From positions 1-60,723 of the forward strand of contig NZ_NHYN01000011.1 in assembly GCF_003288845.1 (NCBI RefSeq): 60,723 nt of DNA, written 5' to 3'. Shown here one piece after another: positions 1 through 60,723 of the stretch (position 1 is the first letter of the stretch; the number at the start of each line of letters is the position of its first letter). A program made the translations under genes and the position numbers. The notes under the pieces were generated by a model that searched no databases, was not told the origin of the DNA, and saw only the letters and a program-made list of their open reading frames with translations. The DNA comes from Helicobacter monodelphidis (GTDB taxonomy: Bacteria > Campylobacterota > Campylobacteria > Campylobacterales > Helicobacteraceae).

Positions 1-99
1 TGGAACGAAAAGACTTTTTGGATTGATGGATTTTTTGCTTGTAGTATAGGCGAAGCAAACCCTGAAACAATCAAGGCTTATATAGAGAATCAAGGATAG
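1..99 (+). CDS. tnpA: IS200/IS605-type TnpA transposase, C-terminal end (partial)
   Basis: Frame 1 is open from the window edge to the TAG at 97-99 and encodes 32 residues. The end reads TIKAYIENQG, which matches the final helix of Y1 (HUH) transposases of the IS200/IS605 family; its Tyr (codon 79-81) is the expected catalytic nucleophile. The HUH motif lies upstream of the window. A hairpin typical of an element end follows at 129-150. No tnpB follows on this side, so the element is either tnpA-only or carries tnpB upstream. Whether the full gene is intact cannot be judged. Confidence 0.8.
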   Translation, partial: WNEKTFWIDGFFACSIGEANPETIKAYIENQG

Positions 100-128
100 G
101 TTACTCGCTTATGCTCGTTGGCATTCAG

Positions 129-150
129 CCCAACCGCTAAAGCAGTTGGG
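129..150 (+). repeat. Subterminal hairpin of the IS200/IS605 right end
   Basis: CCCAACCGC and GCAGTTGGG form a 9-bp imperfect stem (one C/A mismatch) around a TAAA loop, 29 bases after the tnpA stop. Family members carry such imperfect hairpins just inside each end, where TnpA binds single-stranded DNA. The exact cleavage site beyond it was not identified; the element should end before about 216. Confidence 0.65.
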
Positions 151-216
151 ATTTCTGCTAGAGATTGGTTAAAAGCCACATAGCGTGTAAAGATTAAATC
201 TAAACCTCTTTATAAG

Positions 217-663
217 TTAATGCAATACAGATTCTAACAATGTCGCAATACGTTTTGGGCTAGCAATATTCCCAATACGTTTTGCAACAATATTGATAAT
301 TTGATTCATATTCTCCTTTGAACTACTGCCAATCTCTAAAATAACTTCCAGAATAGCAGCTTGAATCTCTTCATCGCTTAATTCATGAGGAATATAAGAG
401 AGAAGTATCCTCATTGCCTCTTCTTCTTTTTTGCATAAATCATCTAAACCAGCAGTTTTATATTGCTTTATAGATTCTTCTTTCTGATAGTAATTATTTT
501 TTAAAATATTTATAATATCATCGTTATCTAATTCAGATTGTTTTTGGGCTTCAAGTTTCATAATTTCCTCATTTACAAGCGTTAAAAGATAAGATTTTAA
601 AAAGTTTTCATTTTGTTCCGCAATTTTTATATCTTCAAGAATCTTTGCTTGAATTAGATTCAT
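217..663 (-). CDS. yqeY: GatB/YqeY domain protein
   Basis: The 148-residue protein matches the YqeY family in length and layout. It has a charged helical N-terminus, an LKNNYYQKEESIKQY-like central helix, and a C-terminal small domain related to the tail of GatB (residues about 95-148), which in GatB helps bind tRNA. The family's role is not well defined. The ATG at 663 has AAGGAG-like spacing (aaggagatgatATG). The gene is transcribed leftward, divergent from flgH, from a TATAAT at 715-720, and converges on the IS remnant. Confidence 0.85.
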   Translation of the reverse strand: MNLIQAKILEDIKIAEQNENFLKSYLLTLVNEEIMKLEAQKQSELDNDDIINILKNNYYQKEESIKQYKTAGLDDLCKKEEEAMRILLSYIPHELSDEEIQAAILEVILEIGSSSKENMNQIINIVAKRIGNIASPKRIATLLESVLH

Positions 664-694
664 ATCATCTCCTTAAAAAGGTTGTTTTTGATTA

Positions 695-710
695 TGGAAT
701 AGCCTTTGCT
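695..710 (+). promoter_or_regulatory. Sigma-54 (RpoN) promoter of flgH
   Basis: TGGAATAGCCTTTGCT has the -24 GG at 696-697 and the -12 GC at 708-709, with exactly 10 bases between them, as in the TGGCAC-N5-TTGCT consensus. It lies 41 bases before the flgH ATG. RpoN controls the hook and basal-body class of flagellar genes in Campylobacter and Helicobacter, which fits the gene downstream. Confidence 0.75.
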
Positions 711-714
711 TAAA

Positions 715-720
715 ATTATA
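715..720 (-). promoter_or_regulatory. Extended -10 of the yqeY promoter
   Basis: On the minus strand TTTTGCTATAAT gives an extended -10 box (TGCTATAAT). Transcription would start near 708, about 45 bases before the yqeY ATG and on top of the sigma-54 -12 element of flgH. Confidence 0.55.
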
Positions 721-750
721 GCAAAACTCCAATAACAAAAGGATAGAAAA

Positions 751-1548
751 ATGTGCAAAGGAAAGAATATGAGTTTTCAATTTGCTTCACCGATGGAAGG
801 TGGCTCTCATAAAGTTTTAAGAAAAAAGTTGGTTAATTCAGCTTTGCTTACTTCTAGTCTTGCAATGATATTTTCTTTGAGTGGTTGTCTTGCAACAGCT
901 GACCCTAATATGTCCTTTAAGCCACCACAATATGTTGAAGAAATTCCAGCAAGAGAAGTTGAAGAGAATTTTGGAAATGCTGGAAGTCTCTTTGGGCAGG
1001 GTGATAATCCTATCTTTGCGGACCGCAGAGCGATGAAACTCAATGATTTGGTTACAGTTGTTATCAATGAGAATGTTACAGCATCTAGCACAGGAAACAA
1101 GGCTATTACAGACAATTCTAACTTTACACTTTCTAGCCCATCCGTTGCTTATGGTGGAACAAGTGGTTCAATTGGTGGTTTAGTGAATAGCTTTAACAAT
1201 ATGACAAGCTTTGGTGTAACATCTGGAAATAACACTTCCACATTTAATGGAACAGGAAACCAAAATCGTCAAGATAGCTTTGTTACAACAATTTCGGCAA
1301 GAATCATTAAGGTAATGGAAAATGGTAATTACTTCATTGAGGGTGGACGTGAGATTATGGTAAATGGAGAGAAACAAATTATTCGCCTAACCGGAGTTAT
1401 TCGCCCTTATGATATCGGTAGAAATAATACAATCAATTCACAATATATTGCTGATGCAAAAATTATGTACGATACAGAAGGCGAGATTCGTCGTAGTATG
1501 GAACGAGGTTGGGGAACAAAGCTCATCACAGCACTATGGCCATTTTAA
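751..1548 (+). CDS. flgH: Flagellar basal body L-ring lipoprotein FlgH
   Basis: FlgH forms the outer-membrane L-ring bushing of the flagellar rod. The 265-residue protein shows family blocks: GSLFGQGDNPIFADRRA near residue 80, VNDLVTVVINE-like sequence, and RLTGVIRPYDI near residue 215. A signal peptide ends at a lipobox, SLSGC, with Cys46. The N-region is long. ATG 751 has AAGGATAGAAAA in front, and ATG 769 (residue 7) also has AAGGA at good spacing, so either start could be used. pseF follows 35 bases downstream, linking ring assembly with flagellin glycosylation genes, as in H. pylori HP0325-HP0327. Confidence 0.95.
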   Translation: MCKGKNMSFQFASPMEGGSHKVLRKKLVNSALLTSSLAMIFSLSGCLATADPNMSFKPPQYVEEIPAREVEENFGNAGSLFGQGDNPIFADRRAMKLNDLVTVVINENVTASSTGNKAITDNSNFTLSSPSVAYGGTSGSIGGLVNSFNNMTSFGVTSGNNTSTFNGTGNQNRQDSFVTTISARIIKVMENGNYFIEGGREIMVNGEKQIIRLTGVIRPYDIGRNNTINSQYIADAKIMYDTEGEIRRSMERGWGTKLITALWPF

Positions 1549-1583
1549 TTAATGATCAGTTTTTTAGATTCTAAGGATTAAAA

Positions 1584-2273
1584 ATGCAAAATATCGCCCT
1601 GCTTCCCGCAAGAGGTGGAAGTAAAAGAATTCCTAAAAAGAATATAAAAAATTTTCTAGGAAAACCTATCATCCATTATCCCATTGCTATGCTACAATCA
1701 GCGAATATTTTTCATCAGATTGTTGTTAGCAGTGATGATGATGAGATTATAGAAATTGCAAAACAAGCTGGAGCAATTGCCCCTTTCAAGCGTCCTGATT
1801 CTATTAGTGATGATTATGCGACAACAAGAGATGTCATATCCCATGCTATTGAAGCCTTGCAACTAAAGATTGATGATTGTCTTTGCTGTATCTATCCCAC
1901 TGCCGTCCTCATTCAGAAAGAATCAGTTATTCAAGGACGCAAAATGCTTAATAATGGGTTTAAATTTGCACTCAGCATTACAGAATTTGACTATTCAATA
2001 TGGCGGGGATTCCGAGCTTTAAAAAACGGGGCATTAGAGATGCTTTACCCCCAATTTCTTAATACACGTTCTCAAGATTTAGACACAATCTACCATGACG
2101 CAGGGGGTTTTTATTGGGGGAGTGTTGAAGCATGGAAAAGCAATCAACCCTTATTTGGAGATCATTCCTATGGTGTCTTGCTACCCTCATCACAAACCCA
2201 AGATATTGATACCCCGCAAGATTGGGAATTAGCGGAATTAAAATATCATCTTCTGCATTCAACACATAAATAA
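1584..2273 (+). CDS. pseF: CMP-pseudaminic acid cytidylyltransferase PseF
   Basis: PseF activates pseudaminic acid with CTP to CMP-Pse, the donor for flagellin glycosylation in the cytosol. The 229-residue protein has the nucleotide-binding loop ARGGSKRIPKKN at residues 8-19, as in CMP-sialate synthetases, and DAGGFYWG near residue 172, which is typical of PseF. The next gene, pseG, starts 4 bases after the stop. In H. pylori these two activities are fused in one protein (HP0326); here they are separate genes. Confidence 0.92.
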   Translation: MQNIALLPARGGSKRIPKKNIKNFLGKPIIHYPIAMLQSANIFHQIVVSSDDDEIIEIAKQAGAIAPFKRPDSISDDYATTRDVISHAIEALQLKIDDCLCCIYPTAVLIQKESVIQGRKMLNNGFKFALSITEFDYSIWRGFRALKNGALEMLYPQFLNTRSQDLDTIYHDAGGFYWGSVEAWKSNQPLFGDHSYGVLLPSSQTQDIDTPQDWELAELKYHLLHSTHK

Positions 2274-2277
2274 TCTA

Positions 2278-3201
2278 ATGAATGCAGTCATTTTTACAGA
2301 AGCATCAGAATCCATCGGAATGGGACACTTGAGACGTTGTGAGGCATTAGCAGAAATCTTAAAAGAAAAGGGAGTTTGTGTTGAGATTTTACTAAACACT
2401 TCTCCTCATTCAAGGAATATTCAATCTGCAGATATTGTAGTCATTGACTCTTATCTCCTCCCTTTAGAATCTTATTGTTTTGTTGCAGATTCTGTATCAG
2501 AATCTTTATATTTTGACGATACAATGCGACTACAATACCCGCGTGGAATAATTTTAAATCCAGCACTAGGGGCACTCAAGCTTCCCTATAAAGAATCTAA
2601 AAATCATCGGCTGTTTATCGGCGTTCAATACGCCCTACTAAGAAAAGAATTTCGTTATCTTTTTAATACTCCCCCTATAAAAATATTCCGCAATGAAATT
2701 CAAAAAATTATCATTAGTGGTGGTGGTGGTAAAATAGGAGAAAAATATTCTCAAAAAATAAAAGCCTTAATCAATAAACATTTTTCACATATTCAAGTTG
2801 ATTATTTAAACCCACAAAAAGGTCTAAATGCACAAGAGATTAAAGAACTTTTTTTAAATTCTGATTTAGCAATCTCAGCAGCAGGAGGAACATTAAATGA
2901 ACTTGCAATTTGTGGAACTCCGAGTATTATTTTTTGTCTTGTTGAAAATCAAATTTATAATTTTAGGGCATGGACTGAAACAAATTATATGATACCTTTC
3001 GAAAGCGATTCACAATGTCTTGTAAACCAAAAAAATGATTTAATATGGGAACAGAATTTATTGCAGAATATAGAAAGAATGCAAAGCAAGAGTTTAAGAG
3101 AAGAATTAAGCCAAAACTTGAGGACAACAATGATGAGAAACTATTGGAATGCCCTCCCTTTCATTAAAGATATTCCAAAAAATGGAACTCTATTTGCTTA
3201 G
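2278..3201 (+). CDS. pseG: UDP-2,4-diacetamido-2,4,6-trideoxy-beta-L-altropyranose hydrolase PseG
   Basis: PseG removes UDP from the altropyranose intermediate, step 4 of CMP-pseudaminate synthesis. The 307-residue protein has a GT-B-like fold signature: N-terminal SIGMGHLRRC (residues 13-22) with the catalytic-type His, and a C-terminal loop SAAGGTLNELAICGTP (residues about 200-215) that binds the uracil-linked phosphate. The start lies 4 bases after pseF, implying coupled translation. A structured spacer follows before the next gene. Confidence 0.92.
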   Translation: MNAVIFTEASESIGMGHLRRCEALAEILKEKGVCVEILLNTSPHSRNIQSADIVVIDSYLLPLESYCFVADSVSESLYFDDTMRLQYPRGIILNPALGALKLPYKESKNHRLFIGVQYALLRKEFRYLFNTPPIKIFRNEIQKIIISGGGGKIGEKYSQKIKALINKHFSHIQVDYLNPQKGLNAQEIKELFLNSDLAISAAGGTLNELAICGTPSIIFCLVENQIYNFRAWTETNYMIPFESDSQCLVNQKNDLIWEQNLLQNIERMQSKSLREELSQNLRTTMMRNYWNALPFIKDIPKNGTLFA

Positions 3202-3228
3202 TGTATAGATACACCTTGAGTGCAAGGT
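3201..3228 (+). repeat. Two adjacent, partly exclusive hairpins between pseG and the 82-aa gene
   Basis: GTGTAT-AG-ATACAC (3201-3214) is a perfect palindrome that begins in the pseG stop codon. ACCTTG-AGTG-CAAGGT (3213-3228) is a second perfect 6-bp stem sharing the bases AC with the first, so both cannot form fully together. No T-run follows, so this is not a standard terminator. It could set mRNA processing or partial read-through in the operon. Confidence 0.45.
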
Positions 3229-3253
3229 TTGCTAAGGAAATTGGGAGAAAAAA

Positions 3254-3502
3254 ATGGTAAACACGAAAGAGATTGAAAGCAATCTAGGTAACTTAATGAG
3301 TCGTGATTCTTTGAGTAAAGAATTATTGTTAGAACATTTGGAGAATCTCAAAAACATAGAGAATCAAGCCGATAAAGCAACAACACACGGTGGATTAGAT
3401 TCTATATTGAGTGAATCTTTAGCCAGTAATCAGCCTTTTTGGCTTCGATTTTCACGTTTTAATGAAGCAATCTTAGAGACAAGCCGGATTGTTCTAAAGT
3501 AA
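3254..3502 (+). CDS. Unknown 82-residue protein within the pse operon
   Basis: I do not recognise this family. The protein is mostly helical and acidic in its first half, with a QPFWLRFSRFNEAI segment near residue 60; no signal peptide, membrane span or cysteine is visible. GGGAG lies 6 bases before the ATG, so it is probably translated. It sits between pseG and pseH in the same direction, 16 bases before the pseH GTG, which suggests a role tied to pseudaminate or flagellin modification. That is context only. Confidence 0.65.
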   Translation: MVNTKEIESNLGNLMSRDSLSKELLLEHLENLKNIENQADKATTHGGLDSILSESLASNQPFWLRFSRFNEAILETSRIVLK

Positions 3503-3518
3503 TCCAATAGGTATTTCT

Positions 3519-4061
3519 GTGAAACAAAATTTAATTCTGGAGCAGAACTATAATGTTGAGAATCTTTTTTTGAAACATTTTACCGCCTTAAGCGAAGAAG
3601 AAAGTGAGGCGGTGAGAAGTTGGCGAAATCATCAAGAGGTTCGTGCATTTATGTATCAGCAACACATCACTTCCAAAGAAGAACACCAACGATTTGTTAA
3701 GGGTTTACACAATAATTTAGAAAAGGGTTATTGGGCTGTCTTCAAGGAAAATGAGGGCTTAGGTGTTATTTCTTTAACACGTATTAATATTTTTCATTCT
3801 TACGCGTTTTTAGGAATCTATGTTTCTCCACAATGGCACCATCAAGGCGTTGGCAAGCAGCTTTTGTCTGCATTGGAATTTTTAGCTTTTCAAAAAATTG
3901 GTTTGCATAGTTTGCGTTTGGAGGTTTTAGAGGAAAATCAAAAAGCTATCGCATTCTATGAACGAAACGGCTTCCTTAAAGAGGGATGCCTAAGAGATTT
4001 TGCTCTTATTCATGGGCAATTTAAAAATATTGTTTTGATGGGAAAAATTGATGAAAACTAA
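3519..4061 (+). CDS. pseH: UDP-4-amino-4,6-dideoxy-AltNAc N-acetyltransferase PseH
   Basis: PseH uses acetyl-CoA to acetylate the 4-amino sugar in the third step of CMP-pseudaminate synthesis. The 180-residue GNAT fold shows SWRNHQEVRAFM near residue 35, the acetyl-CoA loop QWHHQGVGKQLL (residues about 107-118), and a C-terminal EENQKAIAFYERNGF. The start is GTG at 3519 with AGG 7 bases upstream. Its stop overlaps the start of pseI. Confidence 0.92.
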   Translation: MKQNLILEQNYNVENLFLKHFTALSEEESEAVRSWRNHQEVRAFMYQQHITSKEEHQRFVKGLHNNLEKGYWAVFKENEGLGVISLTRINIFHSYAFLGIYVSPQWHHQGVGKQLLSALEFLAFQKIGLHSLRLEVLEENQKAIAFYERNGFLKEGCLRDFALIHGQFKNIVLMGKIDEN

Positions 4062-5073
4062 ACCTTATCCACTGCTTATTGCTGAACTTTCAGCAAATCA
4101 TAATCAAAATTTGGAATTAGCCTTAAAAAGTATTAAAGCAGCAAAAGAGGCGGGTGCTGATGGCATCAAGCTACAAACTTACACGGCTGATACACTCACC
4201 CTTGACTCTGATAAAGAGTATTTTAAAATAAAAAATGGAACTCTTTGGGATGGAGAAACATTGTATAGTCTTTATCAAAAAGCTTACACTCCATGGGAGT
4301 GGCATGCAGAACTTTTTAGTTATGCCCATTCTTTAGGACTTTTATGCTTTTCTACCCCATTTGACACAACTGCGGTAGATTTTTTAGAAGAATTGAAAAA
4401 CCCGATTTACAAAATTGCTTCTTTTGAAATTAATGATATTCCCTTAATTCAATATGCAGCACAAACACAAAAACCGATAATTCTTTCCACAGGAATTGCA
4501 ACTCTAGAAGAAATTGAAGAAGCCCTACAAGCTTGCTATAGTGTAGGGAACAGAGATGTGAGTATTCTTGTCTGTACCTCATCATACCCAACACCAATTC
4601 AAAACGCAAACCTTGCAAGAATCACAGATTTACAACAACGATTCAATGTTAAAGTTGGCTTGAGTGACCACACAATGGGTAGTACTGCAGCTATAGTGGC
4701 TTCCATTCTTGGTGCAAATCTCATCGAAAAACATTTTATTTTAGACAGAGGACTTGGGGGTGCAGACAGCGCCTTTAGTATGGAACCCCTAGAATTCCAA
4801 GAAATGAAAAACCAAATTCAAATTGCTTGCGATTCCATCGGCGAAAGTCATTATGAAATAACAAAAAACTTAGAATCATCAAGAATGTTTAAACGAAGTT
4901 TATTTGTATGCAAAGATATACAAGCAGGTGAACTATTCACTCCCGATAATATCCGTTCTATTCGTCCGGGATATGGACTTGAACCAAAACATTTATCAAA
5001 GATTCTTGGTCGACGCTCAAAATGCGATATTCAACGTGGAGAACCTTTAAAATGGGAAATGGTGGACTCATAA
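4051..5073 (+). CDS. pseI: Pseudaminic acid synthase PseI
   Basis: PseI condenses the hexose with phosphoenolpyruvate to pseudaminic acid. The 340-residue protein has the NeuB TIM-barrel motif IAELSANHNQ (residues 8-17), GADGIKLQTYTADTLT, and a C-terminal SAF (antifreeze-like) domain from about residue 285 (LFVCKDIQAGELFTPDNIRS). ATG 4051 is preferred to the TTG just upstream because GGGA is well spaced to it. It overlaps pseH by 11 bases. pseB and pseC, which make the earlier intermediates, are not in the window. Confidence 0.93.
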   Translation: MKTKPYPLLIAELSANHNQNLELALKSIKAAKEAGADGIKLQTYTADTLTLDSDKEYFKIKNGTLWDGETLYSLYQKAYTPWEWHAELFSYAHSLGLLCFSTPFDTTAVDFLEELKNPIYKIASFEINDIPLIQYAAQTQKPIILSTGIATLEEIEEALQACYSVGNRDVSILVCTSSYPTPIQNANLARITDLQQRFNVKVGLSDHTMGSTAAIVASILGANLIEKHFILDRGLGGADSAFSMEPLEFQEMKNQIQIACDSIGESHYEITKNLESSRMFKRSLFVCKDIQAGELFTPDNIRSIRPGYGLEPKHLSKILGRRSKCDIQRGEPLKWEMVDS

Positions 5074-5096
5074 TATAGATTTTAAACATTTTTCGT

Positions 5097-5102
5097 TAGA
5101 AT
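5097..5102 (+). promoter_or_regulatory. Possible -10 of the thrC promoter
   Basis: TAGAAT lies 31 bases before the thrC ATG in the 59-base gap after pseI. There is no clear TGn extension, and read-through from the pse operon is also possible. Confidence 0.3.
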
Positions 5103-5132
5103 GCGTGGAATAAAACGAATGAGGTTGACAGA

Positions 5133-6584
5133 ATGTTAAAACAAACACGCGGTGAAAGATTAAGTAGCCCTAAAAGTCTAAGTTTTGAAGAGGCCATTTT
5201 GAACCCAACAGCAAGTTTTGGTGGGCTTTATGCTCCACAGGCACTTCCTCTGCTAGGAACAGAAGCAATTTTGAGGTTATCCTCTCTCTCTTATGTGCAA
5301 CTTGCAAAAGAAATTTTTTCTCTCTTGGGAATTGAGATTGATGAAAAAATACTCAATGACTCTCTCTCCTTATATAAACATTTTGATAATCCAGATGACC
5401 CTGTCCCTTTAGTAAAAATTAATGATAGTCTGTATGTGCAAGAGCTTTACCACGGACCGACGCGAGCTTTTAAAGATATAGCACTACAACCTTTTGGACT
5501 TCTACTTTCAGAAATTGCACAAAAAAGAAATGAACATTACTTAATTCTTGCAGCCACAAGTGGTGATACAGGACCTGCAACTTTGCAATCTTTTGCAAAT
5601 CGTAAAAATATCTCTGTTGTTTGTTTATACCCAAGTGGTGGAACAAGTGATGTGCAACGTTTGCAGATGACAACTGCTAATGCAAAAAATCTCAAGGTTA
5701 TCGGCATTAAAGGCAACTTTGATGATGCACAAACAGCATTAAAAAACCTACTAAATGACCAAAATTTTAAAGAGGAATTGCAGAAAAAAAACATCTTACT
5801 TTCAGCTGCAAATTCTGTTAATTTTGGACGCATTGCATTCCAAATTGTTTATCACGTCTATAGTGCGTTAAAATTCTATAAAAGAGGTGTGGACATTATT
5901 GTTCCAAGCGGCAATTTTGGTAATGCCTTAGGGGCTTTTTATGCAAAAGTTATGGGCTTTCCGATTGGTAAAATTATTATTGCAAGTAATGTCAACAATA
6001 TCCTCACAGAATGGATTACAAGCGGGGTTTATGACATTAAAGGGAGAAACTTAAAGAGGAGTGAATCTCCAGCAATGGATATTTTAAAAAGCTCCAATGT
6101 AGAGAGAATTTTATTCACACTTTATGGTGCAAGTCGCACAAAACAACTCTTAGAAGCACTCGAAAACAATGGTATTTATACACTCACGCTTAATGAACTG
6201 GAAAAATTAAAGGAGTATTTTAAAGCTTGTTATTGCAATGATGATGAGGGGAGACGTTTAATTTCCTATTACGCTAAGAATGGTTACTTATTTGATCCGC
6301 ATACAGCAACCGCATTCAAAGCTTATGATCAGTTTAAATCAATCAGTACGCATGTGAAAATCGTTCTCTCAACAGCAGAATGGACAAAATTTGCACCCAC
6401 TGTTGCCGCTGCACTAGGCAAAGAAAACCTAAGCGATGAAGAATCTTTGTGCTTTATTGCTGAAACTTTAAAAACACCCATTCATCAAAATATTCAAAGC
6501 TTATTCACAAAAAAAGAGGAACAAACTGATATTATCGAAAAAGACGATATTGCTCAAAAAATCTTGCAATGGATTCACACCTAA
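5133..6584 (+). CDS. thrC: Threonine synthase
   Basis: This enzyme converts O-phosphohomoserine to threonine with pyridoxal phosphate. The 483-residue protein follows the enterobacterial/fungal-type ThrC layout. It has ELYHGPTRAFKDIALQ with the PLP Lys at 114, ILAATSGDTGPATL (about 140-153), and PSGNFGNALGAFYAK (about 258). AGGTTGAC precedes the ATG weakly. The gene stands between the pse operon and aas. Confidence 0.95.
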   Translation: MLKQTRGERLSSPKSLSFEEAILNPTASFGGLYAPQALPLLGTEAILRLSSLSYVQLAKEIFSLLGIEIDEKILNDSLSLYKHFDNPDDPVPLVKINDSLYVQELYHGPTRAFKDIALQPFGLLLSEIAQKRNEHYLILAATSGDTGPATLQSFANRKNISVVCLYPSGGTSDVQRLQMTTANAKNLKVIGIKGNFDDAQTALKNLLNDQNFKEELQKKNILLSAANSVNFGRIAFQIVYHVYSALKFYKRGVDIIVPSGNFGNALGAFYAKVMGFPIGKIIIASNVNNILTEWITSGVYDIKGRNLKRSESPAMDILKSSNVERILFTLYGASRTKQLLEALENNGIYTLTLNELEKLKEYFKACYCNDDEGRRLISYYAKNGYLFDPHTATAFKAYDQFKSISTHVKIVLSTAEWTKFAPTVAAALGKENLSDEESLCFIAETLKTPIHQNIQSLFTKKEEQTDIIEKDDIAQKILQWIHT

Positions 6585-6671
6585 CCTTTCTAACATCACC
6601 TCCATTCGCATATCTTGAAAGTTAATGGGTTTTTTAGATATAGTTTTAGTACTTAATCTGATAGGAGTCAT

Positions 6672-9600
6672 ATGACAAGATTATTGAATATTTATGGAGT
6701 GATGCCTTTCTTATGTGTTGCCTTCATCAATGCCTTTGTTGATTTGGGGCATAAAATTATTATGCAAAATAGCGTCTATAAGCTTTTTGAAGAAGCTGAA
6801 CAACTGTACTATACTGCCATCATTAATGCATTAATGTTAGTTCCTTTTGTTTTACTTTTTACACCTTCAGGTTTTTTAGCCGATCATTTTTCTAAAAATA
6901 TCGTTATGCGTGTATCAGCGTGGTTTTCTGTTGGAATTGCTTCTATCATCGCCATTTGTTACTATAGTGGATTTTTTTGGGTAGCTTTTTACCTCACATT
7001 TTTTATGGCTGTCCAATCAGCAATTTATTCTCCAGCAAAATTTGGCTACATTAAGGAACTGGTAGGAAATGAACGTTTAGCAGAAGGAAATGGAGCAATC
7101 CAAGCAGTAAGTATTATTGCTATGCTTGTCGGTATGACGCTTTTCTCATTTTTATTTGAATCATTTTATTCACCCACTGCAAGCAATACAACAGAAGTTA
7201 TCACCTCTGTTGCACCCCTCTCTTTGATTCTTCTTGCATTTGCTATTTTAGAATTAATATTAGCTTATCGCTTACCTACACTGAATACAGGCGTGAAAAG
7301 CTGTTTCAGTCGCCAAGACTACCTAAAAGGTAAATATCTTAAAAATAATTTAAAAATATTAAGAAATGATAAAACTATTTGGCGTTCTATTCTTGGAATT
7401 ACTTTATTTTGGGCAATTTCACAACTTTATATTATTTCTTTCCCAAACTACACAAAAATGAGTCTGGGTATTGATAATACATTCTTTGTTCAACTTGTCA
7501 TCGCTTGTTCTGGAGTTGGTGTAATTGTTGGCTCTGTGATTGTTACAAAATTCTCTAAAAATTACTTGGAACTCGGATTAATACCTTTTGGTGCGATTGG
7601 AATCTGCCTCATTACCTTACTTGTTCCCGCCTTTTCCTCTTTGCTACCCTATGCAGTTTTATTTTTCATTTTTGGCATAAGTGGTGCAGTTTTTTCTATT
7701 CCACTTAATTCACTCGTACAATTTCGTGCAAAAGAAGGAGAGCTGGGAAAAATTCTAGCAGGAAATAATTTTATCCAAACTATTGGAATGCTATTTTCTG
7801 TTACCATTGCTTTATTTTTTGCAAACAGCGAATTATTGTTAGGATATTATGTTTCTCCTGTTTATTTATTTATTTTTATTGCTATCTTATCTTGTCTAGG
7901 AACATTCTATCTGATTCGACTTATGCCTTTTTTGCTTGTCCGTTTTTTAGCGACTATTGCTTTTTTTCAACGTTATCGTCTCATCGTTGAAGGCTTTAAA
8001 AATCTTCCTGAAAGAGGGGGTGTTCTACTTTTAGGAAATCATATTTCATTTATTGATTGGGCAATTGTGCAAATGGCAATTCCTCGCAAAATTTTCTTTG
8101 TGATTGAACGCAGCATCTATGCAAAATGGTATATTAAAATTTTTCTTGACCGCTTTGGTGTTATTCCTGTCTCAAGTAGTCATAGCAAAAATGCAATTGA
8201 ACGCATCGAGGAATATCTAAGAAAGGGTGAAGTTGTGTGTCTTTTTCCAGAAGGAACACTCTCACGACATGGGCATTTAAACGAATTTAAAAGCGGTTTT
8301 GAATTAGCTTGCAGAAATCTCAGCGAGACAGATGCTATTATTCTCCCCTTCTACATTCGTGGACTCTGGGGAAGTAGTTTTTCGCGTAGCAATGAACAAT
8401 TCCAAAGTCGCAACAGAACACTTAGTAAACGCAATATTGCCATTGCTTTTGGAGAACCATTACCCATACACGCAAATAAAGATGAAGTAAAAGCAAAAGT
8501 TTTTGAACTTTCTTTTAAAGCATGGGAATCCCAATGTGTTAGCCTTGAAACCATAGGGAGAGCATGGATTAGTGGTGCTAAAAAGCATCTTTCATCCATT
8601 GCAATGATTGACCCACTTGCAGGGGAGCTAAGTTACCGCAAAATGCTCGCACTTTCCATTCTGCTTTCCCTCAAATGGAAGCACAAAAAAACCTACTTTA
8701 AAGAAGGTGAATTTGCACCGGATTCTGAATGTATAGGTATTTTATTACCTGCCTCCTTTGCCTCAACGCTTTGTAACCTTTCCTTATTACTTGCTTCCAA
8801 AGTTGTGGTAAATTTGAATTTTACAGCGGGACAAAAGGCACTTCTAGCCGCCGTAAATGGAGCAAAAATTAAGCAAATTTTGACTTCGCGCGCATTTCTT
8901 GAGAAACTTGAAAACAAGGGAATTCATATTGCTTTTGATGATACTGAAATGATTTATATGGAAGATATTGTAGCTGAATTCAAAGAGAAAAAAAGTAAAA
9001 TTGCTGCACTGATGGCACTTTGCACTCTCATGCCAACAAGTCTATTGCAAAATGCCTTTAGCAAAGCAAGAAACAATCAATCTGTTGCGGCAATTCTCTT
9101 TAGTAGCGGTAGTGAGGGGATACCCAAAGGCATTATGCTCAACCATCTAAATATTATGAGTAATATTGCGCAAATTTCTGATGTTTTATGTGTGCAAAAT
9201 GACGATGTTATTCTCTCTTCTTTGCCTCCTTTTCACGCATTTGGTCTGACCGTAACTACATTTTTACCATTGATTGAGGGCATTCCATCTGTTAGCTTTG
9301 CTGACCCCACAGATGCCTTAGGAATTGCAAAAGTCATTGCAAAAAATAATGTAACAATTCTATGCGGAACTTCCACATTTTTAGGACTTTATGCACGAAA
9401 CAAAAAACTTAACAAATTAATGTTTGAATCTTTACGGGTTGTTGTCTCTGGAGCTGAGAAACTCAAGCCTGAAGTGCGACAAGCCTTTGAACTAAAGTTC
9501 CATAAAAATATTTATGAAGGTTATGGGGCAACGGAAACAACACCTGTTGTAAGTGTGAATTTACCAAGTAAATTTGATGTAAAAAACTGGCAACTTCATA

Positions 9601-10187
9601 CTGCAAGCAAAGAAGGAAGTGTAGGTATGCCCCTGCCTGGCACAACAATTAGAATCGTCGACCCTGATACGCTGGAAACATTGCCTTTAGGCGAAGATGG
9701 TTTAGTAATTGTAGGTGGACATCAAGTCATGGTAGGTTACTTAAATGATGCGACTAAAAGTGATGAAGTGATTATACGACTTGATGGTATTAGATGGTAT
9801 AAAACCGGCGATAAAGGACATTTAGACAATGATGGATTCTTGTATATTGTCGACCGCTACTCGCGGTTTGCAAAAATTGGTGGAGAAATGATTAGCCTTG
9901 GTGGAATTGAAGAGGAGATTACAAAACTTTTTAAAGGTAACGCGTTAGAAGAAAACTTACGATTTGTTGCTGTTGCATTGGAAGACTCTAAAAAAGGTGA
10001 AAGTATCGCATTATTGCTTGAAGCAGAGGAAGAAAATTTTCAACAAATAATTAACCATATAAAAACAGCAGATATTCCACCCTTACTTAAGCCCACTCAT
10101 TATTTTCGGGTAGAAAAAATACCAATGCTTGGCTCAGGAAAAGTTGACCTCAAAGGGGCAAAAGAGTTAGCAAAAAATTTGGCTTGA
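6672..10187 (+). CDS. aas: LplT-PlsC-Aas fusion: lysophospholipid transporter / 2-acylglycerophosphoethanolamine acyltransferase / acyl-ACP synthetase
   Basis: The protein has 1171 residues in three parts. Residues about 1-410 are a 12-span MFS carrier like LplT. Residues about 430-620 are a PlsC-type acyltransferase with NHISFID near 454 and FPEGT near 525. Residues about 680-1171 are an AMP-forming acyl-ACP synthetase with LFSSGSEGIPKG near 808, YGATETTP near 949, and a C-terminal GSGKVDLKG whose Lys is the expected adenylation residue. Together they would flip lysophospholipids inward and reacylate them. AGGAG precedes the ATG by 4 bases. E. coli has the same activities on two proteins. 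Confidence 0.92.
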   Translation: MTRLLNIYGVMPFLCVAFINAFVDLGHKIIMQNSVYKLFEEAEQLYYTAIINALMLVPFVLLFTPSGFLADHFSKNIVMRVSAWFSVGIASIIAICYYSGFFWVAFYLTFFMAVQSAIYSPAKFGYIKELVGNERLAEGNGAIQAVSIIAMLVGMTLFSFLFESFYSPTASNTTEVITSVAPLSLILLAFAILELILAYRLPTLNTGVKSCFSRQDYLKGKYLKNNLKILRNDKTIWRSILGITLFWAISQLYIISFPNYTKMSLGIDNTFFVQLVIACSGVGVIVGSVIVTKFSKNYLELGLIPFGAIGICLITLLVPAFSSLLPYAVLFFIFGISGAVFSIPLNSLVQFRAKEGELGKILAGNNFIQTIGMLFSVTIALFFANSELLLGYYVSPVYLFIFIAILSCLGTFYLIRLMPFLLVRFLATIAFFQRYRLIVEGFKNLPERGGVLLLGNHISFIDWAIVQMAIPRKIFFVIERSIYAKWYIKIFLDRFGVIPVSSSHSKNAIERIEEYLRKGEVVCLFPEGTLSRHGHLNEFKSGFELACRNLSETDAIILPFYIRGLWGSSFSRSNEQFQSRNRTLSKRNIAIAFGEPLPIHANKDEVKAKVFELSFKAWESQCVSLETIGRAWISGAKKHLSSIAMIDPLAGELSYRKMLALSILLSLKWKHKKTYFKEGEFAPDSECIGILLPASFASTLCNLSLLLASKVVVNLNFTAGQKALLAAVNGAKIKQILTSRAFLEKLENKGIHIAFDDTEMIYMEDIVAEFKEKKSKIAALMALCTLMPTSLLQNAFSKARNNQSVAAILFSSGSEGIPKGIMLNHLNIMSNIAQISDVLCVQNDDVILSSLPPFHAFGLTVTTFLPLIEGIPSVSFADPTDALGIAKVIAKNNVTILCGTSTFLGLYARNKKLNKLMFESLRVVVSGAEKLKPEVRQAFELKFHKNIYEGYGATETTPVVSVNLPSKFDVKNWQLHTASKEGSVGMPLPGTTIRIVDPDTLETLPLGEDGLVIVGGHQVMVGYLNDATKSDEVIIRLDGIRWYKTGDKGHLDNDGFLYIVDRYSRFAKIGGEMISLGGIEEEITKLFKGNALEENLRFVAVALEDSKKGESIALLLEAEEENFQQIINHIKTADIPPLLKPTHYFRVEKIPMLGSGKVDLKGAKELAKNLA

Positions 10188-10195
10188 TTCAACAA

Positions 10196-10235
10196 AACAC
10201 CTGCTTTTAGGAGGATGCTAGCTTTAGCAGGTGTT
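10196..10235. terminator. Convergent hairpin between aas and yejF
   Basis: AACACCTGCT (10196-10205) and AGCAGGTGTT (10226-10235) form a perfect 10-bp stem with a 20-base loop. It begins 8 bases after the aas stop and overlaps the last yejF codons. On the minus strand the stem is followed by TTGTTG, a weak U-rich tail, so it could end yejF transcription. On the plus strand it may protect or stop aas mRNA. Confidence 0.55.
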
Positions 10236-11796
10236 GAGTGTAGGTGTGTTGAGGTCGTGCAAAAACCTGCTGTACACTACCGTACTCAAGCATCTCGCCG
10301 TGTTGCAACACGATAACTTTTTCACACAAAGATCGAATAACCTCTAAATCATGACTAATACAGATATAGCTCATTTTATTCTGCTTTTGAATCTCTTGCA
10401 ATAAAGAAACAATGGATAAGCGTACAGAATAATCAAGGGCACTTGTTGGCTCATCTAAAATTAGCACTTTTGGACGTAAAATTAATGCCCTTGCCAATGC
10501 TACTCTTTGTCGCTCACCACCACTAAGCTCATTTGGATAACGACTTTTATAACGATGAAAGTCTAACTTCACTTGCTCCAAAACTTCCTGAATGCGTCTC
10601 TGCCTTTGAGATAATTCTTCGTGTGCAAAGTGTATTTCTAAACTTTCAGAAAGAATATTTTCCACGCTCAAACGCGGACTCAAAGAACCAAAAGGATCTT
10701 GAAAAACAATTTGCATAAACTGCCGGTATTGTTGCTTTAAGGTGGAATTTTTTTGAAGTCTTTGAATGGGGTAAGAGATATTTTGCAAGTAAAATATAAT
10801 CTCACCATCTGAAGGAATTAATGACATTAAAGCTAAGGCTATAGAACTCTTTCCACTTCCTGATTCTCCAATAATTCCCAAACTTTCGGATTCTAAAAGC
10901 TGGAAGTCTATTGACTTTAAGGCTATTTTTTCAAGGACTACTTTGCCAAAAAAACTATACTTTAAAGGATAAGCAATCTTTAAATGATTCACTTGAATCA
11001 ATGGAGATGACTGCATTTTTTCAACAAAGGGCTTAGGAGAAATGTGAGAATTTAACAATTCCTTTGTGTAGGGACTTTTTGCGGCCTGTAAATCACTAGT
11101 GAGTATATTTTCTTGGATTCTACCTTGCTTCATTACGATAATTCGCTCACAATAGTGCCTTACTAAAGGTAAATTATGGCTAATCAACAAGAGAGCACAA
11201 CCCTCCTGCTCTCCTAACTCTTTGATAAGGTCTAAAATTTGCTTTTGCAGATGGACATCAAGTGCAGTTGTGGGTTCATCGGCTATCAAAAGACATGGAG
11301 AATTTGCTAAAGCAATAGCTATAAGAACTCTCTGTCGTTCACCACCGCTCAATTCATAAGGAAAAACATAATCATGGTTCTTAAATTGTTCTAAGCCAAC
11401 CTTTTCAAGTAATTCCATATAACGATGATTTTTTTGCTTTGAATCAACATATTTTGAATGCAAATTCAAAGCCTCTAATATCTGTTTTTTGATTGTATGC
11501 AAAGGATTAAGGGCACTCAAGGGTTCTTGAGGAATATAGCCAACGATACGACCACGCAATGCCTGCAATTCTTTATCACACAAATGCAGCACATTCTTAT
11601 CTAAAATAGATATTATGCCCCTTTGATATGGCGACCTCCTCAAAAGTTGCAAAATATGCAAAGCAAGTAAAGATTTTCCACTCCCTGACTCTCCAACGAT
11701 AGCAAGGCTTTCTTTCTCTTGCAAAGCCAAAGAAATGTCGGTAAGTTTAAACTCTCCGATTTGTGCATGAAAATCCTGAATACTTAACAAAGCCAA
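10207..11796 (-). CDS. yejF: Fused two-domain peptide ABC transporter ATPase, YejF/DppDF-like
   Basis: This 529-residue protein carries two complete ATPase domains. Walker A GESGSGKS occurs at 35-42 and 310-317, and the signature LSGGERQRV at 149-157 and again near 434, each followed by a Walker B. Such fused ATPases power YejABEF-type import of peptides, including microcin C. No permease (YejB/YejE) is next to it. A YejA-like binding protein lies about 14 kb away at 26086-27897, so the transporter genes look dispersed. Confidence 0.88.
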   Translation of the reverse strand: MALLSIQDFHAQIGEFKLTDISLALQEKESLAIVGESGSGKSLLALHILQLLRRSPYQRGIISILDKNVLHLCDKELQALRGRIVGYIPQEPLSALNPLHTIKKQILEALNLHSKYVDSKQKNHRYMELLEKVGLEQFKNHDYVFPYELSGGERQRVLIAIALANSPCLLIADEPTTALDVHLQKQILDLIKELGEQEGCALLLISHNLPLVRHYCERIIVMKQGRIQENILTSDLQAAKSPYTKELLNSHISPKPFVEKMQSSPLIQVNHLKIAYPLKYSFFGKVVLEKIALKSIDFQLLESESLGIIGESGSGKSSIALALMSLIPSDGEIIFYLQNISYPIQRLQKNSTLKQQYRQFMQIVFQDPFGSLSPRLSVENILSESLEIHFAHEELSQRQRRIQEVLEQVKLDFHRYKSRYPNELSGGERQRVALARALILRPKVLILDEPTSALDYSVRLSIVSLLQEIQKQNKMSYICISHDLEVIRSLCEKVIVLQHGEMLEYGSVQQVFARPQHTYTQHLLKLASS

Positions 11797-11882
11797 CTTT
11801 CTTCCTAAATTCCTACCCTTACAAATCTCTGCCTTAAATGGGCTAAAGCCCTCAATGCCCTAGAATGCTACTTAATGCGTAT

Positions 11883-12827
11883 TTACACTTTTGCCTCTTC
11901 GCGTCTTTGGAGATATTCCCATCTAGCATCAACAACCTTTTGCCACTCATCAATTATATGCTCATTTTCCTTTTTAAAGAGATGCTTAAATCTACCTTGC
12001 ACTGCGAGATAATCACGTACCGGAACTATTTTCTTAGGACGATATGTAATATTTAATTCCACACCATTTACAATCTCATAAAGAGGAAAAACCAAAGAAT
12101 CAACAGCTAAATCGCTCACCTCTACAGTTGTATTTGAAGGGAATCTCCACTCTGTAGTACAAGCACTCATCGCATTAATGAAAGTAGGTCCTTCAGCTTC
12201 CATTGCTCGCTTGATTTTCTTTGCCATATCCTTCCATTGATTAGGTGCTACCTGAGCAACATAAGGAGCACCATGTGCCGCCATAATTGCTAAAATATCC
12301 TTCTTTTTATCTTTTTTTCCATAGCTTATGCGTCCTGATGGTGTTGTTGTTGTACTTGCACCAATTGGAGTTGAACCACTTCGCTGCCCTCCTGTATTCG
12401 CATACACTTCATTATCCAAACAAACATAAGTAAAGTTATGCCCTCTTTCAAAGCAACCACTAATAAACTGAAAACCAATATCATAAGTTGCACCATCACC
12501 GCCAATCGCCACAAACTTAGGCTTCTTATCGCTATATAATCTACCTTTTCTTTCCAATGCTTTATACATTGCTTCTGCACCAGCCACTGCCGTTGAACTA
12601 TTTTCAAAACCGATATGAATCCAAGGGGTATCCCAAGAAGTATAAGGATAAACTGCCGTACTTACTTCCAAGCAACCTGTAGAGGCAGCAATAAAAACGG
12701 GATCTTCTGTTGCATTCAACACTTCGCGTACAATCATTCCATGTGCACAACCCGGACAAAGGAGATGTGCCCCCTCAAAACGTTCTGTTGCTCTTGAGTA
12801 TTGTTTGAGATTTTTAATATCAGCCAT
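11883..12827 (-). CDS. porB: Pyruvate:flavodoxin/ferredoxin oxidoreductase, beta subunit PorB
   Basis: This is the thiamine diphosphate-binding subunit (314 residues). It has LCPGCAHGM (residues about 22-31) and the TPP/Mg motif GGDGATYDIGF near 108, ending with N near 138 (CLDNEVYANTGGQ). The complex oxidises pyruvate to acetyl-CoA and passes electrons to flavodoxin or ferredoxin. AAGGAG sits 6 bases before the ATG, and the gene is last in porC-porD-porA-porB. Confidence 0.94.
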   Translation of the reverse strand: MADIKNLKQYSRATERFEGAHLLCPGCAHGMIVREVLNATEDPVFIAASTGCLEVSTAVYPYTSWDTPWIHIGFENSSTAVAGAEAMYKALERKGRLYSDKKPKFVAIGGDGATYDIGFQFISGCFERGHNFTYVCLDNEVYANTGGQRSGSTPIGASTTTTPSGRISYGKKDKKKDILAIMAAHGAPYVAQVAPNQWKDMAKKIKRAMEAEGPTFINAMSACTTEWRFPSNTTVEVSDLAVDSLVFPLYEIVNGVELNITYRPKKIVPVRDYLAVQGRFKHLFKKENEHIIDEWQKVVDARWEYLQRREEAKV

Positions 12828-12836
12828 TTGATCTCC

Positions 12837-14060
12837 TTAAAAAAATCCAAGTTTTGGACCACGAAGTCCAATAAATTGCTGTGTAGGAACAGATTTCTTA
12901 CCTGTTTTAGCATCGTTATTAAGTGTTACATAAATTTCTGCCAAATCAGATTGCTTCAAATCTCGCCCTCCAAGCCCATAGATATAGTTTGTAACAATAG
13001 GCTTCCGACCACCCTCTACCTGATACAACGCTGAGACACATTCATTATAAAGCATTCCCATTGCCCCTGCAGGTAAACTTCTATCCAAAAATGCAACAGC
13101 CTTGCAATTTTTCAAAGCCTCACCAACAATATCATAAGGGAATGGACGCAACACACGCAAAGAAACAACACCAGCCTTAATGCCTTGTTTGCGTGCCTCC
13201 TTTGCCGCAATACGTGCAGATTCAACTGTTGTCCCTAAAGCAACAACAGCCACTTCTGCATCATCCATATCATATTTTTCAACGATGCTATACTTGCGTC
13301 CCGTTAAATCACCAAACTCCTTAAATACACGTTCAATAACCCCAAACGACTTCATTGTATCATGATGTTGTCTAGATTTATGCTCAAAATGCCAATCTTC
13401 CTCTGTTTGCGAACCGTAGGTAGCAGGGCGATTAAAATCTAACATAGGATTTTTCGCTTGATAATCACCGATAAATCGATACGCTTCATCATCCTGCAAA
13501 GGATGAACACTTTGTGCAGTATGAGAACAAATAAATCCATCTTGATGCACCATTACAGGTAAACGCACTGCCATATCTTCAGCAATTTTAAAAGCCATCA
13601 AGTTAAAATCATAGGCCTCTTGTGGACTGTAGGTACAAAGATTAATCCAGCCAGCATCTCGTCCTAAATACATATCAGAATGGTCACCATTCACATTTAA
13701 AGGAGAAGCTAAAGCACGATTGACAACATTAAGCACAATCGGCAAACGCATACCTGCCGCCTGATAAAGTACTTCAACCATTAGTGCAAAACCCTGAGAA
13801 CTTGTTGCAGTTGCTACACGTCCACCTGCTGCAGCAGCACCCACACAACCACTCATTGCAGCATGTTCTGACTCAACCATAATAAATTCACCATCAATAT
13901 AGCCATCAGCCAAAAAGCTTGCATAATTCTGTACAATCGGTGTAGAAGGTGTAATTGGATATGCAGCAACAACATCAATTTGTGCTTGACGCATAGCATG
14001 GGTTGCAGCCATATTCCCATCCCAAACTTCTATTTGATTTAATTCCATCTTTGTTGCCAT
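12837..14060 (-). CDS. porA: Pyruvate:flavodoxin/ferredoxin oxidoreductase, alpha subunit PorA
   Basis: The 407-residue catalytic alpha subunit has an N-terminal domain I with AYPITPSTPIVQNYA (residues about 34-48) and FIMVESEHAAMSGCVGAAAAG. A C-terminal transketolase-like domain II begins near residue 260 (AVVALGTTVESARIA). Its ATG shares the last A of the porD stop (TAATG), which implies translational coupling. Confidence 0.94.
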   Translation of the reverse strand: MATKMELNQIEVWDGNMAATHAMRQAQIDVVAAYPITPSTPIVQNYASFLADGYIDGEFIMVESEHAAMSGCVGAAAAGGRVATATSSQGFALMVEVLYQAAGMRLPIVLNVVNRALASPLNVNGDHSDMYLGRDAGWINLCTYSPQEAYDFNLMAFKIAEDMAVRLPVMVHQDGFICSHTAQSVHPLQDDEAYRFIGDYQAKNPMLDFNRPATYGSQTEEDWHFEHKSRQHHDTMKSFGVIERVFKEFGDLTGRKYSIVEKYDMDDAEVAVVALGTTVESARIAAKEARKQGIKAGVVSLRVLRPFPYDIVGEALKNCKAVAFLDRSLPAGAMGMLYNECVSALYQVEGGRKPIVTNYIYGLGGRDLKQSDLAEIYVTLNNDAKTGKKSVPTQQFIGLRGPKLGFF

Positions 14061-14461
14061 TATGCCCCCTTTTTCTTAGTTTCTTTCGCAGGCCATTGTG
14101 CAAGTGCATCCTGTTCTTGAATATGGTCTGTAAACATCAGCAAAGACTTAGGATTTGTTGGGCAAACATCCACACAGACACCACAGCCCTTACAATGAAC
14201 ATAATCAACACCTTTGAGTTTATCATCTCTTGCTAAAATTGCTGAATCAGGACAATACAACCAGCAATTAAAGCAGTTAATACAGTGGTCATTGTTATAA
14301 ACAGGCTTTTCTACGCGCCAATGTGCAACGCTCGCTGTATAAGAACTATCTTGACGATATTCTCGCTTGTCTGAATGCTTCTCGACATTCTGACTACCTT
14401 CATCACTAAAAGGAAATAGGAGTGTTCCTATTTCAAATTCATTCCAACCTTTCATTTCCAT
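14060..14461 (-). CDS. porD: Pyruvate:flavodoxin/ferredoxin oxidoreductase, delta (ferredoxin-like) subunit PorD
   Basis: The 133-residue protein has two 4Fe-4S motifs, CINCFNCWLYCPD (residues about 60-72) and CKGCGVCVDVCP (about 91-102), that pass electrons out of the PorAB core. The about 55 residues before the clusters are an N-terminal extension common in the Helicobacter subunit. Confidence 0.93.
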   Translation of the reverse strand: MEMKGWNEFEIGTLLFPFSDEGSQNVEKHSDKREYRQDSSYTASVAHWRVEKPVYNNDHCINCFNCWLYCPDSAILARDDKLKGVDYVHCKGCGVCVDVCPTNPKSLLMFTDHIQEQDALAQWPAKETKKKGA

Positions 14462-14471
14462 CTTTAACTCC

Positions 14472-15032
14472 TTATTTCACCTCATCGTAAGCACGTTTAA
14501 TGGCTATCATATTTGCATCAATCACGGCTTGAGGAAGTTTTTTTCCTAATACTTTCTTAAACGCCTCTAAGAAAAAATCAATTTCCAATTCTTTAGAAAC
14601 CTTGATAAGGGCACCCAACATTGGAGCATTCGGAACAGACTTACCGATTGTATCTAGCGAAATTTTAATACAATCAAGCACGTAGACATCCTTACCCTTA
14701 AGCTCCGGTTTTTTACTTAAAAGCTCCTCTTTGGATAAGTGTGTTGTGATGATATATTTTGTGCTAGGTTTTTCATTTGCACAAATATCCGTAATAAAAA
14801 CTAAACCCGGATCAATCACAAGAACATAATCTGGATTCATAAATTTCTCATGATTTAATATGACTGAATCATCAACACGATTATAAGCTGTCATTGCAGC
14901 TCCCCTCTTTGCAGATCCATAGAATGCAAAAGCCTGTACTTCTTTACCTGTTTTGGCAAAAACATCTGCTAAGCCTTTTGCACCAGTTACCGCACCTTGC
15001 CCTGCACGACTGTGCCATCTGATTTCTAGCAT
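14472..15032 (-). CDS. porC: Pyruvate:flavodoxin/ferredoxin oxidoreductase, gamma subunit PorC
   Basis: The 186-residue protein begins IRWHSRAGQGAVTGAKGLA, the typical start of the gamma domain of 2-oxoacid:acceptor oxidoreductases, with ASYGSAKRG-like sequence near residue 40. It is first in the por operon. GGAG lies 8 bases before the ATG. The 104-base gap upstream should hold the operon promoter, but no single -10 stands out. Confidence 0.93.
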   Translation of the reverse strand: MLEIRWHSRAGQGAVTGAKGLADVFAKTGKEVQAFAFYGSAKRGAAMTAYNRVDDSVILNHEKFMNPDYVLVIDPGLVFITDICANEKPSTKYIITTHLSKEELLSKKPELKGKDVYVLDCIKISLDTIGKSVPNAPMLGALIKVSKELEIDFFLEAFKKVLGKKLPQAVIDANMIAIKRAYDEVK

Positions 15033-15136
15033 TTTAGATTCTCCAAAATTGATTTCACATACAATAAATTCTAAAAAAGAACAACTTAAAATATCCTTGA
15101 AATTAATCAGTTAAACAAAATAAACTATAGAATCAG

Positions 15137-15793
15137 CTACTTTTTTACCCATTCTTGAATTTTTTTGACAGCAGATAAAGCATTTTGAGTAATATTTGGT
15201 GTTAATTTTTGTAAATCCTCCAAAGAAGAATAACCACTCAACACAGCAATGGATTCAATATTTGCATTTTTTGCAGCAAGAATATCATAAGGCGTATCCC
15301 CAATCATAAAAATGCGCCTATATTGACCACCACTCTCTTGAATCGCCTTTAATATTGGCTCTTTACTTGGTTTTGGTTCTTTTGTATCATCGCGCCCAAC
15401 AACGCAACTAAAGCAATGCAAAACACCAAACCGTTGCAATAACCTTTCGGAAGAGGCATGAACTTTCGTTGTTACAACCGCCAAACGTGCAATTTTTGAA
15501 GCTTCCATAATCGCCTCATATGCCGTTGGAAGCAATGAAGTCTGTTCTAGAGAAATTTTCCTATAATGCATTTTGTAAGACTGAATATAACTTCCTATCT
15601 CTGATTGAGAAACACCATTTTTTAAAAACATCTCCTCCAATGTCCCACCAATCAGAGCAACAACCCTCTCCCGTTGTGGAAGTCTTTGTCCATGTTTCCT
15701 AAACGCAACACAAAAACCCTCATAAATAGCATTTGCTGAGTCAATTAATGTCCCATCCAAATCAAAAAAAATGCCTATATCAGATTCCAGCAT
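15137..15793 (-). CDS. gph: HAD-family phosphatase, phosphoglycolate phosphatase type
   Basis: The 218-residue protein has HAD motif I FDLDGTLIDS (nucleophile Asp11, acid Asp13), motif II near VVTTK (residue about 108), a Lys near 137 (KEPKPSKEP), and motif IV GDTPYD near 164. It probably clears 2-phosphoglycolate, but HAD substrate choice cannot be read from sequence. Its ATG overlaps the end of an upstream micro-ORF by 14 bases, so translation of the two may be linked. Confidence 0.82.
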   Translation of the reverse strand: MLESDIGIFFDLDGTLIDSANAIYEGFCVAFRKHGQRLPQRERVVALIGGTLEEMFLKNGVSQSEIGSYIQSYKMHYRKISLEQTSLLPTAYEAIMEASKIARLAVVTTKVHASSERLLQRFGVLHCFSCVVGRDDTKEPKPSKEPILKAIQESGGQYRRIFMIGDTPYDILAAKNANIESIAVLSGYSSLEDLQKLTPNITQNALSAVKKIQEWVKK

Positions 15794-15887
15794 AGATATA
15801 AACGACAGACACTAATACCATACCTAGCACAAAAAGCCCCAGTAAAAATAGGGTGCCGCCCCCCCCCTCTTTGATTTCTTTTTTCAT
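15780..15887 (-). CDS. 35-residue single-span membrane micro-protein with an in-frame G9 tract
   Basis: ATG at 15887 (or 15893, two codons earlier) is preceded by AAGGAA, spaced 7 bases to 15887. The product begins MKKEIKEGGGGT and then has one hydrophobic span of about 20 residues (LFLLGLFVLGMVLVSVVYIY), ending AGI. The four Gly codons include nine consecutive G on the coding strand (15859-15867). Gain or loss of one G would destroy the frame, as at phase-variable loci in Helicobacter and Campylobacter. It overlaps the gph start. I do not recognise the family. Confidence 0.6.
   Translation of the reverse strand: MKKEIKEGGGGTLFLLGLFVLGMVLVSVVYIYAGI
15859..15867. repeat. Homopolymeric C9 tract (G9 on the coding strand)
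   Basis: Nine C in a row on the plus strand is the longest G/C homopolymer in the window. It lies inside the micro-ORF at 15780-15887. Runs of this length are prone to slipped-strand change in Campylobacterota. Confidence 0.85.
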
Positions 15888-15893
15888 CGTCAT

Positions 15894-16197
15894 TTCCTTG
15901 TTTCTATCTTCTCAAACTTTATTTTATTGCTATTCTACTTCAAAAGAGTTTAAAAACTTGAGTGTGTTTTTATTTGTAAAGTAAATCCACCAAATCCCTT
16001 AAGCTTTCTTTTTTATCACATAATCCATACCCCATTTCATACTTTTTTACAGTAAAATTATATCTTCGTATAATTATCGTATTTATTATTGAGCCACTCC
16101 CAACTTTTGATATTCTCTGTAAGCCAATCACATTTCAAGAGATCATTACATTGAAAATCCCAAAAAAGTAGTATATGAATTACAGTCACAAAAATGG
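15894..16197. other. 304-base gap with a weak 53-codon open frame
   Basis: The gap lies between the micro-ORF and the ape1 candidate. It holds the -10 candidate at 15932-15937. It also holds a stop-free minus-strand stretch from GTG 16131 to TAA 15970, whose predicted end (EMGYGLCDKKESLRDLVDLLYK, split here as EMGYGLCDKKE and SLRDLVDLLYK) looks protein-like. No ribosome site is evident, so this could be a gene remnant or chance. No clear terminator for ape1 was seen. Confidence 0.35.
15932..15937 (-). promoter_or_regulatory. Possible -10 for the micro-ORF and gph
   Basis: TAGAAT on the minus strand lies 44 bases before the ATG at 15887. It gives a short leader with the AAGGAA ribosome site. 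Confidence 0.4.
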
Positions 16198-17403
16198 CTA
16201 CTCGTGTGAGGGAGTAAAGATTGTTGCCTGAATTTCTTGAAAAAGTTTGCGGGCGATAAAGCGGTAACCGAGCGGTGTAAGATGTAAATCTTTCTTTGAA
16301 AGATTTTTTGCAATCCACATTCCTTTTCCTCCGCTATTTTCCATAAATTCGTGCGTATTAAATAATAAAATATTTTCTTTTTTTGCAAATTCTTCATAAG
16401 CTACTTGTGCCGAAAAAAAATTTTCAACAATATAAAATCTCCCTCTTGTCCTTGTTTTTGTTACACTAGGAGGCGTAATAAGCAAAATTGCTGCATTAGG
16501 TTGCACATCTTTCAAGGTACGAATAAGTTGCCGAATATTGCTTAGCATTTTTTCGTGTGGAAGCTCTCCTATCACATCATTTGCACCATAAGCAATAATA
16601 AATAAGTCGTATTGTATTTCGTATAATTCACGCTTAAAAACATCCTGATTCCAATGTTGCCATATATTAGAGCTTGCACCATTGATTCCTAATGTATCAA
16701 TAATATTATCTTCTGGGGATTGTGTAATAAAATAGCCACCCAAAGCAACCTCTTTTTGTATGGCAGTAATTTTAATCGGGAATTCAAGATGATAGGTTGC
16801 AAAACTCCAAGAATTTGGGGTGGCAGAACGCAATATTCCACCATCATAATTTTTATCTTGTACAATAAAGGCAGGGGAAGCATTTGGAGAACGAAAAACA
16901 ATCATCACTTCTTGTTTTTGCTTTAATTCCTGCTTAAGTTTTAGTTCTACCTTTGCTTGAGATTTCTCTGCTTTTGCGATAATACCGCCGAGCGGATAAT
17001 CTTCTTTTCTGTAACGTAAAGAGTTAAGAATTTTAAAATGCGTTGAAGAGTAATCGACAAGCATATTTTGCTGATATTTAGGTTGCAATGGATAAATAAA
17101 ACCGGGCGAATCGGCATCTTTAAAAATCAAGGAACGCAATTCATCGGAGAAAAAATCTCCAGCCATATGTGAATCTCCAAAAACTCTAATCTTGAAATTC
17201 TTTCTCTCCATTAATTTCTTGGCAATTTTATATAAATCTGCCTCATTATTATTTTTAAGAAATTGTCCACGATATAAAATACGATCTAGCGGTTCTTCAT
17301 AGGTGCTGATTCTTGTTTGTTGTTCCTCTGTGAAATGGCATGAAGTAAAAAATAATATAAAAAATAAAAAATAAAATTTAGTAATTTTATTTTGTTTTTT
17401 CAT
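16198..17403 (-). CDS. ape1: SGNH-family lipoprotein, likely peptidoglycan O-acetylesterase Ape1
   Basis: The 401-residue protein has a lipoprotein signal ending FFTSC (Cys22). It carries SGNH blocks GDSH (76-79, nucleophile Ser78), a Gly block near 239-242, GANDV (273-277), and DLHLTP with Asp372 and His374. The long stretch between blocks I and II (about 100-235) fits the beta-rich insert of Ape1 proteins. Ape1 removes O-acetyl groups from MurNAc so that lytic transglycosylases can act. It is third in a patA-patB-ape1 set, overlapping the preceding gene by 17 bases. Which SGNH gene is esterase and which transferase rests on this insert. Confidence 0.7.
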   Translation of the reverse strand: MKKQNKITKFYFLFFILFFTSCHFTEEQQTRISTYEEPLDRILYRGQFLKNNNEADLYKIAKKLMERKNFKIRVFGDSHMAGDFFSDELRSLIFKDADSPGFIYPLQPKYQQNMLVDYSSTHFKILNSLRYRKEDYPLGGIIAKAEKSQAKVELKLKQELKQKQEVMIVFRSPNASPAFIVQDKNYDGGILRSATPNSWSFATYHLEFPIKITAIQKEVALGGYFITQSPEDNIIDTLGINGASSNIWQHWNQDVFKRELYEIQYDLFIIAYGANDVIGELPHEKMLSNIRQLIRTLKDVQPNAAILLITPPSVTKTRTRGRFYIVENFFSAQVAYEEFAKKENILLFNTHEFMENSGGKGMWIAKNLSKKDLHLTPLGYRFIARKLFQEIQATIFTPSHE

Positions 17404-18403
17404 TTATTTTTTCCTCTTTTATCGAAAGTTTTTGGATAAAAAGTTGGGAAAGCTTACGTGAACCTACTGCTGTAAAATGAATACCATCATTTGTGCGAAC
17501 TTTTATCTTTTTGTCCTTATCTGTTATATAAGGACTAAAACTAGTTGAATCAGAAAGCACTTCATTGCTTCTTAAAAAAATACCGCCACCCTTTTTAACT
17601 TCATCAGCATACAATTGATTTAAATACACAACTCCATCATTCAATTTTTTCTTTTTCATATAAGGTACCTCGTACCAAAAAATAGGTATATGCTTTGTAT
17701 TGGCAAGGTTAAGAATCTCCTGAATACGTTCTCGGTAAAGCTTTTCCCATTCTTCAGATTTGAATTTAATGAATTTAGAGCGATTATTTGGATCTATCAT
17801 ATCCCATGGGTCATTTGCACCAAAAAGAGCAACAATATATTTAATGTCTGAATTTTCATTTAATGCCTCTTGTAATGTTTTTTGCCAATTAAAATAAGTT
17901 TTGTAAGTTAATCCTGTACTTTGTTTACTTAAATTAATCACTTCCGCACCTTTTTTTTGCAAAGTACTTACAAGCGTCATACCCACACCTTGCATCAATG
18001 AATCCCCAATCAATAACACTTTATCTTTTTCTTGCAATGCGAATTCAAGTTTTTTGGGCTTTGGAAGAGTTGGTAAAATGGCAGGGGTCGGGTCTATCTT
18101 TATGGGAGGTAAATTTGCAAGAGTGGAATTAGTTTCTGGCAAATTTTTTTGGGGATTTTTTTCTAAATATTCTGGAGTATTTTTCGTTTGCGTGTAACGT
18201 TCAAAGGTTAATTCCTTTTTGAGACCATCAGCTACTTTCAAAAAAGAGTTATCGGGCAAAATAAGAAGAGAGAAAAAACTTAAAGCAGGATAATTTTCAT
18301 CATAATGTTGTTGCATTAGATATTGCTTAAGAGGCTGATTCATCAAGATAATCGTAAGAATTAAAGTGCTAACAATAATAAAAAAGAAATTTTTAATACT
18401 CAT
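17387..18403 (-). CDS. patB: Membrane-anchored SGNH (DUF459-like) protein, likely peptidoglycan O-acetyltransferase PatB
   Basis: The 338-residue protein has one N-terminal membrane anchor (residues 5-20), a Pro-rich linker (about 85-120), then SGNH blocks GDSL (133-136), GAND (195-198), and DGIH (306-309). PatB would take acetyl delivered by PatA and place it on MurNAc O-6 in the periplasm. ATG 18403 is chosen because it lies 1 base after the patA stop; an upstream frame extension inside patA is unlikely to be used. DUF459 function is otherwise unproven. Confidence 0.65.
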   Translation of the reverse strand: MSIKNFFFIIVSTLILTIILMNQPLKQYLMQQHYDENYPALSFFSLLILPDNSFLKVADGLKKELTFERYTQTKNTPEYLEKNPQKNLPETNSTLANLPPIKIDPTPAILPTLPKPKKLEFALQEKDKVLLIGDSLMQGVGMTLVSTLQKKGAEVINLSKQSTGLTYKTYFNWQKTLQEALNENSDIKYIVALFGANDPWDMIDPNNRSKFIKFKSEEWEKLYRERIQEILNLANTKHIPIFWYEVPYMKKKKLNDGVVYLNQLYADEVKKGGGIFLRSNEVLSDSTSFSPYITDKDKKIKVRTNDGIHFTAVGSRKLSQLFIQKLSIKEEKINEKTK

Positions 18404-18404
18404 T

Positions 18405-19802
18405 TTAAAACCTAGAATAAATAAAATTTGGTATTCCATCAGGCATACTTGCAAAAACAATCAATAAAATCAAAACAAGAATAATTGGTTTTGAAATAAA
18501 GGGCAGTAAAGAAAAAATATGCTCTAAATGGGTTTGCAGATTCTTCGTTAATGGATAAACTAAAACAAGGATAAAAATACCAAATATCCCCCACAAAGCA
18601 GAAGTCGACATGGGTAAAGAAAAATCCACCATGGCTAAGATAAAATCAATACTCTTATCAAAGCTTGGCATAAAAAAGAATATCCAGCAAAAAGAAACAT
18701 AACAAAAAGTAATTAACATTGCAACAGGATAAGGTAGCCCTATATTAATTTGTTGATGTTTAAAAAAATGAATCACACACACGCCTATCCCGTGCAATGC
18801 ACCCCAAACAACAAAATTCAAACTATTATCCATTGTCCCATCTTGCGTATTGACATGCCAAATTCCAGATAAAATAAAAGCAATAAGAATATTAAAATAT
18901 GTTGCAAACACTCCATTTCGATTCCCACCCAAAGGAATATAAACAAAATCACGAATAAAATGCGAAAGTGTGATATGCCAACGATTCCAAAATTCTTGAA
19001 TATTTCTCGCACTATAAGGTTTATTAAAATTTAACGGAATAGTAAACCCCATCATCAACCCAAACGCTATCACCAAATCCACATAGCCACTAAAATCACA
19101 ATAAAGTTGCAAGGAATAACAGAAAACAGAGAGAATCAAGGAGGCAGTATCATACGCTGAAGGATTTTCAAAAACCTGATTTGTCCAAATTCCAAGATGA
19201 TTAGCGATGAGAATTTTTTTTACAATCGCCGATAAAAGTAAAATAAAAATTAAATCTCCGTGCTCAAAAATCCGCTTTTTGCGTAATTGTTTAAAAAAGA
19301 ACACACTACGCATAATTGGACCAGACACAATCGTTGGAAAAAATGAAAGATATATCGCCACTTCTTTAAAAGTTGCAAGTCGCCCACCGCGATAAACCTC
19401 AACAAGATAGGTAATACTTGCAAAAGTGTAAAAACTCAAACCCAAAGGAAAAATAAAATCAATGTCAATACTAAATCCAAAAAATACTAAAAATTCATCA
19501 AATTCACTCTTAATCATTGGAAAATACTTAAAAAAAGCAAGATTCAAAATAGCAAAAAAGATAACAGATAACAACATAAAACGCGTTTTGTGTTCAGCAA
19601 TAAAGAAAGCCGCACAATAGATAAAAATTGAATACAAAAAAATAATTAATGCAAAATAAGGTTTATTGAAAAAACCTATTAAAATAAAATAATTAAAAAA
19701 TAGAATAAGAAAATTTTGAATAAATATATTTCGCTTGAAATACCAATAAACTCCCAAAAAAATAAGGAGCAGAACACTAAATTCAAGCGAAAAAAAATTC
19801 AT
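18405..19802 (-). CDS. patA: MBOAT membrane O-acyltransferase, likely PatA
   Basis: The 465-residue polytopic protein has about ten membrane spans. It shows the MBOAT signatures EFWNRWHITLSHFIRDFVYIPLGG (split: EFWNRWHITLSHF at 270-282, FVYIPLGG at 286-293) and LSGIWH with the likely catalytic His316. About seven residues (VNTQDGTMDNSL region) separate His316 from the usual NFVVWG, more than in typical AlgI or PatA. PatA moves acetyl groups across the membrane for peptidoglycan O-acetylation. Two SGNH genes follow directly, which supports PatA over AlgI. Confidence 0.8.
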   Translation of the reverse strand: MNFFSLEFSVLLLIFLGVYWYFKRNIFIQNFLILFFNYFILIGFFNKPYFALIIFLYSIFIYCAAFFIAEHKTRFMLLSVIFFAILNLAFFKYFPMIKSEFDEFLVFFGFSIDIDFIFPLGLSFYTFASITYLVEVYRGGRLATFKEVAIYLSFFPTIVSGPIMRSVFFFKQLRKKRIFEHGDLIFILLLSAIVKKILIANHLGIWTNQVFENPSAYDTASLILSVFCYSLQLYCDFSGYVDLVIAFGLMMGFTIPLNFNKPYSARNIQEFWNRWHITLSHFIRDFVYIPLGGNRNGVFATYFNILIAFILSGIWHVNTQDGTMDNSLNFVVWGALHGIGVCVIHFFKHQQINIGLPYPVAMLITFCYVSFCWIFFFMPSFDKSIDFILAMVDFSLPMSTSALWGIFGIFILVLVYPLTKNLQTHLEHIFSLLPFISKPIILVLILLIVFASMPDGIPNFIYSRF

Positions 19803-19805
19803 AAA

Positions 19806-20453
19806 TTAAATAGCCCCGCCACCACTACCGTTTCCACCACCCGGAACATTATTACTAGGTGCAAACGTCTGTGTAGCTGCTGATTCCTGCGTCTTTGTTA
19901 AATCAACCGCATCAACAAAGGGTGGTCCTTTTTGCAAGATTCTCGTTAACTCTGCTGCCCTTGCCGGTGTCATTTTTGCTAAAACTTTACTCATCACCTT
20001 TGGTTCTAAATTAAAAAGAATTGTTGCAGCCTGTGAATTAGGAAGTCCCTCAAGAATAGGTGCAGCCTTTGAATCTTTCATATTTGTATAAGTTTCGGCA
20101 ATTTTATTATCTTTAGCCTTTTTAATTGCTTTCAAAATTTCCTCATTTTCCGCAATGAGTTTCTTAATTTTTTCCTCCTTAAGATTTGTTGCCTCCATTG
20201 TTGCATTCACTTCCCTTTCCTGCTCATTCAAAGCCTGCTGCTTCTGGTCTAAAACAGCCTGTGTTGCTGATTGTAATGCCTGCAACGCTTGTTGTTGCTC
20301 ATCAATTTTTTCGATTCCCTTTAAAATCTCTGCCTTTCTCTGTTCAAAGATAATTGTGCAATCCACTACGCCTTGCGGTGTTTCGTTTGCCGCAAAAACA
20401 TAATGACAAGACAGAAAAAAAATTGCAAAATGTATTTTTCTTAAAAGTATCAT
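19806..20453 (-). CDS. MotE-like periplasmic coiled-coil protein
   Basis: The 215-residue protein has a signal peptide (residues 1-21, cleavage after VFA), a long coiled coil (about 35-125, QQQALQALQ to AIKKAKDNK), then a small domain like the N-terminal MgtE domain (APILEGLPNSQAATILFNLEPKVMSKVL, split at about 132-145 and 146-160). The tail is Gly-rich. MotE family proteins help stator or motor assembly in Campylobacterota. It directly follows fliJ, overlapping it by 4 bases, and matches the H. pylori HP0255-HP0257 order. Confidence 0.8.
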   Translation of the reverse strand: MILLRKIHFAIFFLSCHYVFAANETPQGVVDCTIIFEQRKAEILKGIEKIDEQQQALQALQSATQAVLDQKQQALNEQEREVNATMEATNLKEEKIKKLIAENEEILKAIKKAKDNKIAETYTNMKDSKAAPILEGLPNSQAATILFNLEPKVMSKVLAKMTPARAAELTRILQKGPPFVDAVDLTKTQESAATQTFAPSNNVPGGGNGSGGGAI

Positions 20454-20887
20454 GATTGTCCTCCCTCTGCTAAGCGCGTATTGTATAACATTACAGAAAT
20501 TTCATCAAGCTCTTGGGCTTCCTTGCGTTTACGTGCTTCAAGAATCTTTGCCTTCTCTAAAGAATCAAGATGGCTCGCCTTTTCAAACTCTAAATTCAGG
20601 AGTCGCAATTCTTCTTGTGCAACTTTTTTTTCAAGCTTAAATGCCCCTAATGTTTCAACAATTCTATCAATTTCTGCTAAATATCCATCTTTAATACTTT
20701 GCACTTGTAAAAGCTCAAGATAACTTTCACCCGTCTTAGGCATACTGATCATTACAAATTCTTGCTGGACGCTGTCAAGATGACTTTGCGTTGCAGCAAT
20801 CTTTTGATTAATTGCAATTAACTTGCGTTCACCCTCTTTCATTGCACTTTCACGCAATCGTACAAGGGGAGTAAATTTTGTTTTCAT
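20450..20887 (-). CDS. fliJ: Flagellar export protein FliJ-like
   Basis: The 145-residue protein is almost entirely a two-helix coiled coil. It begins FTPLVRLRESAMKEGERKL, as FliJ does. FliJ is the stalk of the flagellar type III export ATPase FliI. Sequence conservation of FliJ is low, so the call rests on coiled-coil pattern, length and its place between purA and the MotE-like gene, as in H. pylori HP0256. Confidence 0.8.
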   Translation of the reverse strand: MKTKFTPLVRLRESAMKEGERKLIAINQKIAATQSHLDSVQQEFVMISMPKTGESYLELLQVQSIKDGYLAEIDRIVETLGAFKLEKKVAQEELRLLNLEFEKASHLDSLEKAKILEARKRKEAQELDEISVMLYNTRLAEGGQS

Positions 20888-20931
20888 ACATCACTCCTTT
20901 TAAATCCCTGAATTCCCTCAATAATGAATAA

Positions 20932-23062
<2,131 letters not shown>

Positions 23063-23076
23063 TTCTATCCTTGTTG

Positions 23077-23787
23077 TTAAGATTCTGAATGCGGGATTAT
23101 ATCATAAAATAGATGTGCATTTGCTTGAATATATGTTGCTGCAGTCTCACTGCGCAAAATTAAATTCCCTCCACATATAAGCTGAATCTTTGCCTCTTTA
23201 GCAAATTGTTTTTCTTTAGGAGAAAATCCCCCTTCAGGACCAATTGCAATAGTAGCTGGAGACTTAGAGACAACAATATTCTCTAACCCTTTACCTTCAA
23301 AATCAAACAACATAAGTGTTGAATCTGCCTCAAAAACAGCTTGTAAATGCGGTAAAATCTCGAGTTGCACACAATCACTTCTTCCACATTGTTCTGATGA
23401 GGAATGCAAAATTCTTTGTAAACGTTTCTCGTCAATCCTAAAGTGTCTCTGGCTCAAATCTGCCCAAAATAAAATTAATTTTTCACAACCCATTTCATTC
23501 AAGAAAGGTAAAATTTTTTCAATATTTTTAGGTTCAATCATTGCTAATGCAATATTAAGCGGATATTTTGGTATATTTTTAAATTCGTGCTGACTTTCTA
23601 AAATCAATAAAGCCTGTTCCCTCTTGCATTCTTGGCAACGATAAGCATACAAAAAATCATCCCTTAAATTTCTAAGCCATAACTTAGATTCAGCACAACT
23701 ACGTCTTGATTTATAAATGTGCCTAAATTTTTCGCCTTCCAAAAGAATCTGTGTCGCTCCTGCCTCTTGATGGTAGCAAAATTGCAA
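23077..23787 (-). CDS. rsmE: 16S rRNA (uracil1498-N3)-methyltransferase RsmE
   Basis: RsmE methylates U1498 of 16S rRNA using S-adenosylmethionine. The SPOUT knot is seen as IAIGPEGGFSPKE (residues about 176-188) and LRSETAA near 209, with an N-terminal PUA-like part (FCYHQEAGATQILLEGEKFRHI). TTG 23787 is chosen because AGGA lies 7 bases upstream and the protein then begins where RsmE normally does (236 residues). A longer frame from ATG 23856 would span a likely -10 at 23814-23819. Confidence 0.87.
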   Translation of the reverse strand: MQFCYHQEAGATQILLEGEKFRHIYKSRRSCAESKLWLRNLRDDFLYAYRCQECKREQALLILESQHEFKNIPKYPLNIALAMIEPKNIEKILPFLNEMGCEKLILFWADLSQRHFRIDEKRLQRILHSSSEQCGRSDCVQLEILPHLQAVFEADSTLMLFDFEGKGLENIVVSKSPATIAIGPEGGFSPKEKQFAKEAKIQLICGGNLILRSETAATYIQANAHLFYDIIPHSES

Positions 23788-23813
23788 TGGTATATCCTTT
23801 AATTTTTCCTGGT

Positions 23814-23819
23814 ATTCTA
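23814..23819 (-). promoter_or_regulatory. Possible -10 of the rsmE operon
   Basis: TAGAAT on the minus strand (TTTGGTAGAAT) puts the transcript start near 23807, 20 bases before the TTG start at 23787. This supports the shorter RsmE. Confidence 0.45.
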
Positions 23820-23882
23820 CCAAACACTTACTAACGATAACAAATGATATCCGCATCGCTATTACAAAAAAAGCTTTTTCGT

Positions 23883-23890
23883 ATTATAAT
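23883..23890. promoter_or_regulatory. Palindromic ATTATAAT, -10 for the PAP2 gene
   Basis: ATTATAAT reads the same on both strands, so it offers TATAAT in either direction. On the plus strand the box (23885-23890) lies 22 bases before the TTG start of the PAP2 gene and gives a very short leader. Confidence 0.5.
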
Positions 23891-23912
23891 GCACCACTAA
23901 AAAAGGAAAAAA

Positions 23913-24482
23913 TTGGATAAAATACTTATTTTTTTACTATGTCTCTCCTCATCTTTATGGAGCTCCTCACGTATTTTTGAGTATTATGGCGATGCAATGC
24001 AAATTCTACCTTTTGTTATGATGGGTTATAGCTACTCCATTAATGATATACAGGGGGTTAAGGAACAAGCATTAGGAGCCGGTTTAACACTCCTAAGTAC
24101 TCACGCAATTAAGGCAAGTTTTGTTGGTATTTCAAGAAGCAATCCACATTCTGCAAATATCTCAAAACGTCCAACCTCCAATCAATACGATGGATTTCCT
24201 TCTGGACATACCTCCTTCGTTTTTTCTAGTGCTGGATTCGCACATAAACGTTATGGAACAAAGCTTTCAATCCCCCTTGTAGCGATAGGGACAAGCGTTG
24301 GTATTTCAAGAATTGTTGCTAAAAAACATACGGCAACGCAAGTTTTAAGCGGTGCAGCATTAGGTTTTGCAACATCATACCTAATCAGCACAAAATATAT
24401 TCCGAGCAATCTATCCTTCTACCAAACAAAAGCATTTGACGACTCCCCTAATTACCACCTACAATGGCGTATGCAGTTTTAA
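23913..24482 (+). CDS. PAP2-superfamily membrane protein with an altered third motif
   Basis: The 189-residue protein starts at TTG 23913 with AAAGGA upstream. It has a signal-like N-terminus and the PAP2 motif 2 PSGH (96-99). Motif 3 is S132-R133-x5-His139-x3-Gln143, where the usual last residue is Asp. Motif 1 (K67 to R75, or KRP at 85-87) is not canonical. PAP2 proteins dephosphorylate lipids such as lipid A or undecaprenyl diphosphate. The Asp-to-Gln change could lower activity or alter the substrate. It faces leftward genes on both sides. Confidence 0.75.
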   Translation: MDKILIFLLCLSSSLWSSSRIFEYYGDAMQILPFVMMGYSYSINDIQGVKEQALGAGLTLLSTHAIKASFVGISRSNPHSANISKRPTSNQYDGFPSGHTSFVFSSAGFAHKRYGTKLSIPLVAIGTSVGISRIVAKKHTATQVLSGAALGFATSYLISTKYIPSNLSFYQTKAFDDSPNYHLQWRMQF

Positions 24483-24512
24483 GATACAAAACTAACCCAC
24501 TAAAAACTAAAT

Positions 24513-25595
24513 TTATGATAAAATAGCACAAATCGCGTCGCAAAGATAATCTTCGCTTGACCCAACATTAAAAATACACTCCTTACGAAATTGCTCAATC
24601 TCTTTATGTTTATCTAAATCACCATCAAGAATCTGCTTTAGATGACGAAAATTTTTTGCAGAATAGCCAATAGAATCAATATGATGGCTAATATTTCTTT
24701 CAGTACGCATAGGAGCAAAGAAAATTGACGGACGCAGTGTTGTTAAAGAGAAAGTGTAAGCTGTTGTTGAAAAATCTGTAATCAGATATTTTGTGTACTC
24801 ATAAAAAGCACTTCCCTGCATTTCATCAAAACTCAGACGTTCTGAAGCAAAAAGCCGATTATGAATAATAGAACGGCTAGGAATATTGTTTAAATGTGCA
24901 GTTGGGTGCATACGATATGCAATTTTATCGGTTGTATTTTTAAGCAACCATTCAATCAGATTCACATCATAGCCACACATCATCGCATCTATATTTAAAG
25001 GGCGGTCGATAGGGCGAACTGTAGTGGCATAGGTAATCGTATCAGGCGAGGTAGAGAATGTTTGCCTTAAAGAAATATCCAACTTAGGGTAACCTGCTGA
25101 AATTAATTGCGTTTTTGATTTTGGAAAATGTTGCTTAAAATCCTCCTCAAAGATTGTAGAAGGAGCAGCAATATAATCTAGCCAATCCAAATTTGGACTT
25201 TGCAATAAAGAATGTGGCATATAAAGTCGTTTTGCTTTTTTACTTAAAAATTCCTTAGACAATATACAATTATTATCATAAGCAATGTCGCTACTTATAA
25301 TCAAATCAATCTCATCAATATCTAAATTTAAGAAAATAACCCTACCCTCTGCCTCAACTGCACGTGGAATACAAAGACTTTTGCAACCTTCAAAAAGATT
25401 CAGTTCATTTGCATTAAGTGGCAACCATAAAACATTATGCTTTTCTGCAAGTTTTGTAGGGAGCGTTCCAAACTGTTTAATGTAAGTATCAAAAAAATTT
25501 AAAAAAACAATGTTTTTCTTAGTAGGAGAAAGCAAAGAACGCAATTTTTGCGTGTATTCACTTTCGATTTGTTTAATTTTTTGCTCAATAGTCAT
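24513..25595 (-). CDS. CDP-glycerol glycerophosphotransferase-like protein (TagB/TagF type)
   Basis: The 360-residue GT-B-like protein has a charged N-terminus, then an N-domain to about residue 180. The C-domain begins ITYATTVRP near residue 186, contains a conserved-type RMHPTAH near 225 and YLITDFSTTAYTF near 270, and has RPSIFF after it. This resembles enzymes that add glycerol phosphate or other polyol phosphates to surface polymers. It overlaps the upstream gene by ATGA. No CDP-glycerol synthase is in the window, so the substrate is open. Confidence 0.7.
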   Translation of the reverse strand: MTIEQKIKQIESEYTQKLRSLLSPTKKNIVFLNFFDTYIKQFGTLPTKLAEKHNVLWLPLNANELNLFEGCKSLCIPRAVEAEGRVIFLNLDIDEIDLIISSDIAYDNNCILSKEFLSKKAKRLYMPHSLLQSPNLDWLDYIAAPSTIFEEDFKQHFPKSKTQLISAGYPKLDISLRQTFSTSPDTITYATTVRPIDRPLNIDAMMCGYDVNLIEWLLKNTTDKIAYRMHPTAHLNNIPSRSIIHNRLFASERLSFDEMQGSAFYEYTKYLITDFSTTAYTFSLTTLRPSIFFAPMRTERNISHHIDSIGYSAKNFRHLKQILDGDLDKHKEIEQFRKECIFNVGSSEDYLCDAICAILS

Positions 25596-26086
25596 GCAAT
25601 GAATCCCCCTTTAAGAAATTTTTCAATATCCGCATCATACCCACGACTAGTATACAAGCCTGAAATCATCTCGTGGAGCTTTTCCATACTAAACACAAAA
25701 CGGCCAAAAACATGCAAAACTGCAAATTGATCGGAACGTGCGTCTATATGCAAAAAAGCAGGCAAAAAGAAAATAACAGGTTTTTTGTAAAAAAATGCAA
25801 AAGCATAGGAAACATTTGAATAATCTGTAACCATACAAAAACAATCTTTTGCTTCTTGTAAGGAATCAATCTTTTCTATCGGATAGCCATCTAAACCCAA
25901 AAGTGTTGCTTCAGTTTGTTCTTTAGGAGTTTGCTCTGGAACAAGAAACAAAGCTTTTCCGGGAATTCTCTGTTGTTCTAAAACCTCACAAATATTTTCC
26001 AAAACCTGCAAGTCATACCCTTGCATCACATTATCCGTAATAAAACCCTCTGCTAAACGATATGAGGGTGCATATAAAACATTCAT
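25592..26086 (-). CDS. Half-length glycerophosphotransferase-like protein (C-domain only)
   Basis: The 164-residue protein begins VLYAPSYRLAEG, which corresponds to the first strand of the TagF C-domain (ILYAPTWR). It carries CMVTDYSNVSYAFAFFYKKPVIFF, split here as VTDYSNVSYAF (near residue 86) and KKPVIFF, the nucleotide-side motif of the family. The N-domain is absent: the ATG shares a base with the yejA stop (TAATG). It also overlaps the next, full-length paralogue by ATGA. The tight coupling argues that the short form is expressed. It could be a partner subunit or a decaying copy. Confidence 0.65.
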   Translation of the reverse strand: MNVLYAPSYRLAEGFITDNVMQGYDLQVLENICEVLEQQRIPGKALFLVPEQTPKEQTEATLLGLDGYPIEKIDSLQEAKDCFCMVTDYSNVSYAFAFFYKKPVIFFLPAFLHIDARSDQFAVLHVFGRFVFSMEKLHEMISGLYTSRGYDADIEKFLKGGFIA

Positions 26087-27897
26087 TACTTTCTCCTTAA
26101 TTTTGGATTTTTCTCCATTAAAACCATATCTTTTGCTTCATCAATCCACCAACTCCAAAAACCAATACCATACAATGGCGTAATTTTTGGATGTGAAAAC
26201 CTATCCCAATATGCTACTCTAAAGCTACGATTATGAAAGTGTGGAATAACATAATAATTCCACAATAAAACGCGGTCAAGAGCACGTGTATAATCCACTA
26301 ATTCTCCGCGGTCCTTTGCAAAAATCACTTTTTCTATTAAAGCATCAACAACCTCATTCTTAATCCCTGCATAATTTCGACTCCCCTGTTCATCAGCACT
26401 TTGTGATGAGAAGAAAAAACGTTGCTCATTACCCGGCGAAAGAGATTGTGGCACAACACCTACAACCATATCATAATCAAAACTACGCAAACGATTAATA
26501 TATTGCGTTGTATCTATTGTCCTAATTTTCATATCAATACCCAAAATAGAAAGATTTTTCTTAAAAGGAATTGCTACGCGTTCCATAGCCGGACTAACCA
26601 AAATCAATTCAAAAGCAAGGGGTTTCCCATCTTTTTGCAATTTTCCTTTAACGCTCTTATAGCCTGCATCTGCTAAAAGCTTCTGTGCTTTTTTCAATAA
26701 CCCTCTATCATTACTCACCTGTTTATGAATGGGCAGTACAAAAGGTTGCGTAAAAAGCTCTTGAGGAAGAGAGGAAGAGAAAGGTTTTAAAATAGCAGTT
26801 TCTTTCTCAAGCGGTACAGAAAAAGAGGCAAGAGGAGAATTATCAAAGTAGCTCTTTGTGCGCGTATATTGTGAGAAAAATAAATTTTTATTACTCCATT
26901 CAAAATTAAATGCATAGCCTAAAGCCTTACGGACACGAATGTCTTTAAATATTTCCTTACGCGTATTAAAAAAAAATCCCTGCATTCCACTTGGTAAAGA
27001 ATGGCTTAATTCTTCTTTTTTAATATAGCCTTTTTTGAGTGCGTTTCCTGCATATGCTAATGCCCAATTTTTAGCACTATTTTCTTGACGATAATCATAA
27101 ACGCCCGCCTTGAATGCCTCTAATGCAACAGTATCATCTTTATAATATTCATAAGTTACTTTTTTAAAATTAAATTGTCCGATACGCGTGGGGTGATCCT
27201 TTGCCCAATAATTTTCGGCAAGCTTATAGCTAATTTTTTTTCCAGCTTCAATACTTTCCACCATATAAGGTCCACCTCCTAAAGGAATCTCTAGGGGATT
27301 TTCACCAAATTTTCTACCCTCATAAAATTTCTTAGGAAAAATCTGAATCTGGCCCAAAATTAATGGAAGTTCTTTATTTTGATTATTTTTAAAATTAAAA
27401 CGTACTGTCCATTTATCTACTACAACAACCTCAGCAACATCTTGGTAATAACGCGTGATAACAGGATTTTGAGATTCTAATATTGCCTTAAAACTAAACT
27501 CAACATCAAAAGCACTCACTGGACTTCCATCATGAAAAGTCGCCTTTTTATTTAAATGAAAAATGACAAATTGATTATTCACATCTCGCTGAATCCGTTC
27601 TGCAATTAAACCATACTCACTAAAAGGCTCATCTTCACTTCGCACAGTTAAAGTATCATACAATAATTCAAGTCCCGCCGCTGGAATACCTTTTAGAGCA
27701 ATAGGATTTAAGGTATCATAGCTCCCTAATTCATATAATTTAATATTACCTGCTTTTGGTGCATTCGGATTAACATAATCAAAATGCTTTAATTCTTTAT
27801 ATTTAATCTCACCAAATAAAGAAAATCCTTTATCGCTAAAAGTTTCAGCTAAAACCCAATGCGATAATAAAATTCCACAAAGAATGATTCTAAACAT
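26086..27897 (-). CDS. yejA: Family 5 extracellular solute-binding protein, YejA-like
   Basis: The 603-residue periplasmic binding protein has a signal peptide (residues 1-17, VLA). It also has the family 5 pattern KHFDYVNPNAPKAGNIKLYELGSYDTLNPI, split as HFDYVNPNAPKAG (37-49) and GSYDTLNPI (57-65). YejA serves a peptide/microcin C importer in enterobacteria. The ATPase-like partner is at 10207-11796; permeases are not in the window. It follows xseA by 3 bases. Confidence 0.85.
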   Translation of the reverse strand: MFRIILCGILLSHWVLAETFSDKGFSLFGEIKYKELKHFDYVNPNAPKAGNIKLYELGSYDTLNPIALKGIPAAGLELLYDTLTVRSEDEPFSEYGLIAERIQRDVNNQFVIFHLNKKATFHDGSPVSAFDVEFSFKAILESQNPVITRYYQDVAEVVVVDKWTVRFNFKNNQNKELPLILGQIQIFPKKFYEGRKFGENPLEIPLGGGPYMVESIEAGKKISYKLAENYWAKDHPTRIGQFNFKKVTYEYYKDDTVALEAFKAGVYDYRQENSAKNWALAYAGNALKKGYIKKEELSHSLPSGMQGFFFNTRKEIFKDIRVRKALGYAFNFEWSNKNLFFSQYTRTKSYFDNSPLASFSVPLEKETAILKPFSSSLPQELFTQPFVLPIHKQVSNDRGLLKKAQKLLADAGYKSVKGKLQKDGKPLAFELILVSPAMERVAIPFKKNLSILGIDMKIRTIDTTQYINRLRSFDYDMVVGVVPQSLSPGNEQRFFFSSQSADEQGSRNYAGIKNEVVDALIEKVIFAKDRGELVDYTRALDRVLLWNYYVIPHFHNRSFRVAYWDRFSHPKITPLYGIGFWSWWIDEAKDMVLMEKNPKLRRK

Positions 27898-27900
27898 CTT

Positions 27901-29328
27901 TTATTCTCCTTGCAATGGTTCTTTTTGGATTAGCTCCACAATCGCTTTAAATCGACAATCACTAATCATAAATCGCTCTCCCACACTCAAAAACTCAATC
28001 TCACCAACTGCTTGATTATGCCATATCTGCACAAAACCTTTTTTTTGTAAATATTCTGGATTTTTTGTTAAAAGATAATTATCTAATGTATTTACTTTTT
28101 GTTTTTTATTATGAATTATTTGTTTTTTAGTAGCTAAAAGTTGCTGTGTCAAAAATTCAAGTTGTTGCTTTAAATGTTTATGTTTCTCTTGAGAATGAAC
28201 AGATTTTAGTCGGTAAGTAAGAGGTTTTAGCTTTTGGTGTGAATCGAGAATTTTATTTTGCATCAGTTGTTGCAAGTTTTGTTGCAAGAAAAAGAGATAT
28301 TGAGATTTTTTGCGGTATTGGTTCTGAAAAGATTGATGTAAAAACTGATAAAAATATCGGATTTTTTCTTGATGATTTTGCAAAGAAGAATGTGAAACCA
28401 TTAAAGATAAGTGTGTTCTAAGATTTTGCAATCTTTGTTTTTTAAAAGAAAAATATTTCTTTATCTGTGTGGATAATTGTGTGTCCCAAGAATCTAATCG
28501 CTGAAACCATTCATATTTGTCAGGTAAAATCATCTCCATTGCACCTGATGGCGTTGGAGCACGCAAATCGGCAATAAAATCACTCAAAGGTGTATCAGTA
28601 TCATGCCCAATTGCTGAAACAATGGGTGTTTTTGCATTAAAAATTGCATCGGCAACAATACGTTCATTAAAAGCCCACAAATCTTCAACGCTACCGCCAC
28701 CACGTGCAAGAATCAGCACATCAGCATTCAATTTATCAGCAAAAATAATTTTGTTCGCAATATCACAAGCTGCATTCTCCCCCTGCACAATCGTTGGCAC
28801 TAATGTAATCTTAAGATTATTCCAACGTTTTTTTGCAATTCTTAACATATCGTGCAAAACAGCTCCGCTCGCTGAAGTAATCAATACAATATGTATCGGA
28901 AAAATAGGTATCGGCTTTTTATGCTCATGGCTAAAGTAGCCCTTTTGTTCTAATTCTTGCTTTAGTAACTCAAGATTATGATTCAACGCCCCTACACCCT
29001 CATAGGGCTTAACTATTTGGGCTTGAAGTTGAAACTCTCCCCTTGCCTCATATAAGGTTAACTTTCCGCTTGCAAGAAGCATATCTCCTTTATTGATTTT
29101 AAAATGTATTTTTTGAGCATATGTCCTCCATATAACACATTTAATTTCAGAATCTTTATCTTTGAGACAAAAATAAATATGCCCACTACCCTGATAGGTT
29201 ACGCTACTCACTTCTCCAAAAACAGCAATTTGCGGAAAATGTCCCTCTAAAATCGCTTTAGATGATTTAATAATTTCACTAACAGCTAAAGGCTTTGGCA
29301 TTAAGGATTGATGAAATCGTAATGCCAT
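27901..29328 (-). CDS. xseA: Exodeoxyribonuclease VII large subunit
   Basis: The 475-residue protein has an N-terminal OB-fold (residues about 15-110, VFGEVSSVTYQGSGHIYFCLKD, split as VFGEVSSV and GHIYFCLKD), the nuclease core RGGGSVEDLWAFNE (residues about 209-222) and AIGHDTDTPLSDFIADLRAPTPSGAME, split as AIGHDTDTPLSDF and RAPTPSGAME. A coiled-coil C-terminus follows. The ATG at 29328 lies 2 bases after the pycB stop, with GGATAGGA as ribosome site. No xseB is adjacent. Confidence 0.94.
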   Translation of the reverse strand: MALRFHQSLMPKPLAVSEIIKSSKAILEGHFPQIAVFGEVSSVTYQGSGHIYFCLKDKDSEIKCVIWRTYAQKIHFKINKGDMLLASGKLTLYEARGEFQLQAQIVKPYEGVGALNHNLELLKQELEQKGYFSHEHKKPIPIFPIHIVLITSASGAVLHDMLRIAKKRWNNLKITLVPTIVQGENAACDIANKIIFADKLNADVLILARGGGSVEDLWAFNERIVADAIFNAKTPIVSAIGHDTDTPLSDFIADLRAPTPSGAMEMILPDKYEWFQRLDSWDTQLSTQIKKYFSFKKQRLQNLRTHLSLMVSHSSLQNHQEKIRYFYQFLHQSFQNQYRKKSQYLFFLQQNLQQLMQNKILDSHQKLKPLTYRLKSVHSQEKHKHLKQQLEFLTQQLLATKKQIIHNKKQKVNTLDNYLLTKNPEYLQKKGFVQIWHNQAVGEIEFLSVGERFMISDCRFKAIVELIQKEPLQGE

Positions 29329-29330
29329 TC

Positions 29331-31133
29331 CTATCCAATCAGCATAATAGCAACATGATTTTGTGCTTGTGCACCTTCTCTGGCATAAATCTCTTTCACC
29401 TCTCCTGAAACAGATGCGACCACTTCGTGTTCCATCTTCATCGCCTCCACAACAGCAACAACATCACCCTCTTTCACAACATCACCAACTTGTACTTTAA
29501 TTTTTGTTAAATTACCCGGCATAGGCGGAACAATATGGCCTGGTGCAATCGCTTGAGGCATAGAAGTATTTTTCTTGCCCGTTGTTGTTCTTAATGTTTG
29601 CAAATCCTCCTGTTCAGACTCAATAAAAACTTCTTTTAACTCACCATCAATTCGCACAAAAAATGGACGCACACCCTCCTCTTTTGCACCGCTCCCCTCA
29701 ATTTTAACCTGATATTGCTCACCATGCAATGTTACAAAAAACTCTTTTGCTAAAGGCTCACTACCATAATCCTCAAAAGTAGCAATCGATTCTGGTTCTA
29801 ACCTTCCCATTGCACGTTCATCAAAATATTTCTTTGCCACCGCTCCAAAAATTGCATAAGAAATTACATCTGTCGCACTTTTTGCAAAACCCTCGCTTTC
29901 CTGCTTAGCAGTGTTTAGTTCTGGAGGAATTGCATCCGCTGGACGCGAAGTGATGCATTCTTCTCCCATTGCTATAATTTTTGCTTTCAATTCTTCTGAA
30001 ACAGGTGCTGGAGTCTGCCCATACAAACCCTTAATCAGATTCTTACTTTCTGTCGTAATTTGCTTATAACGTTCCTTTAATAAAACATTCAAAACAGCTT
30101 GTGTGCCAACAATTTGGCTAGATGGCGTTACAAGTGGCGGATAACCAAAATCTTTACGCACTCTAGGAATCTCTAAATAAACCTCATCAATGCGGTGCAA
30201 AGCATTCTGCTCCTTGAGTTGATTTGCCATATTCGAAATCATTCCACCCGGAATTTGGCTCAACAAAACCCTTGTATCAATTAAATTATATTCAGATTCA
30301 AACTTCTTATACTTACGTCGATTAACTTTTAATATTTCAGCAGCTTTTTCCATCAATTCAATATCTAAACCAGTATCAAACTCTGTACCTTTTAATGTCA
30401 TCACCATCGATTGTGTGCAAGGATGGCTAGTTCCTTCCGCCAAAGCTGAATTAGCTAAATCAACAATATCCACCCCTGCTTCAATAGCCTTTAAATGGCT
30501 ACCAAAGGCAAATCCAGCTGTTGAATGTGAATGGAGTGCGATAGGAACGGAAATATTTTCCTTTAAAGCTTTAATCAGCTCAAACGCCACCATAGGCGAT
30601 AAAAGCCCAGCCATATCCTTCAAGGCGATAGAATCACAACCACGTTTCTCTAGCTCCTTTGCAAATTTGACGAAACCCTTCACAGAATGCACAGGTGAAG
30701 TTGTATAGCAAATTGTGCCCTGTGCGTGCTTGCCTTGCTTTTTTACTTCCTCAATCGAAACTTCAAGATTACGAATATCATTTAAAGCGTCAAATATTCT
30801 AAAAATATCCACACCATACATTGCACTCAATCGGATAAACTCACGCACAACATCATCGGCATAATGACGATAACCGATGAGATTCTGCCCCCTTAGAAGC
30901 ATTTGAATTGGGGTTTTTTTAAAAATCTCCTTAAATGTCGCTAAACGTTCAAAAGGATCTTCTTTAAGATAACGCAAACAAGTGTCATAAGTCGCACCAC
31001 CCCAAACTTCAACACTATGAAAACCTACTTGCTCAAAAAGCTTTGCTGCTTCTATCATATCTTCTATGCGCATTCTAGTCGCAAGAAGGGATTGCTGCCC
31101 ATCCCTTAAGCTATTTTCTGTAACCTTAACCAT
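29331..31133 (-). CDS. pycB: Pyruvate carboxylase subunit B (carboxyltransferase and biotin carrier)
   Basis: The 600-residue protein begins with the carboxyltransferase barrel (ENSLRDGQQSLLATRM, residues 6-21). It ends in a biotinyl domain with EAMKMEHEV, biotin Lys567. In Campylobacter the same architecture is the B subunit of two-subunit pyruvate carboxylase that feeds oxaloacetate; oxaloacetate decarboxylase alpha chains look alike. No pycA or membrane decarboxylase subunits are adjacent. A possible -10 TAGAAT on the minus strand lies at 31190-31195. Confidence 0.88.
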   Translation of the reverse strand: MVKVTENSLRDGQQSLLATRMRIEDMIEAAKLFEQVGFHSVEVWGGATYDTCLRYLKEDPFERLATFKEIFKKTPIQMLLRGQNLIGYRHYADDVVREFIRLSAMYGVDIFRIFDALNDIRNLEVSIEEVKKQGKHAQGTICYTTSPVHSVKGFVKFAKELEKRGCDSIALKDMAGLLSPMVAFELIKALKENISVPIALHSHSTAGFAFGSHLKAIEAGVDIVDLANSALAEGTSHPCTQSMVMTLKGTEFDTGLDIELMEKAAEILKVNRRKYKKFESEYNLIDTRVLLSQIPGGMISNMANQLKEQNALHRIDEVYLEIPRVRKDFGYPPLVTPSSQIVGTQAVLNVLLKERYKQITTESKNLIKGLYGQTPAPVSEELKAKIIAMGEECITSRPADAIPPELNTAKQESEGFAKSATDVISYAIFGAVAKKYFDERAMGRLEPESIATFEDYGSEPLAKEFFVTLHGEQYQVKIEGSGAKEEGVRPFFVRIDGELKEVFIESEQEDLQTLRTTTGKKNTSMPQAIAPGHIVPPMPGNLTKIKVQVGDVVKEGDVVAVVEAMKMEHEVVASVSGEVKEIYAREGAQAQNHVAIMLIG

Positions 31134-31285
31134 TCACTCTCCTTCACTAATCACTTTGTAATAGAGAATTGTAACAATTTAAGCTTAAAATTCTAGCCAA
31201 AGACACCACAAATCACCGCAATATTAGAATGCAGAAAATTTCGTAAACATAGGGCAAAGGGGAGGATTAAACCCTTTGTAAAAAA

Positions 31286-31807
31286 TTAAAAATGTAAACC
31301 AAGCATCAGTTGGATAGCATCCATTTTCACTTTGTTGTCGTTGCTTTTATATTGGGGCTTTTGGTATGTATATTGCAAAGAAGTCGCCAAAGGAATAAGG
31401 CTCGGCTTTAACTTTAAACCTACAGAATACATCTGTGTATCTTCAAAAGAGCGATTGAAAGAAGAATGTGCAATGCCAACATAAGGAGTTAAGCTCAAAA
31501 TTGCTAAATCAATGCGTCCACCTAACTGCCCTCCAATATTCAAGTTGCGTAAAGCCGTCCTTGAGTTGTCATCTAGAAATTGATATTGCACAATCGGTGC
31601 AACGCTAATTCCTGCCACCCCTAACCAAACGCGCCCATATGCACCAAAATAACCTTGCTGATTTGGAGAACCTCTATCTTTCCAGTCATTCTCCATAACT
31701 CCAAACGATCCGCCAAATTCTGGGCTAAACTCAAAACCAGCAATCTCCACAGCATGAGAGAAAGCATTTAAACCAAAAAATAATATAATTAAAAAATAAT
31801 TTTTCAT
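31286..31807 (-). CDS. Small outer-membrane beta-barrel protein
   Basis: The 173-residue protein has a signal peptide (residues 1-19, SHA) and about eight amphipathic strands rich in Gly and aromatic residues. It ends in Phe (LMLGLHF), the usual last residue of outer-membrane barrels. Its fold is likely OmpA-like; function is unknown. It follows the DUF411 lipoprotein by 3 bases. Confidence 0.7.
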   Translation of the reverse strand: MKNYFLIILFFGLNAFSHAVEIAGFEFSPEFGGSFGVMENDWKDRGSPNQQGYFGAYGRVWLGVAGISVAPIVQYQFLDDNSRTALRNLNIGGQLGGRIDLAILSLTPYVGIAHSSFNRSFEDTQMYSVGLKLKPSLIPLATSLQYTYQKPQYKSNDNKVKMDAIQLMLGLHF

Positions 31808-31810
31808 TTA

Positions 31811-32332
31811 TTAATCTTTAGAGTTGGAAGATTCTGCATTCTCTATTTTATTTTTACCTTTATAAGTTGCATAAACCTCTGTTTTTCCTTCGGGCAAAAT
31901 CAACAAGACATCATATTGTTCTTCCCTTGAATCATAATCCATTCCATAGCTCCCCATCGGCATTCCAGCAACAGCAATACCCACTGCACTAGGTCTTTCC
32001 TGCAATAATCGTCGTACTTCTTGAGGTGGCACATGTCCTTCAACCGCATAATCTCCAATCACAGCAGTATGGCAACCCATCGCCTCTTGAGGAATATGGA
32101 ATTTTTCCTTAACTTCATTCATCTGTGCCGTCTTTACCTGCTCTTTAACTTCAAAACCAGTCTGCTTCATATATGTTATCCAATCTTCACAACAACCGCA
32201 TTGAGGGCTTTGATAAACAACCATTGTCGCATTTTCAGACTGTGCAGATGATACTTGAGAAGAACTCGAAGAATCACTACAAGCCACCAGCAAAAAAGCA
32301 CATAAAATAGAAGAACAAACTATTCTAAACAC
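31811..32332 (-). CDS. DUF411 lipoprotein
   Basis: The 173-residue protein has a lipobox (LLVAC, Cys18) followed by a Ser-rich linker, then YQSPQCGCCEDWITYM near residue 40, and GCHTAVIGDYAVEGHVP near 93. DUF411 proteins are putative metal-binding proteins, sometimes encoded with copper genes; the CxCC motif and Cys-His pair are the likely ligands. No other copper gene is adjacent. The following barrel protein may be its partner. Confidence 0.82.
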   Translation of the reverse strand: MFRIVCSSILCAFLLVACSDSSSSSQVSSAQSENATMVVYQSPQCGCCEDWITYMKQTGFEVKEQVKTAQMNEVKEKFHIPQEAMGCHTAVIGDYAVEGHVPPQEVRRLLQERPSAVGIAVAGMPMGSYGMDYDSREEQYDVLLILPEGKTEVYATYKGKNKIENAESSNSKD

Positions 32333-32486
32333 GACAAAACTCCTTAAAATATTTTCAAGTTACAATCAATAATAAAGTGGAGATTTTAGCGTTGACTTCC
32401 TTAATTTTTCTGTTTAAAATCTAACACCATAGATATAACGCATTCAATTTAACGATATTTTGCTTTTTTTACTGCCATAAATATGC

Positions 32487-32492
32487 TAGAAT
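32487..32492 (+). promoter_or_regulatory. Extended -10 upstream of the PglC-PglD fusion
   Basis: TATGCTAGAAT gives TAGAAT with a TGC extension, 25 bases before the ATG at 32518. It would drive pglCD and probably metN-metI and the two membrane protein genes after them. Confidence 0.55.
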
Positions 32493-32517
32493 TGGGGAGT
32501 TATTTTTGGAGTTTGCA

Positions 32518-33738
32518 ATGTCATTGTATAAAGATTTTTTCAAACCTTTTTTAGACCGCTTTTGTGCTTTTGTGCTTTTGTGCTTATTTTCGCCCATTTT
32601 ACTCATTTGTGCCATCCTAATTCGCTATAAATTAGGTAGTCCTGTTTTTTTCAGACAAGAACGACCAGGTTTAAATGGTAAAATTTTTAAAATTTATAAA
32701 TTCCGTACAATGAGTGACGAAAGAGATGAAAATGGAGAATTACTACCTGATGAGCTACGTCTCAAAGGTTTAGGATTATTTATCCGTAAAACTTCACTTG
32801 ATGAGCTTCCTCAACTTTTGAATGTACTAAAAGGAGAGATGAGTTTTATTGGACCACGTCCATTACTTGTGGAATACCTACCCCTTTATAGTCAAGAGGA
32901 AGCAAAAAGACATAATGTTTTACCCGGAATTACAGGGCTTGCACAAGTTAATGGACGCAATGCAATTAGCTGGAATCAAAAATTTTCTTTAGACTTAGAA
33001 TATGTTGAAAAAATCTCATTTAGTTTAGATTTACAAATTTTCTTTTTAACCATTAAAAAAGTTCTTATTAGGGAAGGGATTACAGAGGAAGGAAAGGCAA
33101 CAATGAGCAAATTCACAGGTAGCCCTAAGAGAGTCGCACTATATGGTGCTGGAGGACATGCAAAAGTCTTAAAAGAAATAGCAGAATTAACAGGTTTTGA
33201 TATTTTATGTGTAATTGATAAGCAAAAAGGTAAGCAACTTGAAAAACTTGAATCTATCACTGAAGAGGAATTTTTAGACTATAGCAAACAGCATAATATT
33301 CAAAATATTATTCTTGCGATAGGGAACAACACCATTCGTGAACAAATTTATGAACGTTTAAATAAAAACTATCACTTTCCGATTCTAATTCACCCAAAGG
33401 CTATCATTTCATCCAGTGCACATATACAAGAGGGCGTCGTTGTTTGTGCTGGAGCAATCATCAACAGCGATGCGATAATCAAGAGAGGAGCAATCATCAA
33501 CAGCGGTAGCATTATAGAGCATGATAATTGTATTGATGAATTTGTACACATCTCCCCTAATGCAACACTTGCAGGGAATGTTCATGTAGGAGCAAGAAGC
33601 CATATTGGTGCCGGAAGTGTTATTAGAGAAGGTTTAAGTATTGGAGAAAATTGCACGATTGGTGCTGGGGCAGTTGTAGTTAAATCTATTCTCGATAATA
33701 AAAAAGTTGTAGGGAATCCTGCAAACCGTGAGTTATAG
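32518..33738 (+). CDS. PglC-PglD fusion: bacillosamine-phosphate transferase plus UDP-4-amino-sugar acetyltransferase
   Basis: The 406-residue protein has an N-terminal PglC-like phosphoglycosyltransferase (residues 1-200) with one membrane anchor, [21 protein letters not shown] (split [11 protein letters not shown] and YKFRTM), [21 protein letters not shown] (split [10 protein letters not shown] and SFIGPRP) and the PglC end [10 protein letters not shown] PglD-like acetyltransferase follows from about residue 205: GAGGHAKVL, then left-handed helix repeats with GAGAVVV near the end. The GGAG site at 32508 fixes ATG 32518. It would start an N-glycan or O-glycan with a diacetamido sugar. Neisseria PglB has a similar fusion; Campylobacter jejuni has two genes. 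Confidence 0.88.
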
Positions 33739-33754
33739 AGATAAGGATAAAATT

Positions 33755-34720
33755 ATGGAATACATCATAGAATGTCAAGAGGTAGGCAAGTATTATGGGC
33801 AACACAAGGTGCTTGATGGAATCTCTTTAAAAATTCAAAAAGGCGAAATATATGGACTTGTAGGGCATAGTGGTGCTGGAAAATCTACACTTTTGCGTAC
33901 ACTGAATGCGTTAGAGGACTTCAGCGAAGGAGATATTCTCATTGAGAATGAAAGCGTACAAGAACTTTCAAAAAAAAATCTCAGGAAATTGCGTAGAGAT
34001 ATGGGAATGATTTTTCAACATTTTTCTTTACTTGCAAGGAAAAATGTTTTTGATAATGTTGCCCTACCCCTCGTATGCTGGGGATATTCTAAACAAGAAA
34101 TTCAAAAAAGAGTTTTAGAGCTTTTAGAAATCGTAGGCTTAAAAGACAAAAAAGAAAGCTATCCCCACTCACTTAGTGGAGGACAGAAACAACGTGTCGC
34201 CATCGCAAGATCGTTAGCTTTGAACCCAAAAATTTTGCTAAGCGATGAAGCAACTTCAGCCCTTGACCCTTCAACAACACTCTCTATCTTAAATCTTTTA
34301 GAGGAGATTAATAAAAATCTAAATGTGAGCATTATTGTAGTTACGCACGAAATGGAAGTTGTTAAGAAAATTTGTCATTCTGCTGCATTCTTAGAATTAG
34401 GAAAAATTGTGTGTTGCGGGAATGTAGAAGATATTTTTTTAAGCCCTAATCCAAAAATGCACGCATTCTTGGGCGAAAAAAACCCACCAACACAAAAAGG
34501 TATAGGTGTCCGTATTTATTTTCCTAAAGAAATTGCACAGGAAGCAATTATCACACAAATGGCAAGGCATCTACAAGTTGATTTTTCCATCATTGGAGGA
34601 AAATTGGAATATTTTGGCGACCATATTCTAGGTTCTTTGGTAATAGATGTCCCTCATGACTTCTTAGATTCCGTCTTAGCCTATCTAAAAGAACGCAAAA
34701 CTCAATGGGAGATAATTTAA
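33755..34720 (+). CDS. metN: Methionine ABC transporter ATPase MetN
   Basis: The 321-residue protein has Walker A GHSGAGKST (residues about 38-46), signature LSGGQKQRV near 138, and a C-terminal NIL domain (about 245-321), the methionine-binding regulatory domain of MetN. ATG 33755 is supported by AAGGAT. It precedes metI with a TAATG overlap. Confidence 0.92.
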   Translation: MEYIIECQEVGKYYGQHKVLDGISLKIQKGEIYGLVGHSGAGKSTLLRTLNALEDFSEGDILIENESVQELSKKNLRKLRRDMGMIFQHFSLLARKNVFDNVALPLVCWGYSKQEIQKRVLELLEIVGLKDKKESYPHSLSGGQKQRVAIARSLALNPKILLSDEATSALDPSTTLSILNLLEEINKNLNVSIIVVTHEMEVVKKICHSAAFLELGKIVCCGNVEDIFLSPNPKMHAFLGEKNPPTQKGIGVRIYFPKEIAQEAIITQMARHLQVDFSIIGGKLEYFGDHILGSLVIDVPHDFLDSVLAYLKERKTQWEII

Positions 34721-35391
34721 TGTTTGAGTGGTTAGAATTCATTGAAAATAAAACAATAATAATTTTAATTCAAGCAACCCTTGAAACGCTTTATATGAGT
34801 TTCATTAGCACCTTTTTTGCAACAATTTTAGGTTTGATTTTGGCAATTTTGCTGATTCTTTTTGCGAAAGATTCACTCTATCCGATGCCTATTGTGCATA
34901 AATGTTTAGATATTTTAATCAACACATGTCGATCGTTTCCGTTTTTAGTTTTAATTATTTTACTTTTTCCACTGACGGCATGGATTGTTGGAAAAAGCAC
35001 AGGTTCGACCGCCATGATTGTACCTTTAAGTATTGGTATCGCACCTTTTATTGCAAGAATCATTGAAAATGCAATGAAAGAAGTGGATAAGGGCGTGATT
35101 GAAGCGGCAAAAAGCTTTGGTGCAAGTGATATGCAAATTATCTTTAAAGTAATGATTGTGGAAGCATTACCTTCAATTTTTTCTGGTGTTATTCTAGCAT
35201 TAATTATGGCAATTGGTTTTTCAGCAATGGCTGGAACAGTCGGTGGGGGTGGGCTTGGGGCAGTTGCTGTTAACTACGGCGTCTATCGCTTTAATGTAGA
35301 GATTCTCACTTATACTGCCGTCATTTTAGTCATTATGGTGCAAGTAATCCAAAGTATTGGTGACTTTATTTATAATCATCTAAAAAAATGA
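34720..35391 (+). CDS. metI: Methionine ABC transporter permease MetI
   Basis: The 223-residue inner-membrane protein has five hydrophobic spans and the permease EAA loop EAAKSFGASDMQIIFKVM (residues about 126-143). The start is taken at 34720, sharing A with the metN stop and preceded by GGGAG; an ATG at 34705 is less likely. No metQ binding-protein gene follows, so the substrate-binding component must be elsewhere. Confidence 0.9.
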   Translation: MFEWLEFIENKTIIILIQATLETLYMSFISTFFATILGLILAILLILFAKDSLYPMPIVHKCLDILINTCRSFPFLVLIILLFPLTAWIVGKSTGSTAMIVPLSIGIAPFIARIIENAMKEVDKGVIEAAKSFGASDMQIIFKVMIVEALPSIFSGVILALIMAIGFSAMAGTVGGGGLGAVAVNYGVYRFNVEILTYTAVILVIMVQVIQSIGDFIYNHLKK

Positions 35392-36572
35392 TATTAAAGC
35401 AATATCTACAAAAGAATCTAAATCAATGGGTCAAGGAAGGCTTGATTGATTCAGAATCTGCAGATAAAATCAGACAAAAACATTTGCAACATCGCTGGAA
35501 TATAAATTCTTTATTTGCTATACTTGCATTTTTGTTTTTTGGATTAGCCCTTATTGTTTTTGTAGGAGCAAATTGGGAGGAAATTCCACGCATCTGGCGT
35601 CTTGTCCTTTTATTGGCCATCTTATTTATAAATTTGGTTTATATTGGGGTTACAAAAAATGAATCGCTAAGGGAATCTTTAGGTATTCTTGCTAATTTTT
35701 CATTTAGTGCAAATTTATTTTTAATTTCTCAAATGTATCATTTGGGCGATAATATCGTAAATGCTTTACTTATTATTTTAATCGCGTCTTTAAGTATGTC
35801 ATGGTGCCTACGTTCTTATGTTGTTTTCTTGCAAAGTTATGCGGTCTCATTCTTGTGGTTCTCCAGTGCCTTAAAGTATGATGTTTTAGAATGGGGTTTT
35901 TTACTTTTAATTTTATTAGGATTTTTTATTGTCTACCGGTATCATTCCTTAGCAAAAAATACGGCTGTTCTCTCTTTTGTTAATTTTGTTGCATTACTTT
36001 ATTTTTTCATTTGTATGTTTATTGTTTATGACTATGATGAAAAATTTATTATTGAATTCTTTGTTTTATCTGTTATTCTCTCACTTATCGCTAAAACTTC
36101 AATTTTTATACCCAATTCTTGGAAAATCTGTGCATTTCTTATACTTCTTATTATTCTTTTTTGTTTACAACTCATCATCTTTACTCCAAGCACATTTTTT
36201 CATATATGTTTAAGCATTTTAGGGGTTTTAAGTTATTTTTATAATCGTAATATTTTATTCCTGATTCTTGCTTATGGTATATGTTTTGGAACAGGTCTCA
36301 TTATTAAATACTTTGATATACTTTCATTTAGTGGAATTACATTCTATCTCAAAATAACTTATTCCTTAATTCTAGTGGGCATAGGCATTGTTTTTATTAA
36401 GAGAGCAAATTCTGCATGGCAATATCGTTTTGGTGTAGGGTTAATTCTATCTGTTGCCTGCACACGTTATATTGAATTCTCTGATGAATATTTATGGGTT
36501 GCACTATTTTTCAGTATATTTGCAATCATTTTTCTTATTTTTTCAAAATTAAAAATAAGGTTTTCAGAATGA
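35388..36572 (+). CDS. DUF2157 polytopic membrane protein
   Basis: The 394-residue protein starts with the soluble segment typical of DUF2157 (LIDSESADKIRQKH near residue 20), then about ten membrane spans (for example LALIVFVGANWEEIPRIWR near 55-73). Function is unknown. Its ATG overlaps the metI stop (ATGA), and its own end overlaps the next gene the same way, which is the common DUF2157-GDYXXLXY pairing. Confidence 0.82.
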   Translation: MILKQYLQKNLNQWVKEGLIDSESADKIRQKHLQHRWNINSLFAILAFLFFGLALIVFVGANWEEIPRIWRLVLLLAILFINLVYIGVTKNESLRESLGILANFSFSANLFLISQMYHLGDNIVNALLIILIASLSMSWCLRSYVVFLQSYAVSFLWFSSALKYDVLEWGFLLLILLGFFIVYRYHSLAKNTAVLSFVNFVALLYFFICMFIVYDYDEKFIIEFFVLSVILSLIAKTSIFIPNSWKICAFLILLIILFCLQLIIFTPSTFFHICLSILGVLSYFYNRNILFLILAYGICFGTGLIIKYFDILSFSGITFYLKITYSLILVGIGIVFIKRANSAWQYRFGVGLILSVACTRYIEFSDEYLWVALFFSIFAIIFLIFSKLKIRFSE

Positions 36573-37033
36573 TTCAAAACCTAAAAATACGTTTATTACT
36601 CGTTGGAATTCTATTTTGCACTCTTTTGGCTACTTCCTTTGTAAATGCTTATATTCCTTATCTCTTAGGAAAAAAATATGAGATTTGGGTAGAGGGATTT
36701 GACCCCAGAGACTTAGCGTTAGGTAATTATGTTTACTTAAACTATAATTTTAAGGAGGAAGGCAAAATATTAGACTGCAAAAAAATTTACATTCCCCTAA
36801 GGCCTGATGGGGAATACTTTTCCTTTGGAAGCCCGCAATGCGAAAAACCAGATATTTCACCCTACATCACTTCCCCGAATAATCGCAACTATTTTTCAGG
36901 CATTAACCGCTACTATACTTCCGCCACTCAAGCAAAAGACCTTGAAAATCAATTAAATATGCAAACAAAAGGTATCGCATCAGTATGGATTTATGGCGAT
37001 TTTGCAAGATTAGAAACATTGATAATTCCTTAA
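36569..37033 (+). CDS. GDYXXLXY domain membrane-anchored protein
   Basis: The 154-residue protein has an N-terminal membrane anchor (residues about 6-26) and the domain core DPRDLALGNYVYLNYNF near residue 47. The usual GDY reads GNY here. It is named for this motif; function is not known. It is nearly always coupled with DUF2157 proteins, as seen here with ATGA overlap. Confidence 0.8.
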   Translation: MIQNLKIRLLLVGILFCTLLATSFVNAYIPYLLGKKYEIWVEGFDPRDLALGNYVYLNYNFKEEGKILDCKKIYIPLRPDGEYFSFGSPQCEKPDISPYITSPNNRNYFSGINRYYTSATQAKDLENQLNMQTKGIASVWIYGDFARLETLIIP

Positions 37034-37051
37034 ATATCTCTACTTTAAATT

Positions 37052-37462
37052 TCAAATATCCATACCATTTTTTACCTCTATTGAATCAATTATAAAAGGC
37101 ACAAATGCTTCTTGTACAGATAGTTGCAATGTACCAATGTGGCATTCACAAGAGGCAACAAAACTATTTGTGAAATCGACTGCTGATTGTCCAACACTCA
37201 TCACATCTTTTATATGCCCTCTAATACTATCTGCATGCCATTTTGGTAATTGACTTAATGCACTTTCTAATATTGCTTTATCAAAATCAAGCGAAACTGC
37301 AAAAGTCTGCTCATCAATACATGTATTTAAGCAGATAGTAAAATCTGTTGGCGATAATATGTTTATTCCATAAAAAATCATATCATAAAAATAATACTTT
37401 CCAACAGTCAGATTCGATACTAGCTTATTTTCCAACACATATAATCCATAATCTGGATTCAT
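37052..37462 (-). CDS. Unknown 136-residue protein
   Basis: I do not recognise this protein. It has no signal peptide or clear membrane span. It has a CLNTCIDE segment near residue 45 and SCECHIG near 108, four or more Cys in total, and a beta-rich pattern. AAAGGAGC lies 5 bases before the ATG, so it should be translated. It is alone between a plus-strand gene that converges on it and the ABC-F gene upstream, separated by about 150 AT-rich bases. Confidence 0.65.
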   Translation of the reverse strand: MNPDYGLYVLENKLVSNLTVGKYYFYDMIFYGINILSPTDFTICLNTCIDEQTFAVSLDFDKAILESALSQLPKWHADSIRGHIKDVMSVGQSAVDFTNSFVASCECHIGTLQLSVQEAFVPFIIDSIEVKNGMDI

Positions 37463-37615
37463 TATTGCTCCTTTTGATTAGTTTTTTCTTATTAGCCATC
37501 GCTATATTTTATCATTGTAATTATCTACAATCAATAATCATTCTTTATAGTCTATCAGGTTTATTCTATAATATTACTTACTCTAATACATTAAAGGTAA
37601 ATTTTTACATAAACC

Positions 37616-39550
37616 CTATTCCTTATTTTTCAGTAAAGATTCTCTTTTTTCTTCCAACGTAATATACAAGTCTAGTTTTTCCTCTTCCTCTTTATTCAAA
37701 TGTTCATATTCTTGAGAAAGAAGGATTAATTCTTCATTGCTTGGCGGATTGTATAATAATGGCTCAATTTCTTTGCGACGCTTTTGAATTTCTTCAATCT
37801 CTCGTGGTAGAGATTCAAGTAAACGATTTTCCTTGTAAGATAGTTTTGTAATATTTTTTTGACTCCTTTGCGTTTTTGAATCATTTTGTGTTTTCTCCAA
37901 TTCTTCATAATAAAAAATTTCTTTTTCTCTCTCCAAAAACTCACTAAAGCAGTGTGAAGTTTGGATAACATCACCATATCCGTCAAAAACAAGGAGTTTT
38001 TTAGCTATTTTGTCCACAAAATAACGATCATGGCTAACAATTAACAATGCTCCCTGAAAGCTTTGTAAATACTCTTCTAAAATATTGATTGTCTGAATGT
38101 CTAAATCATTTGTTGGTTCGTCTAAAATTAAACAATCATATTCTTTTGTAAAGAGTAATGCAAGAGCAATACGGCTTTTTTCTCCACCACTTAACACCCC
38201 AATTTTTTTATCCAAAAATTCTTTTGGGAATAGAAAATTTTTCAAATAGCCATACACATGCATATTCTTACCTCGCACAAATACGCGATCACCACCAAAG
38301 GGACAAAAAGTCTCTATAAGGCTTTTAGAATCATCAAGCCCTTGTTTTTGCTGGTCAAAATAACCAATTCTTAAATCTAGACCTCTTTGAAGTACTCCTT
38401 GAGTAGCTGATATTTCCCCTAAAAGCATTTTTAAGAAACTACTTTTACCGCTTCCATTCCTGCCCACAACAGCAATCCTATCTTTTTGTAAAATGCGTAA
38501 ATTTAAATCTTTGATAAGATTTTTTTCGTTTATTTTTAAACTAATACATTCTAGCTCGAAAAGCATTTTTTGCCGATTTACCCCTTCTGATTGATTAAAA
38601 TGTTTTTGTTCTCTTTCTAACTCTAAACGCATCTTGCGAATTAAGCTTGGATTTTTCTTTGCCTCCTCTCTTAACTCCAACAATCTTTGTTTCCTACCCT
38701 CATTTCGTTTTCTTCTTGCTTGCACACCACGCCTTAACCACTCTTCCTCTTCTTTTAAATGCTTTAATAATACTTCATATTCTTTACTCATACTGCTTAA
38801 AAGTGCTTCTTTTGCACCCAGATATTTTTGGTATCCACCCTCAAAAGAACGCAAAGTTCCGCTATCAATTTCCACGCAACGCGTCGCAAGAGAATCAATA
38901 AAATAGCGGTCATGGGAAATAAAAAGAAGTGTATATTTTTCTTTCAATATCAATTCCTCTAAGAATTCAACCATTTGCACATCAAGATGATTAGTGGGTT
39001 CATCAAGCAATAAAATATCGGGTTTTTGGAGAAGAATTGCCGCTAATGCTACACGTTTTTGTTCTCCGCCACTCAAAAGACAAACTTGCTCATTTTCATA
39101 ATGTTTTAACTTAAATGCTTGCAGAATTTGGTCCAACTGATTATCCAAGTCCCAAGCATTATGATCATCTAAGAATTGGATAATCTCTTGCTGACGTTTC
39201 CAAATTTCAGTATTTTCCTTCCCTTTTGCAATCTGTTCATTTAAAAGTTCAAATTCTTCTTTTAGTTTCTTGAAAATATGCAACCGCGATTCAATCGCCT
39301 CTCTCACACTCAAGCCATTTTCAAAATCTGGTTTTTGTGGAAGCGACTGGATATCTAGCGGGGCAACACTAACCTGCCCACTATCACAAGTAATCTCACC
39401 TGTAATAATTTTCAACAAAGTGCTTTTACCGCTCCCATTGCATCCGATAATAGCAATGCGCTCACCCGCATTCACATGCAATGAAATATCAGTAAGAATT
39501 GGGGAATAATCATACTGCTTAGAAATTTGTTGTAAAGAAATTATCGCCAT
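37616..39550 (-). CDS. ABC-F family ATPase (Uup/YdiF-like)
   Basis: The 644-residue soluble protein has two ATPase domains without membrane parts. Walker A is GCNGSGKST near 37 and GRNGSGKSS near 364, signatures are LSGGEQKRV near 164 and LSGGEKSRI near 465, and the interdomain linker is rich in Arg, Glu and Leu. A coiled coil ends the protein. ABC-F proteins act on the ribosome or mRNA exit; the subfamily is not certain. AGGA precedes ATG 39550; a TTG one codon earlier is not needed. Confidence 0.9.
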   Translation of the reverse strand: MAIISLQQISKQYDYSPILTDISLHVNAGERIAIIGCNGSGKSTLLKIITGEITCDSGQVSVAPLDIQSLPQKPDFENGLSVREAIESRLHIFKKLKEEFELLNEQIAKGKENTEIWKRQQEIIQFLDDHNAWDLDNQLDQILQAFKLKHYENEQVCLLSGGEQKRVALAAILLQKPDILLLDEPTNHLDVQMVEFLEELILKEKYTLLFISHDRYFIDSLATRCVEIDSGTLRSFEGGYQKYLGAKEALLSSMSKEYEVLLKHLKEEEEWLRRGVQARRKRNEGRKQRLLELREEAKKNPSLIRKMRLELEREQKHFNQSEGVNRQKMLFELECISLKINEKNLIKDLNLRILQKDRIAVVGRNGSGKSSFLKMLLGEISATQGVLQRGLDLRIGYFDQQKQGLDDSKSLIETFCPFGGDRVFVRGKNMHVYGYLKNFLFPKEFLDKKIGVLSGGEKSRIALALLFTKEYDCLILDEPTNDLDIQTINILEEYLQSFQGALLIVSHDRYFVDKIAKKLLVFDGYGDVIQTSHCFSEFLEREKEIFYYEELEKTQNDSKTQRSQKNITKLSYKENRLLESLPREIEEIQKRRKEIEPLLYNPPSNEELILLSQEYEHLNKEEEEKLDLYITLEEKRESLLKNKE

Positions 39551-39575
39551 CAATTAGTCCTATTATTTTTGTATC

Positions 39576-39581
39576 ATTATA
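39576..39581 (-). promoter_or_regulatory. -10 of the ABC-F gene
   Basis: TATAAT on the minus strand lies 25 bases before the ATG at 39550 and gives a short leader. Confidence 0.5.
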
Positions 39582-39620
39582 ACATCACTCTACATTCTAA
39601 ATATTTAACTTGCAATAAGA

Positions 39621-39626
39621 TATAAT
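39621..39626 (+). promoter_or_regulatory. -10 of the metallo-hydrolase gene
   Basis: TATAAT (AAGATATAAT) lies 25 bases before the ATG at 39652, with AAGGAG as the ribosome site in between. Confidence 0.5.
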
Positions 39627-39651
39627 TTCACCCAAAAATTAAGGAGAAAAT

Positions 39652-40260
39652 ATGCGTTCTTATCAATTATATCAACAAGCTTTTGGAGATTACCAAACAA
39701 ATTGTTATATTTTACAAAAAAAGGAAGGGGAAATTATCATTGACCCAGGTATAGGGGCAAGTGAATGGGTGAATGCTATTTGCAAGAATCCCTTAGCAAT
39801 TTTGAATACACATGGGCATTTTGACCATATTTGGAGCAATGCAACACTTAAACAACAATATCCGCATATTCCCATTGTTATTCATACAGAAGATTCCTTT
39901 ATGTTACAGCAGGATTGTTTTTCCTTAGGGCAACCAATATGCTCCCCAACATTAGAAATTACACAAGAAGAAAAAAGGCTAGAATTTGATGGATTCTCAC
40001 TACAATACATTCACTTTCCTGGACATACGCCGGGTTGTTGCGTGATTGTTTGTGAAGATTCGATGTTTAGCGGTGACTTTATTTTTTATCGCTCTATTGG
40101 ACGATATGATTTTCCCTATTCATCGGCTAAACAAATGCAAGAATCTTTACAAAAATTTAAGCAAATTGCCGAAGATAAAATCCTATATCCAGGTCATGGC
40201 CAAAAAAGTAGTATTTTTGCCGAACAGAAAAATATTGATTTATGGATTCGATGCTTCTAA
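39652..40260 (+). CDS. MBL-fold metallo-hydrolase, glyoxalase II-like
   Basis: The 202-residue protein has the zinc motif HGHFDH (His54, His56, Asp58, His59), FPGHTPGC near 124, SGDFIF near 138, and GHGQKS near 182. The short form, without the substrate-recognition C-domain of true GloB, matches YcbL-like hydrolases, which may act on lactoylglutathione or other thioesters. Its stop overlaps the stop of the convergent glycosyltransferase. Confidence 0.85.
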   Translation: MRSYQLYQQAFGDYQTNCYILQKKEGEIIIDPGIGASEWVNAICKNPLAILNTHGHFDHIWSNATLKQQYPHIPIVIHTEDSFMLQQDCFSLGQPICSPTLEITQEEKRLEFDGFSLQYIHFPGHTPGCCVIVCEDSMFSGDFIFYRSIGRYDFPYSSAKQMQESLQKFKQIAEDKILYPGHGQKSSIFAEQKNIDLWIRCF

Positions 40261-41291
40261 AGGTATTGCTTAAGAATCTCTAGTGTAGCTAAAGCATTTT
40301 TTTGAATACTAAATTCTAGTGATCGTTGGTAATTATTTTCTTTTATTTTATTTAATATTTCTTTATTTAATAATAAATCATCGATTTTTGTAACAACGGA
40401 ATAATCTTTGGGTGATTGCATTAAGAATGTGGGGTCTAAAATTTCGCCACCGCCACATTGCTTGGTTGTAATGACAGCACATTTTGCATTCATTGCCTCC
40501 AAAATAACATTCCCAAAAGGCTCATAATGAGTTGGAAAAATAAAAATGTCCGCATAGGCATAAAATCGATCTATATCGCGTCTAGCACCAGTAAAAATTA
40601 CGCGTGAAGTAATATTAAGTTTTTTTGCATACTGAACATAATGCTTTAAATGTTTTTCTTTTCCTACAATGAAGAGTTTTGCTGATGGATGCTGAATGTG
40701 TGTAAACAATTCTAAAAGCTCCCAAACACCTTTGCGTTTATATCCACTCCCCACATAAAGTAAGATTGGCTCATCTGATAACTGAAATTCCTGCTTAAAA
40801 TCAACCAATTCTTCTTTTTTAGGGAATTCTTTAGGAGAAATACCGTTATAAATAACGCTAATTTTTTCACTAGGTATTTGATATTGTTCCATAATATTTT
40901 GCTTAACCATATTTGAAATCGCGATTAAATGTTTTGCATTTTCAAAGCCACGTTTTTCAATCATACAATATACAAGATTGAGTGGAAGAAAATTAAAAGA
41001 TTGTTTAATGGTCATATAATGTCGATGAACACCATCTCCAACACGTAATACATCTGCACAGCTGATTCTATCCAGAGAAAAATAGAATCGGTTGCGTTTT
41101 GTGTAACACATTTGCAAGTTAAACAAAAAAGCACGGATACTTGAGGCTAACCATTTTGGAATGCAAGAATGTATAATTTCATAGGATACGCCAAGTTCAC
41201 CTAATTCTTGACAAAGCCTCTCCATATAAATTTCTGCACCACCAAATTCCTTTTTATTTGCACGAACGATGCAAAATTCTTTATTTTTCAT
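40257..41291 (-). CDS. Glycosyltransferase family 4, probable LOS core enzyme
   Basis: The 344-residue GT-B protein begins with FCIVRANKKEFGGAEIYMERL, split as FCIVRANKKEF and GGAEIYMERL, like WaaG. It has the NDP-sugar motif LYVGSGYKRKGVWELL near 185 and the EX7E donor loop HYEPFGNVILEAMNAK near 263. Conserved-type sites suit an NDP-hexose donor such as UDP-glucose. It overlaps the upstream glycosyltransferase gene by 11 bases; an O-antigen-ligase-like gene precedes both. Acceptor and linkage are unknown. Confidence 0.85.
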   Translation of the reverse strand: MKNKEFCIVRANKKEFGGAEIYMERLCQELGELGVSYEIIHSCIPKWLASSIRAFLFNLQMCYTKRNRFYFSLDRISCADVLRVGDGVHRHYMTIKQSFNFLPLNLVYCMIEKRGFENAKHLIAISNMVKQNIMEQYQIPSEKISVIYNGISPKEFPKKEELVDFKQEFQLSDEPILLYVGSGYKRKGVWELLELFTHIQHPSAKLFIVGKEKHLKHYVQYAKKLNITSRVIFTGARRDIDRFYAYADIFIFPTHYEPFGNVILEAMNAKCAVITTKQCGGGEILDPTFLMQSPKDYSVVTKIDDLLLNKEILNKIKENNYQRSLEFSIQKNALATLEILKQYL

Positions 41292-42411
41292 CAGGTTCTT
41301 CTTTAAAAATTAATTCTCCTTTTTGATAATAACAACCATAAAAACGATTTTCCTTGAGAAGTGAAAATAAGTCTTTTAATTGAGAAATGACTTTTGCTTC
41401 AGAATACTTCTGGCTTACCATCTCAAAGCTTTGATGGACGATTTTTTCACGCATTTGATGGTCATTTAATAACCATTGTAATTGTTCACCCAAATGTTCT
41501 TCATCACACACAATATAGTGTTGATTTTCAATAAAGCCATAATCATCCATTCTTGCAAGTGGATGACACAATAACAAGGCATAGCTAGATGGAATTTCTA
41601 AATATTTACGAATAAACATATCGAGTTCACTCCCATCAGTATAGCTAATTATTGAATGTCTTAGAGCTTGATTAAAAAAATAATTAAGAAGAGAATTACT
41701 CCAATAATAACGTTTATGGTAACGATTAAGCATTTTTCTTAAACGATGCAAAAACCAAATACGATACATTCTAATGGGTAATGTTTTTGCCTTTTGATAA
41801 ATTCTTTTGCGCCTAGCATAAAAAACACCAAGCACAGAAAAATCATATTTTTTTGGAATTCTTTTGGTAGAAATTTCCTCATCGCTGAGCAAATGGCGAA
41901 TAGGAATAATTTGGTTATCACTGAAATATTGATTGCCTAAGGTAATATTAATTTCCATATCATTAAAGAAAAATTCCTGTTGCGGATTCTCATTCAGATA
42001 ACCCCTTTGAATTCCTCCTAATAAATACCAATTTTTAGGAATTAACTCCCAAAAATTCTCCGTCTCTGAATACCAATCACTACGCAAATTTAAGCAACAA
42101 ACAGGCTTTTGTATATCGCTTAAAATTTCAATAATACGCATTCCTTGTAGGATTAATTGGCGATAATTTTCGCTGTAATACTCATAATGCCCACATTTTT
42201 TGCTATTTGAAGCCACCCTTAAACTAAATAAATGTGGAAGTAGAATGTCATTTTCTTGGATAAATTCTTGACAATATTTTTGGTCATATAAATAGCGACT
42301 ATCAAATATCTGACATTCAAATTGTTCTTTTAGAATATCAATAAAAATAAGTTCTGTAGGTAATCTATCATGAATTTTTTCAAAAAATAATCCTAATTTA
42401 ATGTGAGACAT
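41281..42411 (-). CDS. Glycosyltransferase family 1-like protein
   Basis: The 376-residue protein shows the C-terminal Glyco_trans_1_2 domain. SYTDGSELDMFIRKYLEIPSS (split SYTDGSELDMF and RKYLEIPSS) occurs near residue 258, followed by a NYHIVCDEEHLGE-like motif and the HQSFEMVSQKYS helix near 340. A Tyr- and Arg-rich linker precedes it. Its start overlaps the end of the ligase-like gene by 14 bases. A role in lipooligosaccharide or another surface glycan is inferred from neighbours. Confidence 0.75.
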   Translation of the reverse strand: MSHIKLGLFFEKIHDRLPTELIFIDILKEQFECQIFDSRYLYDQKYCQEFIQENDILLPHLFSLRVASNSKKCGHYEYYSENYRQLILQGMRIIEILSDIQKPVCCLNLRSDWYSETENFWELIPKNWYLLGGIQRGYLNENPQQEFFFNDMEINITLGNQYFSDNQIIPIRHLLSDEEISTKRIPKKYDFSVLGVFYARRKRIYQKAKTLPIRMYRIWFLHRLRKMLNRYHKRYYWSNSLLNYFFNQALRHSIISYTDGSELDMFIRKYLEIPSSYALLLCHPLARMDDYGFIENQHYIVCDEEHLGEQLQWLLNDHQMREKIVHQSFEMVSQKYSEAKVISQLKDLFSLLKENRFYGCYYQKGELIFKEEPDEK

Positions 42412-43588
42412 TTAAAATCCTTCGCTTAGAAATAAGAATAGCTATCAATAAAAAAAGAGGTAATCCTGTATATAAGCCAAGTGGTACTTCTGTTAAAGAA
42501 GTGAGAAAATGACTAATAAATAAAAGCCAAAATGAATGTTTAAGAAAAGATGGGTTTTCTTTTTGTTGCTTCAAAGCATAAATAATAATTAAAGCCCATA
42601 AACAAAGATAGAAAAAAAGCCCAAAAATACCGTTTTCAATCAATAAATGCAAGAGGAGGTTATGGGCATTATACACTACAGCAAGCCTCTCGCCAAAATA
42701 AGGTAAAAAATCGATATTCCTAAACTGATCCACCCCAATACCAAAAAAATAATTCCCATGTTCTATGAAAGTCTTTAAGCCAACATGATAAATAATCCCT
42801 CTAGGTTCTTCACTATATAAAAGTTTAACCATAATATTTTCATAGTTCAACACAATAAAATAGGCCGCGAGACAAATAATTCCTCCGATAATTGATAACT
42901 TGACATATGTTGTAAAGTTCCGAATAAATAAACCATACAAGCCACACACAATCAACGCTACCCCTATGCCCATTTTACTTCCCAAATAAAGAATCATCAA
43001 CAATAAAATCCCAACACCCACATAGGCAAAGCTCTGGATAAGGCGAGATGGATAGGTAATAAACGGCAAAATAAACGCTAAACATAAATTCGCGTAGATA
43101 GCTGTTGAATTTGGATTCATAAAGATATGAAAACGAGGCACCTTTGCACCACTACTATCAATCAGAAAAAAAAGTTCACTAGGAGATAGAAAATAAAATT
43201 TATATAATCCAATCAACAATAAAATAAACATTGAAACAACAAGAGGAATAACAACAAAGTGAGCAATTTCATATGAATTAAGCGGAATAAGCCGTAAAAG
43301 CAAAAAAATTGCAAAAATGCGGACTAAGGCAAAAGAACTTTTATAAGAAAAAAAATCCGTATCATTCAAAACACCACTTACAGCGACACATACCATAAAA
43401 ATAATCACAACAATGCTCAATGAATCAATCTGCCAATTTTTTTGTATAGAGATATGTATAACAGCTAGAGTAAGCAGTAAGGCATAAGAAATATTCACTA
43501 ATGCAGGGGCAACACTAAATGGAAATACAGCGATAAATATTGCTAAAACATATAGCAAGCAAGAATGTATATACACATTTAATTTCAC
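42398..43588 (-). CDS. O-antigen ligase-like membrane protein
   Basis: The 396-residue protein has about ten to twelve spans and the periplasmic loop typical of WaaL/Wzy_C proteins. GVDQFRNIDFL lies near residue 283, followed by VYNAHNLLLHLLIENGIFGL, split as VYNAHNLLLH and LIENGIFGL. The His in AHN is the conserved ligase residue. It could attach a glycan to lipid A core or be a polymerase; adjacent glycosyltransferases favour a surface glycan role. Confidence 0.75.
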   Translation of the reverse strand: MKLNVYIHSCLLYVLAIFIAVFPFSVAPALVNISYALLLTLAVIHISIQKNWQIDSLSIVVIIFMVCVAVSGVLNDTDFFSYKSSFALVRIFAIFLLLRLIPLNSYEIAHFVVIPLVVSMFILLLIGLYKFYFLSPSELFFLIDSSGAKVPRFHIFMNPNSTAIYANLCLAFILPFITYPSRLIQSFAYVGVGILLLMILYLGSKMGIGVALIVCGLYGLFIRNFTTYVKLSIIGGIICLAAYFIVLNYENIMVKLLYSEEPRGIIYHVGLKTFIEHGNYFFGIGVDQFRNIDFLPYFGERLAVVYNAHNLLLHLLIENGIFGLFFYLCLWALIIIYALKQQKENPSFLKHSFWLLFISHFLTSLTEVPLGLYTGLPLFLLIAILISKRRILNVSH

Positions 43589-43597
43589 TACTAAGCC

Positions 43598-44125
43598 TTA
43601 ATAACAGTCTATTTCAATAATAGCATTTAGGGATTCTTGCTCAATATTGTCAATGGTATGTTGAATATGAATGCTCTCTCCTGATTTTAATGGTGTATCA
43701 ATCAATTTTTGATTCTTAATCAAAGGCTTCAACAATCCCTGTAGTCGCTCCTTAATGTTTTTTGGAGGTACTTGAAGTGTCGTTGTAAGAATGCATGATT
43801 TTGTTTGTAATTTTCCTATATTTGTGATATTGGCATCAATAAAATAAGTAGGTGTGTATTGTAGCTTTTTTGAAGCCACCTCAATGCTGATGGGATAAAA
43901 TATCTTCTTAGAGACAAGTTCTAATAAAAAAGGTGAGGCAAGAGGAATGAGGACAGCAACAAGGATAATGATCGTTCCTAGTCGCCCATTCTTGCGTAGC
44001 ATAATGCCGAGTATAAAAATACAAATAAAAAGTAATAATAAGAATGCCAAAAAAAGCATTGATGGAAGATTTAATCTCCCTATATAAGGGCTAAACATGG
44101 CAAGACCATTGTGTATAATTTCCAT
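43598..44125 (-). CDS. DUF2393 membrane protein
   Basis: The 175-residue protein has two N-terminal membrane spans (residues about 22-42 and 50-70) and a periplasmic beta-rich domain with a YFIDANITNIGKLQ segment. DUF2393 proteins are found in Campylobacterota; function is not known. It sits between hisIE and the ligase-like gene, with 5- and 9-base gaps. Confidence 0.75.
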   Translation of the reverse strand: MEIIHNGLAMFSPYIGRLNLPSMLFLAFLLLLFICIFILGIMLRKNGRLGTIIILVAVLIPLASPFLLELVSKKIFYPISIEVASKKLQYTPTYFIDANITNIGKLQTKSCILTTTLQVPPKNIKERLQGLLKPLIKNQKLIDTPLKSGESIHIQHTIDNIEQESLNAIIEIDCY

Positions 44126-44130
44126 TGTCC

Positions 44131-44817
44131 TTATTCCTTTTGCTTACGATTTGCTTTCTCTACCAATCCACTCACACCCATTCTTCTTTGCAATTCTGCA
44201 AAAACTCTATCTGGAGAAATACCGCCTTGCACTAATCCTACAAGCGTATGATAAAATAAATCAGCACATTCATAAATTATTTCAGACTCTTTATTATCCT
44301 TCAGTGCAAATGTGAACTCTGCAGCTTCTTCAATAATTTTTTTACCGATTTCATTATCCCCCTTTTTTAAAAGTTGTGCAGTATAGGATTCTTGAATGGG
44401 GGCAGATTTTTTTTCTAAAAGCTGATGATAGAGTGTATCTAAGACTCCATAAGTCGCAATTTGAAGTTCGAGTAAAGATTTTTCAGATTCTGGCATATCT
44501 AATGAACGAAAAAAACAGCTTCTGTGCATTGTGTGACACGCTACACCTTTTTGATGCACCTGTAATAATATTGTATCATTATCACAGTCTAGCCATATTC
44601 TCTCCACTTTTTGTGTATGGCCACTACTTTCACCCTTTCTCCAAATACGTTGTTTGGAACGCGAAAAATAATGTGCCTCTCCTGTCTGTAATGTTAAATC
44701 CAATGCTTCTTGATTCATATAAGCAAGCAACAAAACCTCTTTAGATTCAATATCTTGGGCTATTGCTGGGATGAGGGGTGTTTTTACCCAATCAATGGAA
44801 TCATTATTCTCCATCAC
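44131..44817 (-). CDS. hisIE: Bifunctional phosphoribosyl-AMP cyclohydrolase / phosphoribosyl-ATP pyrophosphatase
   Basis: The 228-residue protein fuses HisI (residues about 1-115, with WLDCDNDTILLQV near 72 and GVACHTMHRSCFF near 88, holding Cys and Asp metal ligands) and HisE (about 125-220, with EIGKKIIEEAAEF near 155 and YECADLFYHTLV near 180). It does steps 2 and 3 of histidine synthesis. Its presence shows the organism is not like H. pylori in lacking the pathway. It is not beside other his genes. Confidence 0.94.
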   Translation of the reverse strand: MMENNDSIDWVKTPLIPAIAQDIESKEVLLLAYMNQEALDLTLQTGEAHYFSRSKQRIWRKGESSGHTQKVERIWLDCDNDTILLQVHQKGVACHTMHRSCFFRSLDMPESEKSLLELQIATYGVLDTLYHQLLEKKSAPIQESYTAQLLKKGDNEIGKKIIEEAAEFTFALKDNKESEIIYECADLFYHTLVGLVQGGISPDRVFAELQRRMGVSGLVEKANRKQKE

Positions 44818-44833
44818 CTCTTCCTTTTATGTC

Positions 44834-45952
44834 TCATTGTGCCATCACAGAATTACGTTGCTTATCAACAGAATCCACCCAAATATTTGGAACTGCTCCA
44901 CCGGGTGTCAAGAAAATTTTTGCATCTTTATTCATCTTGAGTGCTTCATTAAACTGCCCTTGCACTTCTATTTGGCGGAGTTGCAACAATTCTCGGCTTA
45001 GACTTTCTCTTACTGCCTGATTCGCCTTTGCCTTTGCTTCTGCCTCAATCATAATTGCATCTGCAAGTCCCTGTGCATTCAACCTTTTTGCTTCCGCTTC
45101 ACCACGTGCTTGTGCCGCTACCTTTTCCGCTTCATTCTTCACTTTCTGAATCTCATTTTTCACACGATCAGCCTCTTGCTTAGCCACCTGTGCTTTTTGT
45201 ATGCTTTCTTGCACACTTGGGGGAAGCAAAACAGCTTTTAAGTCAGCGGCAACAAATTGTACAGGTTGATTCTTAAGATTCTGAAAATGTTGTTGCATTA
45301 GTTGATTAATTTTGAGGCTAATCTCATCTCTTTTTCCTGGAATCTCTTCTGCCGTATAACGCCCCACAGCATTCCTTACAATTCCTAAAGTAGGTTCAAT
45401 CACCAAACGTCTATCCCAGTCGGCAGTATAAAGTGAAATTGTCTCTGGCACTCTTTCTGGTGCTAAAGAGTATTGCACACTTAAATCAATAAAAACTGGC
45501 AACCCTTTTGCATCAAATGTATTAACTGCCGGACGCGAAATTGTAGCTTGGTTGCTACCCCTTGCCCCACCCTCATCACTATCTGAAAAGCTAAGAATCT
45601 TAACGCGCGTATCGACTTTATCAATGCGCTGATAACCCGGTATATAGAAATGTAAGCCCGGATATAATGGCTTCTCAAAGTCAAATTCTCCTGTTGTAAC
45701 TTTAATACCCACAAAACCTTCATCAATCACTGCATAAGGGCGAACAAGTACAAAGAATAGCACAATACCAATAAAAATGTAAAGAAGGCTAAATCTTTTA
45801 TCAAATACACCACTAATATCAAAAGACCCTCCCCCTCTATTTTGGTTTGGGCGACGCGGTGGTGTTGGATTTTTAGGTTCTTCATCTAAAGGTGATTTAT
45901 TTGAAGAGTTTTGTTTTTTATTTTTAAGATGTTCATTTAAGTCGATAGGCAT
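44834..45952 (-). CDS. SPFH/prohibitin-family membrane protein (HflK-like)
   Basis: The 372-residue protein has a Pro- and Asn-rich cytosolic N-terminus, one membrane span (residues about 53-71), and an SPFH band-7 domain (about 72-265). A charged helix (QEADRVKNEIQKVKNEAEKV near 265) and an Ala- and Glu-rich region (AQARGEAEAKRLNAQGLA) follow. It resembles H. pylori HP0248 and Cj0268c. Function as a membrane scaffold is inferred. It lies just downstream of ilvE, an order conserved in Campylobacter. Confidence 0.85.
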   Translation of the reverse strand: MPIDLNEHLKNKKQNSSNKSPLDEEPKNPTPPRRPNQNRGGGSFDISGVFDKRFSLLYIFIGIVLFFVLVRPYAVIDEGFVGIKVTTGEFDFEKPLYPGLHFYIPGYQRIDKVDTRVKILSFSDSDEGGARGSNQATISRPAVNTFDAKGLPVFIDLSVQYSLAPERVPETISLYTADWDRRLVIEPTLGIVRNAVGRYTAEEIPGKRDEISLKINQLMQQHFQNLKNQPVQFVAADLKAVLLPPSVQESIQKAQVAKQEADRVKNEIQKVKNEAEKVAAQARGEAEAKRLNAQGLADAIMIEAEAKAKANQAVRESLSRELLQLRQIEVQGQFNEALKMNKDAKIFLTPGGAVPNIWVDSVDKQRNSVMAQ

Positions 45953-45962
45953 TTTATGCTCC

Positions 45963-46880
45963 TTAAGAAATATAGGTTAAATAATGTGCAAATTCTGAAT
46001 TTTTACCCATTACAACATCAAAATAAGCATCCTGTAAGCGTTGTGTTACTTCTCCCCTACCCCCAGAACCAATAACTCTAAAATCCAATTCACGAATCGG
46101 TGTAACTTCTGCTGCTGTACCAGTAAAAAAACATTCATCAGAAATATAAATCTCGTCTCGACTAATACGTCTTTGACAAACTGTAATACCCATCTTTTTT
46201 GCAATTTCAATCACTGTTGCTTGCGTAATAGACTCTAGTGAATTATCATTTGGAGGAGTAATAAGCTCCCCATTCCTAACAATAAAAATACATTCTCCGC
46301 TACCTTCTGCTACAAAACCATTATCATCAAGCATTAAAGCCTCTTCAAAACCACACGAAACAGCCTCATATTTTGCCATCTGTGAATTAAAATAATTTGC
46401 AACAGCTTTCGCCTTACCAAAAAGTGACTTCACCGGGTTTCTAACAAACGATGAAGTTTTAACACGAATACCCTTCTTAAGCCCTTCTTCTCCTAAATAA
46501 GCACCCCACTCCCATGCCGCAATAGCAACATTGACAGGAGAGTTTTTATGATAAACGCCCATTGCACCATAACCCAAATAAATTAGAGGACGCAAGTAAA
46601 CATTACCTTCAAAGTGATTTTTACATAACAATTCAATTTGAGCATTCTGTAACTCTTCTTGCGTATAAGGCACATCAATCGCGGCAATTTTTGCTGAATT
46701 AAGCAACCTTTTTGTGTGATCTTGTAACCTAAAGATGGCCAAACCATTAGGAGTTTGGTATGCTCTAGTTCCCTCAAAAACTCCATTGCCGTAATGGAGT
46801 GTATGCGTAAGAACATGAACTTTTGCATCTCTCCAAGCAACAAACTCTTTATCCATCCAAATATACTGTGATTCTTTCAT
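45963..46880 (-). CDS. ilvE: Branched-chain amino acid aminotransferase
   Basis: IlvE moves amino groups between glutamate and the branched-chain 2-oxo acids with PLP. The 305-residue protein starts MKESQYIWMDKEFV, with THTLHYGNGVFEGTRAY near residue 28, split as THTLHYGNG and VFEGTRAY, the PLP Lys in SLFGKAKAVANYFN near 154, and EGSGECIFIV near 194. ATG 46880 is chosen over an upstream frame because GGAG precedes it and the family starts here. Confidence 0.93.
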   Translation of the reverse strand: MKESQYIWMDKEFVAWRDAKVHVLTHTLHYGNGVFEGTRAYQTPNGLAIFRLQDHTKRLLNSAKIAAIDVPYTQEELQNAQIELLCKNHFEGNVYLRPLIYLGYGAMGVYHKNSPVNVAIAAWEWGAYLGEEGLKKGIRVKTSSFVRNPVKSLFGKAKAVANYFNSQMAKYEAVSCGFEEALMLDDNGFVAEGSGECIFIVRNGELITPPNDNSLESITQATVIEIAKKMGITVCQRRISRDEIYISDECFFTGTAAEVTPIRELDFRVIGSGGRGEVTQRLQDAYFDVVMGKNSEFAHYLTYIS

Positions 46881-46996
46881 AGCCAGAAACTCCTTTAAAT
46901 ATAGCATCCACAGGTGGGACACAAACATAAAAATATCGAGATTTTTTAGATTCACCAAAGATTAAAATTTAATAATTCTTAAAGTCCCTTATAAAC

Positions 46997-47013
46997 CATG
47001 TTATTTTAACATG
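46997..47013. repeat. Perfect inverted repeat between ilvE and dapD
   Basis: CATGTTA-TTT-TAACATG has 7-bp perfect arms with a 3-base centre. Similar half-sites (TATGTTA, TATGTTG) recur at about 47040-47065. The element is in the divergent 305-base region and could be an operator for either gene. Confidence 0.45.
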
Positions 47014-47153
47014 TGTTAGAAATATTTTCAAGTAGGCAAAATATGTTACATTTAGCCAATATGTTGACCTTAATAAAACTTAAATGTTTATCTGTATAGT
47101 ATGAAATAATTTGGCTTACGGGTGTCTATTTTACATTCTAAGCTTCTTAGTGC

Positions 47154-47159
47154 TATAAT
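47154..47159 (+). promoter_or_regulatory. Extended -10 of dapD
   Basis: TGCTATAAT lies 27 bases before the ATG at 47186; AAGGAG precedes the start codon. Confidence 0.6.
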
Positions 47160-47185
47160 GCTTGACATCAACAAAGGAGATAAAG

Positions 47186-48385
47186 ATGATTGAAGATTTC
47201 AATAAATTTGTTACGCAGTTTCAGAGTAACCCACACTACAAAAAGCCTCTTGGTTTTGGAATTGCACGGGTAGAAATAGGGATAAAGAGCCAAAAAACAC
47301 TTATTTCAACATATCCGATACTTAACTGGATAGACGAAAATTTGGGTAGTTTTGCGGTGTTAAAAACCGCTGCCACAAAAGCTAAAGAAGTTTTTAAAAG
47401 TGAAAATGAAGAGATTTTTGAGGTCAATGAAGTATTTGTTAATGAGGCACTCAATCTCTATGCACCATTCTTAAATGAAGCATTAAACAACAAAAACCAA
47501 CATAAAAATATTCAGGTTTTATTGCAACTACAATCCCTGCTTGATACACCCAATGTCCATGGCAAAAGAGTAGCATTTCACTTTTGTGTCTTATATGCAG
47601 ATAAACCATGCGAAAGTGTGGAGACGAGCTATATGAAGCTTTTAGCTTTGTCTCTAGGTAAAGCACCGCTAAGAAGTTTATGTCTTGATGGTATTTTTGG
47701 GCTTTTAAGCAATGTGGCTTGGAGTGGTAATACACCCTATGAATTAGAATGGTTGCGCGAAAATGAAATTGCATTAAAACTAAAGGGTGAATTTCCTGCG
47801 ATTGATTTTGTGGATAAGTTTCCGCGTTATCTTATGCAAGTTATTCCACAATACGACAATATCCGACTACTTGATACTGCAAAAACGCGTTTTGGTGCAT
47901 ATCTTGGAAATGGTGGCTATACACAAATGCCTGGTGCAAGTTATGTTAATTTTAATGCTGGTGCTATGGGTGCATGTATGAATGAGGGACGAATTAGCTC
48001 TAGCGTGGTCGTGGGCGAAGGTAGTGATGTTGGTGGTGGTGCAAGCATTCTTGGCGTATTGAGTGGTGGAAATTCTGACCCAATTAGTATTGGTAAAAAT
48101 TGTTTACTTGGTGTCAACAGCTCTACTGGAATTTCTTTGGGTGATGGTTGCATTGTTGATGGCGGAATTGCTGTTCTAGCAGGAACAATTTTTAAAATTT
48201 CACAAGAAGAAGCACAGAAATTAGCAGAAATTAATCCAAATTTTGAAATTAAAGAAAATGGGATTTATAAGGGGCGCGAACTTTCTGCTAAAAACGGAAT
48301 TCATTTTAGACAGAATTCAAAAACAGGCGAGATGATTGCTTTTCGCTCAAATCGTAAGATTGAACTGAATGCAGCATTGCATTAA
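47186..48385 (+). CDS. dapD: 2,3,4,5-tetrahydropyridine-2,6-dicarboxylate N-succinyltransferase
   Basis: DapD transfers succinyl from succinyl-CoA in lysine and meso-diaminopimelate synthesis. The 399-residue long form is typical of Campylobacterota. The C-terminal left-handed beta-helix includes GAYLGNGGYTQMPGASYVNFNAGAMG, split as GAYLGNGGYTQMPG and YVNFNAGAMG near residue 245, and GGGASILGVLSGG near 280. ATG 47186 has AAGGAG upstream. It overlaps thiE by 17 bases. Confidence 0.93.
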   Translation: MIEDFNKFVTQFQSNPHYKKPLGFGIARVEIGIKSQKTLISTYPILNWIDENLGSFAVLKTAATKAKEVFKSENEEIFEVNEVFVNEALNLYAPFLNEALNNKNQHKNIQVLLQLQSLLDTPNVHGKRVAFHFCVLYADKPCESVETSYMKLLALSLGKAPLRSLCLDGIFGLLSNVAWSGNTPYELEWLRENEIALKLKGEFPAIDFVDKFPRYLMQVIPQYDNIRLLDTAKTRFGAYLGNGGYTQMPGASYVNFNAGAMGACMNEGRISSSVVVGEGSDVGGGASILGVLSGGNSDPISIGKNCLLGVNSSTGISLGDGCIVDGGIAVLAGTIFKISQEEAQKLAEINPNFEIKENGIYKGRELSAKNGIHFRQNSKTGEMIAFRSNRKIELNAALH

Positions 48386-49010
48386 TTTACATGGGCTTTA
48401 TGGCATTAGCGATGAAACCTTAAGCCCTTATGAACATCTCCCAAAAATGCTTCAAGAAGCTATTTTAGGTGGACTTAGGATTTTTCAATTACGCGATAAA
48501 TGTCATAGCGACCAAGAGATTCAACCCATTGCCTTAGAATTAATGCATATTTGCAAGAAGTCTGGTGTTCAATTTATTTTAAATGATCGCTATGCTTTAG
48601 CGAAGGAACTTGGTTGTGGTGTGCATTTAGGAAAAGAAGAATGGGAAAACTGGAAACTAGATTCCAAAAAACGAAGCAAAGAATTGAGATTCTTAGAATG
48701 CGTAGGCATTTCTTGCTATGACTCTTTGGAGTACGCAAAAGAAGCTAAAGCGTTAGGAGCAGATTATGTTGCTTTTGGTAGTTGTTTTGAATCTCCAACT
48801 AAACCACTAGCAAGATGCTTGAATTTAGATATTTTTCTTGAAGCAAGGAATTTGGAAATTCCTGTTTGTGCGATTGGCGGAATTACTCCTTTGAACGCCC
48901 ATCAACTAAAAAATATTGAGATGATTGCTGTCATTTCATCACTATGGAACAATAATTTAACTAGAATGAATGCACAAAATCTTTTAAAGGCGTGGAATGG
49001 AACAACTTAA
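48369..49010 (+). CDS. thiE: Thiamine phosphate synthase (ThiE-like)
   Basis: The 213-residue TIM-barrel protein has LHGLYGISDET near the start, QLRDK (residues about 40-44), ILNDRYALAKELGCGVHLG near 70-88, GADYVAFGSCFESPTK near 130-145, and CAIGGITPLN near 165-174. Pyrophosphate-site residues are visible in QLRDK and the Gly-rich loops. It starts inside the dapD end, so it is translationally coupled. Other thi genes are not in the window. Confidence 0.85.
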   Translation: MQHCINLHGLYGISDETLSPYEHLPKMLQEAILGGLRIFQLRDKCHSDQEIQPIALELMHICKKSGVQFILNDRYALAKELGCGVHLGKEEWENWKLDSKKRSKELRFLECVGISCYDSLEYAKEAKALGADYVAFGSCFESPTKPLARCLNLDIFLEARNLEIPVCAIGGITPLNAHQLKNIEMIAVISSLWNNNLTRMNAQNLLKAWNGTT

Positions 49011-49401
49011 CTATTATCCTGTTCGTGTCTATTATGAGGATACAGATTGTGGTGGCATTGTTTATCATGCTAACTATTTGAAGTTTTGTGAGCGAGCAAG
49101 AAGTGAAGCTTTTTTTCAAAAGGGAAGACTCCCCGAAAGTGATGAGTATAGTTTTGTTGTAAAAAAAATTGAGGCAGAGTATTTTACCCCTGCAAAACTT
49201 GGAGACTCTTTGCAAGTTTTTACACAAACGCTTGAAGTAAAGGGTGCTTCCCTATCTTTAAAGCAAGAAATATGGCGACAAGATACTCAAAGCAAAAAAG
49301 AAGAAAAAATTTTTACTCTCACTGCACTCATCGTTTGCATTAAAAATGGACACGCAGTGAAAATTCCAACAACAATGAAATCTCAGTTAATATGGAGCTA
49401 A
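48997..49401 (+). CDS. ybgC: YbgC-family acyl-CoA thioesterase
   Basis: The 134-residue hotdog-fold protein has the YbgC signature RVYYEDTDCGGIVYHANYLK, split as RVYYEDTDCGG and VYHANYLK (residues about 10-29); the Asp at 15-17 and His24 region form the active site. YbgC-type thioesterases often accompany the Tol-Pal system in other bacteria, but here the neighbours are thiE and DUF493. It overlaps the thiE end by 14 bases. Confidence 0.9.
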   Translation: MEQLNYYPVRVYYEDTDCGGIVYHANYLKFCERARSEAFFQKGRLPESDEYSFVVKKIEAEYFTPAKLGDSLQVFTQTLEVKGASLSLKQEIWRQDTQSKKEEKIFTLTALIVCIKNGHAVKIPTTMKSQLIWS

Positions 49402-49402
49402 A

Positions 49403-49648
49403 ATGCAAAAATTGCAGTTAGAATATCCATGCAAATGGAGTTATAAAATTATTGGTAGCGATAAACAGAAAATGGAAGAAGCTGTCTTTGAAATTTTAGA
49501 AAGCAATTATGAACTTATCCCTTCAAGAGCAAGTCTTACAGGCAAATATTATAGCATAGAAATCAACACGGAAGTAAAAAGTGAAGAAGAGCGATATCGC
49601 ATTTTTTTTAAACTTAAGGATTGTGAACACATCCGTTTTGTATTGTAA
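49403..49648 (+). CDS. DUF493 family protein (YbeD-like)
   Basis: The 81-residue protein has a ferredoxin-like small domain pattern typical of DUF493 (EYPCKWSYKIIGSDKQKMEEAV, split EYPCKWSYKIIGSD and KQKMEEAV, then GKYYSIEINTEV). It resembles the H. pylori HP0495 protein. Function is unknown. It starts 1 base after ybgC. Confidence 0.82.
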   Translation: MQKLQLEYPCKWSYKIIGSDKQKMEEAVFEILESNYELIPSRASLTGKYYSIEINTEVKSEEERYRIFFKLKDCEHIRFVL

Positions 49649-49667
49649 AAAATATCTTATTTTATGC

Positions 49668-49673
49668 TATAAT
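49668..49673 (+). promoter_or_regulatory. Extended -10 of the META lipoprotein gene
   Basis: TATGCTATAAT gives an extended TATAAT 27 bases before the ATG at 49700; AAGGAG is in the leader. Confidence 0.55.
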
Positions 49674-49699
49674 TCCACCATTAATGACAAGGAGATATA

Positions 49700-50134
49700 A
49701 TGAAAAGAATATTACCTATCTTATCTGTTGCAGGGCTTGCAATAGCTGGTTGTGCAGGGAATGCACTAGATACTTATCGTCAAGATTTAAACAAACGATG
49801 GACACTCTCCTCTCTGACTCAATCAGGGAAGGAAATTACACTTAACAATGAAATTAAGCAAAAGGCATTTGTTCAATTTGAAGCTACGGGTGTTCGCTTT
49901 AATGGGAATGCGGGTTGTAATAATTTCTTTGGTGGTTATGAAATCTCTAAAGAAAATGAAGTTTCTTTCGGAAATGCTGGTATGACACGTATGATGTGTG
50001 ATCCTGCAAGTATGAAGGTCGAAGATACCTTGATTAAAATTTTGAATGACGGAGTCAGCCAAGCGATTATTAAAGGTGGCCAACTCACCATTAGCAGAGG
50101 TGACATTACTGCAACTTTTACCCAAGCTAAATAA
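49700..50134 (+). CDS. META domain lipoprotein (HslJ-like)
   Basis: The 144-residue protein has a lipobox LAIAGC (Cys18) and one META domain. RWTLSSLTQSGKEI lies near residue 33, FNGNAGCNNFFGGYEI near 72, and MTRMMCDPASMKVEDTLI (split MTRMMCDPAS and KVEDTLI) near 95, with a Cys pair likely to form a disulfide. HslJ-like proteins are linked to antibiotic or heat stress resistance in E. coli; a role here is inferred only. Confidence 0.88.
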   Translation: MKRILPILSVAGLAIAGCAGNALDTYRQDLNKRWTLSSLTQSGKEITLNNEIKQKAFVQFEATGVRFNGNAGCNNFFGGYEISKENEVSFGNAGMTRMMCDPASMKVEDTLIKILNDGVSQAIIKGGQLTISRGDITATFTQAK

Positions 50135-50181
50135 TGCTTACTGCCTAAGAATATGGACTCTTTGAATAAATATAGCCTAGC

Positions 50182-50937
50182 TTAGATAACGTATTCAATT
50201 GGGTTGTTGAATCGGTGAATCTCCAAATACTTAGCAATTTCTTTTTTTAATTTTAGGAATTCTAAACTTAAGCGGTCGCTTTTGTCGATTCTTGTGTCAA
50301 GCTGGGCGACTATTTTTGATGGTGCCATAATGATTACTTTTGTTCCTAAAAATATGGCCTCCTCAATATCATGTGTAACGAAGATAAAAGTGCTATTTGA
50401 ATTCTTGCAAATTTCTAAAAGTTCATTTTGCAGAGTGAGTTTTGTAAAATTATCCAAAGCACTAAAGGGCTCATCTAAAAGTAGTATTTGAGGTTGAATA
50501 CTTAATGCTCGTGCTAAAGCTACCCTTTGTCTTTGTCCACCACTCAATTCTTTAATAAAACGATGCTCAAAGCCATTTAAGTGAGTTAACTTAATATATT
50601 CTAATGCCTTTTTTCTTGCCTCTTTCTTACTAAAACCTTTAATTAAAAGAGAGAAGGAAACATTATCTAATACATTCTTCCATGGGATTAGTGCATAATC
50701 TTGAAAAACTTTAACACACTGTGTAATATCAACTTGATGTGTATAAACTTGCCCATTAATGCAAACTTCCCCTGCATCAAATTCCAAAAATCCACCCAAA
50801 ATATCCAAAAGTGTTGTTTTTCCACAACCTGAAGCCCCCAAAAGAACAATAAATTCTCCTTTTTGAATCTCTAAATTTAAATTATGAAGTACCTTTATAT
50901 TCTTGAATTGTTTAGAGAGATTATAAATTTTTATCAT
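50182..50937 (-). CDS. Sulfonate/nitrate-type ABC transporter ATPase (SsuB/TauB-like)
   Basis: The 251-residue ATPase has Walker A GASGCGKTT (residues about 34-42), signature LSGGQRQRV (about 130-138), and LLLDEPFSALD (about 152-162). The subfamily is that of taurine, alkanesulfonate and nitrate importers. Its ATG overlaps the permease stop. The operon (metY, OsmC, flavoprotein, transporter) suggests sulfonate or another organosulfur substrate. Confidence 0.87.
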   Translation of the reverse strand: MIKIYNLSKQFKNIKVLHNLNLEIQKGEFIVLLGASGCGKTTLLDILGGFLEFDAGEVCINGQVYTHQVDITQCVKVFQDYALIPWKNVLDNVSFSLLIKGFSKKEARKKALEYIKLTHLNGFEHRFIKELSGGQRQRVALARALSIQPQILLLDEPFSALDNFTKLTLQNELLEICKNSNSTFIFVTHDIEEAIFLGTKVIIMAPSKIVAQLDTRIDKSDRLSLEFLKLKKEIAKYLEIHRFNNPIEYVI

Positions 50938-51674
50938 TATAAACCACCTAATTTTTTTAAAATCAATTTTTCAAAATAAGAAAATAGTAAATAAATAGCA
51001 TATCCCAAAAATCCAATACTAATAATTGCAACAATGACAATATCTGTCCTCAAAATATTACGCCCGTCAAGAATCAAATATCCTAAACCACTTTGAATTC
51101 CTAACATTTCAGCCGCAACCAAATGTATCCAAGCAATTGAAGCCGCGAGCTTTAGCCCTGTTGCAATATGCAAAAAAGCGCCCGGTATGATAATATCTTT
51201 AAAAATAAAATAGGGCTTAGCACCCAGATTTTTTGCCATCATTAAAAGCGTTGGGTTAATATGGCGAACACCTGATATACAAAGTGTAAGCATGGGAAAA
51301 AATACCGCTATGGAAATTACAAAAATTGCACCAAATTCACCTATCCCAAATAAAAGCACAACCAAAGGAAGCCAAGCAATGGGCGAAATGGGACGCAAAA
51401 ACTGAATAAATGGCTCAAACAAAAGTTCTATTTTTGTAAAATATCCCAAAATTAATCCGATAAGGATTGCAAAAAATACCCCTATGCCCAACCCTATAAA
51501 AAATCTACATAAAGAATTTAAAATTGCTTGAGGTAAAACATCATTTTTAACTAATTCAATGAATGTGCTAAATACTTCGCTAGCGGTGGGTATATTCAGA
51601 GAATTTTTGGAAGAAACCTCCCAGAAAAAAATAAAAATCATTAATAAAACTAAAGAGATAAAGCGTATATTCAT
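50937..51674 (-). CDS. Sulfonate/nitrate-type ABC transporter permease (SsuC/TauC-like)
   Basis: The 245-residue protein has six spans and the EAA-type loop LLMMAKNLGAKPYFIFKDIIIPGAF, split as LLMMAKNLGAKP and FKDIIIPGAF near residue 145. The substrate-binding gene overlaps its start by 4 bases. It belongs to the same three-gene transporter. Confidence 0.87.
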   Translation of the reverse strand: MNIRFISLVLLMIFIFFWEVSSKNSLNIPTASEVFSTFIELVKNDVLPQAILNSLCRFFIGLGIGVFFAILIGLILGYFTKIELLFEPFIQFLRPISPIAWLPLVVLLFGIGEFGAIFVISIAVFFPMLTLCISGVRHINPTLLMMAKNLGAKPYFIFKDIIIPGAFLHIATGLKLAASIAWIHLVAAEMLGIQSGLGYLILDGRNILRTDIVIVAIISIGFLGYAIYLLFSYFEKLILKKLGGL

Positions 51675-52615
51675 CGTACATCTCTTATAAAACTATTATC
51701 AACAAATTCGTCATAAGAAATAGAAATATCTGCAATATTATTTTCTTTCATTGATTGAATTGTATATTGAATATCATTAGGCGATAAAGCCAAATCTTGA
51801 TAAATCACTCTTTGATTTTGAGATAATAAATTACTAATTAAATGACTTTTGTATCCTAAAAATTGACTTGATATTTTTGATGCCTCTTCGGGATTCTTAT
51901 GGATAAAATAGGCACTTTTAATAAAATTTTGTGTTAGTAACTCTATTTCTATTCTCCTATTTTTTATAATATCATTATGAACACAAAAGATACAACAAGA
52001 ATGGTAAGGAATTATATCCTTTGAAAGCACAAAGACATCAACCAATTTTTTCTGTTCTGCTAGCAGGCTGAAAGGTTCAGCAACAATAAAACCATCAATA
52101 CTTTGACTTGCTACGGCAAAAATCATTTCAGGAGGCGACATATCAACAAGCTGAACATCATTTAAATTTAAACCTTTTTGCTTTAAAAATGTTGCCAATA
52201 AAAGATAATGCGTAGAAAATCTACTCGGTATAGCAATGCTCAAGCTCTTTAGAGTGTTAATATCTTTCTTTGTGTTTATTAAGCCTTTTTTAACCACAAG
52301 TGCTGACCCATTACGATGGGCTGCAAAAAGTGCCTTGATATCTAATCCCTTTTGCTTCAACACTAATGCTAAAGGAGTTAAAATGAAAGCACCATCAATA
52401 TGTTTTGCACGAAAAACCTCACTTAAGTCTGCCCAAGACTGAAGTTTCAAGGGTATAAAAGCAGATTTTTGTAATTCTTTAGCAATAATAAGCAAATGGT
52501 CACTAATGGGTAAATAGCCAATTTTTGGACTCCAAGAACTCTCTGTTGCACACCCCCCCAGCCCCAAAGATGCTAGTAAGATTGAATTAAAAAATAGAAA
52601 GTCTCGCCTTGTCAT
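51671..52615 (-). CDS. Tat-type lipoprotein substrate-binding protein (SsuA/NrtA-like)
   Basis: The 314-residue protein has a twin-arginine start (TRRDFLFF), a hydrophobic stretch and a lipobox LGGC, so it is probably exported folded and lipidated. The body resembles the NMT1/SsuA periplasmic fold (IGYLPISDHLLIIAKELQKS, split IGYLPISDHLLI and AKELQKS; MSPPEMIFAVASQSIDGFIVAEPF, split MSPPEMIFAVASQ and DGFIVAEPF). A G7 run (52553-52559) lies just before the lipobox Cys codon. The ligand is unknown. Confidence 0.85.
   Translation of the reverse strand: MTRRDFLFFNSILLASLGLGGCATESSWSPKIGYLPISDHLLIIAKELQKSAFIPLKLQSWADLSEVFRAKHIDGAFILTPLALVLKQKGLDIKALFAAHRNGSALVVKKGLINTKKDINTLKSLSIAIPSRFSTHYLLLATFLKQKGLNLNDVQLVDMSPPEMIFAVASQSIDGFIVAEPFSLLAEQKKLVDVFVLSKDIIPYHSCCIFCVHNDIIKNRRIEIELLTQNFIKSAYFIHKNPEEASKISSQFLGYKSHLISNLLSQNQRVIYQDLALSPNDIQYTIQSMKENNIADISISYDEFVDNSFIRDVR
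52553..52559. repeat. C7 tract (G7 on the coding strand) in the binding-protein signal sequence
   Basis: Seven C on the plus strand, G7 in the gene, fall in the codons just before the lipobox Cys. It is shorter than the usual phase-variable runs, so slippage would be rarer. Confidence 0.6.
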
Positions 52616-52618
52616 TCT

Positions 52619-53662
52619 TTATAAATCCAGACTTAAAAGTTTCTTAATATGTCTTAATGAAGGGGTAACAATCGCCACAAAATAACTTTCCAACAGTAGC
52701 TTATGAGCAACTGAATCTTTAAAGTAACCTTTAGAGCCTTCACAAAGCATTACAAGTTCGGCAAATCTTAAACATAATTTACCTAATTCTAACTTAACTT
52801 TTAAAACTTCCTTAAAGGTATCTTGATGATTAACAATAGGATTTTCTAATATTGCACTAATCCTGCATTCAAGTTTTTCTTTCTTAGAATTTAGGTGCGG
52901 CAAATCCTCCAGCATAAAATCATTCTGCACATTCTTAATCTTTGCAATGACAGATTGAGATTTTTCTATCAATCCTAACGCAATACCAGTCTGCATTGCC
53001 ACAAAGCCGGGTAAAACATGAGGTAAAAAATCACTTAAGTTTGTACTAAGAATAAACTTTTTCTCCAAAAAATAATCTTTAAAACACACACTCCTTGTCG
53101 CTGACCCTTCCAGTGCAATAAATCTTGTATCGTCCTTTAAAGAAAGCGTCTCATCACATTGAATCAAACCCATCACAAAGTGTTCATCATCTTCTTTTGC
53201 AATCGCAGCAAAATAATGGTTGGAAGCAATATTAGAAACCCAAGGTAAGACTCCATTAATAAGGTATCCACCCTGAATTTTCTTTGCCTTTAGTTTATTA
53301 TTCTCAAAACCAGCAAAACTTTTCATTGGATTAGAAAGCCCTGTCCCACCCAAAATCTCCCCTTGAGAAATTTTGTGTGCAATATTTTGCAAAAAATCCT
53401 GCTTGTCTTTATCAAATTGATTATGTGTCATTGCACAGAACAAATACCACAAAAGGGCATTTTGACACCATACACAAAAACCTGTATTCCCGCACACTTT
53501 AGAGACAATCTTAATTTTTTCTATCACTCCTAAAAGTTCCCTCGCATCACTAAAATGATGATAAAAGCCATATTGGGCTAACTCTTGCAAGCAAGCCTTA
53601 GGATATTTTCCTTTATCAATTTCAAGTCGTTGCGATTGGAGGGTATTCAAAATTGTTTGCAT
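52619..53662 (-). CDS. Acyl-CoA dehydrogenase-fold flavoprotein, possible organosulfur monooxygenase (SfnB/DszC-like)
   Basis: The 347-residue protein has the acyl-CoA dehydrogenase pattern: N-terminal helices, TGLSNPMKSFAG near residue 105, a beta domain (GGYLINGVLPWVSNI near 131), then a helical C-domain. It lacks the clear catalytic Glu of true acyl-CoA dehydrogenases. Members next to sulfonate transporters act as flavin monooxygenases on sulfur compounds or are related flavoproteins. The context (metY, OsmC, transporter) supports that, but the substrate and reaction are inferred. Confidence 0.7.
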   Translation of the reverse strand: MQTILNTLQSQRLEIDKGKYPKACLQELAQYGFYHHFSDARELLGVIEKIKIVSKVCGNTGFCVWCQNALLWYLFCAMTHNQFDKDKQDFLQNIAHKISQGEILGGTGLSNPMKSFAGFENNKLKAKKIQGGYLINGVLPWVSNIASNHYFAAIAKEDDEHFVMGLIQCDETLSLKDDTRFIALEGSATRSVCFKDYFLEKKFILSTNLSDFLPHVLPGFVAMQTGIALGLIEKSQSVIAKIKNVQNDFMLEDLPHLNSKKEKLECRISAILENPIVNHQDTFKEVLKVKLELGKLCLRFAELVMLCEGSKGYFKDSVAHKLLLESYFVAIVTPSLRHIKKLLSLDL

Positions 53663-54201
53663 TAATTAACCTTTAGATTAACCGCCCTTAAAAGCGTATT
53701 TGCCACCGGTGAATATTTTGTGGCATGGCTGATGATAGCATTTTGAGTTTTCTCATCAGCATTACTTTGTAAATCCACCTTCACTCTCACATCTGTAAAA
53801 CCAAGAGGCTTATCTTCTGATAAATCCCCTGTACCCCATACAGCAGTAATGTTTAAATCACCCTCAAGTTCTAATTCAAGTTTTGTAATAACAACATTTT
53901 GGGCAATAGCATTTGCGTGAATTCCTACCGCTAAACAACTCCCTAATGCTGCCAACAAGGCTTCGCTAGGGTTTGGGGCAGTATCATCTCCTAAAAGCGT
54001 TGGAGGTTCATCGACAATATATGCAGGTAAATTTCTGATATAGTTTTCGTGACGAAACTTACCCTTTGCGACCGTTTTACACTTAAGAGTTTTGATAACT
54101 TCTGGATTCTCCTTCCCTGCTTTAATGAGAGCTTCTAACCCTGCCTTATCAATAGGGTCTAATCTTGTACAAGCTGTAACTGCTACTTTGTTTTCTGACA
54201 T
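53662..54201 (-). CDS. OsmC-family protein with one catalytic Cys
   Basis: The 179-residue protein has the OsmC/Ohr fold with LGSCLAVGIHANA (Cys89). The second Cys of Ohr (usually in a CPV motif) is Ser164 in YSPVANTL. Peroxidase activity by a Cys pair is therefore unlikely; such single-Cys forms are often linked to sulfur metabolism genes. It is the second gene of the metY operon and overlaps the flavoprotein start by 1 base. Confidence 0.82.
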   Translation of the reverse strand: MSENKVAVTACTRLDPIDKAGLEALIKAGKENPEVIKTLKCKTVAKGKFRHENYIRNLPAYIVDEPPTLLGDDTAPNPSEALLAALGSCLAVGIHANAIAQNVVITKLELELEGDLNITAVWGTGDLSEDKPLGFTDVRVKVDLQSNADEKTQNAIISHATKYSPVANTLLRAVNLKVN

Positions 54202-54242
54202 TTTTTATCCTTTTTATTTATCTTTTAAAATATTTAGTTAAC

Positions 54243-55523
54243 TTACTTTTCTATTGCCTGCTTCAAGTCTTCGATTAAGTCTTGTGCACATTCTAGCCCA
54301 ATGCTTAAGCGAACTGTTGATGGAGTAATTCCCGCATCTTTTAGCTCATCTGCATTCAGTTGTGAATGTGTCGTGCTGGCTGGGTGAATGATGAGAGATT
54401 TAGAATCCCCCAAATTAGCCACAATTTTAAAAATTTCTACATGATTGCAAATGGATTGTGCGTGCTCATAATCTTTTGCCTCAAAGCTTAAAAGCCCACT
54501 TGCATAGGAATTTTTAAAATATTTCTTCAAAAGAGGGTAATAGGGATTCTTACTTAAGCCCGGATAACTCACCTCACCAATATTTGAATGTTGTTCTAAG
54601 AATTCCGCAACTTTTAGTGCATTTTGACTATGTTGTGTGATTCTTAAATTTAATGTTTCCAATCCTTGCAGAATTAGCCACGCATTTTGTGGAGAAAGCG
54701 TTGCACCAATATTTCTCAACCATTCTATCAATACACGAATGGAAAAAATGGGCAAATCTAAATCAGCATAAACAAGTCCGTGATAACTTGCATCAGGAGT
54801 ATTGAATGCACCATATCGTGCATTTCCTTTAATGAATGCATTCAAGCCATCTCGTTCAATAATAATACCTCCCAATGCATTTCCCTGCCCATTAACATAT
54901 TTACTTAAACTGTGTGTAACCACATCAACACCAAATTCAAAAGGGTGATGCAAAAATGGAGTAGCAACAGTATTATCACAAATACTAATAATTTGATGCT
55001 TTTTAGCAATTTGTGTAATTTTTTCTACATCAGCGATTGAAATTTGTGGATTAGACAAACTTTCAAAAAAGATAGCCTTTGTATTTGAATCAATCACCTT
55101 TGGTAAGGAGTTTTCAATATCATCAATGTCAAATACTCTTGCCTCAATTCCAAAACGTTTTAAGGTATGACAAAAAAGCGTTTGTGAGCCTCCATAAATT
55201 TTATTAGAATAGATAACATTATCACCATTTTGTGCACAATTTACAAGTGCATAAAATAGAGCTGCTGAACCACTTGATGTACAAACTGCAAATGCTCCTC
55301 CCTCAACACTTGCAAGCCTTCTTTGCAAAATATCAACCGTTGGGTTAGTCAGCCTTGAATAAATATTTCCAAGCTCCTCTAAACCAAACCTAGCCTTTGC
55401 TTGTTGCAAATTTTCAAAGCTATAAGCGGTGTTTTGATAGATAGGCACACTGATTGTTCTTTGTGTGTCAAACTCATACCCTGCATGTAAAGCTAACGTG
55501 CTTTGTGAATATGTTTTTTTCAT
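54243..55523 (-). CDS. metY: O-acetylhomoserine/O-acetylserine sulfhydrylase (MetY-like)
   Basis: The enzyme joins sulfide or a thiol to O-acetylhomoserine (or O-acetylserine) with PLP to give homocysteine. The 426-residue form starts at ATG 55523. It has STLALHAGYEFD, YSRLTNPTVDILQRRLA (split YSRLTNPT and DILQRRLA), SSGSAALFYAL, DNTVATPF and the PLP Lys in HSLSKYVNGQGNALGG, split as HSLSKYVNG and QGNALGG. Another ATG two codons upstream (55529) sits too near the AAGGA. It leads the sulfur operon. Confidence 0.9.
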   Translation of the reverse strand: MKKTYSQSTLALHAGYEFDTQRTISVPIYQNTAYSFENLQQAKARFGLEELGNIYSRLTNPTVDILQRRLASVEGGAFAVCTSSGSAALFYALVNCAQNGDNVIYSNKIYGGSQTLFCHTLKRFGIEARVFDIDDIENSLPKVIDSNTKAIFFESLSNPQISIADVEKITQIAKKHQIISICDNTVATPFLHHPFEFGVDVVTHSLSKYVNGQGNALGGIIIERDGLNAFIKGNARYGAFNTPDASYHGLVYADLDLPIFSIRVLIEWLRNIGATLSPQNAWLILQGLETLNLRITQHSQNALKVAEFLEQHSNIGEVSYPGLSKNPYYPLLKKYFKNSYASGLLSFEAKDYEHAQSICNHVEIFKIVANLGDSKSLIIHPASTTHSQLNADELKDAGITPSTVRLSIGLECAQDLIEDLKQAIEK

Positions 55524-55547
55524 CGTCATTCCTTTCTTATTTTTAAA

Positions 55548-55553
55548 ACTATA
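55548..55553 (-). promoter_or_regulatory. Possible -10 of the metY operon
   Basis: TATAGT on the minus strand (TTAGGTATAGT) lies 24 bases before the ATG 55523. The leader has AAGGA. Confidence 0.4.
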
Positions 55554-55645
55554 CCTAATTAATAATTAAACTAATATTAATCTGTTAATTATTGTATATA
55601 TATTCGTTAAATATGTAATTATTGATTAATATAATTATATACTAA

Positions 55646-55666
55646 ATTAGTAATATTATTAGTAAT
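55646..55666. repeat. Tandem 9-bp repeats upstream of metY
   Basis: ATTAGTAAT occurs twice, spaced by ATT. The first copy overlaps the inverted repeat ACTAA-A-TTAGT (55641-55651). The element is about 95 bases before the -10 of metY, in a very AT-rich region, and could be a regulator site or AT-rich background. Confidence 0.35.
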
Positions 55667-55814
55667 TTAATATATAAGGATCAGATTAGTCAACAATGAT
55701 TTGGTAAAATTTACAATAAATACCTTGAATTCAACTATTGGAATATTGCATAAAAGTGAGATTAATTATAAAAGTAGTAAAAACAAATGACATATATTAA
55801 GATTTGAGATTGTG

Positions 55815-55890
55815 TGGCGACCCCTAGAAGATTTGAACTTCTGTTCCCACAGCGAAAATGTGGTATCCTTGACCGCTAGATGAAGGGGTC
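55815..55890 (-). tRNA. tRNA-Glu (UUC)
   Basis: The minus-strand product of 76 bases has a perfect 7-bp acceptor stem (GACCCCT with AGGGGTC), an encoded CCA end, and a T-stem AGAAG/CTTCT with loop TTCAAAT. The anticodon stem CCACA/TGTGG holds loop TTTTCGC with anticodon TTC, which reads GAA/GAG. D-arm bases fit tRNA-Glu. Confidence 0.95.
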
Positions 55891-55897
55891 AGTTTAG

Positions 55898-55903
55898 ATT
55901 GTA
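55898..55903 (-). promoter_or_regulatory. -10 of the tRNA-Glu gene
   Basis: TACAAT on the minus strand (ATGTTACAAT) lies 7 bases upstream of the mature 5' end, giving a very short leader. Confidence 0.45.
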
Positions 55904-56015
55904 ACATAAAATTCTTAAAAATCATATTTTTTGGTTGAATATATTAGGATAGAGAATTTTATATTTATTCTAAGAATATATATTGAAACATATCTTGTTT
56001 TTAGTATTTTGTTGA

Positions 56016-56021
56016 TACAAT
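56016..56021 (+). promoter_or_regulatory. -10 of the transaldolase gene
   Basis: TACAAT (GTTGATACAAT) lies 26 bases before the ATG at 56048, with AAGGAG in the leader. Confidence 0.45.
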
Positions 56022-56047
56022 CTTGAAAAAATAAAGGAGTGTTGTGC

Positions 56048-57040
56048 ATGAATTTCAAGGAAGGTTGCTTTAGTCTTTGGTGTGATTTTATTGAAAGAAG
56101 TTTTTTAATAAAAGGCTTTTCGCAATTATTACAAAAAGAAAGCATAAAGGGAGCAACAAGTAATCCAGCAATTTTTCAGAAGGCTTTTTCTTCTCCCGCA
56201 TATAAGGAAGATATGAAAAAATTATTTCTACAGGATTTGAGCACCAAAAATATTTATGAATCCTTAGCGGTCGAGGATATCAAGAATGCAGCAACAATCT
56301 TGGAACCATTATTCATAGCTAATCCACAAGATGGCTGGGTAAGCATTGAAGTTGACCCTTACTTATGTGATGATGCGGAAGCAACATACGCAGAAGCTAG
56401 ACGATTACACCAAGCAATTAATAAGCCAAATGTAATGATTAAAGTCCCAGCAACGAAGGCAGGATTTATCGCAATGGAAGAGTTGTTTGCTACCAATATT
56501 TCTGTTAATGCAACTCTAATTTTTAATGAAAACCAGGCTAAACAATGCGTAGAAGCTTTTGAACGTGGCTTTAAACGCAGTATGCAAAAAAAAGATTTAC
56601 AAGCGGTCGTGAGTATTTTCGTCTCGCGTTTTGACCGCAAATGCGACTCAAAATTACCAGACGCATTAAAAGCAAAAATAGGCATTATGAATGCAACAAA
56701 AATTTATCATACTATAGAATCCTATTCTCTCCCTTATGTACGTTCCCTTTTTGCTAGCACAGGAGTGAAAGATTCTAGCCTACCCGCAAGTTATTATGTT
56801 GATTCTTTGCTTTACCCTAATAGCATCAATACAGCACCGCTAGAAACAATAGCAGCATTTTGTGCAACAGGCAAAAATCAAGTCAATAATGCACCTAAAG
56901 TAGCAGATTCTTTCTGGCAAGAAGTGGCAAGAGCAGAAATTGATATGACACTAGTCAGTGAAGAATTACTTCAAGAAGGCTTAGATGCATTCAAGGAATC
57001 TTTCAAAGCTATTTTAGAAGGTTTGGAATCTGAATTCTAG
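56048..57040 (+). CDS. tal: Transaldolase
   Basis: Transaldolase moves a dihydroxyacetone unit between sugar phosphates in the pentose phosphate pathway. The 330-residue protein has KGATSNPAIFQKAF near residue 32, MIKVPATKAG near 129-138 with the likely Schiff-base Lys, and NATLIFNENQAKQCVEAFERG, split NATLIFNENQ and QCVEAFERG. The length is that of the long form, as in Campylobacter jejuni. ATG 56048 has GGAG at 8 bases; GTG 56039 and TTG 56042 in frame are less likely. Confidence 0.9.
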   Translation: MNFKEGCFSLWCDFIERSFLIKGFSQLLQKESIKGATSNPAIFQKAFSSPAYKEDMKKLFLQDLSTKNIYESLAVEDIKNAATILEPLFIANPQDGWVSIEVDPYLCDDAEATYAEARRLHQAINKPNVMIKVPATKAGFIAMEELFATNISVNATLIFNENQAKQCVEAFERGFKRSMQKKDLQAVVSIFVSRFDRKCDSKLPDALKAKIGIMNATKIYHTIESYSLPYVRSLFASTGVKDSSLPASYYVDSLLYPNSINTAPLETIAAFCATGKNQVNNAPKVADSFWQEVARAEIDMTLVSEELLQEGLDAFKESFKAILEGLESEF

Positions 57041-57114
57041 AATTTATAACCTCAAAAAATATTCTAATGCTTAGGGATTCAAAATGCTTAATTACAGATT
57101 AATTGATAAGTGTG

Positions 57115-57120
57115 TAAAAT
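57115..57120 (+). promoter_or_regulatory. Possible -10 of gdhA
   Basis: TAAAAT follows GTGTG, a TG-containing extension, 44 bases before the ATG at 57164. Confidence 0.35.
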
Positions 57121-57163
57121 ATGGTGATTGAAAACAATCACTACCAAAAATCAAGGAGTTAAG

Positions 57164-58513
57164 ATGTCTTATGTCAATGAAGTTCTAGCACGACTACAGA
57201 AAAAGTTTCCTCATCAGCCAGAGTTTTTACAAGCTGTAACTGAGGTATTTGAGAGCCTTGAACCTCTCTTTAAAAAAGAAAAAAAATACCAAAAGTATAA
57301 TATTCTTAGTCGCATCGTAATTCCTGAAAGACAAGTGAATTTTCGCGTCACATGGATTAATGACAAGGGCGAAATTCAAGTGAATCAAGGATACAGAATC
57401 CAATATAATTCAGCAATCGGTCCTTATAAAGGTGGCTTGAGATTCCACCCTAGCGTAAGTGAGGGAACAATCAAATTCTTAGGTTTTGAACAAATATTCA
57501 AAAATTCTCTAACCGGGCTTGCTATGGGTGGCGGAAAGGGAGGAAGTGATTTTGATCCTAAAGGAAAAACTGAAACAGAGATTATGCACTTTTGTCAAGC
57601 TTTTATGACAGAATTAAGTCGTCATATCGGAGCAAGAACCGATGTTCCCGCCGGTGATATTGGTGTAGGCGGAAGAGAAATTGGCTATTTGTTTGGGCAA
57701 TATAAAAAATTACAAAATTCTTTTGATGGTGTTTTAACAGGCAAAGCATTAGGTTGGGGAGGAAGCCTTGTACGCCCAGAAGCAACGGGTTATGGCAATG
57801 TATATTTTGCTGAAGAAATGCTCAAAGAAAAGAAAGAAAGCCTTGAGGGAAAAATTTGTCTTGTTTCAGGTAGTGGAAATGTTGCTATCTACACTGTTGA
57901 AAAATTACAACAATTAGGGGCAAAGCCTGTAACAGTAAGCGATTCAAGGGGCTACATTTATGATAGTGAAGGGATTGACTTAGTATTACTAAAAGACATT
58001 AAAGAAGTACGTCGTGAAAGTCTTGTTGAATATGCGAAAGAAAGAAAGAATGCAAAATATACTCCTGTCTCAGAATATCCAAATGACCATAATCCGTTAT
58101 GGAATACTCCTTGTTTTGCGGCATTTCCAAGTGCAACACAAAATGAAATTAATCTAAAAGATGCTGAAAATCTTCTCAAGAATGGTTGTAAATGCGTAAG
58201 TGAGGGAGCAAATATGCCTTCTTCTCTTGATGCCGCACACAAATTCTTGAATGCAAAAATTTGTTATGGCCCCGCAAAGGCAGCAAATGCAGGCGGTGTT
58301 GCAACAAGTGGTTTAGAAATGAGTCAAAATGCAGCGATGATTTCTTGGACATTTGAGGAAGTGGATAAAAAGTTACATGGTATCATGAAACATATTTATG
58401 CTATTTCTAAAGAAACTGCAAAGGAGTTTGGGGAAGCTGATAACCTTGTACTTGGTTCTAACATCGCTGGTTTTAGAAAAGTTGCTGATGCAATGATAGA
58501 GCAAGGAATTTAA
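57164..58513 (+). CDS. gdhA: NADP-type glutamate dehydrogenase
   Basis: The 449-residue hexameric-type enzyme makes glutamate from 2-oxoglutarate and ammonia. It has PYKGGLRFHPSV (residues about 88-99), the catalytic Lys in GGGKGGSDFDPKGK near 124, RPEATGYGNVYFAEE near 205, and the Rossmann motif VSGSGNVA near 235. ATG 57164 follows AAGGAG. It ends 1 base before the msrA start. Confidence 0.95.
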   Translation: MSYVNEVLARLQKKFPHQPEFLQAVTEVFESLEPLFKKEKKYQKYNILSRIVIPERQVNFRVTWINDKGEIQVNQGYRIQYNSAIGPYKGGLRFHPSVSEGTIKFLGFEQIFKNSLTGLAMGGGKGGSDFDPKGKTETEIMHFCQAFMTELSRHIGARTDVPAGDIGVGGREIGYLFGQYKKLQNSFDGVLTGKALGWGGSLVRPEATGYGNVYFAEEMLKEKKESLEGKICLVSGSGNVAIYTVEKLQQLGAKPVTVSDSRGYIYDSEGIDLVLLKDIKEVRRESLVEYAKERKNAKYTPVSEYPNDHNPLWNTPCFAAFPSATQNEINLKDAENLLKNGCKCVSEGANMPSSLDAAHKFLNAKICYGPAKAANAGGVATSGLEMSQNAAMISWTFEEVDKKLHGIMKHIYAISKETAKEFGEADNLVLGSNIAGFRKVADAMIEQGI

Positions 58514-58514
58514 T

Positions 58515-59009
58515 TTGCAAATAATTTACCTTGCTGGCGGGTGTTTTTGGGGTGTACAAGGGTATTTTGATTTATTAGGTGGGGTTTGTGAAAGCTGTGT
58601 AGGCTATGCGAATTCTAACAAGCCTTATCCTAGTTATCAAGATGTTTGCGGTGGTGATACAAACGCAACTGAAGCAGTACGTATCATATTTGATGAGGAT
58701 ACTCTCTCCTTGAATATGTTGTTGCAACGTTTTTTTTCCATTATCGACCCAACTGCACTCAATCATCAAGGTAACGATTGGGGAAGCCAATATCGAAGTG
58801 GGATTTATCTTGAAGAAGAAACTTTTTTAGGAGAAATTCAAGATTTTATCACGCTTCATATTCAGCCCCTTTATGCTAAAAAAATTGTAACTGAAGTAAA
58901 TGTTTTGGAAAACTTTTACCCTGCTGAAGAATATCACCAAAAATATTTACAAAAAAATCCAAATGGCTATTGTCATATTTGCTTAGACGATGCGTTAAAA
59001 CCCTTATGA
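58515..59009 (+). CDS. msrA: Peptide methionine-S-sulfoxide reductase MsrA
   Basis: MsrA repairs methionine S-sulfoxides in proteins. The 164-residue protein has the GGCFWG motif (Cys10 nucleophile), GYANSNKPYPSYQDVCGGDTNATEAVRI, split GYANSNKPYPSYQDVC and TNATEAVRI, and the YHQKYL helix near 137. It starts with TTG 58515, with AAGGA 7 bases upstream. It overlaps ribD by ATGA. Confidence 0.93.
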   Translation: MQIIYLAGGCFWGVQGYFDLLGGVCESCVGYANSNKPYPSYQDVCGGDTNATEAVRIIFDEDTLSLNMLLQRFFSIIDPTALNHQGNDWGSQYRSGIYLEEETFLGEIQDFITLHIQPLYAKKIVTEVNVLENFYPAEEYHQKYLQKNPNGYCHICLDDALKPL

Positions 59010-60070
59010 GTGAAGATTTTTATTTTCAACTTGCATTGCAAGAAGCTTGGAAGTATCAGATTCATACTTTGCCAAATCCAGCAGTGGGAGCTTTGTTGCT
59101 TGATGAAAATGGTAAAATCTTAAGCATCGGTACGCACAAAAAACACAAAACAATGCATGCTGAGTTAAATGCTCTCCAAATAGGCTTTCATCAACTTGGT
59201 GGTAGCAATGAAATTCTAGCCTTACATGATCCTTTTGCCCTACAAGATTATCTACTTAAAAACCATCAAGGAAGATTTAAAACTTGTAGCTTATTTGTTA
59301 CTTTAGAACCTTGTAGCCATAAGGGTTCTACACCATCTTGTGCAAACTTATTAGCAAAACTAGGAATACAAAAGGTTTGGATTGGCACAAAAGATAATCA
59401 CCCTTTGGCTTGCAAGGGAGAGAAAATCTTACTTGAGAATGGCATTCAAACATCTATGCTTTCTCCACATTCTGAATCTTTAGCTAAAAATATACTATAT
59501 CCGTTTTCTTGTTTGCAGAATAATGGACAATTTATTTTTTATAAATATGCACAACGACTTGATGGTAGCATCAATGGAGGAATTATTAGCTCTTTGGAGT
59601 CGCGTAAAAAAACACATGAATGGCGTGGTTCTGTAGATTTACTTGTGGTTTCAGGCAAAACCGTGCGTATGGATCGCCCAATTTTAGATACCCGCCTAAC
59701 CCCTCACCTCAAAGCTCCAGATATACTTATTATCACTAAAAATAAAGATAAAATCGATAATAACATTCCGCTTTTTTCTGTCCCTCAACGCAAGGTTTTC
59801 TTTGCTGATGATGTTACGGCTTTAAAGTGTTTAAGTAAAATTGGTCATTATAAAACAGCAATGATTGAGGGTGGGAGTGAATTTTTGAAAAGTTGTGAAC
59901 CATTTTTAGATATGATTGCGGTTTTTCTTGCTCCTACTTTTAATGCACACACACACACCAGAATGTCTTTAACTCACTCTTGGGTTCTTTACCATTCACA
60001 ACAAATCCAAGATTCTCAAGATATGCTTTTATGGCTTGGAAAAACTGATACACCTACACATCCATTATAA
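59006..60070 (+). CDS. ribD: Riboflavin biosynthesis deaminase/reductase RibD
   Basis: RibD deaminates and reduces the GTP-derived pyrimidine in riboflavin synthesis. The 354-residue protein has a deaminase domain with HAE (51-53), PCSHKGSTPSC (102-112, zinc Cys103 and Cys112), and a C-terminal reductase domain from about 180 (KYAQRLDGSI, IEGGSEFL near 290). ATG 59006 overlaps the msrA stop. A (CA)6 run near 59946-59957 codes for HTHT. Confidence 0.9.
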   Translation: MSEDFYFQLALQEAWKYQIHTLPNPAVGALLLDENGKILSIGTHKKHKTMHAELNALQIGFHQLGGSNEILALHDPFALQDYLLKNHQGRFKTCSLFVTLEPCSHKGSTPSCANLLAKLGIQKVWIGTKDNHPLACKGEKILLENGIQTSMLSPHSESLAKNILYPFSCLQNNGQFIFYKYAQRLDGSINGGIISSLESRKKTHEWRGSVDLLVVSGKTVRMDRPILDTRLTPHLKAPDILIITKNKDKIDNNIPLFSVPQRKVFFADDVTALKCLSKIGHYKTAMIEGGSEFLKSCEPFLDMIAVFLAPTFNAHTHTRMSLTHSWVLYHSQQIQDSQDMLLWLGKTDTPTHPL

Positions 60071-60079
60071 AGGATTTTA

Positions 60080-60628
60080 ATGTTACCTCAATATACAAAA
60101 GGTAATAATGAAAGTTTATATCAAACAACAATAGATTCTCCATTAGGAAAAATCACATTACTTGCTAATGAAGATTCTTTATGTGGTTTATATTTAGAAC
60201 GGCAATCCATCCCTAAAAACACTCTTACACAGATAAGAGATAAGCATATTGCTTTCGATAAAGTTCGGCAATGGCTTCAGTGCTATTTTAATCAAGAACA
60301 GCCTTTATCCAGTAATATTCCAATCACATTACAAGGCACAAACTTTCAGTTAGAAGTTTGGAGTATTTTATGCACAATTCCTTATGGAAAAACAATGACT
60401 TATGGCGAGATAGCTAAAATACTCGCACAAAAGTTAGGTAAAAAAATGTCGGCCCAAGCAGTTGGTGGTGCCGTTGGCAGGAATCCCATCTCTATTATTA
60501 TTCCATGCCATCGTGTGTTAGGAAGCCACCTTGAACTTACAGGCTACAATGGTGGCATAGAATTGAAAGCAAAACTTTTGCAGTTAGAAAAAATAGAATT
60601 CAGGATAAATTCAACCCCCTCCCCCTAA
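60080..60628 (+). CDS. ogt: Methylated-DNA-[protein]-cysteine S-methyltransferase
   Basis: The protein removes methyl groups from O6-methylguanine to its own Cys. The 182-residue protein has PYGKTMTYGEIA near 101, AQAVGGAVGRNPISIIIPCHRV (split AQAVGGAVGRNP and IIIPCHRV) with acceptor Cys143 and PCHR at 142-145, and GYNGG near 154. It is convergent with a partial chemoreceptor gene, overlapping its end by 4 bases. Confidence 0.93.
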   Translation: MLPQYTKGNNESLYQTTIDSPLGKITLLANEDSLCGLYLERQSIPKNTLTQIRDKHIAFDKVRQWLQCYFNQEQPLSSNIPITLQGTNFQLEVWSILCTIPYGKTMTYGEIAKILAQKLGKKMSAQAVGGAVGRNPISIIIPCHRVLGSHLELTGYNGGIELKAKLLQLEKIEFRINSTPSP

Positions 60629-60723
60629 AACTTCTTCTTATTCACATCTGCTAGTATTTGTGCTGCTACATTATCTACTGCTGTGCTTATATCTTTAGAA
60701 TGATTCGCTATTTCTACATTCTG
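60625..60723 (-). CDS. Methyl-accepting chemotaxis protein, C-terminal end (partial)
   Basis: The minus strand is open from the window edge to TAG (60625-60627) for 32 residues: NVEIANHSKDIST, then VDNVAAQILADVNKKKF. This is the tail of the cytoplasmic signalling helix typical of Campylobacterota chemoreceptors, which end in a Lys-rich segment and Phe. The sensor and membrane parts lie beyond the window, so the ligand is unknown. Confidence 0.75.
   Translation of the reverse strand, partial: QNVEIANHSKDISTAVDNVAAQILADVNKKKF

Follow-up and report, generated by a model that had tools for sequence, protein, structure and literature searches.

The window analysed here is a stretch of 60,723 nucleotides from Helicobacter monodelphidis (assembly GCF_003288845.1, contig NZ_NHYN01000011.1, positions 1 to 60,723), and it carries on its minus strand, from 15893 to 15780, a short open reading frame with a ribosome site and the product MKKEIKEGGGGTLFLLGLFVLGMVLVSVVYIYAGI (Table 1). 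Read from its first ATG at 15893, this small ORF comprises 37 codons plus the stop codon at 15780-15782 and translates to MTMKKEIKEGGGGTLFLLGLFVLGMVLVSVVYIYAGI, and read from the second ATG at 15887 it comprises 35. The second ATG is likely to be the true start, with ATG 15893 as the alternative, since the homologues described below start with MKK and the motif AAGGAA is better spaced ahead of 15887. Upstream on the same strand lie, in this order, genes for an MBOAT acyltransferase, a DUF459/GDSL protein and an Ape1-type esterase, the last of which is followed by a gap of about 300 bases and then by the small gene; gph and pyruvate:acceptor oxidoreductase (por) genes come next. The cluster looks like a peptidoglycan O-acetylation cluster, in which we infer the PatA/PatB assignments. 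Within the gap, at 16046-16074 on the plus strand, there is also a strong promoter-like site (TTTACA, 17, TATAAT; 11/12), which faces the convergent ape1-like gene and points into its 3' end.

Table 1. Features of the small-gene/gph locus, in positions of the window.
Feature	Position	Strand	Evidence
Small membrane-protein gene, 35 aa	15780..15887	-	ORF translation; homologues in three of four other genomes of the genus
Ribosome site of the small ORF, AACAAGGAA	15888..15907	-	-4.9 kcal/mol; window median -4.7 to -4.9
Predicted transmembrane helix and C-terminus, TLFLLGLFVLGMVLVSVVYIYAGI	15783..15854	-	AlphaFold2 helix; hydropathy 2.9 over 17 residues
G9 tract, codons 7-10 (GAG GGG GGG GGC), linker before the span	15859..15867	-	Absent from the three homologues
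Overlap of small-ORF end and gph start, 14 bases	15780..15793	-	ORF coordinates
HAD-family phosphatase gene 'gph', downstream, possibly partly translated by coupling	15137..15793	-	PF13419, 8.5e-38
ape1-like peptidoglycan O-acetylesterase gene, next upstream of the small ORF both here and in two relatives	16198..17403	-	PF22753 Ape1_N, 9e-16

The original prediction, made from the sequence of the window, had described a micro-ORF with a ribosome site that encodes a single-span membrane peptide, and both parts of this description were borne out: the frame is present behind a site of -4.9 kcal/mol, and AlphaFold2, run on the single sequence, predicted one helix across residues 12-36 of the 37-aa form (mean pLDDT 84). 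We picture the small protein as a short charged N-terminus, probably cytoplasmic, followed by a Gly-rich linker and one helix, and its placement in the inner membrane, as part of the overall reading that we favour below, seems reasonably likely. A gene of 35 aa would probably be missed by annotation, and searches of Pfam, NCBIfam, PDB sequences and Rfam returned no credible match to the small ORF. Minus-strand positions 15837-15853 contain a terminator-like hairpin with 5 pairs only.

A search of 121 family genomes identified homologues at E values of 2e-8 to 1.4e-7 in three genomes of the same genus (G116, G117 and G118), that is, in three of its four other genomes, the fourth of which is 58% complete. 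The three proteins (MKKTTKEGASSTLFLLGVLIIGIALIVVVYMYAPV, MKKEVNNGGNSVLFLLGVLILGIGLIAVVYMYSPT and MKKEINNGGNSVLFLLGVLIIGIGLIVVVYMYSPV) are each 35 aa long, share 51-54% identity with the product of the small ORF and align with it free of gaps across the shared 35 residues. Ribosome sites are present ahead of the small gene in all four species, and differences between the genes are concentrated at the third codon position (positions 1/2/3: 5, 6 and 21 between G117 and G118; 3, 2 and 8 between G116 and G118). Since homologues occur in three congeneric genomes, the frame is not a chance one, and we conclude from these comparisons that the small ORF is a real gene. The shortness of the ORF and the lack of a Pfam, NCBIfam or PDB-sequence match could speak for a chance ORF without product, but the homologues of three species, with their codon-position bias and ribosome sites, already contradict this reading, to which we assign a negligible probability. 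A profile built from the four members retrieved no credible further member from the 121 family genomes or from 399 order genomes, and no homologue was found downstream of ape1 in other Helicobacteraceae. Matches in other genera were weak (E about 0.002 to 0.6) and were discarded, most of them being fragments of longer or interrupted frames and short partial alignments. Among the genomes searched, the family is confined to this genus.

The size of the protein, its single span and its charged N-terminus would also suit a type I toxin-like membrane peptide. We consider this very improbable, given that the leader of the small ORF is not unusually structured (its predicted RNA structure is no better than that of shuffles, with a fold z-score of +0.55), that Rfam gave no match and that the search for a promoter-like site that could drive an antisense RNA against the small ORF gave none; the gene is, moreover, present in a single copy and has evolved under codon constraint.

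The nine G of the linker codons, which read as a C run on the plus strand, lie in frame as originally described and form the sole run of at least 8 G in the window, for which a Markov model predicts about 0.04 runs of at least 9 G. The tract is longer than the cut-off of 7 G for phase-variable tracts, which we took from PMC6321876, and it lies within the real coding frame of a conserved ORF. Where the window reads GAG GGG GGG GGC GGC, homologues read GAA GGG GCG AGC AGT and AAT GGC GGG AAT AGC, and no homologue has a G run of more than 4 at this position. Judged from these sequences, either this lineage gained the tract or the others lost it, apparently through base substitutions that left the length as it was. 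Retention of a tract in homologues, a feature that supports but does not strictly define a phase-variable gene, was thus seen in none of the three. The expectation that a conserved span would be accompanied by a variable G length held only as far as the span, which the relatives possess; they are free of the tract.

Frame prediction also agrees with the proposal that one-base slippage would switch the frame. The protein is preserved at G6, G9 and G12. At G8 the product is 20 aa long and lacks the span (20-21 aa for G8 or G11), and its stop codon falls ahead of gph, with 31 positions from its last base to the A of the start codon of gph and so 30 nt between them. At G10 the frame yields 37 aa of a different sequence (37-38 aa for G10 or G13) and stops 19 bases inside gph. 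A change of a single base in either direction is therefore predicted to destroy the span, to turn the product OFF and to shift the stop relative to gph.

The genome as a whole contains 26 tracts of at least 8 G, with 5, 4, 6, 4, 3 and 4 tracts at lengths 8 to 13, compared to about 7 expected under a first-order model of the window; for tracts of at least 9 G, 21 were counted and about 1.4 expected. Many of the long tracts are found in glycan-like, restriction-modification-like, methyltransferase-like and promoter-like contexts, the product types being judged by eye. Two islands form dense, apparently phase-variable clusters, with 4 poly-G tracts in G000:C40:19604-27082 (L137) and 7 in G000:C44:25597-38350 (L140); both carry apparent glycan or nucleotide-sugar genes, and their tracts sit at the starts, at the ends and inside of frames. 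MutL was not detected in this genome, and all 14 control genomes gave a match. By all indirect signs, the genome has a poly-G phasome, and the small gene thus belongs to a genome with a wider set of tracts and without detectable MutL. Published data on Helicobacter and Campylobacter tracts make slippage at the small gene likely: G9 tracts of H. canadensis were found as G8-10 and G7-11 in 454 reads, on which the authors were cautious (PMC2823697), and in C. jejuni tracts of G8 and G11 switch at frequencies of 0.004 and 0.02, with the rate governed by repeat number and not by flanking sequence (PMC4965091).

It is possible, though we rate it as unlikely, that the protein of this real gene is made constitutively and that the G9 came about only by chance among the Gly codons of the linker, where rare slippage is merely deleterious. 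G8 tracts occur at chance level in this genome (5 seen and about 5.6 expected), and G9 is the shortest class that exceeds it, with 4 tracts seen and about 1.1 expected by chance; given the level of the G8 tracts and the quarter or so of the G9 tracts expected by chance, a share of about a quarter for this reading seems fair. It also fits that the homologues differ at the tract by substitution alone, without any change in length, and that another G9 of the genome falls within an NGGG motif that looks conserved. On the other hand, G9 tracts vary in length in related organisms (PMC2823697; PMC4965091), MutL was not found, and the peptide EGGG, encoded with the codon usage of the window, would yield a run of G9 only 0.7% of the time. 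The G9 in the NGGG motif (G000:C11:2909-2917; L133:1510-1518) belongs to an intact sodium:neurotransmitter-symporter-like ORF and could serve as a control for the stability of G9 in a constrained motif.

The predicted overlap of 14 bases with gph was recovered as well, with the stop codon of the small ORF inside 15137-15793. The gph product matches HAD_2 but scores below the phosphoglycolate-phosphatase equivalog cut-offs, and for this reason its substrate is not fixed as phosphoglycolate. With -1.8 kcal/mol, compared to -4.9 for the small ORF, the gph ribosome site is weak, so that the two genes overlap without a strong internal ribosome site, as expected of a coupled pair. This fits translational coupling without proving it, since 10 of the 52 long ORFs of the window have a site as weak as that of gph. 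Conservation of the arrangement, which would also mark a coupled pair, was seen in no relative. Homologues of gph are present in 66 of the 121 family genomes, and none of the inspected gph loci of the family and of Sulfurovum-type relatives is preceded by this small gene. The short ORFs that do precede gph at these loci were rejected as homologues, as none resembles the small ORF. Instead, the small gene lies about 70 bases after the Ape1-type gene and before a convergent gene in G116 and G118, and in G117 it stands alone, away from ape1, flanked by a methyltransferase-like gene and a gene for an apparent zinc-binding transporter component. Of the idea that the frame is conserved upstream of gph, what stood is the conservation of the protein in three of four other genomes of the genus; its location is elsewhere in these, never ahead of gph. 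Among the genomes compared, the overlap is a feature of this species only, and the best reading is that any coupling of the two genes is incidental and local to it.

In three congeneric genomes (G118, G116 and G119), gph is preceded by another, different small ORF with a single span, which overlaps the gph start codon by ATGA: in G118 it encodes 30 aa, MTDTLLLFAIVNVPAFMLLACIIYMYKKFS (L020; G118:C47:4812-4901), and it occurs also in G116 (L019/L178; G116:C56:10415-10498) and in G119 (L018, a reversed-locus start at which the ORF end alone was seen). The genome of the window, G117 and the remaining genomes of the family yielded no credible copy. It is odd that one genus should have two small membrane ORFs, unrelated to each other, on the start of gph. 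These ATGA overlaps, together with the 14-base overlap, the weak gph ribosome site and a tract that shifts the stop, would suit a small ORF that acts mainly as a cis-acting leader, the translation of which sets the level of gph. We nevertheless find this improbable, because the peptide is conserved where gph is not adjacent, which argues for action in trans at least in the relatives.

Taken together, we favour, with moderate confidence, the reading that the locus holds a real gene for an inner-membrane protein of 35 residues, that slippage of its G9 tract switches this protein and that the overlap with gph is possibly affected. The small protein would then probably be phase-variable. In this species the linker codons would have become an unbroken G9, and replication slippage would leave the protein OFF at G8 and G10 and ON at G6, G9 and G12. 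As the small gene lies directly on the gph start, and as gph's own ribosome site is weak, translation at G8 would stop 30 nt short of gph and the level of the phosphatase would probably fall, with the overlap kept at G10. Against this reading we count that the relatives retain the protein without the tract, that the product is unlike the surface-modifying targets on which phase variation usually acts and that the gph overlap occurs in this species only. In a stronger version, one tract would govern two products, with the microprotein ON only at G9 (or G6, G12) and the phosphatase down only at G8 or G11. We regard this as doubtful; if true, a single tract would set a unit of two genes to any of three states of expression.

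The small gene shares with phasome genes of Helicobacter and Campylobacter, such as HCAN_0659 of H. canadensis (G9) and cj1139 of C. jejuni (G8), a G tract in frame, predicted ON/OFF slippage by one base, an AT-rich genome and, here, a lack of detected MutL. It differs from them in that the target is a membrane protein of 35 aa and not a surface-modifying enzyme, that the tract is part of the codons for the protein's linker and a shifted stop could reach the next gene, and that variation in length is, here, a prediction. An effect of tract length on the next gene would resemble HCAN_0660/0661, where a poly-G shift could fuse the CDS with the next; at the small gene, only a change in coupling is possible (PMC2823697).

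Single-span small proteins generally support larger membrane complexes, and most of the characterised ones bind a larger membrane protein, as the small protein most likely does too. In Campylobacter, an example is CioY (34 aa) with CioA; conserved Trp, Pro and Tyr residues mark the small subunit (PMC11955535). The small protein is like CioY, of the C. jejuni CioAB oxidase, and CydX in its size, its single span and in being missed by annotation, but unlike them it has no Trp and is not encoded beside cioAB. An oxidase subunit of the CioY/CydX type was rejected, because Trp is missing from all four homologues and the genes beside the small ORF are ape1-like, gph and por instead of cioAB or cydAB. 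That the small gene follows ape1 in three of the four species puts forward cell-wall O-acetylation proteins (PatA/PatB/Ape1 type) as the first candidate partners; this is a lead only, limited by the gene of G117, which is away from ape1.

Even if no slippage occurs, the small-protein family is new to the libraries searched here. Because catalogues of phase-variable genes are built largely on annotated genes, a slippery tract can escape notice when the gene that contains it is very small. If a case were confirmed, small membrane proteins would join the known targets of phase variation, and one tract would be seen to tune a neighbouring enzyme via translational coupling.
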